A DNA stretch of 64,000 nucleotides from Candidatus Mcinerneyibacteriota bacterium (GTDB taxonomy: Bacteria; Macinerneyibacteriota; Macinerneyibacteria; Macinerneyibacteriales; DSCS01), in assembly GCA_016937175.1 (NCBI GenBank), contig JAFGWL010000001.1:1-64000 (forward strand), given 5' to 3'. The notes beneath the pieces were generated by a model. The model did not search any database. It was given only the letters and a program-made list of their open reading frames with translations, and was not told the origin of the DNA. Shown one piece after another: positions 1 through 64,000 of this stretch (its first letter is position 1; each line of letters begins with the position of its first letter). The position numbers and the translations under genes were made by a program.

Positions 1-2
1 CG

Positions 3-1916
3 GACGGCTCAAAACTCGTTTACTCACGGCTTCGAACGGAAAAAGAAACCGAAAAGAAGATCTCAGACCTTTTCATGGTTGACACACGCTCCGGAAAGAA
101 GCGCCAATACACCTTCGGTCGGGCCTCAGACCATACGCCCCTCTGGTCCCCCGACGGACGATTCCTGGCTTTTCTGTCCGACCGCGCCGAAGAGGGCCGG
201 TTCCAGATCTATCTTCTTCCCTCCGACGGAGGGGAAGCGCGCCCGCTGACCCATCTCAAGGGTTCCTTTGCTTCTCTCTCCTGGAGCCCTGATGCCAAAT
301 GGCTGGCCTTTGCCTTCCGTGAAACAGATGCTTCCGTCCTTGAACGGGAAGGGGATGAACAGAAGAAAAAACTGGGAATCCCTGAACGACACATTACTTC
401 ACTCTTTTACAAATTCGACGGGGCAGGGTTCCTTCCCGAGAACAAATGGCATATCTGGGTCGTCAATCCAGCGACCGGAAAGACAAAGCAGCTCACCCGG
501 GGCTCTTTCCATGAAGAGGATCCCGTATGGATGCCCGATTCCCGATCCCTCCTCTTCTCCTCGAACAGGACAACTGAGCCGGCGCTGAACCCCTTCGACG
601 AACAGCTCTTCCGGATCTCTTTAGACGGGAAGCAGACAACTCAACTCACTGATTTCAAAGGCCTGAAATCCTGGGCCTCTCCCTCTCCTGACGGAGAGCG
701 AATCGCTTTTGTGGGATTTATAGGCGAAGAGCCCTGGTGGAAGAATCAGGGATTGTGGATCATGCCTTCTCAGGGAGGAGAACCGGTCGACATCACCCGG
801 GGCTGCGACCTGACCATCGCTTCGCTGACCCTCAACGATACCGGCGGAGCTCCCTTTTTCCGTCCGGTCTGGAAGAACGACTCTTCGGCGCTCTTTGTTC
901 CCGTCCCTGAACACGGAAGGAATGTCGTCAAAGAGATCACTCTTTCCACAGGAGAAATCCGCGACTTTCTTGCTCCGAAAGGCGTTGTAGGCGGGCTCTC
1001 TTTCGACAAAGCCCAGAAAAAAGCAGCCTATTTTTCGGGCACAGTCACAGACCCCAACCAGGCGGCCCTGACAGACCTGGAAACAGGAAAGACAACAGTC
1101 CTGACAAAGCTCAATCCCTTCCTATCCAAACGCAATGTCTCCGAACCCGAGGAGGTCTGGTTCTCTTCTCAAGGCCACTCTATCCAGGGCTGGATCCTCA
1201 AGCCCCCCGGGTTCGACCAAAGGAAACAATATCCCTCTATCCTGGAGATTCATGGGGGGCCGCGGATGCAGTACGGGTATCACTTCATGCATGAGTTCCA
1301 TGTTCTGGCCGCCCGGGGTTATGTGGTCTATTTCTGCAATCCCAGGGGAAGCCGGGGATACAGCGAAGACCATACAGCGGCGATCTGCAACCAATGGGGA
1401 AGCATAGACTATGACGACCTCATGACATTTGCCGATTTCATGAAAAAAAAGCCTTACATCGATAAAAAACGTATGGGGGTCACCGGCGGAAGCTACGGCG
1501 GATACATGACCAACTGGATCATCGGCCATACCCGCCGTTTCAAAGCCGCTGTCACCCAGCGCAGCGTAAGCAACCTCCTGAGCATGTGGGGATCCAGTGA
1601 TGTCAACTGGTCTTTCCAGATGGAGTTCGGAGGTAAACCGCCCTGGGAAGATCATGAGAATTTTTGGAAACAGTCTCCTATGAGCACCATAGGAAACGCT
1701 GCCACCCCTACCCTGGTCATCCATAGTGAAAACGATCTCCGTTGCGATATAGAGCAAGGGGAGCAGGTCTATGTGGCTTTGAAATACCTGGGGGTCGATA
1801 CGGAAATGATCCGCTTTCCTGACGAGCCCCACGGCCTGTCCCGGGGTGGCCGGACAGACAGACGCATCCTCCGCCTGAACCATATTCTCCGCTGGTTCGA
1901 TAAGTATCTTAAATAG
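3..1916 (+). CDS. S9 family (acylaminoacyl-type) peptidase, truncated at left window edge
   Basis: Open in frame from base 3; N-terminal beta-propeller repeats (SPDGRFLAFLSDR), C-terminal alpha/beta hydrolase with GGSYGGYM nucleophile motif and C-terminal PDEPHGLSR. Confidence 0.93.
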   Translation, partial: DGSKLVYSRLRTEKETEKKISDLFMVDTRSGKKRQYTFGRASDHTPLWSPDGRFLAFLSDRAEEGRFQIYLLPSDGGEARPLTHLKGSFASLSWSPDAKWLAFAFRETDASVLEREGDEQKKKLGIPERHITSLFYKFDGAGFLPENKWHIWVVNPATGKTKQLTRGSFHEEDPVWMPDSRSLLFSSNRTTEPALNPFDEQLFRISLDGKQTTQLTDFKGLKSWASPSPDGERIAFVGFIGEEPWWKNQGLWIMPSQGGEPVDITRGCDLTIASLTLNDTGGAPFFRPVWKNDSSALFVPVPEHGRNVVKEITLSTGEIRDFLAPKGVVGGLSFDKAQKKAAYFSGTVTDPNQAALTDLETGKTTVLTKLNPFLSKRNVSEPEEVWFSSQGHSIQGWILKPPGFDQRKQYPSILEIHGGPRMQYGYHFMHEFHVLAARGYVVYFCNPRGSRGYSEDHTAAICNQWGSIDYDDLMTFADFMKKKPYIDKKRMGVTGGSYGGYMTNWIIGHTRRFKAAVTQRSVSNLLSMWGSSDVNWSFQMEFGGKPPWEDHENFWKQSPMSTIGNAATPTLVIHSENDLRCDIEQGEQVYVALKYLGVDTEMIRFPDEPHGLSRGGRTDRRILRLNHILRWFDKYLK

Positions 1917-2022
1917 TCAATAAAAAAGTGTGTCAAGGGAGGCTTCCTCCCTTGACATCCCCTTTAAATGGGATACCATGTCTCAACGATATGCACGAAT
2001 AAACATAACGGAGGTGATGTTA

Positions 2023-3669
2023 ATGACTCATGCGCTTTTTTCTGTCCCCCTGCCAAAAAACGAACCTGCCCTTGACTATGCCCCGGGTTCTCCCGAGAGG
2101 GCAGCTCTTCAGCAAGCTCTGGATGAGATGCTTTCACAAAAATGGGATATCCCTGTGATCATAGGAGGAAAAGAGATCCTGACAGCATCCACTGAACGGC
2201 TTGTCCAGCCCCATGATCATCAAAACAGCCTGGGGGTCTTCCATCAGGTGACCGAAAAGGAGATCTTCCTGGCGATAGAGGCTGCCATGAAAGCCCGCAA
2301 AGAGTGGGAGAAAGTATCTGCGACCCACCGGGCAGCCATGGCTTTGAAAGCCGCAGAACTACTGACGACCAAATATCGTTATCAGATGAATGCCGCCACC
2401 ATGCTGGTACAGGGCAAGAACATCTACCAGGCCGAGATCGACTGCATTGCAGAGATGGCCGATTTTCTCCGCTTCAATGCCTACTACATGACCCAGATCT
2501 ACAGTGAACAGCCGCCCTACATCCTGGCCAACGGCTCCATGAACAGGACAGACCACAGGCCACTGGAAGGTTTTGTCTTTGCCGTGACCCCGTTTAACTT
2601 TACGGCCATCGGCGGGAACCTTCCCCTCTCCCCGGCCCTTATGGGCAATACGGTCCTCTGGAAACCAGCCTCGACATCGGTCCTCTCCAACTATCTTTTG
2701 ATGAAGATCTTTCAGGAGGCGGGTTTCCCGGACGGCGTCATTAACTTTATTCCCGGATCCGGTCGTCTTGTGGGAGATATCGTCCTTGAGTCCCCTGACC
2801 TGGCCGGTGTCCATTTTACCGGGTCCACAGGGGTCTTTAACCATATGTGGTCCGTCATCGCAGGAAACATCGGACGATATAAGACCTACCCCCGCATCGT
2901 GGGGGAAACCGGGGGAAAAGACTTTGTCATCGCCCACCCTTCGGCAGATACCCATCAGGTGGCCACAGCCCTGATCAGAGGTGCTTTTGAATATCAGGGG
3001 CAGAAGTGTTCCGCAGCTTCGCGGGCTTATCTACCCTCTTCTTTGTCCCGTCCCGTCTTCGAAGCCATGGGAGCCATGCTGGACAATATCACCCCTGAAC
3101 CGCCCACCAGGATCGGGGCCTTCTTCAATGCCGTCATTGACGAAAAGTCTTACGATTCCATTATGGCTTACATCGATAAAGCCAGGAACTCTGATGATGC
3201 AGAGATCCTTTTCGGCGGAAAGGGTGACAAAGAAACCGGGTATTTCATCGAGCCCACCGTCATCCTCACCAAAAATGCGCATTTTCTCACTATGGAAGAA
3301 GAGATCTTCGGGCCTGTCCTTACCGTCTATGTCTATGAGGATAATGACTTTGACAGTGTCCTCGGCCTGTGCGATTCCACATCGCCCTACGGCCTTACAG
3401 GATCCATCTTTGCCCGGGACCGCGACGCAATCGACCGGGCAGAAAAAAGGCTGCGCTATGCAGCCGGTAATTTCTACATCAACGATAAACCTACGGGTGC
3501 TGTGGTGGGGCAACAGCCCTTCGGTGGATCGAGAGCCTCAGGGACAAACGACAAGGCAGGAAGCAAACTCAATCTTCTGCGCTGGGTCAGCCCCCGGACC
3601 ATCAAGGAGACATTCAACCCGCCGCTCTCCCATACCTATCCCTTTATGGATGAGCATCCGCGTTCCTGA
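2023..3669 (+). CDS. pruA: L-glutamate gamma-semialdehyde (1-pyrroline-5-carboxylate) dehydrogenase
   Basis: Aldehyde dehydrogenase family with FTGSTGVF, GETGGKDFVI, EYQGQKCSAASR motifs; start moved to ATG 2023 after GGAGGTGATGTTA. Confidence 0.93.
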   Translation: MTHALFSVPLPKNEPALDYAPGSPERAALQQALDEMLSQKWDIPVIIGGKEILTASTERLVQPHDHQNSLGVFHQVTEKEIFLAIEAAMKARKEWEKVSATHRAAMALKAAELLTTKYRYQMNAATMLVQGKNIYQAEIDCIAEMADFLRFNAYYMTQIYSEQPPYILANGSMNRTDHRPLEGFVFAVTPFNFTAIGGNLPLSPALMGNTVLWKPASTSVLSNYLLMKIFQEAGFPDGVINFIPGSGRLVGDIVLESPDLAGVHFTGSTGVFNHMWSVIAGNIGRYKTYPRIVGETGGKDFVIAHPSADTHQVATALIRGAFEYQGQKCSAASRAYLPSSLSRPVFEAMGAMLDNITPEPPTRIGAFFNAVIDEKSYDSIMAYIDKARNSDDAEILFGGKGDKETGYFIEPTVILTKNAHFLTMEEEIFGPVLTVYVYEDNDFDSVLGLCDSTSPYGLTGSIFARDRDAIDRAEKRLRYAAGNFYINDKPTGAVVGQQPFGGSRASGTNDKAGSKLNLLRWVSPRTIKETFNPPLSHTYPFMDEHPRS

Positions 3670-4162
3670 CCCATTCCTCCGTCAAACCGGGCAGAAGAGG
3701 ACTATAGGGGATATCCGGAACCCTCACGATGAGAGCCTTTCCCCGGAGTACAAGGGAACAGAGCCCGGCCATCCTCTGGCCGGGCCCTCTTTTTATCTCA
3801 ATTCTTCTGATCAACGATCCGGGCAATTCAAACTTGTTTTGCCCTGGGATCCCCGTAAAAACCGTCACATGATCCCGGTAAAAGTCCGCTTTTGACATGA
3901 TATAGCGTTTTTTCAAAACACCAAGGCGGTACCCCGGAAGAAGGAAAAGAGCCCCGAGCAGCAAGACATAGAGGGGGAGAAGCGCCTGAAGATGTTTGCT
4001 GCGGGCGATCTCCATAAGCGTTCCGGGAGACCCGACTTCCACAGCTGCAATCACGAGTCCCACAGGGACAAGTCCTGCGGGGATGCCTCTCAGCCAGAGA
4101 AGATAGGCGTTAAAGAAGGAACGGACGGAAAAAAGGATCTCTTCCCGGTTTTCAATTTCCAT
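3644..4162 (-). CDS. Membrane protein with bacterial PH-like domain, unknown function
   Basis: Two hydrophobic segments then a beta-rich region; overlaps the upstream gene, same strand. Confidence 0.6.
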   Translation of the reverse strand: MEIENREEILFSVRSFFNAYLLWLRGIPAGLVPVGLVIAAVEVGSPGTLMEIARSKHLQALLPLYVLLLGALFLLPGYRLGVLKKRYIMSKADFYRDHVTVFTGIPGQNKFELPGSLIRRIEIKRGPGQRMAGLCSLVLRGKALIVRVPDIPYSPLLPGLTEEWVRNADAHP

Positions 4163-5903
4163 AGTTGATTCCCACCATTAAAAAAGCTTCTGTCGAGGCC
4201 CCTTCTCCGGAAAGAGGTTCTCCCAGGTCACCGGGGCGCTGATAACGGCACGTCTCAAAAGTCACCCCCCCTTCCAAAATGATACGGCTTCGGGGGAGGG
4301 TCTTTCCCCCTGCCTGGAAAAAGCCTTTGACTGAAAAGGCGATTCCGCGGGTCTCTTCCCGGACCCCTCCGAGAAAGGCATAGTCTCTGGGGACATCTGA
4401 GCTGAGAAGATCCGGCCGCTCCACATCTCCCCCTACATTGATGTAATTCAATCCCTCATCGATATAGTTTTCTCCGGAACGAGTGAAAAAGGCTTCCATT
4501 TTCGCATCAAAGACCTCAGACAACCCCCACTCAAGAGAGACCCGGAAATCGTCGCTGTTGGGCCCCAGGGCGCTGCCAAGCAGGCTGCTGTAGTGGGTAT
4601 GGTTATCGATGTTATAACGATGGGTATAGACAAGAGGGTTGATCCGGGTATAGGCCAGGGAAACGAGGGAATCCTCCCAGAACAAGGGATAAAAACGAGA
4701 TCCCAGAGTATAGGCCGATTTTGTCCTTCTGAAATCCTGAAGCTTTCTGACGCTGAGGTCGTCCAGAAGGATCTCCCCGTATATGATGATACGGTCGGAG
4801 ACAGTGATATGTCCGTCAGCCCCCATGATCACGTTATCCCGGTCCCCTTCATAATGCTGTTCGCTCCAGAAAAAATTAAAGGGGATAGCATAGCCCAGCT
4901 GAACTCCCTTATCTGCATAGATCACCCCTTCCTGGAAGGCGATATGATGGCGTCCCCCGAAGTCAAGTTCCAGGCGGTGCGCGGCCAGGTATTTCCTGCG
5001 AAAACGGTCTTTGGGGTCGGCCCCGGGCTCTTGGATCAGGCTCTCTTCCTCCTTCTCTCCGCTCCGGAGGCCGGCTGTGAACGAGACAAGACTTAAAGGG
5101 CCCCAGTCAAAAGTCAGGCGGACATGAGTATAGGATGTGGCATGGCCTGAAAGAAAGAGCCTGTGATCTTCGCCCGGACCCCAGACATTTACTCCTTTGG
5201 CGGCAGCTGCCGAGAAACCTCCGCCCTGAAAAGACAGAATAGCATCGGCGCGGTCGAAATAGAGTTCAGAGGCATCATCATTTAGATTGACCCAACCCCA
5301 CCCCCTGTTTTTGACAAAGAAGTCCAGGTAGGAGACCCTCTCTTCCCGCCATTGTCCTGTTTCATCATAATAGGATCTTGTCTCTTCCTGAAGCAAGTCT
5401 CCCAGGTCCCCGTGCATGGTCTCGTCGTTAAAGGACAGACTCATGTCAAAGGCTCCCAGAGAAGCTTTAGCCCGGATCCCGCCCGTGTAGAGAATATAAT
5501 CCAGTTTCGAAGATGTCCCTTCTATCCTCTCACCGGTAATATACCCTCCCCGTCCCTGAAATGTCAGTATAGCTTGCCCCTCCCCGCTTCGCACATGGAC
5601 GATCCCACGGCGCACCCCGTCTTCTTCCGGAGAGAAGATGGCATCCTTGTATCTCTCCAACAACACCCTTTCACGGGATGAAAAAGAGTCTCTGCAGGAC
5701 TCCGCCTGCCGGATAAAGAGAGCCGTCCTCTCCCGGCTCCAGGGAAGGGCATACCGGTAAGCCGGCAGATGATATTTTTCGGCAAGGCTTCGGGCAAAGG
5801 CGTAAAAAGGAGAACCGGCCCCTTCCAAACTGCACGCCGTGCTTATAACCAAAAAGATCCCCAGTAAGAGAAACAACGCCCTCTTCACTTCTTCTCCTCC
5901 CAA
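4152..5903 (-). CDS. Exported outer-membrane beta-barrel protein, Wzi/capsule-assembly-like
   Basis: Signal-peptide-like N-terminus and alternating amphipathic aromatic strands typical of a barrel; Wzi likeness is by pattern only. Confidence 0.55.
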   Translation of the reverse strand: MGGEEVKRALFLLLGIFLVISTACSLEGAGSPFYAFARSLAEKYHLPAYRYALPWSRERTALFIRQAESCRDSFSSRERVLLERYKDAIFSPEEDGVRRGIVHVRSGEGQAILTFQGRGGYITGERIEGTSSKLDYILYTGGIRAKASLGAFDMSLSFNDETMHGDLGDLLQEETRSYYDETGQWREERVSYLDFFVKNRGWGWVNLNDDASELYFDRADAILSFQGGGFSAAAAKGVNVWGPGEDHRLFLSGHATSYTHVRLTFDWGPLSLVSFTAGLRSGEKEEESLIQEPGADPKDRFRRKYLAAHRLELDFGGRHHIAFQEGVIYADKGVQLGYAIPFNFFWSEQHYEGDRDNVIMGADGHITVSDRIIIYGEILLDDLSVRKLQDFRRTKSAYTLGSRFYPLFWEDSLVSLAYTRINPLVYTHRYNIDNHTHYSSLLGSALGPNSDDFRVSLEWGLSEVFDAKMEAFFTRSGENYIDEGLNYINVGGDVERPDLLSSDVPRDYAFLGGVREETRGIAFSVKGFFQAGGKTLPRSRIILEGGVTFETCRYQRPGDLGEPLSGEGASTEAFLMVGINYGN

Positions 5904-6628
5904 CCCTGGCGTTCCAGAAGCTGCTCTTCGGGAACCTCTTTTATAAATCGGGCAGGGTTCCCCGCGACCACGGCCCGGGGGGGGACATCTTTCAGAACGA
6001 CGCTTCCGGCTCCCACAAGGGCGTCCCGGCCCAAAGTCACTCCCGGGAGGACAACGGCCCCCGCTCCGATACGGGCCCCCTCTTCCATAGTCACGCCTTT
6101 AAAGCAGAGAAACCTCTTCTCTGTCCGCCCCACATAATTATCGTTGGATGTCACAACACAAGGCCCGACAAAACAGAAATCCCCTATGGTTGAATAGGCG
6201 GTGATATAGGCATTCGTCTCTATTTTACAGAATCTCCCGATGCCCGTTTTGTTTTCCACAGCTGCTCCGCGTCCTATGATACTTCCCTTTCCCACAGAGA
6301 CGTGTTCCCGGACCGTGGCGTAATCAGCGATAAGGACTCTTTCTCCGATGACTGCCCCGCGGTAAAGGACCGCGCCGGTCCCGATGAGCACTCCGTCTCC
6401 GACCGTAAGGGGCTCTGTCTCTTCCTCCCCGGTCACCGCGCTGTTGACGCTCTTGAGGGTCTCTTTCCCGAGGTGCGCAAAAGAGTCGATCCGAACGTTG
6501 TCTCCGATGACAGTCCCTGATTCGATGACCACGCAGGCTCCGATAGTACATCCGTGCCCGATACGGACCTCTTTTCCGATCACGCAGCCAGGCCCGCAAA
6601 CGGGTTTTTTCCTTCGATTCTGTTTCAT
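5885..6628 (-). CDS. Left-handed beta-helix (hexapeptide repeat) acyltransferase, WbpD-like
   Basis: Repeated [IV]G-x4 hexapeptides; SNDNYVGRTEKR and AGNPARFIKEVP motifs of sugar N-acyltransferases. Confidence 0.8.
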   Translation of the reverse strand: MKQNRRKKPVCGPGCVIGKEVRIGHGCTIGACVVIESGTVIGDNVRIDSFAHLGKETLKSVNSAVTGEEETEPLTVGDGVLIGTGAVLYRGAVIGERVLIADYATVREHVSVGKGSIIGRGAAVENKTGIGRFCKIETNAYITAYSTIGDFCFVGPCVVTSNDNYVGRTEKRFLCFKGVTMEEGARIGAGAVVLPGVTLGRDALVGAGSVVLKDVPPRAVVAGNPARFIKEVPEEQLLERQGWEEKK

Positions 6629-6636
6629 GTCCCTCC

Positions 6637-7914
6637 TTAAAAGATGATCTCCAGGAGAGTCCCGTAGTCGGATTCTCCTGCGCGGATTGTCCCTCCTGAT
6701 TCTGTGATGATGTCTTTGACCAGGGAAAGGCCCAAACCGCTACCGTCGGAATGACGAGCTTTATCCCCTCTGTAGAATTTTTCAAAGATACGTTCCCGCT
6801 CTTCGGGAGGGACCCCGTCTCCGTTATCTTCAACCGTCATCCGAAGAGACGTGCCTCTCCGGCTGGCTGATATGTGACATATCTTCTTTTTTTTCGAATT
6901 ATAGCGATAGGCATTAGACAGGAGGTTGTCCAGGACCGTCTCCAGTTCCGCTTGTTTCAGGGGGACGGAGAGCTTTTCGGGAACATCCAGGGTGATCTCC
7001 ATGAGAGGCCGGTACCTTTTCTGAAACGAGAGGACAACCGGCTTGAGGATAGATTCTCCTTTCCCGAGTTCACCGGCTCGGTCATATCTTTTGATCCGAT
7101 CGATATAGGTATCCATTAGGGAGACCTCTTCAAGCAACTCATCATAGCGTTCTTCTCCCGGCGGGAAGACCCGGTCCTTCATCCCCTCGACGATCCCTCT
7201 GATAATGGTCAGGGGTGTTTTCATATCATGGGAGAGATTGGTCATAAACGAACGCTTGGCCCTCTCCTGTTCACGGAGTTCGGCCGCCATTTTTTCCAGC
7301 CCTTCTTTGAAAGGGGCCAGCTCTTCATAGGGGATCTGAAGATGAAGGTCGTAATCTCCCCGGGCGAGACGGGAAACTTCCCCGGCGTTTTCATGGCTCT
7401 GGCGAAGGATCTTTCTTGAGAAACGGACGACGACAAAGAGATAGAGAACACTCAGCAGCAGGACGACGCCTGTCGCAAAGAGCCACAGCTGTCTCATAAA
7501 AGCCGTCTCCACCGGTGTCAAAAAATTCCGGTTCACAAGATAATAATCCAGTGTCCTCCCTGTATCCTTATCCAAAAAAGCGGTCTCATTGATCTTTTTC
7601 GCCTTCTCCGGATCGAGGCCGGAAGGGTACCGGAGAATGACATTGCCTTCCCGGTCACGCAGGACCATTCCGATATTTCTTCTCCAGGGCTCAGGCGGGC
7701 GATGCATGCGGCCCCGGTTCTCCATGGGCCGGAAAAACCCGTTCTGGGAAAATATCACACGGCTGATCATGGGCAGATCCTGTTTGAAGCGCTCCAGGAC
7801 ATTATTTTTGTACCTTATATTCATGAAGATCATCATGGCCCCATAGAGGAAAATGATCCCCACAACCGCCGGAAGGACAAAGCGGACAAAAAGGATCCGT
7901 TTCAGCGTTGTCAT
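6637..7914 (-). CDS. Sensor histidine kinase
   Basis: Two TM segments, HAMP-like region, FMTNLSHDMKTPLT H-box, NLLSNAYRY N-box, DNGDGVPPEERERIFEKFYRGD, GSGLGLSLV. Confidence 0.95.
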   Translation of the reverse strand: MTTLKRILFVRFVLPAVVGIIFLYGAMMIFMNIRYKNNVLERFKQDLPMISRVIFSQNGFFRPMENRGRMHRPPEPWRRNIGMVLRDREGNVILRYPSGLDPEKAKKINETAFLDKDTGRTLDYYLVNRNFLTPVETAFMRQLWLFATGVVLLLSVLYLFVVVRFSRKILRQSHENAGEVSRLARGDYDLHLQIPYEELAPFKEGLEKMAAELREQERAKRSFMTNLSHDMKTPLTIIRGIVEGMKDRVFPPGEERYDELLEEVSLMDTYIDRIKRYDRAGELGKGESILKPVVLSFQKRYRPLMEITLDVPEKLSVPLKQAELETVLDNLLSNAYRYNSKKKKICHISASRRGTSLRMTVEDNGDGVPPEERERIFEKFYRGDKARHSDGSGLGLSLVKDIITESGGTIRAGESDYGTLLEIIF

Positions 7915-8597
7915 GGCCCCTCCGTGAATTTGTACCCGGCCCCGTAGACCGTTATCAGAAAAATCGGATGCGACGGGTCTGGTTCGATCTTTTTGCGTAT
8001 ATTCTTGATGTGCGAGTCTACGGCCCTGTCGAAGGCTTCCTCATCCTCTTTGAACACGAGGTCCAGGATCATCTCCCTCGAAAAGATGCGTCCCGGATGA
8101 CTCGCAAGAAGGTAGAGGATCTCAAACTCCCGGGAAGAAAGAAAGACTTTTTTCCCCCTTTTCCGCCAGGTCTGGTCCTGAGGATGGAGTTCTGCCTCTC
8201 CGGCCCTGAGGACTTCCCGGAATGCAGGCTGAGTACTTCTCTTAAGGAGTGCCTTGATCCGGGCCATAAGGACCCGGGGACTGAAGGGTTTTGTCACATA
8301 GTCATCAGCGCCTCTTCCGTATCCATCGAGAATATCCGGCTCAAGGCCCTTGGCCGTGACCATGATCACCGGGACAGCTTTACGTCTTTTGATCCACGCC
8401 AGGACCTCTTCTCCGCTTTTTTCGGGAAGCATCCGGTCCAGAAGGACGAGGTGGGGATCGAAAAACTCAAATTCCCTGACAGCTTTTTTCCCGTCTCCGG
8501 CAACGCGCACTTCATAACCCTCTTTTTCGGCGTATTGCCGGACAATGGAGGCGATCTTCTCTTCATCTTCCACGATGAGGATCTTTGTCTTTTCCAT
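7911..8597 (-). CDS. OmpR-family response regulator
   Basis: Receiver domain (VEDEE, LLDRMLP, VTAKG, KPF) plus winged-helix output domain; 4-nt overlap with the histidine kinase. Confidence 0.96.
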   Translation of the reverse strand: MEKTKILIVEDEEKIASIVRQYAEKEGYEVRVAGDGKKAVREFEFFDPHLVLLDRMLPEKSGEEVLAWIKRRKAVPVIMVTAKGLEPDILDGYGRGADDYVTKPFSPRVLMARIKALLKRSTQPAFREVLRAGEAELHPQDQTWRKRGKKVFLSSREFEILYLLASHPGRIFSREMILDLVFKEDEEAFDRAVDSHIKNIRKKIEPDPSHPIFLITVYGAGYKFTEGP

Positions 8598-8880
8598 CTT
8601 CCCCTCCTTCCCCCTGCCTGAAGTATACTCCCTTCACCCTATCCTGTCCAAGAGTTTGCCTGAGCCGGGTCAGAAGCTCTCCCCTTCTTCCGGATAATTC
8701 AAAAAGCCACGCTGACGAATCACAGACCACCGTAAGTCTGCCTTTGACCAGAAAAAGGGGCCGGCAATGCCGGGCGGCCTTGTCTCCGGCCACCCGGGCC
8801 CAGGCCTCTTCGATTTCGTCAAGATGTTCGGCCTCTCCCGCCTTGATGATCTTCCGGATCACATCAGAGATCGGACGCAT
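8563..8880 (-). CDS. dciA: DciA/DUF721-family protein (helicase-loading associated)
   Basis: MRPISDVIRKIIK...W.RVAG..AARHCRPLFLVKGRLTVVCDSSAWLFELS; located next to recF. Confidence 0.8.
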   Translation of the reverse strand: MRPISDVIRKIIKAGEAEHLDEIEEAWARVAGDKAARHCRPLFLVKGRLTVVCDSSAWLFELSGRRGELLTRLRQTLGQDRVKGVYFRQGEGGEDGKDKDPHRGR

Positions 8881-9922
8881 GGGTGATCACCCCTTCCCTG
8901 ACGTGAAAAGTCCGGCTCCCGGAGCCGAAGGGCTGTTTTCCTTCCACCATGGTGAAAAATACCTGGCTCTCTGTACGAATGATCTCTTCAAGCAGGCCCT
9001 TTCTTCTGGAGTGGTCCAGTTCCTCAAAGATATCATCCATGAGGAGGATCCCTTTTTTGGGCGAACGGCTGTTAAAGAGATCCAGAAGCGTCAGAAGGAG
9101 CGAAAGCACAAAGCTTTTCATCTGTCCCTGTGAGGCGTGAGTTGACATCTCCTTTGCGTTCATAGACAGAGTATAGCGGTCCCTGTGGGGCCCCACCGTG
9201 GTATAGCCGCGCTCTCTGTCCTCTCCTCGTGAGCTGAAAAACTCCTCCTCGTCAAAAGAAGGCACATGGCGGATCCGGGCATCCCGGACAGCCGGGAAAA
9301 GACGCTGAAAGGTAGCCGGAAGGGCTTCATTGATCTCTGTTATGAACTGCGCCCGGGCCCGGGTGACCTCTTCGCCGTAACGGCAGAAGTATTCATCCCA
9401 GATCTCCAGCTCCTTCCGGCTGAACGAGCGGGATTTCAGAAGAGCGTTGCGCTCCTGTAAAACACGGTTAAAGCGAAGCAGAGACTCCCTGTAGGGGGGA
9501 TAAAAAAAAAGGATATAAGTGTCGAAAAACCGGCGGACTTCTCCGGAGGAAAAATAAAAGATGTTAAAGACCTCGCGGCTGACGAGAAAGGGAAAGACCT
9601 GCATAAAAAACTCCGAATATCCCAGTTCCTGCTGTTCCATCCCGTATTTGAAGTTTTTCTCCCTGTCGTAGAAGAGAAACCTCTCATGGGCAGCCCCCGA
9701 TTCTCGCAGGACGAGACGAAACCAATCCTCTCCCCATTGGATCATATCACGTCCCCGGGCCTTCCGGAAACTTTTGCCGTTGAAAAAGAGGTAGAGGGCC
9801 TCCAGTACATTGCTTTTCCCTGATCCGTTTGGGCCCTCGATGATATTGAAACGGGGAGAGACATCCATCTCCCCCCGTTTGATATTACGGAATTGATACA
9901 GTTCTAAGCTTTGAAGGCTCAT
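8864..9922 (-). CDS. recF: DNA replication and repair protein RecF
   Basis: MSLQSLELYQFRNI start, GPNGSGKSNVLEALYLF Walker A, GRDMIQWG, TVGPHRD, LLMDDIFEELD; start trimmed from ORF 9976. Confidence 0.94.
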   Translation of the reverse strand: MSLQSLELYQFRNIKRGEMDVSPRFNIIEGPNGSGKSNVLEALYLFFNGKSFRKARGRDMIQWGEDWFRLVLRESGAAHERFLFYDREKNFKYGMEQQELGYSEFFMQVFPFLVSREVFNIFYFSSGEVRRFFDTYILFFYPPYRESLLRFNRVLQERNALLKSRSFSRKELEIWDEYFCRYGEEVTRARAQFITEINEALPATFQRLFPAVRDARIRHVPSFDEEEFFSSRGEDRERGYTTVGPHRDRYTLSMNAKEMSTHASQGQMKSFVLSLLLTLLDLFNSRSPKKGILLMDDIFEELDHSRRKGLLEEIIRTESQVFFTMVEGKQPFGSGSRTFHVREGVITHASDL

Positions 9923-9929
9923 CCCGCCA

Positions 9930-11036
9930 TCAGTCAAGCATGACCAGGGGCATGATGACCCAGAGATAATCCGCACTGTTTTCCGGAGTCATCAGGACAG
10001 CGCTTTCATTGTTATACATGGTCATGACGATATTTTTATCTTCCAGGGTGGAAAGGACGTCTTTTATATATTTATAGTTGAAATCAATACGGATCTCCTC
10101 ATCCTCGTACTGGGCCGCGATGATGTCTTCAGCCAGACCGATATCCGCCATGCGGGCACTGATCTTGAGTTTTCCCTGTCCAAACTGCAGAGAAGCCCGG
10201 CCCGATTCCCGGTTGACGAAGACCGATACCCGCCTCAGGGAGTCAAGGAGACCCAGCCTGGGGACAAGCGCCTTTTTGTTATTGACACTGGGGATCACTT
10301 TGTCGTATTTAGGATATTTAGCGTCAATAAGCCTGGATACAAGGACGATCTGGTCGATATCAAAACGGATATGCTGTTTGTCGAAGGAGATGACCACATC
10401 CCCTTCATAATCGATCTTCTGAATCTCATCCAGGACCTTACGGGGAACGACCACACGTGTCCCCTCTTCCACAGAGACCGCTGCCGGCTTTGCCGATGCC
10501 TTGGCCAGAATGTGGGAATCGGTGGCCACAAGGTTCAGGACTCCCTCCTCGTACTCAAAAAGGATCCCTCTGAAGACATACCGGGCCCCGTCCACGGCCG
10601 TTCCTATAATCGTCCTGGCGATCATCTCTTTCAGTTTTTCAAAGGGGACAGTGAGAGTCGCCGGCTCTTCGGAATGGGGAAACTCAGGATAATCATCGGC
10701 GGGGATCACCGACATCTCGAACTTCGCACTTCCGGAAGCGATGTAGGCCTTGTCCTCTTCAACCATGACAACGACTGTCTCTTCGGGAGACTCGGAGATG
10801 ATCTTGACGAATTTCTCCGCCGGGACCGTGGTCTTTCCCGGAGTCTCGGCATCTACCCCGTTCACACGATAGCGGATACCCACCTCCAGGTCGGACCCCT
10901 CCATGGTCATGGAGCTACCGTCCAGCTGTATCATCATATTCTGCAGGATAGGTTTCATGGATTTTGTGTTGATGATATTTCGAACAATATTCATCGGTTT
11001 TATGATTTCACTTTTTTTCAACGTGAATTTCATCAT
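9930..11036 (-). CDS. dnaN: DNA polymerase III beta sliding clamp
   Basis: MKFTLKKSEIIKPMNIVRNII...; C-terminal VLMTPENSADYLWVIMPLVM; between dnaA and recF. Confidence 0.96.
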   Translation of the reverse strand: MMKFTLKKSEIIKPMNIVRNIINTKSMKPILQNMMIQLDGSSMTMEGSDLEVGIRYRVNGVDAETPGKTTVPAEKFVKIISESPEETVVVMVEEDKAYIASGSAKFEMSVIPADDYPEFPHSEEPATLTVPFEKLKEMIARTIIGTAVDGARYVFRGILFEYEEGVLNLVATDSHILAKASAKPAAVSVEEGTRVVVPRKVLDEIQKIDYEGDVVISFDKQHIRFDIDQIVLVSRLIDAKYPKYDKVIPSVNNKKALVPRLGLLDSLRRVSVFVNRESGRASLQFGQGKLKISARMADIGLAEDIIAAQYEDEEIRIDFNYKYIKDVLSTLEDKNIVMTMYNNESAVLMTPENSADYLWVIMPLVMLD

Positions 11037-12358
11037 TTGAAACCTCCGTTATTTAGAAAACTGATCACTTTATCCACTTCATTACGAAAGACGATATCCT
11101 CTTTCATGCGTCCTTCGATCTTATTGCAGGCGTTTATGACGGCAGCATGGTCTCTTCCTCCGAACGACTGTCCTATAGCCTGCAGGGTATCATTTGTAAA
11201 GCGCCGGCTCAGATACATGGCGACGAAACGGGGCAGGACGACTTCCTGGTTTCTCCGTTTCCCTTCAAGCATCTTGACCGTCATGTTGAAGTAGAGAGCC
11301 ACCTGTTTTTTGATATTCTCCACGGACATATCTTTGAGGTTGTTGTCGAAAAATTCAGAGAGAAGGGCCGTGATATCATTTTTCCCGAGTTTTTCCATGT
11401 TATTGGATATTTTTTTGTAGAATTTTATCCGGCGCAGACAACCTTCCAGCTTCCTGACGTTGCTGGTCACATTCTCTCCTATGAAGAACATCAGCTCAGG
11501 ATCGATCTCCACCCCCATGTCTTCGGCCTTTTTCCTGAGGATAGCCACCCGGGTCTCCAACTCCGGTTTTCTGATATCTGTGACAAGACCCCATTCAAAG
11601 CGTGTGATGAGCCTTTTTTCGATATTGATATCGGCCGGGGGCCTGTCGCTTGTGATGACGATCTGTCTTTTTAATTTATAGAGGTCATTGAAAGTATGAA
11701 AAAACTCCTCCTGGACGGCTTCACTCTTTTCGATGACATGGATATCATCGATAAGGAGGACATCTACGTTTCGATATTTATCCCGGAAGGACTCCGTGGT
11801 CCTGTTCCTGATGGCTTCGATGAGTTCATTCCGGAACTGGTCGGCGGTAACATAAGAACATTTGACATTTTTATCGTATTGAAAGACCTTATTCCCTATC
11901 GCCTGCATCAGATGTGTCTTTCCCAGGCCGGAATCCCCATAGATAAAAAGGGGGTTATAGATAGATTTGCCGTAACTCTGCGCTACAGCCAGTGCGGCGG
12001 AATAGGCCATCTCATTACTGCGTCCGATGATGAAATTTGAAAATGAAAACTCTTTATCAAAATTCAGGACTTGTCCGGAACCCTTCTCGCCCTGCAAAGG
12101 TTCCACCCGACGGTCTACGATATTGAATTGGACATCGACGCTCCCGCCGACTCCTTCACGCAGGATAAAATCCAGCTCTTCGCCGAAAAGGACGCGGATC
12201 CTGTGAAGAAAAATCTCATCATATGACTCAAAGGAGACGGTCTGCCCCACATGATTGACATGGACAGACTGAAAGAGGTTTTCAAGATTTGCTCTGTCCA
12301 TCTTCTCGGACAGACGATCCATGATGTATTCTCTCAGATTATGATCCAATGAAACCAA
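11033..12358 (-). CDS. dnaA: Chromosomal replication initiator protein DnaA
   Basis: NPLFIYGDSGLGKTHLMQAIGN, LLIDDIHVIE, C-terminal GGRDHAAVINACNKI DNA-binding signature. Confidence 0.97.
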   Translation of the reverse strand: MVSLDHNLREYIMDRLSEKMDRANLENLFQSVHVNHVGQTVSFESYDEIFLHRIRVLFGEELDFILREGVGGSVDVQFNIVDRRVEPLQGEKGSGQVLNFDKEFSFSNFIIGRSNEMAYSAALAVAQSYGKSIYNPLFIYGDSGLGKTHLMQAIGNKVFQYDKNVKCSYVTADQFRNELIEAIRNRTTESFRDKYRNVDVLLIDDIHVIEKSEAVQEEFFHTFNDLYKLKRQIVITSDRPPADINIEKRLITRFEWGLVTDIRKPELETRVAILRKKAEDMGVEIDPELMFFIGENVTSNVRKLEGCLRRIKFYKKISNNMEKLGKNDITALLSEFFDNNLKDMSVENIKKQVALYFNMTVKMLEGKRRNQEVVLPRFVAMYLSRRFTNDTLQAIGQSFGGRDHAAVINACNKIEGRMKEDIVFRNEVDKVISFLNNGGFK

Positions 12359-12882
12359 CCGAACCTTTCAAAATTTCCCTCCCGGACGACTCTCTTCAAA
12401 TTATGATATACGCCCTGCGGGGTTCTGCAAGTCTTTTTTCAGCATAAAATATCTTGTAGTATATCCACAATTTAGAAACACAATTTTTAATTACAAACAT
12501 TGTTAGTACTCCCCTACCCTTTTCTAAAAACAATCTATCTGCCTATATAACAACCACTTAACTATATAAATCAAAAAAAAGGGCTAGAGTCTTGACACCA
12601 AAAACACAAAAAATTCACATTGATAATTTTATCGGCAAAAGATGTAATGTTTTCTTTTTGTGTCCTTTTCTTTTTGTTTTGTGTCTCCTTTGTTTTCATC
12701 TTTTCCTTTTTCCTTTTTCTCTTCCCCGCCCACAAAAAAAGACACATTCATAATTCCTCTAACTTCCTGATCCTCTCTTTCTTTCCTTCTTTTTTCACAA
12801 ACACACAGACACTACTACTACTACTTTTTTAAATAAAAGAGTAGATAAAAGAAGAGTAGTAAACGGAACTCAAAAAATACTA
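12359..12882. other. Putative chromosomal replication origin (oriC)
   Basis: AT-rich gene-free DNA upstream of dnaA; ATATCCACA (12461-12469, 1 mismatch to TTATCCACA), TTTTTCACA (12791-12799, 2 mismatches), then ACTACTACTACTACT (12811-12825) followed by TTTTTAAATAAAAGA. Confidence 0.75.
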
Positions 12883-12911
12883 TTGACATGGGGGCTTACC
12901 TTTGATACCTT
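12883..12911 (+). promoter_or_regulatory. Candidate sigma70-type promoter of the tRNA-Ser cluster
   Basis: TTGACA (12883-12888), 17-nt spacer, TACCTT (12906-12911); weak -10, just upstream of the first tRNA. Confidence 0.45.
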
Positions 12912-12919
12912 TTCGCAAA

Positions 12920-13004
12920 GGAGGAGTGGCTGAGTGGTTGAAAGCGGCGGTCTTGAAAACCGTTGTGCCGCAAGGCACCGTGGGTTCGAATCCTACCTCC
13001 TCCG
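12920..13004 (+). tRNA. tRNA-Ser (anticodon UGA)
   Basis: GGAGGAG/CTCCTCC acceptor stem, loop CTTGAAA (TGA), long variable arm, GGGTTCGAATCC T-arm. Confidence 0.95.
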
Positions 13005-13018
13005 CTGAACACATAACC

Positions 13019-13110
13019 GGAGAGATGGCCGAGCAGGCTTAAGGCGCACGATTGCTAATCGTGTGAGGTACTAAAGGGTGCCTCCGTGGGTTCGAATCCC
13101 ACTCTCTCCG
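13019..13110 (+). tRNA. tRNA-Ser (anticodon GCU)
   Basis: GGAGAGA/TCTCTCC acceptor stem, loop TTGCTAA (GCT), long variable arm, GGGTTCGAATCCC; followed by CCA at 13111-13113. Confidence 0.95.
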
Positions 13111-13117
13111 CCATACT

Positions 13118-13204
<87 letters not shown>

Positions 13205-13211
13205 TTGCTGC

Positions 13212-13232
13212 GGGGGAGTCTCAGGCTTCCCC
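13212..13232 (+). terminator. Possible intrinsic terminator after the tRNA-Ser cluster
   Basis: GGGGGAG-TCTCAGG-CTTCCCC stem-loop; following T-tract is weak. Confidence 0.4.
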
Positions 13233-13294
13233 TTATCCATTTCTCCAATATTGACATCGAATTAAATTTTGTTATCCTCCATGAGGAGGTCTCT

Positions 13295-14317
13295 ATGAAG
13301 AATTATTGTATTACAGGAGGAGCCGGTTTTATAGGTTCTCACCTGGCAGGGTTTCTCCTGGCCCGGGGAGACCGCGTGACAGTGGTCGATAATTTTTGCG
13401 ATTTTTATCCTCTTTCTTATAAGATCCACAATGTACTAAGAACCCTGAACAGAGAGACAAGTAAAATTGATACCCTTGAAGACCTTATCGAGGAAACCAG
13501 GAAAACGGAGAGCTATTCCCTTATACTGGCTGACATAAGGGATGAGAAGTCCATAGAGAGTCTCTTTAAGAGGGAAAAAATCGATGCCGTGATACATCTT
13601 GCAGCCATGGCCGGAGTCCGTCCTTCCCTCGCCGACCCCAGACTATACGAGGATGTCAATATTGCCGGGACACTGAACATACTGGATGTGTGCCGGAAAG
13701 AAGGCATCGGAAAGATAGTGATCGCCTCCTCTTCTTCTGTTTACGGAAACACGAAAGAGGTCCCTTTCCGCGAGGATATGCCCGTAGACAATCCGATCTC
13801 TCCCTATGCAGCCACCAAAAAAGCGACAGAGCTCTTTGCCTCGGTCTATCATAATATCTATCATATGGATATCGCTCTTCTCCGATATTTCACCGTGTAC
13901 GGGCCCGGACAGCGCCCGGACCTGGCGATACATAAATTTACAAGGGCTCTTTTTGAAGAGAAGGAGATACCTTTTTTCGGAGATGGGACGATGAAAAGGG
14001 ATTATACCTATATCGATGATATTATACAGGGAACCGTGCTGGCCCTGGAATGGGTGGAAAGGAACAGTAAAGTCTGTGAAGTCATCAATCTTGGAGAGAG
14101 CAGGACAGTCTCCCTCCAGGAGCTTGTGGAACTTCTTGCGCAGAAGACGGGGAAAGAACCCCGGTTACGCAGAGAGCCCCAGCCTCCGGGAGATGTCGAC
14201 TGTACTTATGCTGATCTTAATAAAGCCCGAAAGCTTCTGGGATATGCTCCCGGGATCTCCATAGAAGAGGGGTTGGACAGGTTTGTACGATGGTGCCGTG
14301 ACTTTTATCACTATTAA
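13295..14317 (+). CDS. NAD-dependent nucleotide-sugar epimerase (UDP-glucuronate 4-epimerase-like)
   Basis: ITGGAGFIGSHLAGFLL Rossmann motif, YAATKKATE active site; start at 13295 after GAGGAGGT. Confidence 0.85.
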   Translation: MKNYCITGGAGFIGSHLAGFLLARGDRVTVVDNFCDFYPLSYKIHNVLRTLNRETSKIDTLEDLIEETRKTESYSLILADIRDEKSIESLFKREKIDAVIHLAAMAGVRPSLADPRLYEDVNIAGTLNILDVCRKEGIGKIVIASSSSVYGNTKEVPFREDMPVDNPISPYAATKKATELFASVYHNIYHMDIALLRYFTVYGPGQRPDLAIHKFTRALFEEKEIPFFGDGTMKRDYTYIDDIIQGTVLALEWVERNSKVCEVINLGESRTVSLQELVELLAQKTGKEPRLRREPQPPGDVDCTYADLNKARKLLGYAPGISIEEGLDRFVRWCRDFYHY

Positions 14318-14329
14318 AAGGAGAAAAAG

Positions 14330-15652
14330 ATGAAAATTGGAGTCGTTGGAACGGGATATGTGGGGTTGGTGACAGGGGTTTGCCTGGCCGACTTCGGCCT
14401 TCCTGTATTATGTATGGATGTGGATAAGAAAAAAATAGAGACAATAGAAGAAGGGCATTCCCCCATATACGAGCCCGGACTCGATGTAATACTTGAAAAA
14501 AATTTAAAGGAAGAGCGTCTTCATGTCACTACCGACATGAAAAGATGCGTCGAAGAGTGTGATGTCATCTTTATCGCCGTAGGGACACCTCCCAAAGAAG
14601 ACGGGTCAGCGGACTTGAAGTATGTCCTGGATGTCGCTGAACAGATAGGCCGTTACATGAACAGCTATAAGGTCATCGTCGATAAGTCGACAGTCCCGGT
14701 AGGGACCGGGAAAAGAGTGGAAGAGAGTATCAGAAATGAGTTGAAGAAGAGAGGCGTTGAATTGGACTTTGATGTGGTATCAAATCCTGAATTCCTCAGA
14801 GAGGGAAAGGCCCTGCACGATTTCACCCATCCCGACAGAGTCGTGATAGGAACCAGGACAGAAAGGGCTGCAGAAGTCATGAAGGAGGTCTACCGGGTCC
14901 TCTATCTGAATAAGACTCCCTTTGTCTTTACTGACATCGAGACAGCGGAGATGATAAAGTATGCTTCCAATGCTTTTCTTGCCGTTAAGATCAGTTTTAT
15001 AAACGAGATGGCTCTCCTGGCTGAAGAGGTCGGAGCCAATGTCCAGGATATTGCATCAGCCATGGGAATGGACGGGCGTATATCACCTAAATTCCTTCAC
15101 GCCGGGCCGGGATACGGAGGAAGCTGTTTTCCCAAAGATACCAAGGCATTGGTGGATATTGCCCGCAAGGAGGATATAGAGCTTTATGTCGTCAACGCGG
15201 CCATCGAAGCTAATGAACGCCAGAAGATGAAGATGGTGGAAAAAATTGAAAAGAACATGAAAGATTTTAAAGGGAAAGAGATTGCTGTTTTGGGACTGAC
15301 CTTTAAACCGGATACCGATGATATGAGAGAAGCCCCTTCTCTGACGATCATTCCCGAACTCATCAAAAGAGGAGCACGGATCAGGGCTTTCTGTCCCAAG
15401 GGATTTAAAGAAGCCGGCTGGCGGCTCGAAGAATGGAAAGAAAAGATCACCTACTGCCGTGATGAATATGAGGCGGTAGAAAATTCCCACGCCGTGGTCC
15501 TGATCACAGAATGGAATCAATTCAGGGGGATGGATCTGGAACGGATGAAAAAGAGTATGAAGGGTGACTTCTTTTTCGACCTGAGAAACGTCTACTCGGG
15601 TGATGATAAAATCCGCAATTTGTTTAAATATTTTCCTGTCGGCCTGTCCTGA
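14330..15652 (+). CDS. UDP-glucose 6-dehydrogenase family protein
   Basis: MKIGVVGTGYVGLVTGVCLADFG, GPGYGGSCFPKDTKAL catalytic Cys motif, LGLTFKPDTDDMREAPS. Confidence 0.93.
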   Translation: MKIGVVGTGYVGLVTGVCLADFGLPVLCMDVDKKKIETIEEGHSPIYEPGLDVILEKNLKEERLHVTTDMKRCVEECDVIFIAVGTPPKEDGSADLKYVLDVAEQIGRYMNSYKVIVDKSTVPVGTGKRVEESIRNELKKRGVELDFDVVSNPEFLREGKALHDFTHPDRVVIGTRTERAAEVMKEVYRVLYLNKTPFVFTDIETAEMIKYASNAFLAVKISFINEMALLAEEVGANVQDIASAMGMDGRISPKFLHAGPGYGGSCFPKDTKALVDIARKEDIELYVVNAAIEANERQKMKMVEKIEKNMKDFKGKEIAVLGLTFKPDTDDMREAPSLTIIPELIKRGARIRAFCPKGFKEAGWRLEEWKEKITYCRDEYEAVENSHAVVLITEWNQFRGMDLERMKKSMKGDFFFDLRNVYSGDDKIRNLFKYFPVGLS

Positions 15653-15660
15653 GGAGAGAC

Positions 15661-16755
15661 ATGAAAGTCGTACATCTGGATGCATTCAGAAAATACGGGG
15701 GCGGGCAGAAGAGATATGTCAATATATCCTCTTACATCGCAGGTCAGGGGCATGAGATGGTCCTGGTCTCTCCCCCAGACGTCAAAGTTCGGGACTATTT
15801 TCCGGGTCGCCTCTATACGGCTCCATTCTTAGGAGATGCCGATCTAATGACCCTGGTGAAGATCATCTGGGTGGTTCTCAAAGAGAGGGCGGACATACTC
15901 CATACCCATTCACATCATGACCATTGGATGGGGTCTTTGGTCAAAGCCCTTCTGGGAAAAAGAATCAAACTGATCCACACAAGGCACGTGGATTTTGAGG
16001 TCAAAAACACTCCTCTGAGCCGATTTATGTATGTCCGTTCGCCTGATTATACCATTACGAGCTGCAGAAGTATCAAAGAGACGATGATCCGGTCTTTGGG
16101 GAAAAGCAAGGGATTTAAAGAAGAGAAATTCGAGCCTATCCTGACATTCAATTACCCTGAACAGTGGGGGACACCTGGAAAAATTAGAAAGGAGTTCGGG
16201 ATTTCGCCGGAGGAGAGATGTGTCGCGACCATAACAAGGATTGTAGACAATAAAGGGCATCGTCACCTCCTGAGAGCTATCCCGGAGATCATTGAAAAAA
16301 TAGGGACGGTGAAATTCTTTATTGTAGGAGAGGGTCCTTATCTTCCCGTTATCAGAGGGATGGTAAAGGAAATGAAACTGGAACCCTATGTGGTCTTTAC
16401 GGGTTTCAGAAAAGATATATGGGATTTCTACGCTGACATGGACCTTTCTGTATTCCCCACAGAAAATGAAGGTATAGCACCCGGTGTGATGGAATCTCTC
16501 TTCTATTCAGTTCCTGTCATCGCTTCTGACATCGGAGGGATACCTGAGGTCATCACACACGGCTGGAACGGACTTCTTTTCTCCCCGGGGGATTCCCATC
16601 AGCTGGCCGACACGGTCATTCACCTCTTTACCCACAGGGAAGAGTATGATAGATTAAAAAGAAACTGTGTGACATGGACGGAAGAACGTAAAAAAGAGGA
16701 TCCTCCCGGAAAGAAGATGCTGGAGGCTTACAGAAAGGTGACCGGAAAAGGATGA
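15661..16755 (+). CDS. Glycosyltransferase family 4
   Basis: GGGQKRYV near the N-terminus, FIVGEGPYLPVIRGM, PTENEGIAPGVMESLFYSVPVIASDIGGIPEVI. Confidence 0.9.
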   Translation: MKVVHLDAFRKYGGGQKRYVNISSYIAGQGHEMVLVSPPDVKVRDYFPGRLYTAPFLGDADLMTLVKIIWVVLKERADILHTHSHHDHWMGSLVKALLGKRIKLIHTRHVDFEVKNTPLSRFMYVRSPDYTITSCRSIKETMIRSLGKSKGFKEEKFEPILTFNYPEQWGTPGKIRKEFGISPEERCVATITRIVDNKGHRHLLRAIPEIIEKIGTVKFFIVGEGPYLPVIRGMVKEMKLEPYVVFTGFRKDIWDFYADMDLSVFPTENEGIAPGVMESLFYSVPVIASDIGGIPEVITHGWNGLLFSPGDSHQLADTVIHLFTHREEYDRLKRNCVTWTEERKKEDPPGKKMLEAYRKVTGKG

Positions 16756-17525
16756 AACTTTCGGCTTTGATCTTATCAAAAAACGAAGAGGATAATATCA
16801 CCGAATGTGTGAAGAGTGTCGCCTTTTGTGATGAGATCCTTGTCATAGACTCCGGGTCAGAGGATAAGACGCGTTCTATGGCTGAACAGGAAGGGGCGCG
16901 GGTCATCGTCAATCCCTGGCCGGGCTTTGCCCTGCAGCGGGATTTCGGGATAAAGCAGTGCGCTAATCCCTGGGTCCTTATGGTCGATGCTGACGAAAGA
17001 GTCACTCCGGCCTTGCAGGAGGAGATCAGAACGCTATTTTCGGAAGGGACTCCGGCCTGCTACGGGTATGAGATCCCCCGAAGGACTTTCGCCTTCGGAC
17101 AGGAGATGAGACATATGTGGCCGGGACGGAGCCTGAGGCTGTTTCATAAGGAAAAGGGAAAGATGACCTTAAAACGCCATGTCCATGAAAAGATACTCAT
17201 AGACGGATCCGTGGGACGCCTGAAAGAGCCCATGCTTCACTACTCCTACAGGACGGTGGGAGAATACATAGATAAGATGAATCATTATACAACGCTTTTG
17301 GCTTTCCAGAAGAGGGAGGAGGATCCCGGTGTTACGGGAAGGAAAGCCTATCGGAGGGCGGTCGGGCGGTTCTGGCACCGATTTCTGGATAAATATATCT
17401 CAAGAGGAGCCTTCCGGGACGGACGCTTCGGATTCTATCTGGCCCTTTTGACGGGAATACAGGCCATGACCGTGGAATTCAAACTCATGGAGCTCCTGGA
17501 AGAAAAAAGGCAGGGGAAAAAGTGA
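16752..17525 (+). CDS. Glycosyltransferase family 2 (WaaE/KdtX-like)
   Basis: LSALILSKNEEDNITECVKSV, WVLMVDADERVTPAL; 4-nt overlap with upstream gene. Confidence 0.9.
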   Translation: MKLSALILSKNEEDNITECVKSVAFCDEILVIDSGSEDKTRSMAEQEGARVIVNPWPGFALQRDFGIKQCANPWVLMVDADERVTPALQEEIRTLFSEGTPACYGYEIPRRTFAFGQEMRHMWPGRSLRLFHKEKGKMTLKRHVHEKILIDGSVGRLKEPMLHYSYRTVGEYIDKMNHYTTLLAFQKREEDPGVTGRKAYRRAVGRFWHRFLDKYISRGAFRDGRFGFYLALLTGIQAMTVEFKLMELLEEKRQGKK

Positions 17526-18835
17526 TCTCGTATAAAGAAGCTTTGAAAAAAAAGATAGAAGAAAAGACCGCTATAGTCGGCGTTGTGGGCCTGGGCTATG
17601 TGGGCCTTCCCCTGGCTGTAGCCGTTGCCGGAAAGGGATTTCAGACTATTGGATTCGACATACAGAAAAAAAGAACTGAGATGGTCAACAGAGGCGAAAA
17701 CTATATCGGAGATGTCGATGAAGAGGAGTTACGAAGAAGGATCAGTAAAAAAAAGCTCCGGGCGACCACCGACTATGCGGAGATAGGCAAGTGTGATGTG
17801 ATTTGTATTGCCGTCCCTACTCCTCTGGACAAATACAAGCAGCCAGACGAGCGCTATGTCTTGAGGTCTTCAAAGGATATTGCCAGGGCTGCCCGAAAGG
17901 GAGCGTTGGTCATCCTCGAAAGCACCACTTATCCGGGTACTACAGAAGAGGTCGTAGCTCCCATCTTCCGCAAACAGGGATTCACCGTGGGGGAGGATCT
18001 CTATCTGGCCTTTTCCCCGGAGCGTGTAGACCCCGGAAATCCCGTCTATAAGACAGCCAATACCCCGAAGATCGTAGGGGGGATGAGCGATTCATGCAGT
18101 GAACTCTCCAGCCTCTTCTATACCTCTGTCCTTGATGCCCCTGTGACAACTGTAAGCAGCCCCAAAGTGGCGGAGATGGAGAAGATCCTGGAAAACACCT
18201 TTAGGAACATCAATATCGGACTGGTCAATGAAATGGCGATCCTCTGTGACAAAATGGGCATCGATATCTGGGAGGTCATCCGGGCGGCATCCACAAAACC
18301 TTACGGATATATGACATTTTATCCCGGGCCCGGCATCGGAGGCCATTGCATTCCCATCGACCCCTTTTATCTGACATGGAAAGCCAGGGAATATGACTAT
18401 CACACCCGTCTCATCGAGACCAGCAGTGAGATCAATAATTATATGCCTGAATTTGTGGTAGAACGGGTGTTCAAAATGTTGAACAGGCATGGCAAACCTA
18501 TGAACGGAGCCCGTATCCTGATCCTGGGGACCGCCTACAAAAAGAATATCGGTGACCTGCGGGAAAGCCCTGCTTTGACCATTATCTCGATTCTGGAAAA
18601 AAACGGGGCCTTAATATCGTATAATGACCCCTTTGTCCCCTCTTTCCGGCACCAGGGAAAGATATACGCTTCCGTTGAGCTGACCGAAGATGAAATCAAA
18701 AAAGCAGACCTTCTCCTTCTTATCACAGACCATGACACCTATGACGCCGATTTTCTGATAAGACAAAAGACCCTTCTCTTCGATACAAGAAACTTAACCC
18801 GGGGCGTGAAGAGCCCTTATGTGGAGAGATTATGA
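17522..18835 (+). CDS. Nucleotide-sugar dehydrogenase (UDP-N-acetylglucosamine 6-dehydrogenase, WbpA-like)
   Basis: GTG start; VVGLGYVGLPLAVAVAGKGF, GPGIGGHCIPIDPFYL, GTAYKKNIGDLRESPALTI. Confidence 0.88.
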   Translation: MISYKEALKKKIEEKTAIVGVVGLGYVGLPLAVAVAGKGFQTIGFDIQKKRTEMVNRGENYIGDVDEEELRRRISKKKLRATTDYAEIGKCDVICIAVPTPLDKYKQPDERYVLRSSKDIARAARKGALVILESTTYPGTTEEVVAPIFRKQGFTVGEDLYLAFSPERVDPGNPVYKTANTPKIVGGMSDSCSELSSLFYTSVLDAPVTTVSSPKVAEMEKILENTFRNINIGLVNEMAILCDKMGIDIWEVIRAASTKPYGYMTFYPGPGIGGHCIPIDPFYLTWKAREYDYHTRLIETSSEINNYMPEFVVERVFKMLNRHGKPMNGARILILGTAYKKNIGDLRESPALTIISILEKNGALISYNDPFVPSFRHQGKIYASVELTEDEIKKADLLLLITDHDTYDADFLIRQKTLLFDTRNLTRGVKSPYVERL

Positions 18836-19663
18836 TCAACCTTATACTCTATTCCATTGTCCAGGCCTTTCATGCCATGAAAGAACGTCTTTTCTCAAAA
18901 AAGAGTTTTTTACAATGGGTTATCCTCACGACTCTTCTCTTTTTTGTCTTTATCGACACACGGGTACCGCTGAGCAAGTTCTCTCTGGGAGCATGGACAT
19001 ACTATTCTCTTTGGGCGTTCCTGATCCTCATCGACCGGTTTTTTGAATATCTGTTTATCAGAAAACTCCATAAAAATCCTGATTGCGCCGGAGAGAACCC
19101 TCTTCCCTTCATCCGGCCGGCTCTTTTCATGACAGCACTTGACCTGATCTATCTCAACTTTATGAGATTTATTGGGATGACGGCTCTTCCTTTTCTCGGA
19201 CGGATCGCTTCAGGCAGCAGCTGGAGCACGGTCAACAGCTATCTGATGAAAGGACTCTACTATTTTATCATCATCCTCTTTCTTGCAGTCCGCTGGAATA
19301 TTTTTATCCTCCTCTACCGGGAAAGGAGAAAATACTTTACCTCGCTGAAAAAAGCCTTCATAATATTGCGGGAAAATTTCGGGACGTATGTCTTTTTTGG
19401 CATCTTCTTCCTTATTATGTGGATTTTCCTCCAGTGGGGAGATAGGACACTGGGAAACTGGATGGGGGCCTCTCTCCTTCTGAAAGGGGAGAACGGGTTG
19501 CTTTCTGTCATTGCCCATTTCACTGCGGTCAATGCAATACGGCTGGCCATCCTCCTTCCGCTCCATATTTTTTTATACTATTCCCTGATCTATCTCTTTT
19601 ATAATGTGACGGAGTATCCCCGCCAGGAGGATATGCCCTACGTCATGCGGTTCCTGGTATTAA

Positions 19664-19677
<14 letters not shown>
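18832..19677 (+). CDS. Multi-pass membrane protein, unknown function
   Basis: 281 aa with several hydrophobic segments; 4-nt overlap with upstream gene; stop codon lies inside the tRNA-Ser(CGA) gene. Confidence 0.75.
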
Positions 19678-19752
<75 letters not shown>

Positions 19753-19767
19753 TTTGACCGGAGGAGT

Positions 19768-20544
19768 ATGTCAATTGTTTTCTTTGATTCCGGGATGGGG
19801 GGGATTACCGTCCTCCGGGAGGCTCTGACGCTTCTCCCTGGACAAGAATTTCTTTATTACGCAGATACAGGCCATGTCCCTTACGGCAAGAGGACAGCCG
19901 AAGAGGTCCGTTCTTTGGTGATCAGCGCTGTGGAGACCATTGTTAAGCGGGAGCGGCCCCGAGCGCTTGTGGTAGCCTGTAATACTGCAACGAGTGTGGC
20001 TATTGAAAGCCTCAGGAAAGTCAGCCCTTTTCCCGTTATCGGAATGGAACCGGCGGTAAAACCAGCGCTGGAGCACGAAAAAGTCAGCGGAAGGCGCGTC
20101 CTTGTCCTGGCTACTCCCCTGACACTTTCCCAGGAGAAATATTCAGATCTTGTCTCACGCCTGGACAGCGAAGGGCAGGTGGATTCACTTCCGCTTCCCG
20201 GCCTGGTGGACCTGGTGGAACAAGAAGATTTCCGGGGAGAAAAGGCCAGAGCCTATCTGCAAGAGGCTTTTTCTTCTTTGAAGAGAGAAGACTACGGCAC
20301 TATCGTCCTCGGCTGTACCCATTTCCCCTTTTTTAAAAATGAGATCGCTTCTTTTTTTTCTCCCTATGCTGACGTCATCGACGGAAACAAAGGGACCGTC
20401 CTTCATCTGATCCGGTGTCTGGGATCTTCCCCCCGGGCGGAAAGAGAAGCTCACGGCCCGGTTGTCTTCATGTCAAGCGGAGATGTTGAAAAAGACAAGG
20501 GCAAGTTCTTTCGTTTAATGGAGCGCTATCAGGGGAGTCGGTGA
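19768..20544 (+). CDS. murI: Glutamate racemase
   Basis: FFDSGMGGITVLREA, VVACNTATSVA, VLGCTHFPFF motifs. Confidence 0.95.
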   Translation: MSIVFFDSGMGGITVLREALTLLPGQEFLYYADTGHVPYGKRTAEEVRSLVISAVETIVKRERPRALVVACNTATSVAIESLRKVSPFPVIGMEPAVKPALEHEKVSGRRVLVLATPLTLSQEKYSDLVSRLDSEGQVDSLPLPGLVDLVEQEDFRGEKARAYLQEAFSSLKREDYGTIVLGCTHFPFFKNEIASFFSPYADVIDGNKGTVLHLIRCLGSSPRAEREAHGPVVFMSSGDVEKDKGKFFRLMERYQGSR

Positions 20545-20547
20545 AAG

Positions 20548-22905
20548 GTGTTTGCCGAGATCGTCTTTCCCGATATTGAGGGCCGTTCATTTACCTACTC
20601 TCTGACACCCGAACAGATTCCTGCGGCTCTTCGCGGAGCCCGTGTCCTGGTTCCTTTCCGAAGAGGGATCAAAAGAGGGTATCTTTTGAGCCTGAAAGAG
20701 GACCCGCCTCAAGGGGTTACTGTGCTGAAGGGAATCCTGGAGATCATAACCCCGGTCATCCCGGACAGCCTGTTTCGACTGGCACTCTGGATGGCGGACT
20801 ATTATCTGGTCTCATACGGCAGGATGCTCCATACCGTCTATCCGGCGCCGGCCAGAGTAGCACATCATGAAGTCGTTCTCCCCGGCCCTCTCTTTTCAAA
20901 GGCCGTTCCCCGGCTCAAAGAACTCGTGTCCGAAAAAGGCATCAGGCTTGAGAAATTAAAAAAAGAAGGTCTCTGGGATGAGAGTGACATAGAGACTTTA
21001 CTGGAGAAGGGGATCATCCGCAGTCAAGTCACCATCCGGGACGGGAAGAGAAAAGAAAGTATCATCGTCTATACAGGCCCTGAAACGTGCCCGGAGATCC
21101 CTGCCAGGGCAGCCCGGCAGCGGGAGATCCTGGACAGAGTCCTTGCTGTGGGCGGATCTCTGCCCTTGAAAGAGTTCGGCCGTTCATCGGCCATACGCGC
21201 GTTGGAAAAAAAGGGACTTATCACTATCCGGGAGGACACTCTCAACGAAGCAGAGCAAAAACATCTTCCCTTTTCTCCCAACTTGAAGACTCTGACCGGC
21301 GAACAGGAAAAGGCTTATCGGGATATCTTTGAGACTTTAGAGAGAGGGTTTTCCGTTCACCTTATCCACGGGATCACGGGAAGCGGCAAGACAGAGGTCT
21401 ATCTTCACCTTATGAAATCGGTTTTGGAAAAGGGAAAAGATGTCCTTTACCTTGTCCCGGAAGTGGCCCTGACTTCTCATCTGACCCACCGCCTTGAAGC
21501 TGCCCTGGGAGAAAGGGTCAATGTCCTGCACAGTTATATGGGGAAAAGAGACCGGTACGAGGCCTGGAACCGCGCGTTCCAATCAGCCGGAGAGGTCTTC
21601 ATAGGACCCCGGTCCGCCCTCTTTACGCCCTCTCCGAACCTGGGCCTGATCATCGTGGACGAAGAGCATGAAAGCTCTTTCAAACAGGACGAAAACCCGC
21701 GCTACAATGGGCGGGATGCCGCCGTATACAGGGGAAAAGAGGAAGGTATCCCTGTCCTTCTCGGGAGTGCCACTCCCTCTGTGGAAAGCTACACCAATGC
21801 CACCTTTCTCAATAAATACAAACTCCATACCTTGAAAGAACGTTATGATACAGCCGTCCTTCCCCGGGTCACCATAGTGGATATGCGTTCGGAGACATTC
21901 GACAGCGGTAAGACGTACCCTTTTTCAAGAGCCATGCTTGATCATCTTCGTAAAAGGAAGGAGAGGGGGGAACAATCGATCCTTTTTATGAACAGAAAAG
22001 GGTATCATACCGCCCTCATCTGCAGCCGATGCGGAACCCCTCTGGAATGCCCCCACTGCTCTCACCTCCTGACCTATTATAAAGGGCGTCATATTCTTCA
22101 ATGTCACATCTGCTCTTCGCACTTCTCGCGAGATGAGGTCCGATGCCCCCGATGCGGAAACGACACCTTCACGGAAAGTGGAATGGGGACGGAAAAGGTG
22201 GATGAAAGGGTCAAACTGCTTCTGCCGGAGTTTACCGTCATGAGAATCGACGGGAGTACTGTGGGGCGTCATGACACTGCGAAAATATTATTCAACGATT
22301 TTGAAAAAGGAAAGGCCGATATTCTCATAGGGACCCAGATGGTAGCCAAGGGAATTGATTTTGAAAATGTGACATTTGTCGGAATCCTTTCTGCCGACGC
22401 TATGATGAATCTTCCTGATTTCAGGGCTAATGAAAGAACATTTCAGCTGATCAGCCAGGTCTGTGGCCGGTCAGGACGGGGGAAAAAACGGGGAGAAGCC
22501 TTGATCCAGACATGGATGCCGGGCCATTATGTTATACAAAGTGCCCTGAACCATGACTATGAGATGTTTTTCAATTCAGAAATCACTTATCGAAAAGAGT
22601 TGGACTACCCACCATTTACACGACTCTGCCGGGTTATTTTCGAGAATAAAGACAAGGAGGAGCTGGAAAAGGAATGTCTGGAGTTGGAAAAGGCGCTGAA
22701 CCGGCTGACAGGATCCTCGGTTACGGCCTTTTTTCAAACCTTTGAAAAGACTCCACGGCGCGCTGATTTCTACAGAGCCTTTCTCCTGTTGAAATCCCGG
22801 GAGACCGGGGATCTCAGAAGGACAGTACTCCTGATAAAAAAAAGAAGCCGGAAGATGAGATCCCGTTTTCTGGCTGATATGGATCCTGTCTATTTAGGGC
22901 TTTAG
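20548..22905 (+). CDS. priA: Primosomal protein N' (PriA helicase)
   Basis: GTG start; HGITGSGKTEVYLHLM, VDEEHESSFKQDENPRYNGRD, zinc cysteines CSRCG/CPHC/CHIC/CPRCG. Confidence 0.96.
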   Translation: MFAEIVFPDIEGRSFTYSLTPEQIPAALRGARVLVPFRRGIKRGYLLSLKEDPPQGVTVLKGILEIITPVIPDSLFRLALWMADYYLVSYGRMLHTVYPAPARVAHHEVVLPGPLFSKAVPRLKELVSEKGIRLEKLKKEGLWDESDIETLLEKGIIRSQVTIRDGKRKESIIVYTGPETCPEIPARAARQREILDRVLAVGGSLPLKEFGRSSAIRALEKKGLITIREDTLNEAEQKHLPFSPNLKTLTGEQEKAYRDIFETLERGFSVHLIHGITGSGKTEVYLHLMKSVLEKGKDVLYLVPEVALTSHLTHRLEAALGERVNVLHSYMGKRDRYEAWNRAFQSAGEVFIGPRSALFTPSPNLGLIIVDEEHESSFKQDENPRYNGRDAAVYRGKEEGIPVLLGSATPSVESYTNATFLNKYKLHTLKERYDTAVLPRVTIVDMRSETFDSGKTYPFSRAMLDHLRKRKERGEQSILFMNRKGYHTALICSRCGTPLECPHCSHLLTYYKGRHILQCHICSSHFSRDEVRCPRCGNDTFTESGMGTEKVDERVKLLLPEFTVMRIDGSTVGRHDTAKILFNDFEKGKADILIGTQMVAKGIDFENVTFVGILSADAMMNLPDFRANERTFQLISQVCGRSGRGKKRGEALIQTWMPGHYVIQSALNHDYEMFFNSEITYRKELDYPPFTRLCRVIFENKDKEELEKECLELEKALNRLTGSSVTAFFQTFEKTPRRADFYRAFLLLKSRETGDLRRTVLLIKKRSRKMRSRFLADMDPVYLGL

Positions 22906-25900
22906 CTTGCAGCGGAAGATCTGATAGAATTTGTCCACAAGATTATAGTGGCCTTCGTTGTATTCTGTCTCTGTCGTCGGAGACGAAAAGATGATGAACC
23001 CTTTTCCGAAATCTTCTCTGAAGTTAAAGATGAGGTCGTAATGAATGGGGCCGGTCTTTTCTTTCAGGTAGCGCCAATTCGCCAGAATATGATACCCCGG
23101 GTCGAGAGAAGAGATCTCCTCAGGGTCGAAGAGACAGTTTTCCTGGATGTTTTCCGTACTTTCTCCGGAAATCGCGGTAAAGCGGTAGGCATAATGAGTA
23201 TGGGGAACAGCGATGATGAGCCTTTTGATCATCTCTTCAAAAATCAGGGCAGGATTCTCGGACGTGATATCAAAAAACTCAAGAAGATTCCGGACCATAT
23301 TTTCAGAACGGGAAAAATCGTCTGTTATGATGCCGTAGAGAGAGTCTTTTTTGTGGGATTGGGAACGCAACGCTTTGTTCCAGAAAAGAGAGCGGTTTCT
23401 ACCCCGGTTTTTGGCTTCAAGAAGAGCAGAGTCGGCCTGATTGATCAGAATGTTGATCCATTCCGAGTCATCCGGGTATATGGCACACCCTATGCTGACA
23501 GTAATGGGCATATTCTGCAAGATCTTAATCTTTTCAATGGATTGGCGTAATTCTTCAGTCTTTTTTTCCGCGTCCTGCCTGGTCATATTGAACAGTACGG
23601 CGATGAACTCTTCTCCGCCGTAGCGTCCGATGAGGTCGTTGCGCCGGATCCCCTTTTTCAGCTGAGAAGCGATTTTCCAAAGGACTTCATCGCCCTTCTG
23701 GTGTCCGTAACGGTCATTGACCTTCTTAAAGTGGTCTATATCGATCATGAGAAAGGCGCACTTGTTTTCCGGCCCTTTTTGGTGTCGCAGACGGGTTTTC
23801 AACTCCTTTAAAAAAGCATGACGGGTGAGAAGGTATGTGGTCTTATCCAGAATAATGTCTTCATGAAGCTGGTTATAGAGGATGATCATCTGTATCAGTT
23901 CGGTATAGGCTTTAATGGCATCGACAGAAGAGGGGGTGATATTGGAAAGGGGAAGTTTCGTGTCGGCGTAGATATAACCCAGATAGATATCGGAAAAAGA
24001 GATACTCTTCATCCTTTTTTCGCGGCGGTAAGAAAGGCTCTTTTTGGTGGGATTGATGAGAGGGATGACAAGAGACGTCAGGGGGGATCCGAATGAGTAC
24101 TCCTTCTTGATGACATAATCCCCATTGATGTAAGAGTTCTGGACCAGGGTCTCGTCGCAAGTCTCCCGGGTGCTGTAGAGTCGGGAGTTGACAGATTTTA
24201 CCTCTCCGAAAGAGCCATGGCTGTCATTAAGGGAGATCATGATCCTTTCCACCAGGAGATATTTCCTTAAAAAGAGCAGGATAAGTCGGACAGAATCTTT
24301 AAAGTCGGAAGACCAGAGAGAACGGTTCAGCGCCTGAGCTTTCCGGATATTGTCCTTTGTAAAATCCCGGTAAAGGAATGACTGTACTTTTTTAACCACA
24401 ACATCGGTATTCTGTGAAAGGATGTTTTGTGACGAAGGAAGAGAGGAGAAGACGGCAGCGACTTCCCCGGTCGCAGACCGGATATTTTCCAGGGACATCC
24501 ACCCCCGGCGAAGGTCCGGAGAAAGGTTGTCATGGACCATCTTCAGAGAAAAGTAGAGAAGAAGGGCGACATTATAAAATTTTACTTTGTTGGTGCCCGA
24601 AAGAGAAAGTAGCTCCCGTGCGATCAGGTCGATATTTTTGAAATCCTTTTTGCGTATAGCAGCCAGCATGCCTTTTTCAAGAAGAGATGCAGCTTTTTTC
24701 TCTTCTTCCTCGACAAGACCCTGGTAAAAAAGCCAATTAAACTCTTTCTCCTGATTTTTGGCATCGGGATAGAGTCTGTTTAGTTTCTCCCACAAGGCTT
24801 TTTTGTCTCCCTGTCGTCCGAGGCGGTGATAGGCATAGAGGAGATTCAACATCACTTCAAGCGTCTCCTGAATAGGAGCCTGAGCTGAGACATTGTCTTT
24901 TTCAGCCTCTTGTCGGGAGAGGTAGGACTCCAGGGCGTCTACTTCACGCAGGGTCTTTCCTGTACAAAAGTAATAGTAGGCCTTATCTGTGAGATAGAGG
25001 CTTTCCCATCGGAGTTTATTAATAAGTTCGGAACGGCGGGAATATTTTCTAAACAACCTCAGAAAGAAAAAAGCCTTCCTCCTTTGTCCTGTACGCATAT
25101 AGAGACGGGCTCCGCTGGAGAGAAAGATAAGATATCCCGGGATACTCTTCTTGTGATTGGGGGCGATAACGGAGCGGGCATAGTCTCTGAAGGCTTCGAG
25201 GGCTTCCTCGAAACGGCCGCAGTCCTGATAGGATTCTACAATGTTGAAAAAAGCCGAATCGGCGAGGGCTGCCGCCTGATGTTTCTTTGCAATGGCGATG
25301 GTCTCTTTCAGGTCTTCAATGGCCCTTTCATTGTCAAAATAGATATAATACTTTGCTACGACGCGGGAATTTAAAATGGAGATCATCTCTTCATAACTCT
25401 GCGTCGTCTCTGCCAGAGCATAGGCTTTGTTTAAATACTCCAGAGCCATGGAATAATTACCGTCGGACAGGTATGACTGAGCCATCTGTAAAAGAGCATG
25501 CAGTTTAGCCTTATTCACTTGATAGGGTTCCCCTTTGAGGCGTTTCAAGACCTCCTTTCCCCGTTGTCTGAGAAGGGCATGCTTTTTTGTAATGATAAGG
25601 AGGTTGAAATAATTCATGATGAAATTGGAGAGCTCTTTTTTGATCCCAAACCGGAGAAGATAGCCATAGACAGCTTCATAAAGGCCAAGAGCATGCCTGT
25701 CTTTGTATCGCCCGGAATAGATCATTCCTTTGACGTTCAGAAAATAGTAACGGAAATCGGTATTCTTCTCAATTTTGGAAAGAAGAGCTCCTTTCCGGCA
25801 CAGGCGCAGAGAAGATTCATACTCATTTAGAAAGAAAAGGAGTTTGCTGTAATTGAGGTAATAACTCAACAGATGGTCATGACGAAGTTTATCTGCATCA

Positions 25901-28008
25901 ATGGATTTAAAGATCTCTAAAGCCAACTCATCTTTGTTGGCATAATAGTAGAAGAGGCCCAGGGCTTCACGGCCACGGTAGAAGAGTTCACAGTGCGGAA
26001 GGAGAGGAAGCGTCTCTTCCAGGAGAGATACCGCCTGACGGACTTCAGGCCGGTGGGTTTCGCGTGCATAACGTTTGAGGAAACGGATATTAAAACGGCA
26101 AAAGAGGCGGGGCATCTTTTCTTTGATGTCTTTCATCTTCACCAGTAGAAAAGAGAATGATTCGAGGGAGGCGAAAGAATCGGGGTTATCCAAAAGAAAT
26201 GCGATGGTTCTCCGGGCGTAGATTTCCGGAGGCGGGTACTCTTCCAGAAGAAAAGTGACAAAAAGCTGACCCTTGATGCTTAAGACGGGAGTCTTCCCTC
26301 CTGTGACGATCAGAAGATTTTCTTTGACCAGGTTGTGGAACCTCTTCTCAAGATCGGGGATGTCGCTGAAAAGAAGGCGGGCGTCTTCCCAGGGAATATA
26401 TTTTTCATAGAAGGCCAAGGTCGAAAGGATGATCCTCTCCTCACAGGAAAGACGGTCTACCCGTTGATGCCACAAATTGTCATAGGAAAAGGAGAAGGGG
26501 TATTCAATGATCCTGTCAGGGTCGAATTGATAGCGGCCCCGGGAATAGGTGACAAGTCCTTCTTCCAGGGCTGCCCGGGAGAGGGTGGCCAGAAGAGCGC
26601 ATTTGCCTTTGGTCTTCTGGTACAGGACTTCAAAGAAGGGGACGTAATATCCGTCGAGAGTCCTGGGAAGGAGGAAAATCTGACGTACAGCATCCCGGAA
26701 GACTTCTTCGGGAAGGGTTTCAAAGGTAAAGGAAGCGATGGCGTTGGAATCCTGAAGGACTCTTTTCCGGAACTCCAGGGGAAAAGTGAGGTCGAAGAAG
26801 ATCCAGGTGATGTTGTTCCCTTTAAGCCCGTTCATGAGGTAAAGGAGGAAAGAGGCGATTTCTTCCCGTTTGGATGTTATGTAGGTGACAGAGATGGTCA
26901 ATCTGTATTTATCCGAAAGGGACTGGAGGATCGTGAGTAGACGGTTATAGACGATGAATTTACTGTCCCCCATAAGGACGGAATCATCCCAGGCCAGGAT
27001 CTTTTTGATCTCAGGAGCCTCAGGGTCAAGGTATTTGTTTTCCACATCGATATGCTGGAAATCTTTGATCAGGGTGTTCAAAGTGTCCATGATCGTGTTG
27101 GCCTTGAAACGGATCAAAAAAGGAGTCTCCAGCTGCAGGATCTCAAGGGCTTCATAAAAGACGGGGATGACTTCGCTGTAAATATCTCCCGCCAGGAAAA
27201 GGACCTTATTCCTCTCCTGGGGGATTTTTAGAAACTCACCGACAGGAGCGAAATGTTTCTTTAATCCAAGGGTACTGACTGTATAATAATGATCCACATT
27301 GGGATGAGCGGGCAGTAGGGGAGAACCGGGGCTGTGGGCATTAAAGATATCGAACAGCTGTTCTAATTCATGGCCCTGTTCAAAATCGGTTGTCTCCCGT
27401 GCTTCTTTAAGAAAGGATGAGAAGGCGGGAAATTTGTCATCAGAGAATTGACTTAATAGATGGATAAGGTCGGCAAAGTCACCTGCACGTTTCATCCGGA
27501 TGAGAGATTCACTCCCTTCCAGGACTTCCGAGATTCCGAAGTCGAGAAATTTGACAGTATGCTCTTCCTGTGTGATGTAGATATTCCTGCTGCTGATGTC
27601 ATTATGGAGAAATCCGTTGAAGTGGATGTAATTTAGAGTCGAGAAAAGTTCTCCGACTATGCGAAAGAGTTCCTTTTCATCAAGGACGAAGCGGAGTCCC
27701 TCAAGAAATTCCCATCCATCGATAAGATCCATAGAAAAGAGGTAGTATTGGGAGGGGACCAGATGCCCGTCGACGGACCAGATGGCACTGAAATCGTGGA
27801 CTCCCACGATGTTGGGATGGCGGAGAGACCGCAGGATCTGAAACTCCTGCTTGAAGTATTCCAGGCTCGGGGTCTCCGGCATATCAAAGTTTATGATCTT
27901 GACGATGACATCGGCGGAGAGAGAAAGGTCCCGGGCTTTGTAAACAATACCCATGGAGCCTTCTCCTATCTTGGAGATGATGGAATACCGATTATTGATG
28001 AGTTTCAT
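22894..28008 (-). CDS. 1704-aa multidomain signalling protein: kinase-like, degenerate ATPase-like, helical (TPR-type) repeats, GAF-like, GGDEF diguanylate cyclase
   Basis: IGEGSMGIVYKA glycine loop, HNDISSRN catalytic loop and DFG at the N-terminus; GRYGGEEF with upstream RRND I-site; intervening alpha-helical repeats. Confidence 0.85.
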   Translation of the reverse strand: MKLINNRYSIISKIGEGSMGIVYKARDLSLSADVIVKIINFDMPETPSLEYFKQEFQILRSLRHPNIVGVHDFSAIWSVDGHLVPSQYYLFSMDLIDGWEFLEGLRFVLDEKELFRIVGELFSTLNYIHFNGFLHNDISSRNIYITQEEHTVKFLDFGISEVLEGSESLIRMKRAGDFADLIHLLSQFSDDKFPAFSSFLKEARETTDFEQGHELEQLFDIFNAHSPGSPLLPAHPNVDHYYTVSTLGLKKHFAPVGEFLKIPQERNKVLFLAGDIYSEVIPVFYEALEILQLETPFLIRFKANTIMDTLNTLIKDFQHIDVENKYLDPEAPEIKKILAWDDSVLMGDSKFIVYNRLLTILQSLSDKYRLTISVTYITSKREEIASFLLYLMNGLKGNNITWIFFDLTFPLEFRKRVLQDSNAIASFTFETLPEEVFRDAVRQIFLLPRTLDGYYVPFFEVLYQKTKGKCALLATLSRAALEEGLVTYSRGRYQFDPDRIIEYPFSFSYDNLWHQRVDRLSCEERIILSTLAFYEKYIPWEDARLLFSDIPDLEKRFHNLVKENLLIVTGGKTPVLSIKGQLFVTFLLEEYPPPEIYARRTIAFLLDNPDSFASLESFSFLLVKMKDIKEKMPRLFCRFNIRFLKRYARETHRPEVRQAVSLLEETLPLLPHCELFYRGREALGLFYYYANKDELALEIFKSIDADKLRHDHLLSYYLNYSKLLFFLNEYESSLRLCRKGALLSKIEKNTDFRYYFLNVKGMIYSGRYKDRHALGLYEAVYGYLLRFGIKKELSNFIMNYFNLLIITKKHALLRQRGKEVLKRLKGEPYQVNKAKLHALLQMAQSYLSDGNYSMALEYLNKAYALAETTQSYEEMISILNSRVVAKYYIYFDNERAIEDLKETIAIAKKHQAAALADSAFFNIVESYQDCGRFEEALEAFRDYARSVIAPNHKKSIPGYLIFLSSGARLYMRTGQRRKAFFFLRLFRKYSRRSELINKLRWESLYLTDKAYYYFCTGKTLREVDALESYLSRQEAEKDNVSAQAPIQETLEVMLNLLYAYHRLGRQGDKKALWEKLNRLYPDAKNQEKEFNWLFYQGLVEEEEKKAASLLEKGMLAAIRKKDFKNIDLIARELLSLSGTNKVKFYNVALLLYFSLKMVHDNLSPDLRRGWMSLENIRSATGEVAAVFSSLPSSQNILSQNTDVVVKKVQSFLYRDFTKDNIRKAQALNRSLWSSDFKDSVRLILLFLRKYLLVERIMISLNDSHGSFGEVKSVNSRLYSTRETCDETLVQNSYINGDYVIKKEYSFGSPLTSLVIPLINPTKKSLSYRREKRMKSISFSDIYLGYIYADTKLPLSNITPSSVDAIKAYTELIQMIILYNQLHEDIILDKTTYLLTRHAFLKELKTRLRHQKGPENKCAFLMIDIDHFKKVNDRYGHQKGDEVLWKIASQLKKGIRRNDLIGRYGGEEFIAVLFNMTRQDAEKKTEELRQSIEKIKILQNMPITVSIGCAIYPDDSEWINILINQADSALLEAKNRGRNRSLFWNKALRSQSHKKDSLYGIITDDFSRSENMVRNLLEFFDITSENPALIFEEMIKRLIIAVPHTHYAYRFTAISGESTENIQENCLFDPEEISSLDPGYHILANWRYLKEKTGPIHYDLIFNFREDFGKGFIIFSSPTTETEYNEGHYNLVDKFYQIFRCKLKP

Positions 28009-28063
28009 ATACTATAGTATAGACCTTCCCCCAGGTCCGTTCAAGGGGGCACTGCTTTTTATC

Positions 28064-28717
28064 TTACTCCCGTAAAGATTCCGGCAGAAGGAGGTCATAA
28101 GCCTTGTAGTTTTTCCTTAAAAGATTGTGGCCCATTTTATAGATCCCATATGTGATAAACGGTGCCGCGTAGACATCGATGGCATAGTGGATCTTCATCA
28201 GGAGAACCCCTGAAGCTTCGACGAGGGTGGACATGAGAAAAAAGTAACGCAGATATTTAGTCTTGTCCCTTGTGATCAGATAACAGAGAAAAGGAAAGGC
28301 TGTGTGACCGGAGAAGAAAAGATCGTTATAGATGGGGTCCCACGTTTCATGGATGGCATTGGCCGGGTAAGTCAGAGACGTTGTGGGGAGGATGATGAAT
28401 TTGGAAAAATACATGAGCGTGAAGAGCTTGATATAAAACGGCATCCGCTGGGGTTCCCTGGCGAGGACCCAGGCAGTAAAGACTGCAAATAAAAGGTAGA
28501 TGTAGTTGGAGGCGATAAAATCAAGATTGACGGAAGGAAGAGCATTAAGCAGCTCATCGTTTACCGGGTTGTAGGGGAGTTGTGCCAGGTACCCGGCCAG
28601 AAGTACGTTAAAATAGTAGAGATAGAACCAGAGAAGGACTCCCAGAGAGAGGAGCAGGTCTCCGGCAAAACGGGGGTTACGCAGAAGGGAAAAGATCTTT
28701 TTTGTCCAGTATTTCAT
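28064..28717 (-). CDS. PAP2/sphingomyelin-synthase-like membrane phosphatase or phosphotransferase
   Basis: Multi-pass protein with FFSGHTAFPF and HYAIDVYAA motifs. Confidence 0.65.
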   Translation of the reverse strand: MKYWTKKIFSLLRNPRFAGDLLLSLGVLLWFYLYYFNVLLAGYLAQLPYNPVNDELLNALPSVNLDFIASNYIYLLFAVFTAWVLAREPQRMPFYIKLFTLMYFSKFIILPTTSLTYPANAIHETWDPIYNDLFFSGHTAFPFLCYLITRDKTKYLRYFFLMSTLVEASGVLLMKIHYAIDVYAAPFITYGIYKMGHNLLRKNYKAYDLLLPESLRE

Positions 28718-29586
28718 TCATTTACCTCGATATTGAGCAGGTCCAGGATGCGGGTCAGGTCTTCCTCGGAGTAATATTTGATAGAAAGGGAGCCTCCTGA
28801 GGGGGTATGGGTGATGGAGACCCGTGTTCCGAAATATTCCTGAAGACGGTGTTCCAGGAACTCGATTCCGGGATCCTTCTGGGCAGGGGAGGAAGACTTG
28901 GGGCGGCGGGAGACCTCTTTCTTGGAAGCGGCCATTTTTTCAAGCTCCCGGACACTGAGCCCCTCTTCGGTAACAGCCTTAAGAAGCTTAAGCCGGATGG
29001 AGGAATTTTCAAAAGAGAGGAGGGCCCGGCCGTGGCCGGCGGAGATCTTGTCGTCTTCAATGGCTTTGATGATCTCTGGCTCCAGCTTCAGCAAGCGTAG
29101 GGTGTTGGTGACATAAACCCTGCTCTTAGAGACTACACGGGCCACATCCTGCTGGGTCAATCCGTTTTCCTCTATGAGCCGCTGGTAACCCAGGGCTTCT
29201 TCGATGGGGTTAAGGTCTTCCCGCTGGAGATTTTCGATGAGAGCCATGACAAGCATCTGGCTTTCGTTTGTGATATCCCTGATGATGACGGGGATCTTTT
29301 TATAGCCCAGGCGGAGCATGGCCCGGAAACGTCTTTCTCCGGAAATGATCTCATAGGAGTCTTTCCCGGACCGGCGCACCGTCACAGGCTGGAGCAAGCC
29401 GTTTTCTTTAATGGAATCGGCCAGGGATTGGATCTCCTCCTCGTGGAAGAGGTTTCGGGGCTGGAACCGGTTGGGTTTGACAGCTTCAGCCGGAACTTCC
29501 ACGTAAAGGCTCTCCCCCCCCTCTGAAAAGGGCTCGGAATCGGGGATGAGAGCGCCGAGGCCCTTACCTAACGCTTTCTTTTTCAT
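28714..29586 (-). CDS. parB: Chromosome partitioning protein ParB
   Basis: KKKALGKGLGALIP, ISGERRFRAM, ENLQREDLNPIEEA, HTH LTQQDVARVVSKSRVYVTNTLRLL; start trimmed to 29586. Confidence 0.96.
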   Translation of the reverse strand: MKKKALGKGLGALIPDSEPFSEGGESLYVEVPAEAVKPNRFQPRNLFHEEEIQSLADSIKENGLLQPVTVRRSGKDSYEIISGERRFRAMLRLGYKKIPVIIRDITNESQMLVMALIENLQREDLNPIEEALGYQRLIEENGLTQQDVARVVSKSRVYVTNTLRLLKLEPEIIKAIEDDKISAGHGRALLSFENSSIRLKLLKAVTEEGLSVRELEKMAASKKEVSRRPKSSSPAQKDPGIEFLEHRLQEYFGTRVSITHTPSGGSLSIKYYSEEDLTRILDLLNIEVNE

Positions 29587-30340
29587 GATGGAGTACCTCC
29601 TCGACAAATTGCATATATGAAGTCGCGCCGGCTGATTTGATATCGTAGAAAATAATGGGAAGTCCGAACGAGGGTGCTTCACTGAGTTTTACGTTGCGGG
29701 GAATGACTGTATTGTAGACCTTCTCCTTGAAATAGGCCCGGATATCATCAACGACTTGCTGAGCCAGATTGATGCGTTTGTCGAACATGGTCAGGAGGAT
29801 CCCCTGGATGTAAAGTTGAGGGTTAAGGTTCTTTTTGATAAGGTTAAACGTATGGACGAGCTGTGCGACTCCTTCCAAAGCATAATATTCGCATTGAATG
29901 GGGATGATCAGTCCTTGAGAAGCCACCAAAGCGTTGATGGTCAGAAGACCCAGAGAGGGCGGAGAATCGATGATAATATAATCATAGTCTTCTTTCAGGG
30001 GCTCCAGGATATTTTTCAGCTGCATCTCACGGGCCATGACACCGACAAGCTCCACCTGAGCGCCGCTCAGATCAGCATGTGAAGGAAGCAGGTCCAAATT
30101 TTTGATCCCTGTCTTCATAATAACATTTTCTACCGCCTCATGCTTGATCAGGACATCGTAGATGGAGACGGCGATGCTCTCCTTGTTGATTCCGATACCG
30201 CTGACGGCATTGGCCTGTGGGTCAACATCGACCAGCAGGACGGATTTCCCGTATACGGCCAGACAGGCGGCCATATTCACCGCTGTGGTCGTTTTTCCCA
30301 CGCCGCCCTTTTGATTGACTATTGAAATGACACGTCCCAT
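29564..30340 (-). CDS. parA: Chromosome partitioning ATPase ParA/Soj
   Basis: NQKGGVGKTTTAVNMAACLA, LLVDVDPQANAVSG, YIIIDSPPSLGLLT. Confidence 0.97.
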   Translation of the reverse strand: MGRVISIVNQKGGVGKTTTAVNMAACLAVYGKSVLLVDVDPQANAVSGIGINKESIAVSIYDVLIKHEAVENVIMKTGIKNLDLLPSHADLSGAQVELVGVMAREMQLKNILEPLKEDYDYIIIDSPPSLGLLTINALVASQGLIIPIQCEYYALEGVAQLVHTFNLIKKNLNPQLYIQGILLTMFDKRINLAQQVVDDIRAYFKEKVYNTVIPRNVKLSEAPSFGLPIIFYDIKSAGATSYMQFVEEVLHHEKESVR

Positions 30341-30364
30341 AAATCACCACCTGAAAATAAACTA

Positions 30365-30380
30365 TGTTTCACGTGAAACC
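30365..30380. promoter_or_regulatory. parS site 1
   Basis: TGTTTCACGTGAAACC, one mismatch to the parS palindrome TGTTTCACGTGAAACA. Confidence 0.93.
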
Positions 30381-30391
30381 CCGCGAAATGT

Positions 30392-30420
30392 ATGATAACA
30401 CCCTTTAAAAAGGGGCGCAA
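30392..30420 (-). promoter_or_regulatory. Candidate parA promoter
   Basis: On the minus strand TTGCGC (30420-30415), 17-nt spacer, TATCAT (30397-30392); lies between the two parS sites. Confidence 0.45.
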
Positions 30421-30439
30421 TGTAAAAGTCTGAAGAAGA

Positions 30440-30455
30440 TGTTTCACGTGAAACA
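30440..30455. promoter_or_regulatory. parS site 2
   Basis: Perfect TGTTTCACGTGAAACA. Confidence 0.96.
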
Positions 30456-30461
30456 GTTAAG

Positions 30462-30484
30462 GGGGGGCGGGAAGCCCGCCCCCC
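30462..30484 (-). terminator. GC-rich stem-loop after thrS (terminator-like, no clear U-tract)
   Basis: GGGGGGCGGG-AAG-CCCGCCCCCC, 10-bp perfect stem just past the thrS stop. Confidence 0.5.
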
Positions 30485-30487
30485 TGG

Positions 30488-32404
30488 TCAACGTTTAAGT
30501 CGGATATCGTCTAGGACGAGGCGGGTGAAGTCATCGAGAGTGAAAGATCCCAGGTCTTCTCCCGTGCGGGATCTGACAGAGACAGTCTTCTCTTCTTCTT
30601 CTTTGTCTCCTATAATGAGCATGTAGGGGACTTTCTCGGTGACCTGGGCGTCACGGATCTTTTTCCCCACTTTTTCGTTTCTGGAGTCGATATCGGCATA
30701 GACCCCTGAATTTGAGAGCGCATCTTTTATCCGGCCGGCGTAATCAAGGTGGCGGTCGGCAATGGGGAGGATCTTGGCGTGAACGGGGAGAAGCCATGCG
30801 GGAAAGGCGCCTGCATAGTGCTCTATGAGAACCCCGAAAAACCGTTCCAGGGAACCCATGAGCGCCCGGTGGATCATAATAGGGCGATGAGGCTCTCCGT
30901 CATCTCCGATGTAGTGGATGTCAAATCGCTGAGGAAGATTGAAGTCTACCTGGATCGTGGTACATTGCCAGCTTCTGTTCAGGGAGTCGCGGATCTTGAT
31001 ATCGATCTTGGGGCCGTAAAAGACTCCTTCGCCGGGATCGACGGTATAGTCCAGCCCGGTATCTTTCAAAGCTTCTTCCAGGGCGCGTGTGGCAATATCC
31101 CACTGTTCAAGCTCGCCTACATACTTTTCAGGGCGAGTGGAGAGGTAGACATCGAATTTTTCAAAACCGAAGACATGGAGGACTCTCTTTGTAAAAGCGA
31201 TAAGGTCCATGATCTCCTGGTGCAGCTGGTCGGGACGGCAGAAGATGTGAGCATCATCCTGAGTAAAACCCCGGACGCGCATGAGGCCGTGCAGTACCCC
31301 GGAGCGTTCGTAGCGGTAGACCGTTCCGAATTCCGCAGTCTTTACAGGGAGGTCGCGATAACTCCGTGTCTCGTTTTTAAAGATAAGGACATGGAAGGGG
31401 CAGTTCATGGGTTTGAGAAGATACTCTTCCTCGTCGATAGTGATGGGTGAAAACATGTTTTCCCGGTAGAAGTTCCAATGCCCCGATGTCTTCCAGAGGT
31501 CGGACTTTGAGATGTGGGGTGTGTTGACGATGGAATAGCCGGCGCGGATGAGTTCATCGATGAGGTAGTCTTCGAGTTTTCTGCGGATAAAGGCGCCCTT
31601 GGGAAGCCAATAGACGAGTCCGGGGCCGAAATCGGGTTCTATATGGAACAAGCCCATCTGTTTTCCCAGTTTTCTGTGGTCTCTCATCCTGGCCTCTTCC
31701 ATAGCCCTGATGTGGTCGTCAAGGGCTTCTCCGGAGAAGAAAGCTGTACCGTAGATCCTTTGCAGCATCTTGTTTTTCTCATCTCCCCGCCAATATGCTC
31801 CTGCTACAGAGAGGAGCCTGAAATGTTTTACACGCCCCGTTGCAGGAAGATGAGGGCCGCGGCAGAGGTCTGAAAAATCCCCTTGTTCGTAGAGTGAAAT
31901 GGGTTCTTCGGGGGGAATGTCCCGTAGAAGTTCTTCTTTATAGGGTTCCTTTTTTTCGTGGAAATAATCCTGGGCCTCCCGGGCAGAGAGGGTCCTTCGC
32001 GTAATAGGGATGTTCTCTTTGATTATATTCCGCATTTCCTTTTCTATGGTGGCCAGATCCTCATCGGAAAAGGTATGGTCAAGGTCGAAGTCATAATAAA
32101 AGCCGTTGTCGATAGCCGGGCCGATGGCCACGGCAACAGGAGAAAAAAGCCTTTTAACGGCCTGAGCCATGATATGAGCCGTGGTGTGACGCAGGACTTC
32201 CAGGGCCTCGGGATCTTTTTCTGTGACGATCCGTAAGGAGGTGTCCCGGGTAAGAGCTGTGGATAAGTCGACCATTTTACCGTCGGATACACCGCACACG
32301 GCTATCTTGGCCAGGCTGCGGCTGATCTGTCCCGCTGCATCGAGGACGGTGGCCCCGTTTTCGACTTCAAGGATGCCTCCGTCGGGAAGTGTTAGTTTGA
32401 TCAT
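30488..32404 (-). CDS. thrS: Threonyl-tRNA synthetase
   Basis: TGS domain, HTTAHIMAQAVKRLF, MNCPFHVLIFK, RVRGFTQDDAHIFCRPDQ. Confidence 0.97.
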   Translation of the reverse strand: MIKLTLPDGGILEVENGATVLDAAGQISRSLAKIAVCGVSDGKMVDLSTALTRDTSLRIVTEKDPEALEVLRHTTAHIMAQAVKRLFSPVAVAIGPAIDNGFYYDFDLDHTFSDEDLATIEKEMRNIIKENIPITRRTLSAREAQDYFHEKKEPYKEELLRDIPPEEPISLYEQGDFSDLCRGPHLPATGRVKHFRLLSVAGAYWRGDEKNKMLQRIYGTAFFSGEALDDHIRAMEEARMRDHRKLGKQMGLFHIEPDFGPGLVYWLPKGAFIRRKLEDYLIDELIRAGYSIVNTPHISKSDLWKTSGHWNFYRENMFSPITIDEEEYLLKPMNCPFHVLIFKNETRSYRDLPVKTAEFGTVYRYERSGVLHGLMRVRGFTQDDAHIFCRPDQLHQEIMDLIAFTKRVLHVFGFEKFDVYLSTRPEKYVGELEQWDIATRALEEALKDTGLDYTVDPGEGVFYGPKIDIKIRDSLNRSWQCTTIQVDFNLPQRFDIHYIGDDGEPHRPIMIHRALMGSLERFFGVLIEHYAGAFPAWLLPVHAKILPIADRHLDYAGRIKDALSNSGVYADIDSRNEKVGKKIRDAQVTEKVPYMLIIGDKEEEEKTVSVRSRTGEDLGSFTLDDFTRLVLDDIRLKR

Positions 32405-32421
32405 AATTAGCTCCTTTCAAT

Positions 32422-33402
32422 TCATGGATAGACGAGGTCCTGCAGGCGGACTTCCACGATGAAGGCCTGCTGCTTTTTATCCTGGAAACTGTGCCGGTAG
32501 ATATAGAGGCTGCCGTCGTTGTAGTAACCGTATCCCAGGGGGTAGCGGATTTTCGCGTAGGGGGCCTTGTCGTTGAGTCGGATGAGTTCCAATGTCCCTC
32601 CTCCGTTGACACTCCAATAGGTGACAAACAGGTAGGGGCCAACCTGCCCCAGGTCATAGACGACCCCGTTTTTCTGGATAGAGTTCTTTTTATAAGAAGC
32701 CGTAATGGGTTCTGATGTTTCAAACGTCTTTGTCCGGCGTCCTTTGATTTGATAAAGGGTGGAGTCATATTGAAAAGTATAAAGGAGGTTCCCTTCAGTA
32801 TCACGGCCAAAAAGGATATTGCCGGGAATCGGCGGCGAAGAAGTAAAGGCCACTTCGCCCGGACTGCCCAAATGTGTGCAACGCAAGAGCGAAAAGTCAC
32901 CGTCAATGGTGGAGCCGAAGACCCAGAGGTCCTTGCCCAGTATAAAAAGATTCAAAATCTGGCGGATACCCGGAACATAGGAGGTCCCTTCGTAATGGAA
33001 AGAGTCCTCTTTGAATTGAAATCTGGTGATGCGGTTTCCCTGATCGGCGAACCAGAAAGCAGAACCGCTGGTCGTAAAAAGAGAGAGCCGGGATAATTGT
33101 CCCTCTTCCTGTCCCCGGATAAAATAGTAATATTGCTTTTGAGACATGTTCTCTTTGTCGAAAAAGATCAGGGCGTTCTGATCGGGGGATACGAAGATAT
33201 GGTGTCCCTGAAACAGCCCTTTGTATTCGAGTTTGGGATGATCCTCACCGGAAGGGAGGGGGTGGATGGATAAAAAGGGCGTGATATCCGGTTGGTAGAT
33301 CGCTCCCTTTTTTCCTCCCCCGAAAAGGTGAGGGGGAAAAGAGAAAAGGAAGAAAACGATTAGGAGAGCAAAACAAGTCTTATTCTTCGACGGAGATGTC
33401 AT
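32422..33402 (-). CDS. Exported protein, unknown function (possible beta-propeller)
   Basis: Hydrophobic signal LLIVFFLFSFPPHLFGG followed by beta-rich sequence. Confidence 0.6.
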   Translation of the reverse strand: MTSPSKNKTCFALLIVFFLFSFPPHLFGGGKKGAIYQPDITPFLSIHPLPSGEDHPKLEYKGLFQGHHIFVSPDQNALIFFDKENMSQKQYYYFIRGQEEGQLSRLSLFTTSGSAFWFADQGNRITRFQFKEDSFHYEGTSYVPGIRQILNLFILGKDLWVFGSTIDGDFSLLRCTHLGSPGEVAFTSSPPIPGNILFGRDTEGNLLYTFQYDSTLYQIKGRRTKTFETSEPITASYKKNSIQKNGVVYDLGQVGPYLFVTYWSVNGGGTLELIRLNDKAPYAKIRYPLGYGYYNDGSLYIYRHSFQDKKQQAFIVEVRLQDLVYP

Positions 33403-33844
33403 AACCCATATCCTCCTCTGTGGATAGAACGATAAAGGTCTCCACATTGCGGATAGACGGAATGATAAAAGAGATCCTTTTCATGAGAAACTCTTCGAGT
33501 GCTGTGATCGAGTCCATGGAGACATTAAGGATGAAATCGTATTTGCCTGTGGTAAAGTAATAGGACCGTATCTCTTTGCAGGAAATAATGGCGTCTCTGA
33601 TCTTGTCCAAAGACTCCATGTTTTTTCGGTCGATGGTGATAGCCATAATAGCCGTGATCTTCTTCCCCAGTTTTTCCGGGTCGAGGATCGCTTTATACCC
33701 TTTGATAAAACCATTGTTTTCAAGCTTTTTGATCCGCTCCAGAACGGCGGGGGTAGAAAGGCCGATACGTTCGGCGATGGCTTTGTTGGTGATGCGCCCG
33801 TTGAGTTGCAGGATATTCAGGATCTGTCTGTCGATTCGGTCCAT
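33380..33844 (-). CDS. Lrp/AsnC-family transcriptional regulator
   Basis: MDRIDRQILNILQLNGRITNKAIAERIGLSTPAVLERIKKLE HTH plus RAM-like domain. Confidence 0.93.
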   Translation of the reverse strand: MDRIDRQILNILQLNGRITNKAIAERIGLSTPAVLERIKKLENNGFIKGYKAILDPEKLGKKITAIMAITIDRKNMESLDKIRDAIISCKEIRSYYFTTGKYDFILNVSMDSITALEEFLMKRISFIIPSIRNVETFIVLSTEEDMGYDISVEE

Positions 33845-33859
33845 AGAAAACCTCCCGGT

Positions 33860-34978
33860 TTAACCTAATGTGTTGAAAAACGTACGGATAGCCTCGATAA
33901 CGGCTTCCGTCTCTTCCCCTGTCATGTCGGGAAAGATAGGGAGGGCCAGGATCGACCGGGCTGTTTGCTCTGCTACAGGAAAGTCACCCTCGCTGTACCC
34001 CAGGAAAGAAAAACACTCCTGAAGATGAAGCGGAAGAGGGTAATAGATCGCATTGCCGATTTCTTTTTCATCCAGATAACTCTTTAAATCATCACGATAT
34101 GACGTTATAAGAGAGTAAACATAATATACTGGATCGCATTCAGGCTTAATCACAGGTAAACGTATTTCCTGAATGTTATTCAGGCCTGTATTATAGGAAG
34201 ATGCAATTGCAGCACGAGCCTGTATATCCTCGTCGATGGTCTGGAGTTTAACGCGGAGGACTGCGGCCTGCAGGGTGTCGAGACGGCTGTTATATCCGAC
34301 TTCGCTATGAAAATAACGCCGGGATTCCCCGTGGCGACGCAAAGACCGTAAACGCTGTGCCAGTTCTTCCGAATGTGTGACGGCCATCCCTGCATCACCA
34401 TAAGCCCCCAGGGTTTTAGTGGGATAGAAGGAAAAGATCCCGATGTCTCCCAGGGTCCCGGCTTTCCGGCTCCGGTAGGACATGCCGAAGGCTTCGGCTG
34501 CGTCTTCCAGCAGAGCCAACCCGTTTTGCTCGGCCAAAGAGAGAAGAGGTCCCATTTCGGCAGTCTGGGTAAAGAGGTGAACGGGAAGGATTGCCTTTGT
34601 CTTGGGAGAGATCTTCTCCGCAGCACGGACGGGATCAAGATTAAAAGTCTCTGGGTCGATATCTGCGAAGACAGGGACTGCTCCCAGGCGTGTAATGGCG
34701 CTGACAGAAGCAAAAAAGGTAAAGGGGGAGGTGATCACTTCATCCCCCGGGCCGACTCCCAACGCATGGAGTCCCAGGAGAAGGGCATCAGATCCGCTGG
34801 CCAGGCCTACAGCATAAGGGACGTCAAGGTAGGCCTCGACCTCTTCTTCAAGAGCTGAGACATCGCGCCCCAGAATATAATCACCACGGAGGAGGACCTC
34901 TTCCATAGCTTTATCAAAAAGGCCTTTTTTTCTTTGGTATTCACGGACACCGGTAAAAAAGGGAACAGCCATAGTCAT
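33860..34978 (-). CDS. DegT/DnrJ/EryC1/StrS-family sugar aminotransferase (WbpE-like)
   Basis: ASGSDALLLGLHALGVGPGDEVITSPFTF, EDAAEAFG, FSFYPTKTLGAYGDAG. Confidence 0.92.
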   Translation of the reverse strand: MTMAVPFFTGVREYQRKKGLFDKAMEEVLLRGDYILGRDVSALEEEVEAYLDVPYAVGLASGSDALLLGLHALGVGPGDEVITSPFTFFASVSAITRLGAVPVFADIDPETFNLDPVRAAEKISPKTKAILPVHLFTQTAEMGPLLSLAEQNGLALLEDAAEAFGMSYRSRKAGTLGDIGIFSFYPTKTLGAYGDAGMAVTHSEELAQRLRSLRRHGESRRYFHSEVGYNSRLDTLQAAVLRVKLQTIDEDIQARAAIASSYNTGLNNIQEIRLPVIKPECDPVYYVYSLITSYRDDLKSYLDEKEIGNAIYYPLPLHLQECFSFLGYSEGDFPVAEQTARSILALPIFPDMTGEETEAVIEAIRTFFNTLG

Positions 34979-34986
34979 CCTTTCTT

Positions 34987-36030
34987 TTAACGGGGGTAGT
35001 TCAGGGGGAGGCTTATCATGCGGTTTTCCATATTGCTCTGGTAGATGGCCAGTATCAGTTCCAGGCTTTTTTTGCCTGACCGTCCGTCTGTAGAAGGCGC
35101 TGCCTCTCCGTTCAGGACTTGGAGGACGTTTTTATAGTATTGAAGATGTCCGAATCCGTAGACATTGGGCGGGGTGTAGTTGGATTCGCAGATGGCCTTG
35201 TCTTCAGGTTGTGAATCGGCGAATTCCCATTTTTCTACATTGTTCAAGGCCATTCCCCCGATCCGGACCGTCCCCTTCTCTCCGATAACGGTGAGAGACC
35301 CTTCCAGGTTGTTTGGATAGGTCAGCATAGTGACCTGGATGACACCCATGGCTCCACTGCGAAATCTCAGAAGAGCTGCTCCAGTGTCTTCGGCTTCTAT
35401 CTTCCGGGCTAATGTGGCCGTCTGTCCCATGACGCTTTCTACAGGCCCCCCGATCCATTGGATGAGGTCCACGTAGTGGCTGGCCTGGTTCATAAAGCAG
35501 CCGCCGTCGAACTCCCATGTGCCCCGCCAGGGAGCCATATCGTAGTAATCCTGAGGACGGGTCCAGAAGACGGTTGTGTTAAGGAAGTAGATCTTTCCGA
35601 ACCGGCCTTCATCCACGGCCTTTTTCAGCCCGGCGACGCCGGGATTGAGACGGTTTTGCTTCACTACGAAGAGATGGACGCCATGATGGTCGCAAGTCCG
35701 GATAAGAGCTTCGGCATCCTCGAGCCGGACGGCCATAGGTTTCTCGCTGAGAACATGAATCCCTCTTTTGGCTGCTTCTATTCCCATAGCCGGATGGAGG
35801 CCTGAAGGGGTGCAGATGCTGACCAGGTCCATGGGGACTTTATCAAGCATCTCCCTGTAATCTTTATAAAAAGGGACCCCGAAAGCTTGCGCTGCATTAC
35901 TTGCCCTCTCTTCGACGATATCGCAGACAGCTGTCAGCTGGACAGCGTCTCCCAGGTTTTTCAAGGTTTCAAAATGATTTTTACTGATCCGGCCACAGCC
36001 GATTAGTCCGATCTTGATGGTCATGGTCAT
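34987..36030 (-). CDS. Gfo/Idh/MocA-family oxidoreductase (WbpB-like)
   Basis: IGLIGCGRISKNHFETL, VSICTPSGLHPAMGIEAAKRGIHVLSEKPMA. Confidence 0.9.
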   Translation of the reverse strand: MTMTIKIGLIGCGRISKNHFETLKNLGDAVQLTAVCDIVEERASNAAQAFGVPFYKDYREMLDKVPMDLVSICTPSGLHPAMGIEAAKRGIHVLSEKPMAVRLEDAEALIRTCDHHGVHLFVVKQNRLNPGVAGLKKAVDEGRFGKIYFLNTTVFWTRPQDYYDMAPWRGTWEFDGGCFMNQASHYVDLIQWIGGPVESVMGQTATLARKIEAEDTGAALLRFRSGAMGVIQVTMLTYPNNLEGSLTVIGEKGTVRIGGMALNNVEKWEFADSQPEDKAICESNYTPPNVYGFGHLQYYKNVLQVLNGEAAPSTDGRSGKKSLELILAIYQSNMENRMISLPLNYPR

Positions 36031-36119
36031 CCTCCTTAGTTGAACTATAATAGGATTATCACATTTTGCAAGGGAAAGTTAATATGATTAGGAATGCAGG
36101 TGCAGTTTCCTAATAAATA

Positions 36120-36860
36120 TCAGTTGTTTTGGAGCTTCTCCGGATGAGCAGTGCGTTTCTTCAAGGCAAGGAAGACCTGGTTGAGATACGACCATTCCCG
36201 AAGGGAGAGGGGCCATTTCTGAATGGTATTCCGTAAAAGAGTCCTGTTTTTATCGGCGGTGATCTCCTTTTGGAAAAGATGGGAAGAGATCAGGGAAAAA
36301 AGGTTTTCAAAGAGTTCTTCTTTTTTGAGGGCATCTGCCCCGTTCTTTTTTGAGGAAGGAGCCGCAGAAGAGGGAGATGTCAGCGGGGAAAGGGAGAAGG
36401 CCGTGAGAAGAACGGCATGGGCAAGGTTCAGGGAAGGGTAAGCCGGGGACGTAGGAATAGAGACGGTCGCCGAGATATAGCGTAGCTCCTCATTGTTGAG
36501 CCCGTTTGTCTCATTTCCGAAAAGAAGTCCGGCACGTGTCTCCGGAGCTTCGTTCAGAGAAGAGGCAAGTTCTGGCAGCGAGATTTGCGGATACTCTTTC
36601 CGGGGACGCGCAGTGAGAGCATAGATATGGTCTACTTCAGCAGCAAACTCTTCAAGGGAGCGGCCTGTAATGAGCCGGTGAAGGGCATTTTTTGTCCCGG
36701 CAGCCATCTTTCCGACAATCTCTTCATCATAATGGAGAGGATCGATGACCCAGAGGCGGCGGAATCCCATATTAGAGAGCGCGCGGAAGGATGAGCCGAT
36801 ATTTCCCGAGTCAAAAGTCCGTATCAGGGCAAATTGGATCCGGTCAGATCGCATGGTCAT
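36120..36860 (-). CDS. TrmJ-like SpoU-family RNA 2'-O-methyltransferase
   Basis: FALIRTFDSGNIGSSFRAL, GLLFGNETNGLNNEEL, SLNLAHAVLLTAF knot motifs. Confidence 0.85.
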   Translation of the reverse strand: MTMRSDRIQFALIRTFDSGNIGSSFRALSNMGFRRLWVIDPLHYDEEIVGKMAAGTKNALHRLITGRSLEEFAAEVDHIYALTARPRKEYPQISLPELASSLNEAPETRAGLLFGNETNGLNNEELRYISATVSIPTSPAYPSLNLAHAVLLTAFSLSPLTSPSSAAPSSKKNGADALKKEELFENLFSLISSHLFQKEITADKNRTLLRNTIQKWPLSLREWSYLNQVFLALKKRTAHPEKLQNN

Positions 36861-37779
36861 AAAAATCCTTTCCGTCTGTAAAAACTGTTTTTGTCTCATG
36901 AAGGTAGCGGGTCAGGAACTTGAGCAGAGAAATAAGGCCCTTGCCTAAAACGAAAGGGGCCAGAAGGAGAAGGAAGATGAGAAAAGAGGTCTTTTGAAAA
37001 GTGACTTTGTGAAAAGCAGCTTTGAAAAGGAGGGCGGTGAAACCTGCTGCGGCCCCGGCAAAGAGGGTTGTCCCGACTGTCAAAAGAAACGGTATGTGGA
37101 AACGTGCCGGCAGGGTCCCGTAGAGGATTTCTCCTGATACTCCGTCCAGAATGAATAGATAGCGTTGGCTCTGAAAGGAGTATTCGGTCACGTGGAGGGG
37201 GTAAAAAAGGAGGGTTGTGTGAAAGTCAAGTCCCGAGCGGAAAAGAGTCTCGTCTGTATCACGGGAAAGGGCCATAAGAGTCTGGTCGGCCCGGGGGAAA
37301 GGCAGGGTGGGAAGAATGATCCGCCCCTCCGCCGGAGGGGTGAGAGAGAAGGGTTTAAGAGACCCGAATCCGTAGAGAGATCTCCCGGAGTCGATCTTCA
37401 AGTTCTCCGGACAAGGAAAGGACGCCGGCCGGGCAGCAGGCAGCACCAAAGAAAGAGGGGAGAGATCCAGCCTCTTCTTCTCCCCGGTAAGCAAAAGGCG
37501 GGCCAGGATCCCCTCTAACTGATAAAAGGGTACATAGTAGAGTTCATGAGAAAGAAAAGAGGAGGGGGATATCCGCTCCCTGAGAAAGGAAGATATCTTT
37601 CGTGCGGCTATCTCAGATGTCAATTTATTGTGAAACCAGATTTCCGGGACCTCTTCCGGATGAGAGGCACGGATGGGCGTTCCGCAATAGGGGCATTCGA
37701 TCTTTTTATTCCATTGATATTCTGACAGTTCGAGGTCTGCGCTGCAGCGGGGACAGCGGATAATATCGATCTGAAGCAA
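36844..37779 (-). CDS. Zinc-ribbon plus C-terminal TM protein, unknown function
   Basis: CPRC...CPYCG pair, C-terminal hydrophobic helices; TTG start at 37779 after AAAGGAGG. Confidence 0.65.
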   Translation of the reverse strand: MLQIDIIRCPRCSADLELSEYQWNKKIECPYCGTPIRASHPEEVPEIWFHNKLTSEIAARKISSFLRERISPSSFLSHELYYVPFYQLEGILARLLLTGEKKRLDLSPLSLVLPAARPASFPCPENLKIDSGRSLYGFGSLKPFSLTPPAEGRIILPTLPFPRADQTLMALSRDTDETLFRSGLDFHTTLLFYPLHVTEYSFQSQRYLFILDGVSGEILYGTLPARFHIPFLLTVGTTLFAGAAAGFTALLFKAAFHKVTFQKTSFLIFLLLLAPFVLGKGLISLLKFLTRYLHETKTVFTDGKDFYDHAI

Positions 37780-37780
37780 C

Positions 37781-38446
37781 TTAACCTCCTTTAAGGAGCG
37801 CCATCCCAAAGAAAAAAAGAGCGGCAAGAGAGAGCAGCAGGAGAAGAGGAGACTTCATGAGAAAAAAGACTGCTGCAAAGGACGTTAGGATGAGAAAGAG
37901 CAAGACGATACGGTTTTGGCGGACCCGCAGGCGGGAAAGATGATCGGGGAGATCCGCGGTGTAAAGTCCTCCTGTGACGTTGTCGATAAGCATCCTGACG
38001 GGATGTCCTTCCAGGTTTTCCGTGAAGAGGGTGAAGGGAATAAGAAAAAGGGAATGGGGTGATTGCGGTCCTTCAAAATGGAGAGAGGGGGCTTCGCCGG
38101 GTTCCAGGGGGATGACCCGGTCAGCCCGCGGGACATATCCTTTAAGTTCCAAAAAGGATTCTTCTCCGCACGGAGCCCATGCTCCTTCAGGGGTCTTCAT
38201 AAAAGGGATGTTCAGCGTTGACTGGGAGGTGATCGTGAAATCATCCATGGGCAGACCGCGGCCCCTCAAGGCTCCGATCAATGTTTGTTTCGCCCGAAGC
38301 GGAGAAAGTGCGGAAGGTATCTGGAAAAAAAGCAGGGCATCTCCGGGTGTCGGATAGAGGGTATTGTGGCACCAGGGACAGGAGACGGCGGTATGATAAC
38401 GGGTGATCGTGACCGGTGCGCCGCATGCTGGACAGGCTCGTTCCAT
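37781..38446 (-). CDS. Zinc-ribbon plus C-terminal TM protein, unknown function
   Basis: CPACGAP...CPWCHN pair, C-terminal double hydrophobic segment. Confidence 0.7.
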   Translation of the reverse strand: MERACPACGAPVTITRYHTAVSCPWCHNTLYPTPGDALLFFQIPSALSPLRAKQTLIGALRGRGLPMDDFTITSQSTLNIPFMKTPEGAWAPCGEESFLELKGYVPRADRVIPLEPGEAPSLHFEGPQSPHSLFLIPFTLFTENLEGHPVRMLIDNVTGGLYTADLPDHLSRLRVRQNRIVLLFLILTSFAAVFFLMKSPLLLLLSLAALFFFGMALLKGG

Positions 38447-38447
38447 C

Positions 38448-40421
38448 TTATTTATTCAGTTTTTTGACATTTTTGTTGTCACTCTGGCTGATCCGACGTG
38501 AAAAATCCTGGAAAAAGTCGGGTGCTGACTGCTTTAACTGTTCCATGAGAAACTCTTTGAGGCGAAGCACGTGGTCCTCCTTGAAGAGAGTGACAGGGTG
38601 ATCCCATTCCAGGAAAGAAAAGAGTTTTACGGACAGGTCAGGATGAGTCTTGGCTGCAAAGACTGTTTCCCGGATGACTTCTTCGCAGAAGGGAGCAAAA
38701 GAGCTGTTTTTATAAAGATCCTTCATACTGTCAAAGAGGAGCTGCATCCCCTTTTGGTCAGCCACAGCGGAGATCCCGGGGATCATGGCTGTCTTGGTAT
38801 CTGGGAGAGGTTCTTTCCGGATAAGAGCTAGCAGAAGGTTGAAAGCCTGGGGGTGACGGATATTCTTCAGGGCCAGGGACAACTCTTCCCGGACCCGGGG
38901 GTCTTTATGCTCGGTGAGGGGGGCAAAGGCTGAGAGGTCATTGAACGTCCCGATCTCCCCCATGATCTTGATCCCGTTCCTGACGACGTACCATCGGTTG
39001 TCACGAAGCATGCGTTTCAGGAAGGGGACTGCTTTGTCACCGCTTTTGACCAGAATATTGATGATGTTCCGGCGCATATCCTTGTCCTTCTCATCCATCA
39101 GGGAAGTGAGGAGCGGAGTGATGGCCAGTTCGTCGCATTGGAGGAGAAGGGTCTCCACCTGGAAGCGGTCCGGGCTTTTCATCAGTTTTTTGAGTAGTCC
39201 TATGAGTTCAGTCACCACATGAAAAAAATCTTTTTTGCTGAAATGGTCCATGAGCTTCGATTCGATGACAGCAGGGATCCAGGATTTAAGAGAAGTGAGG
39301 TCTTCAAGGGAAACGGCCCGTTTCATGGAAAGGAAGGTCAGCTCGGAGAGAAGGGAAAAACATTGAGGGGTGCATTCCTCCTGATGAGCAGAGATATATC
39401 CGAGGATCACGGAGAAGATGCGGGCGTAACGGGCAAATCCCTCTGAAGGAAGATCCCGGCAGAGGGAAAGGGCTTCTTCCAGAAGGCGGTGTTTGACCTC
39501 TATCCGGATATCGCCGATATTGTATTCAAAAAGCCAGTTAAAGTGCTGGAGGACATCCTCTTTTTTTGAGTCCACGGTATCCTTATAGAGGGCGAATAGA
39601 TCGAGGTGCTCCAGGGTGTCGAGGGGAAGGGCCGCCAGAGTCCCGAAACGTCGGGCCCTTTCATAGGAGTTGAGACGGTTAAAAGGGACAAGCCCGTATT
39701 TTTCTTCCAGATCCTTTTCCATCATCCGGTTGTCAAGAATAGCGGCGATATCTTCCTCGTCTAATTCTACTGTGATGAGACGTTCAGGCTCAGAGGCCGG
39801 AGCTGCCGTCTCCTCCTCTGCTTTTTTTTCCGTCGTTTGGGATCCGAAAGAACCGCCCAATCCCACAAAATGGCCGGTTCCTTCTGTGGCGAGAAGCTCT
39901 CTGCCCGGGAATGCAGCCGGATTGATGGCCTGTGATGACGGGGTTCCTGCACCTCCGGGTCCTCCCGGGCCTGTCCCTCCCCCTGGTCCTGTTCCCGATC
40001 CGCCTCCACCCACCCGAGGCTGATAGAAGATGATCTTGGCGTGATCTACATTGTAGGAGGTCAGGGCCCGGTCGACGTCAGCGAGGTCTTGCCCCCGGGA
40101 ATCCGAAAGGATCTGGATGAAAGCCTCGTATTCCTTAAGAGTGATTCCCTTGAGCAGAGCGATTCCGGAATAGCTTCGTTCGGAGAAAAATTTAAAGAGG
40201 AACTCGGTGACGTGAGGGTTTGAGCGGATGAGTTCTGAGTTGACGAAGGCCGCTTCTCCGCTCATGGTCAAGATCAGGCGGTCTTTCTGCTGAAAGATCT
40301 TGTCAGCAAAAGAAAAATTCCTTTCGATGGCTTTTTTTGTTTCTGGATGAGAAAAAGTATAATAAAGGCCGTTCTGGAGAGCTGTTCCCAGGGAAATGAT
40401 AAAAAACTTATATTCGTTCAC
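38448..40421 (-). CDS. HEAT-repeat protein with Gly/Pro-rich linker
   Basis: C-terminal HEAT-type repeats (KDPRVREELSLALKNI); linker GGGGSGTGPGGGTGPGGPGGAGTP. Confidence 0.7.
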   Translation of the reverse strand: MNEYKFFIISLGTALQNGLYYTFSHPETKKAIERNFSFADKIFQQKDRLILTMSGEAAFVNSELIRSNPHVTEFLFKFFSERSYSGIALLKGITLKEYEAFIQILSDSRGQDLADVDRALTSYNVDHAKIIFYQPRVGGGGSGTGPGGGTGPGGPGGAGTPSSQAINPAAFPGRELLATEGTGHFVGLGGSFGSQTTEKKAEEETAAPASEPERLITVELDEEDIAAILDNRMMEKDLEEKYGLVPFNRLNSYERARRFGTLAALPLDTLEHLDLFALYKDTVDSKKEDVLQHFNWLFEYNIGDIRIEVKHRLLEEALSLCRDLPSEGFARYARIFSVILGYISAHQEECTPQCFSLLSELTFLSMKRAVSLEDLTSLKSWIPAVIESKLMDHFSKKDFFHVVTELIGLLKKLMKSPDRFQVETLLLQCDELAITPLLTSLMDEKDKDMRRNIINILVKSGDKAVPFLKRMLRDNRWYVVRNGIKIMGEIGTFNDLSAFAPLTEHKDPRVREELSLALKNIRHPQAFNLLLALIRKEPLPDTKTAMIPGISAVADQKGMQLLFDSMKDLYKNSSFAPFCEEVIRETVFAAKTHPDLSVKLFSFLEWDHPVTLFKEDHVLRLKEFLMEQLKQSAPDFFQDFSRRISQSDNKNVKKLNK

Positions 40422-40430
40422 AATCGCTCC

Positions 40431-41825
40431 TCATATTTCGATTACTTTCATCATATTTGTGGTTCCTTTGACTCCAAGAGGGACCCCCGCGGTGATGACA
40501 AAGATATCTCCCGGGTGGGCGATCCCTTCATGGACCAGGATCTTTCTGGCTTCCTCGATCATTTCATCGGTATTGTCATAAAAACAGGTTGTGATGGTAG
40601 AGGTCCCGAAGACCCCTGCCAGCTTTTTTGAGACATGTGAATTCGGCGTAAAGGAGATAATGGGGATGGGAGGCCTGAATTTTGCAACGCGGAGGGCTGT
40701 GGTTCCCGATGAGGTAAAGCAGATGATTGCCTTGGCCTGGAGGGAGACGGCGGCTTCGATGGAGGCGTAGCTGATGGCATCGCTGATGTTCATCTTATCC
40801 ATAGGGATCTTATCTTTCATGGTCTTGTAGTCGATATCAGCCTCTGTGGTGACAGCCACCTCTATCAGTGTCCGGACGGCTTCAAGCGGATAACGTCCTG
40901 CAGCAGTCTCTCCGGTCAGCATAAGGGCATCTACCGAATCGTAGATCGCGGTAGCGATATCGGTGACCTCGGCACGGGTCGCGCGTGGGTGTTCCCGCAT
41001 GGATTCCAGCATCTGCGTAGCGATGATCACCGGCTTTCCTTTTTTCCGCGCTGCAGCGATGATATTCTTCTGTATGACGGGTATCGCTGTCAGGGGCATC
41101 TGGACTCCGAGGTCGCCACGCGCCACGAGGATCATGTCGGCGGCCTCTGTGATAGCATCGATGTTCTGAGCGGCCATGGGGTGTTCGATCTTGGCGATGA
41201 GGGAGACATGATCCGGGATCATAGCCCGGATCGCTTTAATTTCCTTGTCGCTTTTGATCATGGATGCAGCGATGAGATCCAGCCCCTCCTCAAGGGAAAA
41301 AGCGATATCTCCTTTGTCTTTGTCTGTAAGAAGGGGGAAAGGGATATCGACCCCGGGGAAATGAGCGCTTTTCCCGGGAAGGACGGTTCCCGGATTAAGG
41401 GCTTTGAGGCGGGCCCGGTCGGAAAAGACCTCGGTGATCTCAAGCTCAACATTTCCGTCATCGATCAAAACCCGTACCCCGGGCTTCAACAAATCTTCCA
41501 GATGACTCACGCCGGTCAGGCTGAATTCACCGTCAGAAGAGGGATCTCCTTTAAAGCGGAGCACAAGAAGTTCATTTTTGCTGAAAGAGAGGGGTCCCGG
41601 ACAGGATGTCCGTAATTCGGCGCCCTTGAGGTCGGCCATGATCGGCATCTCAGGGGATAGGTCTTTGATCTTTCTGATCAGCTTGCGGTAGGTGGCATAA
41701 TCGCCGTGGGAGAAATTGATCCGGAAAAGGTCTGTCCCCATGTTGATAAGTTCTCGGAGGATCGACTCGTCATAGGACGCCGGACCCAGCGAGACTATGA
41801 TCTTGGTCTTTCTTTTCGAAAACAT
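40431..41825 (-). CDS. pyk: Pyruvate kinase
   Basis: KTKIIVSLGPAS, RINFSHGDY, MVARGDLGVQMP-like ILVARGDLGVQMPL, LTGETAAGRYPLEAV; start trimmed to ATG after AGGAGG. Confidence 0.95.
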   Translation of the reverse strand: MFSKRKTKIIVSLGPASYDESILRELINMGTDLFRINFSHGDYATYRKLIRKIKDLSPEMPIMADLKGAELRTSCPGPLSFSKNELLVLRFKGDPSSDGEFSLTGVSHLEDLLKPGVRVLIDDGNVELEITEVFSDRARLKALNPGTVLPGKSAHFPGVDIPFPLLTDKDKGDIAFSLEEGLDLIAASMIKSDKEIKAIRAMIPDHVSLIAKIEHPMAAQNIDAITEAADMILVARGDLGVQMPLTAIPVIQKNIIAAARKKGKPVIIATQMLESMREHPRATRAEVTDIATAIYDSVDALMLTGETAAGRYPLEAVRTLIEVAVTTEADIDYKTMKDKIPMDKMNISDAISYASIEAAVSLQAKAIICFTSSGTTALRVAKFRPPIPIISFTPNSHVSKKLAGVFGTSTITTCFYDNTDEMIEEARKILVHEGIAHPGDIFVITAGVPLGVKGTTNMMKVIEI

Positions 41826-41884
41826 AGGCCTCCTCATCAGCTTAATGTTTACTATATCTTATGTGGAGCCAAAATTCAAGGGCA

Positions 41885-42676
41885 TTAAAAGAAAGCACGG
41901 TACGTGATAGTGACATTCCGGGCGATCTTATTATACTCTTCCCCGATCATGACTCCGTCCTCTGGATCGGTGTTAAAGTTTCCGAAGAGGTTGATCAGGT
42001 GAAAATCAATGATCAATTCGGGGACAAAGGTCCAGCGGGCTCCCAGGTTAAAATATCCCTTACCGTCACCCAGGCAGGTCTCTCCGTTGTCGTTCAGCCC
42101 CAGATCCCATTCAGCCAGAAGCGAAAGCTCTTCGTTAAGCTTTTTTTCTCCTCCGAAAAAGATATTGATGCCGTCTTTTTCTTCAAGGTCGGTTGCTTCG
42201 GTAGTGTAGTTGACCCCGCCGTGAAGGACCATTCCTCCGAAGAGATTCATCTCTTTGCTGGCCACAGCATGGAACCCGCGGGATTTGATCAGATAGCGTT
42301 CCAATCCATCTATATATTTACCCCATCCGATGGAAGAGTAACCCACAGAGAGAGCCGGCATGGCGTATCGCTCCTCAAAAAGGTTATATTTTATAAGGAA
42401 CTCGACTCTGGGATACCAGTCGATCTCTTCATTCCCGATGACATTCTCTCCTCCGTAGGAGACACCCAGCATAAGCCGGTTTGTCAGGGAGACAGCTGCG
42501 TGAGTGCGGAAAGGAGACATTTCAATATGCATCTCATACTGTCCCTTCTGGCCGGTATAAGCCGAGGGAAAGAGAAGGATGTCTGTCCCTGAAGGCGTAT
42601 GAAGAGGCGTAAAAGATTGTGCTCCCGCAGAAAAGACAAGAGCGAAAAGAAGAAGAAGAAGAGTTACAGAACGCAT
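41885..42676 (-). CDS. Exported YjbH-like outer-membrane protein
   Basis: Signal peptide SVTLLLLLFALVFSAGAQS; TPSGTDILLFPSAYTG and barrel-like alternating strands. Confidence 0.6.
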   Translation of the reverse strand: MRSVTLLLLLFALVFSAGAQSFTPLHTPSGTDILLFPSAYTGQKGQYEMHIEMSPFRTHAAVSLTNRLMLGVSYGGENVIGNEEIDWYPRVEFLIKYNLFEERYAMPALSVGYSSIGWGKYIDGLERYLIKSRGFHAVASKEMNLFGGMVLHGGVNYTTEATDLEEKDGINIFFGGEKKLNEELSLLAEWDLGLNDNGETCLGDGKGYFNLGARWTFVPELIIDFHLINLFGNFNTDPEDGVMIGEEYNKIARNVTITYRAFF

Positions 42677-42685
42677 AGGTACCTC

Positions 42686-45600
42686 CTATTTTTTCAGTTC
42701 TATATGGTAACGTTCCCGGCCGATGAGCCGGCGCAGGCTGGTTAAAAAAGCTTCTTCAAGAGAAACGGTATACTGGGAATCGCTGCGTATAATGATCTCC
42801 CGGTCATCATGAAAGACGTGAAAAAGGACGGGAGAGGGCCCGGGAAACTCGAGAAAAAGATTGAGAAGCTTTTCGGAAAGGCCACGAGCGGTTTCCTGCG
42901 ACTGGAGATGCAGGTGGAGGACTTTCGTCCTGCTTTCATAGAGCTCCTCCCGGGACTGGATTTCATCGATACGTATTTTCAAAGATTTTTTTTCCGTGTT
43001 GTCTTCAGAGTCCGTCTCAAACTCGTCGATGATGATGCGGCCGGTGATAAAAAGAAGTTTTTCCTCTTCGAACAGGCCGGCATACTTTTCGGCTGTTCCG
43101 TTAAAGGCTATGAAGGGGATCTCGGCGGTCATGTCTTCGAAGGTGCCGGTCACATATTTTTTCCCCTCTTTAGAAAGGCGCCGGGATATGGCACTGAAGA
43201 TCCCTCCCAGGGTGAAGGACCGGGAGTTGAGCTCGGAAACCGGGAGCTGAAAAAGTGTGCGGACATCGGTGTCGCTCAGCCGGGCGATAAGGCCGGTATA
43301 ATCTTCAAGCATGTGGCCGCTGAAATAGACTCCCAATGCCTCTTTTTCATGTCTGTATTTATCCCAATTTCTCCACTCTTCCATCTCAGGAAGATGGATC
43401 TCATCGACTTCATCGGATTCCTCAAAAAGGGAGACCAGGCCCCTGGCTTTATTCTCCTGGATCTTTCTGCCCACCTCCATAAGATGGTCAAGTTCCACCC
43501 AGAGGGTTCTCCGGTTGCTCCCCAGGGAATCGAGGGCTCCGCTGTAAATAAGGTATTCCAAAACCTTTCTGTTGACCTGCCGGTAATCGATGCGTTTGAA
43601 AAAATCGGATACAGACTGAAAAGGGCCGTTCTTCTGCCTCTCTTCCACAATAGACTCGATGGCGGCCCGGCCGACATTTTTTATGGATCCCAAGGCGTAA
43701 CGGATAGAGTCGCCTTCGGGAGTAAAGTCTGCAAAACCGGTATTGATATCCGGGGGAAGGACCTGGATCCCCAGTTCACGGCACTCTTTAATCCCGAGGT
43801 CGATCCGTTCGGCGTTTCCGGAATCATTGGTGAGCTGGGCAGCCAGATACTCCTGAGGGTAATGGGCTTTGAGGTAAGCGGTCTGAAAAGCCACATAGGC
43901 GTAACAGGCCGAATGGGATTTGTTGAAGCCATACTCGCCGAAACGTTCGATATAGCTCCAGAGCTCTTCCACGGTTTTGGGGTCGTGTCCCTTTTTGACT
44001 GCTCCCTGGATGAATTTTTTCCCCATCTCTTCTATGAGGGCCTGTTTCTTTTTAGCCATGGCTTTACGGAGGCTGTCGGCTTCCCCCATGGTAAATCCGG
44101 CGATGAGATTGGAGAGCCGCATGACCTGTTCCTGATAGACGATGACTCCATAGGTCTCGTCCAGGACTTCAGCCATGGGTTCAAAAAGGTAACGGACTTG
44201 TTCACGGCCGTTTTTACGCATGATATAGGTGTCGATATTGCTCATAGGCCCGGGACGGTAAAGGGCGTTCATGGCGATGAGGTCTTCCAGACGTTCTGGT
44301 TTTAGCTTTTTCAGGTATTCCCGCATGCCTGAACTTTCAAATTGGAAGATCCCGAAGGTCTTTCCCTCTCCCAGCATCTGGAAGACAGCGCGGTCATCCA
44401 GGTCTAACTTATTGATATCCACGTCGATTCCCCGGGTCTCTTTGATCCGGCGGACAGCATCAGCGATGATGGACAAGTTCTTGAGTCCCAAAAAGTCGAT
44501 TTTTAGAAGGCCTATCCGGTCGGCATCCACCATATCGAACTGTGTGGTAATATTGTCGTCTTTATCCTTATAAAGGGGGACGATGTTTTCCAGGGCGTCC
44601 CGGGCGATGACCACTCCTGCAGCATGTTTGGAGACGTGCCGCGAAAGCCCTTCCAGACGGACGGCGATGGCGTATACTTTCTGATATTCATCATCTTCTT
44701 CGATAAGTTTTTTGAGGTCCTGGTCGTTTCGGACAGAATCCTCCAGGCTCCTTGCCTGAAGGGGGATCATTTTGGCCAGCTTATCGATCTTGGAGAGGTT
44801 GACATTGAGGACGCGCCCCACATCGCGGATGACCGCCCGTGCTTTCATCGTCCCGAAAGTCGCAATCTGGCAGACCTTTTCCTTTCCATATTTTTCTGTC
44901 ACATAGTCGATGACTTCCTGACGTCCCACGTCGGCAATATCTACATCGATATCCGGCATGCTGACCCGCTCAGGGTTAAGGAAGCGCTCAAAGAGGAGAT
45001 CATACTTCAGAGGATCCAGGCCGGTGATCCCGAGAGTATAGGAGATGATGCTGCCTGCGGCGGAGCCTCGACCGGGGCCCACGGGGATATCGTGGTCTTT
45101 GGCGTATTGGATGAAGTCCCGGACAATGAGAAAGTAGCTGGAGTAGCCCATATCGCGGATAATGCCCAGCTCGTAATCGAGCCTTTTCTGGATCTCGGGT
45201 GTGATGACGGGGTAACGGGCCCGGGCGCCTTCATAACAGAGCTCCTTCAAGTAGGTATCAGGGTCATGTCCTTCGGGGACTTCAAAATGAGGGAAATGGG
45301 TGTTGCCGTCGTGGTCGAGCTCGTCTTCAAGCGCGTAGTGGCACATGTCACTGATATAAAGTGTGTTGGAAAGAGCTTCGGGGATATAGGAAAAGAGGGT
45401 TGACATCTCCTCATAATCTTTCAAATAAAAAGCGTTCCGGGGGAAAGAGAGCCGCTCCTCTTTGGGGTCATCGAAGGTCTTCTTCGTCTGGAGGCAGAGG
45501 AGGGCGTCATGGGCCTCGTAATCCTCTTTTAAAAGATAATGTGTGTCATTGGTGGCGGCCACAGGGATATCCAGGCGGGTAGCCAGTGAGATGAGTTCGG

Positions 45601-46153
45601 GCAGGACCTCCTTTTCTTCAGGGATCCCATGGTCCTGGAGCTCTATGAAAAAGCCGTCTTGGAAGAGTTCTTTGTAAAAGGAAGCCCGGGCCTCGGCCCC
45701 TGCCCGGTCTCCGGCAAGAAGCCTCTGGGGGATCTCTCCCTGGAGACAGGCGGACATGGCCAGGAGGCCTGATGCATGGTCTCTCAGAAGTTCATGGTCA
45801 ATCCGCGGTTTATAATAGAACCCCTCGATGTATGAGCGGGAGACCATTTTAATAAGGTTTTTATATCCTTCTTTTGACTTGACCAGAAGGATGAGGTGAT
45901 AGTGTTTGCTTCGGTCCCGGGACTTTCTCTTTTCGGTGATATAGACTTCGCAGCCGAGGATAGGCTTAATGCCTTTTTTTTTCATGGCATCTACGAATTT
46001 GACAGCTCCGAAAAGATTGCCGTGGTCTGTCAGGGCAAATGAGTACATACCCAGCTCCTGCAAACGGTCAGCGAGCTGGTCGAATTTCATCGCTCCGTCT
46101 AAAAGGCTGAATTCCGAATGGTTATGAAGGTGGACAAAGGGGGTCTGAGCCAT
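42686..46153 (-). CDS. dnaE: DNA polymerase III alpha subunit
   Basis: PHP domain FVHLHNHSEFSLLDG, GPGRGSAAGSIISYTLGIT, PDIDVDIAD, NKSHSACYAYVAFQTAYLKAHYP. Confidence 0.97.
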   Translation of the reverse strand: MAQTPFVHLHNHSEFSLLDGAMKFDQLADRLQELGMYSFALTDHGNLFGAVKFVDAMKKKGIKPILGCEVYITEKRKSRDRSKHYHLILLVKSKEGYKNLIKMVSRSYIEGFYYKPRIDHELLRDHASGLLAMSACLQGEIPQRLLAGDRAGAEARASFYKELFQDGFFIELQDHGIPEEKEVLPELISLATRLDIPVAATNDTHYLLKEDYEAHDALLCLQTKKTFDDPKEERLSFPRNAFYLKDYEEMSTLFSYIPEALSNTLYISDMCHYALEDELDHDGNTHFPHFEVPEGHDPDTYLKELCYEGARARYPVITPEIQKRLDYELGIIRDMGYSSYFLIVRDFIQYAKDHDIPVGPGRGSAAGSIISYTLGITGLDPLKYDLLFERFLNPERVSMPDIDVDIADVGRQEVIDYVTEKYGKEKVCQIATFGTMKARAVIRDVGRVLNVNLSKIDKLAKMIPLQARSLEDSVRNDQDLKKLIEEDDEYQKVYAIAVRLEGLSRHVSKHAAGVVIARDALENIVPLYKDKDDNITTQFDMVDADRIGLLKIDFLGLKNLSIIADAVRRIKETRGIDVDINKLDLDDRAVFQMLGEGKTFGIFQFESSGMREYLKKLKPERLEDLIAMNALYRPGPMSNIDTYIMRKNGREQVRYLFEPMAEVLDETYGVIVYQEQVMRLSNLIAGFTMGEADSLRKAMAKKKQALIEEMGKKFIQGAVKKGHDPKTVEELWSYIERFGEYGFNKSHSACYAYVAFQTAYLKAHYPQEYLAAQLTNDSGNAERIDLGIKECRELGIQVLPPDINTGFADFTPEGDSIRYALGSIKNVGRAAIESIVEERQKNGPFQSVSDFFKRIDYRQVNRKVLEYLIYSGALDSLGSNRRTLWVELDHLMEVGRKIQENKARGLVSLFEESDEVDEIHLPEMEEWRNWDKYRHEKEALGVYFSGHMLEDYTGLIARLSDTDVRTLFQLPVSELNSRSFTLGGIFSAISRRLSKEGKKYVTGTFEDMTAEIPFIAFNGTAEKYAGLFEEEKLLFITGRIIIDEFETDSEDNTEKKSLKIRIDEIQSREELYESRTKVLHLHLQSQETARGLSEKLLNLFLEFPGPSPVLFHVFHDDREIIIRSDSQYTVSLEEAFLTSLRRLIGRERYHIELKK

Positions 46154-46165
46154 ATAAAGAAGAGA

Positions 46166-47707
46166 TCACTCCCATTCGATAGTCGCGGGGGGTTTGGAGC
46201 TGATATCATAGACGACACGGTTTACGCCGCGGACTTCGTTGATGATCCTGTTAGAAATACGGCCAAGGAGGTCATAGGGGACTTTAGCCCAGTCAGCTGT
46301 CATCCCGTCCAGGGACTCCACCATGCGGACAGCTATGGTGTTTTCATAGGTGCGTTCGTCTCCCATGACTCCCACGGAGCGAACCGGAAGAAGGACGCAG
46401 AAAGCCTGCCAGATCTTGTCATATTGATCGGCGGCCCTGATCTCGTCGATGGCAATGGCGTCGGCTTCTCTGAGGACCTGAAGACGTTCGTCAGTGATCT
46501 CGCCGATGACCCGGATCCCGAGGCCGGGCCCGGGAAAGGGATGGCGGTTAACCATCTCGTCGGGGAGTCCCAGCTCCCGTCCCAACTCCCTGACTTCATC
46601 TTTAAAGAGCTCTCTCAGCGGCTCTATGAGCTTTAAATCCATCTTTTCAGGCAACCCCCCTACATTGTGGTGGGATTTAATCGTAGCAGAAGGCCCTTTA
46701 AAGGAGACACTTTCAATGACATCGGGGTAGAGAGTTCCCTGAGCCAGGAATTCGGCTCCGGGAATGGAGCGGGCTTCGCGCTCAAAGATCTCCACAAAGA
46801 TGCGCCCGATGATCTTGCGCTTTTGTTCAGGATCGGTGACTCCCTCCAGCCCGGCAAGAAAATCATGTGAGGCATCGATAAAGCGGAGGTTCATGGAAAA
46901 AGCGTCCCGGAAGGTGGTGATGACCTGATCGGCTTCGTTTTTACGCAAAAGCCCGTTATTGACAAAGATCGGGACCAGCTGGCCTCCCACGGCTTTGTGG
47001 AGGAGAAGGGCCACCACAGAAGAGTCTACACCACCGCTCAACCCGAGGATGATAGTCTTGTCTCCGACTTGTTTGCGGACATCACGGATAGTGTTTTCGA
47101 TGAAGACACCCATGGTCCAGTCTGGACTCAGATGGGCCACCGAAAAGAGAAAATTTCTTAAAAATTGTTTTCCGTAGACCGAATGGATGACTTCAGGATG
47201 AAACTGGACCCCGTAAAGGGGACGGTCTGTATGACGCATCACAGCAAATTCGGTATTGTCAGTCCGGGCGATCTCCATAAATCCTTCAGGGAGGCTTTTG
47301 ACTTTATCGCCATGGCTCATCCAAACGGTGCTGTCATCGGGCAGCCCTCTCAGGATCGGGTCATCGGGGTGGGTGATCCGGAGCCGGGCAGATCCGAACT
47401 CTCTTTTATCTCCCTGGACGACTTCTCCTCCCATGGCGTCGGCCATGAGCTGCATGCCGTAACAGATCCCGAGAATAGGAATCTGCAGAGAAAAGATACC
47501 GCTGTCGCAACGAGGCCCCTCATTGATCACGGAGGAGGGGCTTCCGGATAGAATAACAGCCACGGGGTCCATGGCTTTGATCTGTTCCAGGGGGAGATTG
47601 AATGGATGAATCTCGCAATATACATGTTCTTCCCGGATGCGCCGGGCGATGAGTTGGGTATATTGGGAACCGAAGTCCAATATAAGCAAAGGTAGACGTG
47701 CAGACAT
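46166..47707 (-). CDS. guaA: GMP synthase (glutamine-hydrolysing)
   Basis: [45 protein letters not shown]-terminal KPPATIEWE. Confidence 0.97.
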
Positions 47708-47803
47708 GAAATCCTCCCTCTGTTTAACCGAAAAAACTGTGTTTTCAGTATATCAGCGGGGAGGGGGTCTGGCAACAGATTTCAGGGAGGGGAAAAAGAA
47801 AAA

Positions 47804-47824
47804 GGGGGGAGGGATCCTCCCCCC
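47804..47824 (-). terminator. Intrinsic terminator of the arsR-glutaredoxin operon
   Basis: Minus-strand GGGGGGAGG-ATC-CCTCCCCCC stem-loop followed by TTTCTTTTTC. Confidence 0.65.
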
Positions 47825-47830
47825 GGGGGA

Positions 47831-48061
47831 TCAGAGGCCTAAGGCTTTGTCGATCTCAGGTTTGTTAAATCCGATGATGATCTTGCCGTTGATATCTACA
47901 ACGGGAACACCCATCTGGCCTGACTTACGCACCATCTCCTGGGCTTTAGCCTGGTCTCTGGAGACATCGAAATCGGTATAAGCGATCTTCTTCTGTTCCA
48001 GGTAGCTTTTCACCATTTTGCAATAGGTGCAGGTCGGAGTGGAATAGATTGTAATATTCAT
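47831..48061 (-). CDS. Glutaredoxin-like protein (YruB-type)
   Basis: ITIYSTPTCTYCKMVKSYL CxxC, MGVPVVDINGKIIIGF. Confidence 0.88.
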   Translation of the reverse strand: MNITIYSTPTCTYCKMVKSYLEQKKIAYTDFDVSRDQAKAQEMVRKSGQMGVPVVDINGKIIIGFNKPEIDKALGL

Positions 48062-48348
48062 TGAGAGACCTCCTTTGTTAAGAGAGAGATAAATTGTCTG
48101 ACATCATCATCCAGGATGGCATAACACATGGATACTCCTTCACGACTACAGCGGATCATCCCGAGCCGGCGCATGATGGAGAGATGTTGTGAAACCGCCG
48201 GCTGGCTCACACGATACTTTTCCATGATCCTTTTCAAGTCATAGGAGCCGTGATAGAGATCCAAAAGGATCTCAAGCCGGACAGGATGTCCCATGGCTTT
48301 CAGTTTTTCGGCCCACAAATGAAGTTTATCCATATTCTTTGCTTCCAT
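48058..48348 (-). CDS. ArsR-family winged-helix transcriptional regulator
   Basis: MGHPVRLEILLDLYHGSYDLKRIMEKYRVSQPAVSQHLSIMRRLGMIRCSREGVSMCYAI; 4-nt overlap with the glutaredoxin gene. Confidence 0.9.
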   Translation of the reverse strand: MEAKNMDKLHLWAEKLKAMGHPVRLEILLDLYHGSYDLKRIMEKYRVSQPAVSQHLSIMRRLGMIRCSREGVSMCYAILDDDVRQFISLLTKEVSQ

Positions 48349-48357
48349 GAGTTAAGT

Positions 48358-48377
48358 ATATAAGAATATTCTTATAT
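48358..48377. promoter_or_regulatory. Perfect 20-bp palindrome, candidate ArsR operator
   Basis: ATATAAGAATATTCTTATAT immediately upstream of the arsR-family start codon. Confidence 0.75.
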
Positions 48378-48413
48378 GTCAAGAGAAAAAATCCCTTTCC
48401 TTGCCCCTTTTTT

Positions 48414-50876
48414 CTAATTCCATACGTCTGTGGTGATCTTGATGGTACTGGCCAGCTGATAAAGGATGGTCGTCCAATCCTTCAGGTGCTCCACAAATGA
48501 GATCCTGGGTTCAGCCGGAGGGACGATCACGGTGTCGCCGGGGAAGATCAGCGCATTGAGAAACTTATCTCTGAAAAGGGTGGCCACACGCGACTCATCG
48601 TCGATGAAGTAGGGAGAGATGATCCTTCCGTTGGCTTTAATGACGAAAGCGCGTGAGAGGTCTCCTCTGGGGGTAGCTCCCCCGGTCATCCGGATGTAAT
48701 CTTTGACACGGTTCTGCCCGGCATGGTAAACGAAGGTCCCCGGGCTGTTGACTTCGCCCATCACTGTGACGGCATCGGGGTTCCGGGGGACAAAAAGGGT
48801 ATCCCCGTCTCTGACAGGGATATTGTAAGAAGAGCGGGAAAAGGCGTCAAGGTCTTTACCGAGGTCTATGATCAGGCGTCCGGTGACCTGAGCGTTTTTC
48901 ATCTCTTCGAGCCTTTTTTTGTAAAGGGGGAGAAGTGCGGCTGAGCGGCTCTCCTGGCGGGATTCCATGGCCGTGATAGTGCTTTCCATGGTCCGGACTA
49001 ATTCCTCAAGGTGTTGTTTTTGGATCTCTTTGACCGATTCCCGGGTGAAGACAGCTCCACGGATATAAGCTTCGCCGGTGAAACCGCCGGCCCGTCTGAG
49101 AATATCGGCCAGGTTTTCCCCCTCTCTGGCGTAGTAGACTCCGGGATAGGCCACCTCTCCTGAAAGGGTTATGGCACGGTTCTCTTCAAAGTCGGCCAGC
49201 CGGCGGACAAAGATCTTGTCAAAGGGGTTCAGATAAAAATTCACGGCAGGGTCGTTGGGGCGGCCCAGAACATCCGATAGAGCAAAGACTGAGACGTCGA
49301 TCTTCTCGACCCGGTTATCAGAGACTTTGAGGGTCACATATTCAGCCTCTTTGAGATTTGCCGTGTTGGTGAGTCCCTGAGCCAGATGGATCAAGTCCAC
49401 CACTGTCATGCCGGGGATGTATTGAAAAGAGCCCGGTTGACGGACTTCTCCAAGGATAAAGACAGGGGGCCGGTCCTGCATCTCCTTTTTACTGTAGAGG
49501 GTAATGATATCTTCCGGCTGGAGAAGGAGGTCGGCTTCAGCAGCTTCTTCAAACAAAGCTTTCTGCAGATTGACTGGAAGGATGCGGGTGGTGTTTTCCG
49601 GATATACTCTGCGAGTGACCGTGGCATACTCCATATAGGTCTCGGGAAGCAGAAGGTCTGTCCGGACGAGGTCGGAAAAGGTCATGCCTTCTGTCCACTG
49701 GAACTTACGCGGGGTGGAGACATACCCTTCCAGAGAGACGGCATTCAGGTCTTCCCGGGTCATGGGTATGGGATAGATCCTGAGAATATCCCCGTCTCGG
49801 GGGGAAAGAGTCCCCAGGTTGTCCCGGTTAAGAGTGGTGAGAATGCGGCCTTTGTCTTTTTCAAAGGACTCAAGAGAGATATTGACTCCGTAGGCTGAAG
49901 CGGTCATCCCGCCTGCCAGGGTGATGATATCACTCCAGGATTCCCCCTCTTTGACTTCGTAAAGGGCGGGACGGCGGACATTCCCCGCTACAGCGACCAG
50001 CGGCCCCATAGGGGCGATATGGATGATATCCCCGTCCATGAGATAGGTGTCGTCTGAAGAGTCTCCGTTTAACAGAAAATCATAAAGGTCGATGGTTTTG
50101 ACCAGGCGTCCCCCGCGGTTCAGCCGGATAGAACGAAGGGAGCCTGTAGGAGAGGGGCCTCCCGATGAAAAGACCGCATTGATCACAGAAGCCAGTCCCG
50201 AAAGAGTATAAGAGCCTGGAGCTGCTGCATCACCCGTGACGAAGATGCGGACAGTCTTGACCTCGGTCAGGGCGATCTCAAAATCGGTTCCTGTGGAGAT
50301 GCTCTCCCTGAGACGTGCTTTGAGCCCTCCCAGAGTAAGCCCGGCTACTGACATGCGGCCGAAATGGGAAGAGGAGATATTTCCGTTTGTATTGACCGTG
50401 ACCTCGAGGTCGGTCATGGTGGTTCCCCAGATAGTGATCCTGAGACGATCCCCCGGGCCCAGGATATAATTGTCATTGACGGGAGCATTGGTCACAGGGG
50501 CGTAGGTAGAGGGGGCGTCAAAAAAACGGCGGCCAAACAGGGTCAGAGATGAAATATCGAGGGGGTAGTCGTATCCTGATTCATTGAAATAGTATCGCTG
50601 AAAGAAGGGGGGCTGTTCGGGAGATGGGGAGGACGGCGGTTCCTGCCCATCTTCCGGAGTCCTGTCTTTCTGGCCGGGAAAAGATCGGGCCTTGAAGGGG
50701 GCTTCCTGAGTCTCATAGGAGTCGAGAGCCTGTGAGAGCTGTTCCATCTCTTCGGGGGTAAAGGACTCTCCCCGGAGATACTTCTGGATGAGGGCTTCCT
50801 GGCCGGCGGGGCTCAGGGCGGAAACAGAAACTGAGAAGATCAAAGCCAGCAGGAAAAGAAGTACAAAGCGTCTCAT
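48414..50876 (-). CDS. Wza-like polysaccharide export protein with multiple SLBB domains
   Basis: Signal peptide; YILGPGDRLRITIWG export motif; repeated VxGxVxxPGxF SLBB motifs. Confidence 0.9.
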   Translation of the reverse strand: MRRFVLLFLLALIFSVSVSALSPAGQEALIQKYLRGESFTPEEMEQLSQALDSYETQEAPFKARSFPGQKDRTPEDGQEPPSSPSPEQPPFFQRYYFNESGYDYPLDISSLTLFGRRFFDAPSTYAPVTNAPVNDNYILGPGDRLRITIWGTTMTDLEVTVNTNGNISSSHFGRMSVAGLTLGGLKARLRESISTGTDFEIALTEVKTVRIFVTGDAAAPGSYTLSGLASVINAVFSSGGPSPTGSLRSIRLNRGGRLVKTIDLYDFLLNGDSSDDTYLMDGDIIHIAPMGPLVAVAGNVRRPALYEVKEGESWSDIITLAGGMTASAYGVNISLESFEKDKGRILTTLNRDNLGTLSPRDGDILRIYPIPMTREDLNAVSLEGYVSTPRKFQWTEGMTFSDLVRTDLLLPETYMEYATVTRRVYPENTTRILPVNLQKALFEEAAEADLLLQPEDIITLYSKKEMQDRPPVFILGEVRQPGSFQYIPGMTVVDLIHLAQGLTNTANLKEAEYVTLKVSDNRVEKIDVSVFALSDVLGRPNDPAVNFYLNPFDKIFVRRLADFEENRAITLSGEVAYPGVYYAREGENLADILRRAGGFTGEAYIRGAVFTRESVKEIQKQHLEELVRTMESTITAMESRQESRSAALLPLYKKRLEEMKNAQVTGRLIIDLGKDLDAFSRSSYNIPVRDGDTLFVPRNPDAVTVMGEVNSPGTFVYHAGQNRVKDYIRMTGGATPRGDLSRAFVIKANGRIISPYFIDDESRVATLFRDKFLNALIFPGDTVIVPPAEPRISFVEHLKDWTTILYQLASTIKITTDVWN

Positions 50877-50888
50877 GAGAAGCCTCCT

Positions 50889-51761
50889 TTAAGCATCTTT
50901 TTTAAAGCGCAAGGCCTTGCGGATAGCCTCCAGATAGGGAGCGGCCTCAGGGTCTCGTTTCAGCCGGGACAGATACTCGGCGGCAAAGGCAGCCAGGGCT
51001 CCGGAGAAAAGTCCCAGAAAAAGGGCCATGACCATAATGAGTTTGCGGCGGGGCCGGATCCTGATATCAGGAACGAATGGGCTTTGAACAACCCTGTAGA
51101 GAGTATTCTGGTTGGTCCGGGCCAGGATGATCTTTTTGGTCTCGACAGCCCAGATAGAGGAGAGTTCTGACCTGAGCAGCGGGTCATTGGTCGCCTTCAT
51201 CTCAGCTTTCAGTCGGGCGATAAACCGTCGGCTGTTTTCAGATTCCTTCATGATGATGAATTCGTTCAGGGATGTGAGGAGTTTATTCAGGATGAGATAG
51301 GAGAGTTCGGGGTTGATGGTCTCCACGGCGATACTCAATGTCCCGTTGATGGTATCTTCCTTTATCATAATAAGCTGCCGGAGTGTTTCCAGGGTCCTGG
51401 TCACAGAGTCTTCTTTTTTCCCCAGAAGTCCGCAGATGTCATGAGCATCGTTAAAGTAGAAGAGGAAATCGGCGCTGTGCAGCGTACGCTTCACGTTTTT
51501 GAGGTTTTCCCCGGTCAGAGAGGTGATGTCAGCTCCCACCATATAGGCCAGGTTGGTGAAGCGGCTCAGGGAAGATGCCAGGGGATTTTCATCGGTAGGA
51601 GCGATCAAGGCAGAAGCCCGGAAGGCTTTGGGAGAAAAGAGGGCGATGAGAAGCCCGAGGAGAAGGAACAGAGAGACCGCTTTTAAAACCAGCCCCTTGC
51701 GGCGGGCCAGGATCAGAAGGATCTCCCAGAGGGAGATCTCACCAGGACGGTCCGTTGTCAT
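50889..51761 (-). CDS. Wzz-type chain-length determinant / polysaccharide co-polymerase
   Basis: N-terminal TM, coiled middle, C-terminal TM preceded by PRRKLIMVMALFLGLFSGAL. Confidence 0.8.
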   Translation of the reverse strand: MTTDRPGEISLWEILLILARRKGLVLKAVSLFLLLGLLIALFSPKAFRASALIAPTDENPLASSLSRFTNLAYMVGADITSLTGENLKNVKRTLHSADFLFYFNDAHDICGLLGKKEDSVTRTLETLRQLIMIKEDTINGTLSIAVETINPELSYLILNKLLTSLNEFIIMKESENSRRFIARLKAEMKATNDPLLRSELSSIWAVETKKIILARTNQNTLYRVVQSPFVPDIRIRPRRKLIMVMALFLGLFSGALAAFAAEYLSRLKRDPEAAPYLEAIRKALRFKKDA

Positions 51762-52234
51762 AACCGGCCTCCGATGATCAGAAGATTAGCGACGACCATG
51801 TCAGGGGTCTCTTCGAAATCATTTACGGCCAGGGCCGCATATTTTAGGATGCTTTTCAGATAGGCAAGGGGCCTTCGGGCCTGGAGTGTCCCGTTTGAAA
51901 GAGTGAAGCGCAGCTGACCCTTATAAAAGACCTTTACATGGCTTTTTTTAAGAGAAAAGTCGTTTCCGATAAGGGACTGCTGTTCAAAACGAAGGACCTC
52001 ATTGGACCAGCGGTGGGTGATGCGTGTCCCTTCCGGCTCCTCTCTCTCGCTCTTTACGCCGTAATAGTTGGTAAAATGGCCGACCGCATCCAGAACCGCA
52101 GCGATCCGGGCCTCTTCAGGGGAAAAGTGTCCGGGTTCGAAACAGGCCCCCTTCAGAAGAAGTATCTGAGGCGAAGCCGGAGGGGGCTCAGGGGAAACGG
52201 GATTAAAGATGACGGCGGATAAAATCAACAGCAT
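51758..52234 (-). CDS. Exported protein of unknown function in the polysaccharide export operon
   Basis: Hydrophobic N-terminus LLILSAVIFNPVSP; 4-nt overlap with the Wzz-type gene; start uncertain (ORF extends to 52288). Confidence 0.55.
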   Translation of the reverse strand: MLLILSAVIFNPVSPEPPPASPQILLLKGACFEPGHFSPEEARIAAVLDAVGHFTNYYGVKSEREEPEGTRITHRWSNEVLRFEQQSLIGNDFSLKKSHVKVFYKGQLRFTLSNGTLQARRPLAYLKSILKYAALAVNDFEETPDMVVANLLIIGGRL

Positions 52235-53012
52235 TGATAAAAATCGCAAGTCCTTCTCCTTTCCCGGGGATTTCCCCGATTCTGGCACGGGTCAAAGCCA
52301 ACGGATGGGTCCAGGGCAGAATATGAGCCTCAGGGTGGGGCATAAGCCCGAAGATCCGCCCTGTAGTGTCGCACAGGCCGGCCAGGCCGCCGGCGGTCCC
52401 GTTGGGGTTATAGGGGAACTCTTCTGTGGGGTTTCCATCGGGCCCTGTATAGTGCAGGACATCCTGTCCGTTCTTTTTGATCTCCTGAAATACGGCTTCA
52501 TCACGAAAGAGGATGCGTCCTTCTCCGTGACGGGCCGGAAGATAGAGGCGGTCGATTCCGCGGGTGTAGATACAGGGAGAGTCGGGATTGACTTTCAGGC
52601 TCACCCAGCCGTCATAAAAGTGGCCACAGATATTTTCTGTGATGGTCGCTGTCTGTGAGAAGATGACTCCTTCTGTTGCGGGGAGTAGCCCCAGCTTCAT
52701 AAGGATCTGAAAGCCGTTGCACACGCCGAGGATAAGCCCGCCCTCCCGGACGAATGAGCTGAAAGGCTGCGAGAGGGTATGTTTTAACCTGGCAGCGAAG
52801 GCGCGTCCGGCGGCTATATGGTCGCCATAGGAAAATCCGCCGATGAGCATGAGAAGATGGGCTTGGCCCAGTTTCTCCGGGGCGGTGATAAGGTCATTGA
52901 GGTGTATCAGTTCCACGGTCCCGGCTCCTGCCATGCGGAAAGCGGCAGCACTCTCTTCCTGGCAGTTGAGGCCGTATCCGGTGATGATAAGGATGTGAGG
53001 TCTAGCAGCCAT
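52203..53012 (-). CDS. purQ: Phosphoribosylformylglycinamidine synthase glutaminase subunit
   Basis: ILIITGYGLNCQEESAAAF, GVCNGFQILMKLGLLP, LMPHPEAHI. Confidence 0.93.
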   Translation of the reverse strand: MAARPHILIITGYGLNCQEESAAAFRMAGAGTVELIHLNDLITAPEKLGQAHLLMLIGGFSYGDHIAAGRAFAARLKHTLSQPFSSFVREGGLILGVCNGFQILMKLGLLPATEGVIFSQTATITENICGHFYDGWVSLKVNPDSPCIYTRGIDRLYLPARHGEGRILFRDEAVFQEIKKNGQDVLHYTGPDGNPTEEFPYNPNGTAGGLAGLCDTTGRIFGLMPHPEAHILPWTHPLALTRARIGEIPGKGEGLAIFINAVDFIRRHL

Positions 53013-55971
53013 GATTGCTCCTTTGGTAAGCCTCTTTGAGCTGATCACGGCCCAGAGAGAGCCACAGCCGGCCCTGGTTGAAAAGACGAAGATCGGCGTG
53101 AGAAGTGACCCGCCCTATGCGAGATAAGGGAAGCCCCCGCATCATGTCTTCAACGTCTGCCGCTTGTTCGGGGGACAGGGTCATGAAGATCCTGCCGCCG
53201 CTTTCTGAAAAGAGCACTTCTTCCGGGGTAAGGGGCTCACCGGTAAGGAATTGGTCCAGGTGGACGTCCAATCCGAAAGAGCCGGCCAGAAGCTGAAGAG
53301 CCAGGGAAAGAGCGGCTCCGCCCCTGGAAGGTGTATGGGCCGACTGGACCAGAGCGGCATCGAGGGCGCGGTGATAGGCTTCATAAAGAGGAAGAAATCC
53401 TTCCCGGGGGGGAACGGGTACCTTTCCGCCTTTTTTCTTCAGATAACGGAAGGCGGCCGACCCGCCGAAATCCCGGTTTGTCCGGCCCAGACAGTAGAGG
53501 ATATCTCCCTCGCTGACCGGTGCGGGAGTCACGGCTTTACGGTAGTCGGGCATCCTGGCGATGACGGAGAAGAGGAGGGTGTAGGGGATGGAAATCTTTT
53601 TGCCTTCGAGAAAAGCATCGTTTTTCATCGAGTCTTTTCCTGATATGCACGGCGCACCGTAAAGCGGTGCGAAATGGGCCAGGGCACGGCAAGATTCCAC
53701 CAGGGCTCCCAGTTTCTCTTTTCCGTCAGGATTGGTCTCCGGGTGATAGACGGGGTCGGGCCAGCAGAAGTTATCCAGTCCCGCCATATGGGCCGGGTCG
53801 GCCCCTGTGGTGATGGCTTTGCGGACGGCTTCGTCGATGATGGCCCCTGTCCCTGCGTAAGGGTTCAGTTCACAATACCAGGGATTGACCCCTTCTGAGA
53901 GGACGATAGCGTCGAAATTTTCATAATCGGCTCCGGTGACAGAAGCATCGCTGTGAACGTCTCCCCGGATGCCTGTAAAAGGCTTGAGGACAGAGAGGCC
54001 CTTTACTTCATGGTCATAGGCGCGGTAAAGGCGCTCCCTGGATGAGAGCTCTTCGGTGGAGAGCAGTCCCAGAAAGAGGTCTTCGACATTAAGGGCCTCC
54101 AGGCCGGAAGGGTCCTCTCCCTGCGGAGGGGCGATTGCTTCCAGTTCCATCTGGGGAAGTCCGTTATGGAGGAATTCCATATCAAGATAACAGACCGGAT
54201 GGCTCCCGTGAACAGCGTGGAAAAAGCCGGTAGTGGTGAAATGTCCCAGGACTGTACACAGGACATCCCTTTTCCGGGCCAGGTCCATAAAAGCGTCCAG
54301 TTTGTCAGGCGGGACAGCCAGGGTCATCCGCTCCTGGGCCTCTGAGATGAGGATCTCCCAGGGCTGAAGCCCATGGTATTTCAAAGGGGCCCGGGCCAGG
54401 TCCAGCCAGGCTCCGCCTGTCTCGCGGGCCATCTCGCCCACAGATGAGGCCAGCCCGCCGGCCCCGTTGTCGGTGATGGAGCGGTAAAGGCCTCTGTCGC
54501 GGGCTTCTATGAGAAAGTCTGTCATTTTTTTCTGGGTGAGAGGGTCTCCGATCTGGACGGCCTGGACAGGGGAGGTCTCGTCCAGCTGCCGGGAGGAAAA
54601 GGTGGCCCCATGGATGCCGTCCTTGCCTATTCGCCCCCCTGCCATGACGATGAGGTCTCCCGGGAAGATCTTTTTTACTGCGCCATCTTCGCCGTGAAGT
54701 TGCCGGGGGAGAAGGCCTACAGTCCCGCAATAGACCAGCGGCTTTCCCAGATAACGCTCATCGAAGAGTTCCCAGCCCCGCCCGTATGGGATCCCGCTCT
54801 GGTTCCCGCCGTCGATGACGCCCTTGTGGACCCCTTCACGGATCCTTTGGGGGGGGAGGAGCCCTTTGGGAAGGGGGCCGTCATATTCAGGAGAAGCGAA
54901 ACAGTATCCCCAGACGTTGATGTGGGGAACGGCTCCCTTTCCCGTCCCCAGGATGTCACGGTTGACACCGACGATCCCGGTCATGGCTCCTCCGTAGGGA
55001 TCGAGGGCAGAGGGCGAGTTGTGGGTCTCCACTTTATAGCAGATATGATATTTATCATTGAAAGAGAGGACTCCGGCATTGTCTTCGAAGACGGAGACGA
55101 TATGCTTACACTTCTTCATAGCTCTTTTTGTGGGTTCCTTGATCATGGTCTTATAGAGAGAATCGATCCGGTGTGTCTCTCCGGAAACTTCCTGATAAGT
55201 GATCAGGGAAGCGAAGATCTTATGTTTACAATGTTCGCTCCATGTCTGGGCAAGCATCTCGATCTCAGCGTCCAGGGGGGCTTCGCTGAAGCCGGCTTTT
55301 TGTCTTGTGGCCCGGACATCGCTTCGGTTGAAAAAGTCGCGGATCACGGCCAGTTCCCTTTTGTCGAGAGCCAGGTGGCGGGCTTCGTCAAGAGCGGCAA
55401 GTGCTTCATCATCCATCCCTGAGACAGGGATCTCCTCAACGCGGATATGATCACGGGCTGTGATGACGGGGATGGAAAAAGCAGAGGACTTCTGCCATCG
55501 GGGGCGCGTAAAGACTTCCACCTCTTCTATAAGGCGGTTGGCAAGGATTCTGTATCCCCACTCTTTTGCCTTTTCCTCATCGGGGAGGTCTTTTTCTTCC
55601 AGATCGAAAAGGTAGAGAAAAGAAGTGTAGACTTCCCCCGACTCAAAAGAACGGCCCAGAATCGCCGAAGCCATCTCAAGAGCTGTTTTTCCTTCGTTGT
55701 CCGTGACCCCGGGAAGGAAGCTGACCCGGTAGACAAGGGAAGGGGTATCCGTCTCATGGGTGATGACAGCTTCTTCTGTTACAGGATCCACAAATTCGTT
55801 GACGAGGGGTTCCCACTCAGTGTCTGAAAGGGGAAGGTCGAAAGCGTAGAGTCTGCGGACCCGGACATTCCGGGGAAGGAAAGGGGCTTGCCGCTTAAAG
55901 GACTGCAGCACCCTGTCGCCTTTGAAATCTTGCTGTCCCTGTTTCAGCTTTATCTCAAGAAACCGTGTCAT
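53002..55971 (-). CDS. purL: Phosphoribosylformylglycinamidine synthase, apparent PurS-PurL fusion
   Basis: N-terminal PurS-like region; EVETHNSPSALDPYGGAMTG-like KVETHNSPSALDPYGGAMTGIVGVNRDILG, DNGAGGLASSVGEMA. Confidence 0.92.
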   Translation of the reverse strand: MTRFLEIKLKQGQQDFKGDRVLQSFKRQAPFLPRNVRVRRLYAFDLPLSDTEWEPLVNEFVDPVTEEAVITHETDTPSLVYRVSFLPGVTDNEGKTALEMASAILGRSFESGEVYTSFLYLFDLEEKDLPDEEKAKEWGYRILANRLIEEVEVFTRPRWQKSSAFSIPVITARDHIRVEEIPVSGMDDEALAALDEARHLALDKRELAVIRDFFNRSDVRATRQKAGFSEAPLDAEIEMLAQTWSEHCKHKIFASLITYQEVSGETHRIDSLYKTMIKEPTKRAMKKCKHIVSVFEDNAGVLSFNDKYHICYKVETHNSPSALDPYGGAMTGIVGVNRDILGTGKGAVPHINVWGYCFASPEYDGPLPKGLLPPQRIREGVHKGVIDGGNQSGIPYGRGWELFDERYLGKPLVYCGTVGLLPRQLHGEDGAVKKIFPGDLIVMAGGRIGKDGIHGATFSSRQLDETSPVQAVQIGDPLTQKKMTDFLIEARDRGLYRSITDNGAGGLASSVGEMARETGGAWLDLARAPLKYHGLQPWEILISEAQERMTLAVPPDKLDAFMDLARKRDVLCTVLGHFTTTGFFHAVHGSHPVCYLDMEFLHNGLPQMELEAIAPPQGEDPSGLEALNVEDLFLGLLSTEELSSRERLYRAYDHEVKGLSVLKPFTGIRGDVHSDASVTGADYENFDAIVLSEGVNPWYCELNPYAGTGAIIDEAVRKAITTGADPAHMAGLDNFCWPDPVYHPETNPDGKEKLGALVESCRALAHFAPLYGAPCISGKDSMKNDAFLEGKKISIPYTLLFSVIARMPDYRKAVTPAPVSEGDILYCLGRTNRDFGGSAAFRYLKKKGGKVPVPPREGFLPLYEAYHRALDAALVQSAHTPSRGGAALSLALQLLAGSFGLDVHLDQFLTGEPLTPEEVLFSESGGRIFMTLSPEQAADVEDMMRGLPLSRIGRVTSHADLRLFNQGRLWLSLGRDQLKEAYQRSNHGC

Positions 55972-56038
55972 GGTACGCTCCTTTGAAAAAATAAAAATGT
56001 GTTTTCAGTATAAAGGGGGGCGGGTAAAAGTCAAGGTT

Positions 56039-56425
56039 TTATGGCAAGTCTGTTTCGGAGACTATGCGTATCCCGGAGGAGCTGTCATCGGCAAAAAGGG
56101 CTCGTTTGTCAGGGAGGGGGATATAGATCCTGTAGCTCTCCCCGTCGGAAATATAGACCAGAGGATATCCCCTGAGAAGGGGCGGGTAGGAAAACGATCC
56201 CCCCGACTCCAGCTGGGAGGGGAGAAACCGTTGGTCATTGGCCGGATAGCGCCCGAAACGTGCGTAGAATTCTTCAAGGCCCTGACGGACCTGCTCCAGG
56301 GCCTCCCGGAAGAGGCCCTCACGAGCGGTCCGGCTCTCTGCTTTGAAGGAGGGGAGGGCATAAAAGAGAAGAAGGGTCCCCACGATGAGAGTGACAAGCA
56401 GGTCGCTTAGCGTGAAGAGGCGCAT
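56039..56425 (-). CDS. Pseudopilin-like protein with degenerate prepilin signal
   Basis: MRLFTLSDLLVTLIVGTLLLFYALPSF N-terminus then FYARFGRYPANDQ; next to prepilin peptidase. Confidence 0.6.
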   Translation of the reverse strand: MRLFTLSDLLVTLIVGTLLLFYALPSFKAESRTAREGLFREALEQVRQGLEEFYARFGRYPANDQRFLPSQLESGGSFSYPPLLRGYPLVYISDGESYRIYIPLPDKRALFADDSSSGIRIVSETDLP

Positions 56426-56428
56426 GGA

Positions 56429-57193
56429 TCACCCTACAGGGGGAAAGAGTCCCATATACCAGGCCAGGAGGAGATCTCCCCAGAAATAAGCGATTAAAGC
56501 TCCCAGGGATAGGAAGGGGCCGAAGGGAAGCATGGTCTCCCGGACGTTTTTACGCGTGATAAAGGCATAGAGATAACCGATAAGAGCCGCGCTCAGGGCT
56601 GCTGTGAGCAGCAGGATGATCCCGTTCTTCCATCCGATGAAGAAAGCCAGAAAAGCCGTGTAGTAGATGTCTCCCCCGCCCATGGCCTCTTTTTTATAGA
56701 AGGCCTTTCCCAGAAAAGCGATAAGCCACATGAGGGCGAAGAAGAGAAGGAAGGAGAGGATGCGTTCACCGATGATCCCCTGTCTGATATTATAAAAAAC
56801 TCGCCAGAGAAAGGCAGGGACAAGGACTTCCCAGGGAATGATCATATGAGTGAAATCGATCCATGTGACGATAAAGAGGGTGGAAAGAAGGAGGATCAGG
56901 TCAACCGCTGAAAGGGTGAGCCCTCCGTAAAGGTAGCCGGCCAGGAAGATAAGCCCGCCGGAAAGCTCCACCAGGGGATAACGCAGGGCGATGGGTGCCT
57001 TGCAGGCTTCACACCGGCCCCTGAGGAAAAGATAGGAGAGAAGGGGGATGTTGCCGTACCAGGCGATGGGGGTGCTGCAGGCTGGACAGCGAGACCCGGG
57101 GCGCACGATGGAGAGGTCCCGGGGGACGCGGTAGATGACCACATTAAAGAAGGATCCGAAAAAAAGGCCGACGAAGAAAAAAAGAAACGCCAT
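56429..57193 (-). CDS. Type IV prepilin peptidase
   Basis: GSFFNVVIYRVP, CPAC...CEAC zinc motif, TWIDFTHMIIP and MGGGDIYYTAFL aspartates. Confidence 0.95.
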   Translation of the reverse strand: MAFLFFFVGLFFGSFFNVVIYRVPRDLSIVRPGSRCPACSTPIAWYGNIPLLSYLFLRGRCEACKAPIALRYPLVELSGGLIFLAGYLYGGLTLSAVDLILLLSTLFIVTWIDFTHMIIPWEVLVPAFLWRVFYNIRQGIIGERILSFLLFFALMWLIAFLGKAFYKKEAMGGGDIYYTAFLAFFIGWKNGIILLLTAALSAALIGYLYAFITRKNVRETMLPFGPFLSLGALIAYFWGDLLLAWYMGLFPPVG

Positions 57194-57222
57194 GTCTGCT
57201 CCCTTCGTAATGATCAAAAAAA

Positions 57223-57248
57223 AGCCCGCCCGCGGAAGCGGACGGGCT
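57223..57248 (-). terminator. Intrinsic terminator after the pilin gene
   Basis: Minus strand AGCCCG-T-CCGC-TTCC-GCGG-G-CGGGCT then TTTTTTT. Confidence 0.85.
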
Positions 57249-57274
57249 CTCAACACCTCGGCTCAGACGAGCTC

Positions 57275-57697
57275 TCAGAGAGCGCTCATGGTGATGCCGG
57301 TGGGGACAGACGTCACAACGGACGCTGTCTTGCCCACATCGATGATCACGGCATACTTGTCGCCCTTGACGCCCTTGATCTTGCCGACCAGGGTGTAAGC
57401 GCCGTCACCGTCGCCGTCAAAGCCCACTTCGGTCAGGTTGCCGGACATATCAGTCCACTCGAAATAGTTGGCGGAAATAGTCTGCAGCATGGCCAGTGTC
57501 TCGGGATAGTCACCCGGGAAGTCCATGGATGCATAGGATTCCATGGCCTGGATGAGGGACTGCATAGTAGCTACAGCAGCCCTTTCGGCAGCTTTCTCAC
57601 GCACACGGGTGAAGTTCGGGATCGCGATAGCGGCCAGAATACCGATGATGGCGATGACGATCATGAGCTCGATGAGCGTAAAACCTTTCTTATTCAT
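57275..57697 (-). CDS. Type IV pilin / major pseudopilin
   Basis: MNKKGFTLIELMIVIAIIGILAAIAIPNFTRVREKA. Confidence 0.95.
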   Translation of the reverse strand: MNKKGFTLIELMIVIAIIGILAAIAIPNFTRVREKAAERAAVATMQSLIQAMESYASMDFPGDYPETLAMLQTISANYFEWTDMSGNLTEVGFDGDGDGAYTLVGKIKGVKGDKYAVIIDVGKTASVVTSVPTGITMSAL

Positions 57698-57869
57698 AAA
57701 ACACCTCCCTTTCTTTGCTTACATATATTTAAGCAAGCAGTGTGCCAGAAACCGATTTTCCGGCAACTTCCACGATAACAGCAAATTAAAAATCACCCCG
57801 GGCTGCTTTTCCCTTTTATAGTGTTACCGGATAACCCGTTTCCCGGATATAGTGTCTCCATAGGTTACA

Positions 57870-58298
57870 CTATAATTCCTTCCAGCTGGCGATGACAGGC
57901 TCTGTGGTGACGAATCTGGGGCTTTTCATGGTGTCTGTGTAGAGAGCCCAGGTGTCTTTGTTGATGGCCCGGACCTTGGCGGCGATGGTGTAGCTTCCGG
58001 TGGCCGTCCCCTCAAACCCCAGCATCTCAACCGTCTCGCTTACCCGTTCGATCTCCAGATAGGGGATGATGACATCGATGAGTTCATCCACATCCTGGGG
58101 ATAGGAGAACTCCAGTTCCGCCGAGGCGTAGGCTTCCAGCGCCTTGAGGACCGCTTTCAGGGTAGCGGCTGTGGCGTGGATGGCACTCTTTTCCCGGACC
58201 CGGTTGAAGTTGGGGATGGCGATGGCCGATAATATGGCGATGATGGCGATAATGATCATAAGCTCAATAAGCGTGAAGCCGCTTTTTTTCATACACAA
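57870..58298 (-). CDS. Type IV pilin / pseudopilin, paralogue of the neighbouring gene
   Basis: MKKSGFTLIELMIIIAIIAILSAIAIPNFNRVREKS. Confidence 0.95.
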   Translation of the reverse strand: MCMKKSGFTLIELMIIIAIIAILSAIAIPNFNRVREKSAIHATAATLKAVLKALEAYASAELEFSYPQDVDELIDVIIPYLEIERVSETVEMLGFEGTATGSYTIAAKVRAINKDTWALYTDTMKSPRFVTTEPVIASWKEL

Positions 58299-58452
58299 CT
58301 CCTTTGTTTCTAAAATGATACTATAAGTGTAGCCGAAAATAAGCGCTTTTCAACAGAAAAGAGAGAGTTTTCGGAATATTTTTTCTTTTAACCGATAAGA
58401 AGAAGGCTATAATGGAAAGGGTGGAAAAGTAAAGTCGTATGGGAGGTGGATT

Positions 58453-59226
58453 ATGGAAGGATTGAAGGGGAAGGTGGTCTTCATCACAGGGGCCAGCGCC
58501 GGGATCGGCCGGGCTTGTGCTGCTCTTTTTGCCCGTGAGGGAAGCGATCTAATCCTGGCCGCCCGGCGGAGAGAGCGTCTTGTCTCTCTCAGGGAGGAGC
58601 TGGAGGGAGAGTACGGGGCCAATGTCCTTACTGTGGAGCTTGATGTCCGCGACCGGGAGGCTTGTGCAAAAGCCGTAGACGGGCTGGGAGAAGAGTGGCG
58701 GGCCATCGATATCCTGGTCAACAATGCAGGGCTCTCCCGGGGGATGGAGAAACTTCATGAAGGAGATATGGACGACTGGGAGGAGATGATCGATACCAAC
58801 ATCAAGGGGCTCCTCACCATGACCCGCCTTGTGGTCCCCCTTATGGCCCAACGACGCAGAGGGCATATCATCAACATCGGCTCTATCGCGGGACACGAAG
58901 TCTATCCCGGGGGCAATGTCTATTGTGCCACCAAGCATGCCGTCCATGCACTGAGTAAGGGACTGCGTATCGATCTGGTGGATACTCCTCTCCGGGTGAC
59001 TGAGATCTCTCCCGGTATGGTGGAGACGGAGTTTTCCGTGGTCCGTTTTCACGGAAATACAGATAAGGCCGCCCATGTCTATAAGGGGCTGACTCCTCTG
59101 ACGGGGGAGGATATCGCCCGCTGTGTGGTCTGGGCAGCTTCCCAGCCGCCCCATGTCCAGATCAACGAGATCGTCGTGATGCCTGTTTCCCAGGCGACGG
59201 CGACCATCGCCCACAGGAGGAATTAA
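58453..59226 (+). CDS. Short-chain dehydrogenase/reductase (YdfG-like)
   Basis: VVFITGASAGIGRACAALFA, NNAGLSRG, VYCATKHAVHALSKGLR. Confidence 0.94.
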   Translation: MEGLKGKVVFITGASAGIGRACAALFAREGSDLILAARRRERLVSLREELEGEYGANVLTVELDVRDREACAKAVDGLGEEWRAIDILVNNAGLSRGMEKLHEGDMDDWEEMIDTNIKGLLTMTRLVVPLMAQRRRGHIINIGSIAGHEVYPGGNVYCATKHAVHALSKGLRIDLVDTPLRVTEISPGMVETEFSVVRFHGNTDKAAHVYKGLTPLTGEDIARCVVWAASQPPHVQINEIVVMPVSQATATIAHRRN

Positions 59227-59237
59227 GTGGGGTAGCC

Positions 59238-59798
59238 CTGGCACTTGCCCTTCTGCAGGCGGTTTCGGCCCTGATCCTTCCGGGCCCCCAGCCGCTCCAG
59301 GAGCATGACTACTGCGGAGAAGCGGCGTTGGTCTATCTGCTTGCCGTGGAGGGACGCTTCTACAGCCAGGAGGAGATCCATGACGATCTTCTGGGGCTTA
59401 AAGGGATCCCACGCGGGGCCTACAGCCGGGAGATCACTGAGGCGCTTGAACAAAAAGGGTATCGTTTGAAAGGGGCTGAAGTGTATAAGGAAGAAGGTCC
59501 GCGGGCCTTGACGGACGAAGAGGCCCGCTCTTTGGGAGAAACCTTCCGCAGGGCTCTGGATAAAGGCCATCCGGTGTTCATCGGGTGGTATCCCTGGATT
59601 GACCGGCAGAACGGCAAAAGAGGCCATTTCAGTGTCCTGGGCGGATATGACAGAGAGGACTTCTTTATCTATGACCCCCGGTACGGGGAGGCTGTTTTAG
59701 TGATCTCGCAGAAAACCCTGGCGGATCATCTTCTGCTTCCCACCCTGGACCGTACAGCCTGGGGGATCTTCTATTTTTATGTGGAGCAGGCGCCATGA
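59238..59798 (+). CDS. C39-like papain-fold peptidase, exact start unresolved
   Basis: Frame is open upstream of the listed TTG (59328) and encodes VALALALLQAVSALILPGPQPLQEHDYCGEAALVYLL; later GHFSVLGGYD supplies a candidate His. Confidence 0.6.
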   Translation: MALALLQAVSALILPGPQPLQEHDYCGEAALVYLLAVEGRFYSQEEIHDDLLGLKGIPRGAYSREITEALEQKGYRLKGAEVYKEEGPRALTDEEARSLGETFRRALDKGHPVFIGWYPWIDRQNGKRGHFSVLGGYDREDFFIYDPRYGEAVLVISQKTLADHLLLPTLDRTAWGIFYFYVEQAP

Positions 59799-60715
59799 TC
59801 ATCTTCTTTTTCGTCGACGGGCTGGGTATCGGGAAAAGAGACGAGTCCAACCCCCTCTATATAGGAGACTTTCCCTTTTTCGACAGGATCTTCCGTAAAC
59901 ATACATCCTATGTGGATGCGGTGATGAATGTGCCCGGGCTACCCCAGAGCGCCACAGGACAGACATCGATCTTTACCGGTTATAATGCCGCCCGGCTCCT
60001 GGGATGTCACAAGGAAGGGTTCCCCGGGGGACGTCTTTCCGGCCTTATCAAAAAGGAATCCCTTTTTAAGAAGCTTCAGGACCACGGTTACCGGCCTACT
60101 TTTGCCAATGCCTATCTCATCGATGATATGGAAGCTTTGAGCCGCCAGCGGTTTCTCTCGGTGACAAGCCTTATGGCCATGACCACAGAAAAGAGTGTCC
60201 GAGGGTTGAAAAAGCTTTCCAAAGGAGAGGCGGTCTTCCACGATATCACCAATATCTCCCTTGTGGACGGGTCTGTCCCAAGCCCCCAGCAGGAAGCCCT
60301 CCTGGAGCGCTTCGGCAATATCGTCGACCATTCCCTTCTGAAAGAGGTACCCCTCATCGACCCCCGGAAGGCGGCTAAGAACCTCTATGCCATTGCCCGG
60401 AACTACCATGTCACCCTCTTTGAATACTTTCTTACTGACCGGGCGGGGCATGAGGGGGATATGGAACGGTCCCTGGAGATCCTGAAGCGTTTGGAGGTCT
60501 TTACAGAAGCCCTTCTGGGGATGATGAACCTCAACCGCCAGACTTTTATCCTCACTTCTGACCATGGGAATATAGAGGACCTCTCTGTCCCGACACATAC
60601 CTATAATCCGGTCCCGTTTACTGTAGCCGGCCGGGGGGAGCGTTATCTGAAAGGGATCTCATCCCTTTATGAGATCACCCCGTCTATCATGGAAAATATC
60701 CATTATCTCTTATAG
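59795..60715 (+). CDS. Alkaline-phosphatase-superfamily metalloenzyme (phosphoglycerate-mutase-like)
   Basis: MIIFFFVDGLGIG, PQSATGQTSIFTG, DRAGHEGD, LTSDHGNIEDLS. Confidence 0.82.
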   Translation: MIIFFFVDGLGIGKRDESNPLYIGDFPFFDRIFRKHTSYVDAVMNVPGLPQSATGQTSIFTGYNAARLLGCHKEGFPGGRLSGLIKKESLFKKLQDHGYRPTFANAYLIDDMEALSRQRFLSVTSLMAMTTEKSVRGLKKLSKGEAVFHDITNISLVDGSVPSPQQEALLERFGNIVDHSLLKEVPLIDPRKAAKNLYAIARNYHVTLFEYFLTDRAGHEGDMERSLEILKRLEVFTEALLGMMNLNRQTFILTSDHGNIEDLSVPTHTYNPVPFTVAGRGERYLKGISSLYEITPSIMENIHYLL

Positions 60716-60726
60716 AGTCTTTTTTC

Positions 60727-60754
60727 TTGACTTCTCACCCCGGTTTGGTATGAT
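60727..60754 (+). promoter_or_regulatory. Candidate sigma70-type promoter of infC-rpmI-rplT
   Basis: TTGACT (60727-60732), 16-nt spacer, TATGAT (60749-60754). Confidence 0.7.
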
Positions 60755-60838
60755 GAGAGCACATAAAAGCGGGAACGCCTGTTCCTCACCGTATCGGCCC
60801 GAAAGGCGCTGACCGGTAAAGAAGAAGATTTCGGACAG

Positions 60839-60863
60839 GCGGGTTGTTTATACCCGCTTTTTT
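60839..60863 (+). terminator. Leader terminator/attenuator upstream of infC
   Basis: GCGGGT-TGTTTAT-ACCCGC stem-loop followed by TTTTTT, between promoter and infC. Confidence 0.8.
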
Positions 60864-60881
60864 AATTTAAGGAGGTGTGTT

Positions 60882-61415
60882 ATCGCTAAGGTATCGGGCA
60901 GACGAAATGAAAAAGAGGATGCCGTACGGATCAATGGAGCAATCAGGGCACGGGAAGTCCGTGTCGTCGGGCCGGAAGGAGAACAGATCGGGGTCATGGG
61001 ATCCCGTGAAGCTTTGTCTTTGGCTGAGGAGAAGGGGCTGGACCTTGTGGAAGTGGCTCCCAACGCCAGGCCTCCTGTGGTCCGGATCATGGATTACGGC
61101 AAGTTCCGGTATGAGCAGACAAAAAAGCAAAAAAAGAACAAAAAGAATGTCATCCAGGTCAAGGAGATCCAGTTCCGCCCTAAAACGGACATCCATGATT
61201 ATAATTTCAAAGTCCGTCATATCCGGGAGTTTCTGGAAAAGGGCCACCGCGTCAAGGTAGGGGTCTATTTCCGGGGGCGGGAGATGGCTTATCTCGACAA
61301 AGGCCGGGAGATCCTGGCTCAGGTCATGCAGGAGCTGGAAGAAGTGGCCAAGATCGAGAAGGACATAGACCAGGCCGGGCATTTGATGTTTTTAATCGTA
61401 TCACCGAAGAAATAG
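60882..61415 (+). CDS. infC: Translation initiation factor IF-3, apparent AUC start
   Basis: Reads [86 protein letters not shown] 6 nt before ATC at 60882; no ATG/GTG/TTG at that position in frame. Confidence 0.9.
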
Positions 61416-61431
61416 AAAGGATGTGTCGAAA

Positions 61432-61632
61432 ATGCCTAAGATCAAAACACGAAGAGCCGCCGCAAAGCGGTTTCGGGTAACAGGAAGCGGAAAAGTTGTC
61501 CGTAATAAGGCTTATAAAAGCCACATACTGACAAAGAAGAGCGCCAAAAGGAAGAAAAACCTTCGTCAAAGCACTCTGGTGGATAAAAGCGATTACAAGA
61601 GGGTCAAGGATATGATCCCTTACAAATTCTGA
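61432..61632 (+). CDS. rpmI: 50S ribosomal protein L35
   Basis: [37 protein letters not shown]. Confidence 0.96.
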
Positions 61633-61647
61633 CAGGAGGAGACAAAG

Positions 61648-62004
61648 ATGAGAGCAACAAGCGGAGTCGCAAGACGAAAAAGGAAAAACCGTATCTTCCG
61701 TGCGGTAAAAGGCTATTGGGGTGCAAAAAGCAAACTTTACAGGATGGCTGTGAATGCTCACCGTCGTGCCATGCAATATGCCTATGTAGGGCGAAAACAG
61801 AAAAAAAGAGATTTTCGCAAACTGTGGATCGCCCGGATCAATGCCGCCTGCCGCATGAACGATATGAAATACTCCGAGTTCATCCATGGCCTCAAGATCG
61901 CCAATGTGGAATTGAACCGTAAGATGCTTGCGGAGATCGCCGCAACCGACGAACAGGGATTCAAAGCCCTGGTGGAAGTGGCCAAAAACGGTTTGAATGG
62001 ATAA
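61648..62004 (+). CDS. rplT: 50S ribosomal protein L20
   Basis: [34 protein letters not shown]...[23 protein letters not shown]. Confidence 0.98.
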
Positions 62005-62452
62005 GTTTATTGCCCGGAACAAAAAAGCCCGCCATGAGTACCACATCCTGGAGACCATCGAGGCGGGCATTGTTCTCACCGGGACGGAGGTCAAATCCTG
62101 CCGTGCCGGGAAGTTAAGTATCAAGGAGAGCTACGCCCGTTTCATCAAGGGGGAGCTCTATCTGGTCAATGCCCACATCGCTCCCTACGAGACGGGTTCA
62201 CTCTTCAATCACGAGGAGACACGGACACGCAAACTCCTGCTGTCCCGGCAGGAGATCAGAAAACTTTTGGGGAAAGTGAATGAAGAGGGCCTTACCCTGA
62301 TCCCGTTAGCGGCCTATTTTAATCAGAGAAATGTCCTGAAGATCGAACTGGCCCTGGCCCGGGGCAAAAAGATCTATGACAAAAGAGAAGATATCAAAAA
62401 GAGGGATATGCACAGGGAGGCCATGCGTGAGTTGAAAAGGAACCGGGGATGA
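61997..62452 (+). CDS. smpB: SsrA-binding protein SmpB
   Basis: [38 protein letters not shown]-terminal [10 protein letters not shown]-like. Confidence 0.97.
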
Positions 62453-63633
62453 AAAGGGGCCTTTTTCTTACTTTATTTCTTCTTTTGGCGGCCCAGCTGG
62501 CTGTCACCCTGTCTGTCAGGAGATGGGCTGCTGCTCATCAGGGCACCGGCCTTCTCATCTATCTTGAGTTTTCACAGGATCCGGGGCTTCTTCGACCCTA
62601 TGTGACCTCATCGGGAGCTGTGCTTCTTCTGAATGAAAAAGTGGATCCTTTCAGCGTCTCCGGTGATGTGACCCTCACCGGGCGGGGGATGATCCTGGAT
62701 ATCGCGACCTCTCTCACAGTCTACGGATATCGGCTTACCCAGAAGGGGAGGCTGTTGAATCTCGAACTCTATACCACGCCTTTCCTGGCTGACGCAGATA
62801 AGCTTCTTCCCCCCTTTCAGAGGGAGAAAAAAGAGGACAAAGAGGCCGCTTCAGCAGAGCCGCCGAAGACTCTGATCATACAGAAGGAGAGTCTGCCTCC
62901 TACAGACCCGGCGGACCACCGGGAAAAAAAGGAGAAGTGGGTCATCGTCATAGACCCCGGCCATGGGGGGCACTCTTCCGGGGCTGTGGGGCCCACCGGA
63001 TATAAGGAGAAAGACCTGGTCCTGGCCGTCTCCAAAGAGGTCAAAAAAATATTGGATCAAGAGAGCCGGATCTCCGTGGTGATGACTCGCGAGACAGATG
63101 TCTTCAAGGGGCTGGGCGAGAGGACTGCCCTGGCCAATAAGATCAAAGCCGACCTTTTCGTGAGTATCCATGCCAATGCTGTCTGGGGGAAAGCGCGCCG
63201 GAAAGTGGCCCGGGGTGTCGAGACATATTTTTTGGGAGAGGCCCAGACAGACGAAGACCGTGCCCTGGCCATCAAAGAGAACGAAGATATAAAATATGAG
63301 TCGGAATACGGCGATGCAGCTATCCTGGAACTTATCCTCTCCGACCTGACGCAAACTCTCTATCAGAAAGAGAGCCATAACCTTGCCGCTCTCATCCAAG
63401 GCAGGCTGATCAGGTCAACCGGATGGACAGACCGGGGCGTCAAACAGAATAACTATTATGTCCTCCGACTTTGCTATATGCCTGCAGTCCTCGTGGAGAT
63501 CGGCTTTATCTCTCATCCGGAGGAGGAGCGGCTTTTGAAGAACAAGGAGCGACAGCGGGAGATCGCCCGGGAGATCGCTGAAGGAATAAAAGAGTATATC
63601 AGAAAGCACGATACCCTTTATGCCGAAGAGTAA
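62449..63633 (+). CDS. N-acetylmuramoyl-L-alanine amidase (Amidase_3 type)
   Basis: [53 protein letters not shown]. Confidence 0.94.
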
Positions 63634-64000
63634 GCTGAGTGTCCGGCGTTTGACACCGGAAGATTATAAGAAAGCAGGGGACGGGATTCCCCACCACTTT
63701 CTCCAGTCTGCCGAGTGGGGCCTTTTCAAGTCACGCCACGGATGGGAGCCTCAATATTGGGGGTTGTACAGAGAGAAGTCCTGTGCGGGCCTTGCCCTTG
63801 TCCTCCGGCGTTCTCTTCCCCGGGGGTATGTCTTTGCTTATATTCCCAAAGGGCCGACCTTTGCCGGAGGAGAAGAGGAGTTTTCCGAAGCCGCCGGCTT
63901 GCTGGCAGAGGCTGTGAGGGCTCATGCCGGGAAAAAGCTTCTCTTTATCCGGATGGAGCCGCACCTTCTTAGGACAGAACCCCTTGAGCGGACCTTCCGC
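63620..64000 (+). CDS. FemAB-like aminoacyltransferase/peptidoglycan-bridge protein, truncated at right edge
   Basis: ATG at 63620 opens [53 protein letters not shown], open to the window end; not in the ORF track. Confidence 0.75.
   Translation, partial: MPKSKLSVRRLTPEDYKKAGDGIPHHFLQSAEWGLFKSRHGWEPQYWGLYREKSCAGLALVLRRSLPRGYVFAYIPKGPTFAGGEEEFSEAAGLLAEAVRAHAGKKLLFIRMEPHLLRTEPLERTFR

Follow-up and report, generated by a model that had tools for sequence, protein, structure and literature searches.

A predicted self-regulated arsR-glutaredoxin operon with a candidate thiol-sensing wing cysteine in Candidatus Mcinerneyibacteriota

Introduction

The ArsR/SmtB family of regulators is dominated by metal sensors. 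Among the closest described systems is RexT, an ArsR-SmtB sensor of H2O2 from Nostoc that controls the thioredoxin gene trxA2 and senses through the vicinal α3 cysteines Cys40-Cys41 together with an Arg-Thr-Asn set; Cys41 is peroxidatic and conserved in all thioredoxin-linked homologues, and some homologues without Cys40 have a cysteine at the position of Thr68 in β1 (PMC8960804). SurR, the sulfur regulator of Thermococcales, operates by a CXXC thiol-disulfide switch whose reductant is a glutaredoxin-like protein disulfide oxidoreductase (PMC7278568). The literature that we searched on TsoR, on ArsR-OsmC-glutaredoxin units and on Mcinerneyibacteriota held nothing relevant, and no thiol-sensing ArsR was found there for uncultured bacteria.

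We analyzed a 64-kb stretch of DNA from a Candidatus Mcinerneyibacteriota bacterium, hereafter the window, in which an arsR gene adjoins a glutaredoxin gene within one operon and may control it, as RexT does the thioredoxin-fold gene beside its own. The two systems share an ArsR-fold repressor coupled to a thiol reductase gene (a control that is predicted here), a sensing region (proposed in our case) where α3 meets the wing, and wing strands of equal length (66-71/74-79 in RexT, 65-70/73-78 in the window protein). They differ in that the window ArsR has no α3 cysteine, the conserved cysteine lying instead in a wing strand, and in that the partner is a YruB glutaredoxin rather than a thioredoxin. 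RexT membership was rejected, since residues 1-66 contain no cysteine and an equivalent of Cys41 is thus missing. SurR resembles the window system in pairing a regulator that carries a thiol-disulfide switch (a proposed one in our case) with a glutaredoxin-like reductant, but it is archaeal and has a bigger regulon, and membership was set aside for want of a CXXC in the window ArsR. The sensors of persulfide and redox state BigR, SqrR and HlyU count among the best structural matches and are also small cysteine-using ArsR proteins, yet their pair of cysteines in α2 and in α5 or the C-terminus is missing from the window ArsR, which was kept out of this group on that count and on its BigR model score (47.5 bits against a cut-off of 155). 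Assignment to the arsenic-sensing ArsR proteins failed on the lack of ELCVC-type α3 cysteines, the only cysteines being those at positions 67 and 75.

Results

The regulator (48058..48348, minus strand; 96 amino acid residues) scores 66.1 bits against NF033788 (cut-off 55) and 38.8 bits against PF01022 (cut-off 22). Its AlphaFold (AF2) model has a pLDDT of 91 and counts HlyU (4k2e, TM 0.88) and SqrR (6o8m, TM 0.86) among its best PDB structural matches; by curated score and winged-helix fold alike, the protein belongs to the ArsR/SmtB family, and its genome has no second ArsR match at E≤0.001. The second gene, grx (47831..48061, minus strand), codes for a 76-residue glutaredoxin with a CTYC active site, assigned to the YruB family by TIGR02196 (96.7 bits, cut-off 88.55) and matching PF00462 (70.4 bits, cut-off 22.9). 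As a YruB glutaredoxin the protein itself is unremarkable; it is the ArsR neighbour that sets its locus apart. The same genome also carries a gene for an ACR3 arsenite exporter (G000:C5:867-1859), though its single ArsR match at this threshold is the glutaredoxin-linked one.

Both genes are read from a predicted minus-strand promoter, TTGACA-16-TATACT, that matches 11 of the 12 bases of the sigma-70 consensus. The perfect −35 hexamer (48377..48382) is identical in loci L004/L033 and L005/L034, and the putative −10 hexamer lies at 48355..48360. The 16-nt spacer is filled by the palindrome ATATAAGAATATTCTTATAT (48358..48377), which touches both hexamers. A strong predicted intrinsic terminator, GGGGGGAGGATCCCTCCCCCC-TTTTTCTTTT (47804..47824, minus strand), follows a few nucleotides past the grx stop codon and closes a two-gene operon that spans 48382 to 47804 on the minus strand. 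The first-pass annotation had reported a perfect 20-bp palindrome upstream of arsR, an ATGA overlap between the arsR stop and the grx start, and a CTYC glutaredoxin; all of these are present as described, except that the palindrome ends 9 nt before the arsR ATG and not 10 nt. This ATG comes 6 nt after the −10 box (TATACT-TAACTC-ATG), and because it coincides with the expected transcription start the arsR message is probably leaderless. Initiation at an internal ATG (M6) preceded by GGAAG would be possible in the window; we preferred the leaderless ATG since the congener encodes valine (GTA) at the position of M6.

ATATAAGAATATTCTTATAT is the sole perfect palindrome of at least 20 bp in the window, and no second copy with up to 3 mismatches occurs within these 64 kb. 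A first-order Markov simulation predicts 0.1 such palindromes per 64 kb, so that, taken alone, its rarity is only mildly unusual; we accept it as real because of its placement and conservation. A shorter perfect palindrome of 16 bp, TGTTTCACGTGAAACA (30440-30455), corresponds to the canonical parS sequence. With the ParA-like (29564-30340) and ParB-like (28714-29682) genes, which follow about 100 nt downstream, it makes up a chromosomal parABS locus.

The arsR-grx pair occurs in all three Mcinerneyibacteriota genomes. In the congener, a run of 34 bases comprising the −35 hexamer, the operator and the −10 hexamer is identical while the upstream flank has diverged. Ca. Mcinerneyibacterium aminivorans, a member of the same order but of another family, shares the ATAAGAATATTCTTAT core and the promoter and keeps TTGACA, ATAAGAATATTCTTATAT and the gene pair; its SLBB neighbour lies on the opposite side and strand, and arsR-grx is still a unit. 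The 16-bp operator core has one full match in each of the three genomes, and no full-match copy of the operator was found elsewhere in the window's genome. At the OsmC loci that we read in the window's order, no match to the operator was detected within 4 mismatches. Judged from these sequence comparisons, arsR-grx is a real, conserved regulatory unit. The public MAG SpSt-1200, source of contig L033 (DSCS01000021.1), is labelled "Bacillota bacterium", a label that looks wrong given that this contig matches the genome placed in the window's genus, beside Ca. Mcinerneyibacterium.

We searched 386 genomes for YruB glutaredoxins and read the neighbours at the 30 best loci. ArsR neighbours among these 30 were confined to the window's order and one other phylum; outside these two phyla, none of the 24 other top-scoring loci read had an ArsR gene adjoining the glutaredoxin gene. 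In the second phylum, arsR is located directly upstream of the glutaredoxin gene in 26 of 32 loci read, often with an ATGA overlap and an apparent leaderless start. The promoters of most of its lineages carry palindromes of their own, such as TCAAGTATTTAAATACTTGA, TTCCAAGATTTTGGAA and TTCAACGACAGTTGAA. The last type (TTCAACNNNNGTTGAA) is present as a single copy per genome, always at arsR-grx, in 9 of the 11 genomes tested from one lineage. At the loci whose neighbours were read, a divergently oriented gene codes for OsmC, and some loci have a PDO-like gene downstream. The 26 second-phylum ArsR proteins form one clade, apart from the window's ArsR in the best tree. Constraining the glutaredoxin-linked ArsR proteins of both phyla to a single clade was not rejected by the AU test (p=0.255), a result compatible with a common origin of the pairs.

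The alignment of 29 glutaredoxin-linked ArsR proteins with 113 other ArsR proteins singles out position 75, in wing strand β2, which is a cysteine in 29/29 linked and 7/113 unlinked proteins, a contrast that is phylogenetically clustered since 26 of the linked proteins are the second-phylum clade. Position 38 is a cysteine in 26/29 linked proteins compared to 1/113 unlinked ones. All seven unlinked proteins with C75, read by eye, also have a cysteine at about 36-38. By contrast, within the linked set a cysteine at position 67 is restricted to the window and its congener; the residue is serine in Ca. Mcinerneyibacterium and arginine or lysine in the second phylum. Across the three genomes of the window's order the combinations are C35+C75, C35+C67+C75 (the congener) and C67+C75 (the window). 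The window ArsR lacks the 35-38 cysteine seen in its relatives and offers no evident disulfide partner for C75. The register of the wing hairpin, derived from the strand limits of the AlphaFold model (65-70 and 73-78), pairs residue 67 with 76 (C67-Y76) and 68 with 75 (S68-C75), which would place C67 and C75 on opposite faces of the wing. Together, these patterns make C75 the likely sensor cysteine. One of the seven unlinked C75 proteins, with cysteines C37 and C75, heads an operon with TrxA and TrxB (thioredoxin and thioredoxin reductase) in an unrelated genome (L007:1447-3016), possibly a sister redox switch.

A thioredoxin reductase search of the three Mcinerneyibacteriota genomes was carried out for an enzyme able to recharge the glutaredoxin. 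In every case the best match was a disulfide reductase of the AhpF type, devoid of the AhpF N-terminal domain; AhpF is its best-scoring model (381.6 bits, against 312 bits for TrxR), and the score falls below the full-length AhpF cut-off because this domain is missing. This enzyme probably recharges the glutaredoxin. The operator's half-site motif TATAAG-N6-CTTATA has exactly two sites per genome in both congeneric genomes, as opposed to 0 control matches: one at arsR-grx and one in the intergenic region 5′ of the reductase operon. In the window's genome this region is split over contigs C27 and C24, which we placed side by side on the gene order of the congener. On the reductase side, 14-15 nt separate the element from the −35 hexamer downstream of it in both congeneric genomes, placing the candidate site near −60, an unusual position for simple repression. 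Ca. Mcinerneyibacterium has an imperfect element (2 mismatches in 20) with a degenerate right half at the same place before the reductase gene, to which we give less weight since this AT-rich genome has many matches of that kind. The regulon that we predict is compact: it consists of the glutaredoxin and the reductase likely to serve it, under a defined operator of 20 bp. In both congeners, the reductase operon includes a small acidic upstream ORF, and a conserved gene set starting with MKRLL is divergent from this operon (L195:2671-2966 and L197:1-225).

Discussion

Self-regulation of arsR-grx, as the first-pass annotation proposed, is well supported, because a conserved operator lies within the promoter and the rest of the genome contains no full match to it. 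The unit is best read as being under thiol-redox control, and this reading is probable. It is supported by the glutaredoxin linkage in two phyla, the OsmC and PDO-like neighbours in the second phylum, the ArsR-TrxA-TrxB operon and the candidate second operator on the reductase side. The proposal of a thiol-redox switch is thus supported as to its redox role but not as to its two-cysteine wing mechanism: the regulator does have two wing cysteines and does lack ELCVC, but the variability of C67 within the order and the modelled register speak against the suggested disulfide. Nor do these data point to sulfide in particular, the other signal named in that annotation.

We consider it reasonably probable, on balance, that arsR-grx is a self-repressing thiol-stress operon in which reduced ArsR occupies its own promoter until C75 triggers its release. 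The reduced ArsR dimer would bind the palindrome and exclude RNA polymerase. Upon oxidation of the thiol pool by peroxide, disulfide stress or reactive sulfur, C75 in the wing would be modified, the wing would release the DNA and glutaredoxin would be made. The AhpF-type reductase would recharge the glutaredoxin with NAD(P)H, and the glutaredoxin would in turn reduce its clients, possibly including ArsR itself, thereby closing a feedback loop. In relatives, C75 would be resolved by the second cysteine near the start of α3 (35-38); the window ArsR, in which this partner is lost, may act as a one-cysteine switch.

The main rival to this redox reading is a metal or metalloid sensor, in which C75 and a cysteine at 35-38 (or C67) would form an α3-wing site for Cd, Zn, Cu or As, with the glutaredoxin and its reductase shielding thiols. 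Cysteines could equally serve as metal ligands, the habit of the family points the same way, and residues 35-38 overlap the α3 metal site of ArsR/CadC. We nevertheless regard metal sensing as unlikely, given that none of the loci read has an efflux pump or metal gene linked to arsR-grx, that the window ArsR has just two cysteines, on opposite wing faces and outside any ELCVC motif, and that the CmtR model scores 37.6 against a cut-off of 150. The presence of ACR3 in the window's genome could be held in favor of a metalloid signal, but the exporter gene sits on a different contig and is missing from the congener, which keeps both the operon and the operator; an arsenic role was rejected on these grounds.

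Still less credit is due to a ligand-free autorepressor resembling SdpR that would fix a low, constant level of glutaredoxin. The tight self-operator fits such an arrangement and the SdpR autorepressor model (NF033789) gives 45.5 bits, which is short of its cut-off of 100 bits and led us to reject SdpR membership; moreover, the invariant C75 and the recurring thiol-redox partners in two phyla suggest a cysteine signal. Least probable of all is a disulfide switch between C67 and C75 within the wing hairpin. The window protein and its counterpart in the congener do carry both cysteines in the wing, and RexT Thr68, which corresponds to residue 67 here by strand position, is replaced by cysteine in some homologues. 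This switch would nonetheless have to operate with thiols that face opposite ways in the modelled register, and with a residue 67 that is serine, arginine or lysine in the other linked proteins.

More tentatively, and with somewhat less confidence than for the operon itself, we suggest that these proteins represent an undescribed class of ArsR thiol switches that rely on a β2 wing cysteine and may control glutaredoxin, OsmC and disulfide-reductase units in at least two phyla, with a wandering partner cysteine (35, 36, 37 or 38) lost in the window lineage. ArsR proteins are usually classed as metal sensors, and this lineage suggests that a wing cysteine can provide a redox handle. A wing cysteine at position 75 would offer a testable rule for recognising thiol-sensing ArsR proteins in uncultured bacteria.
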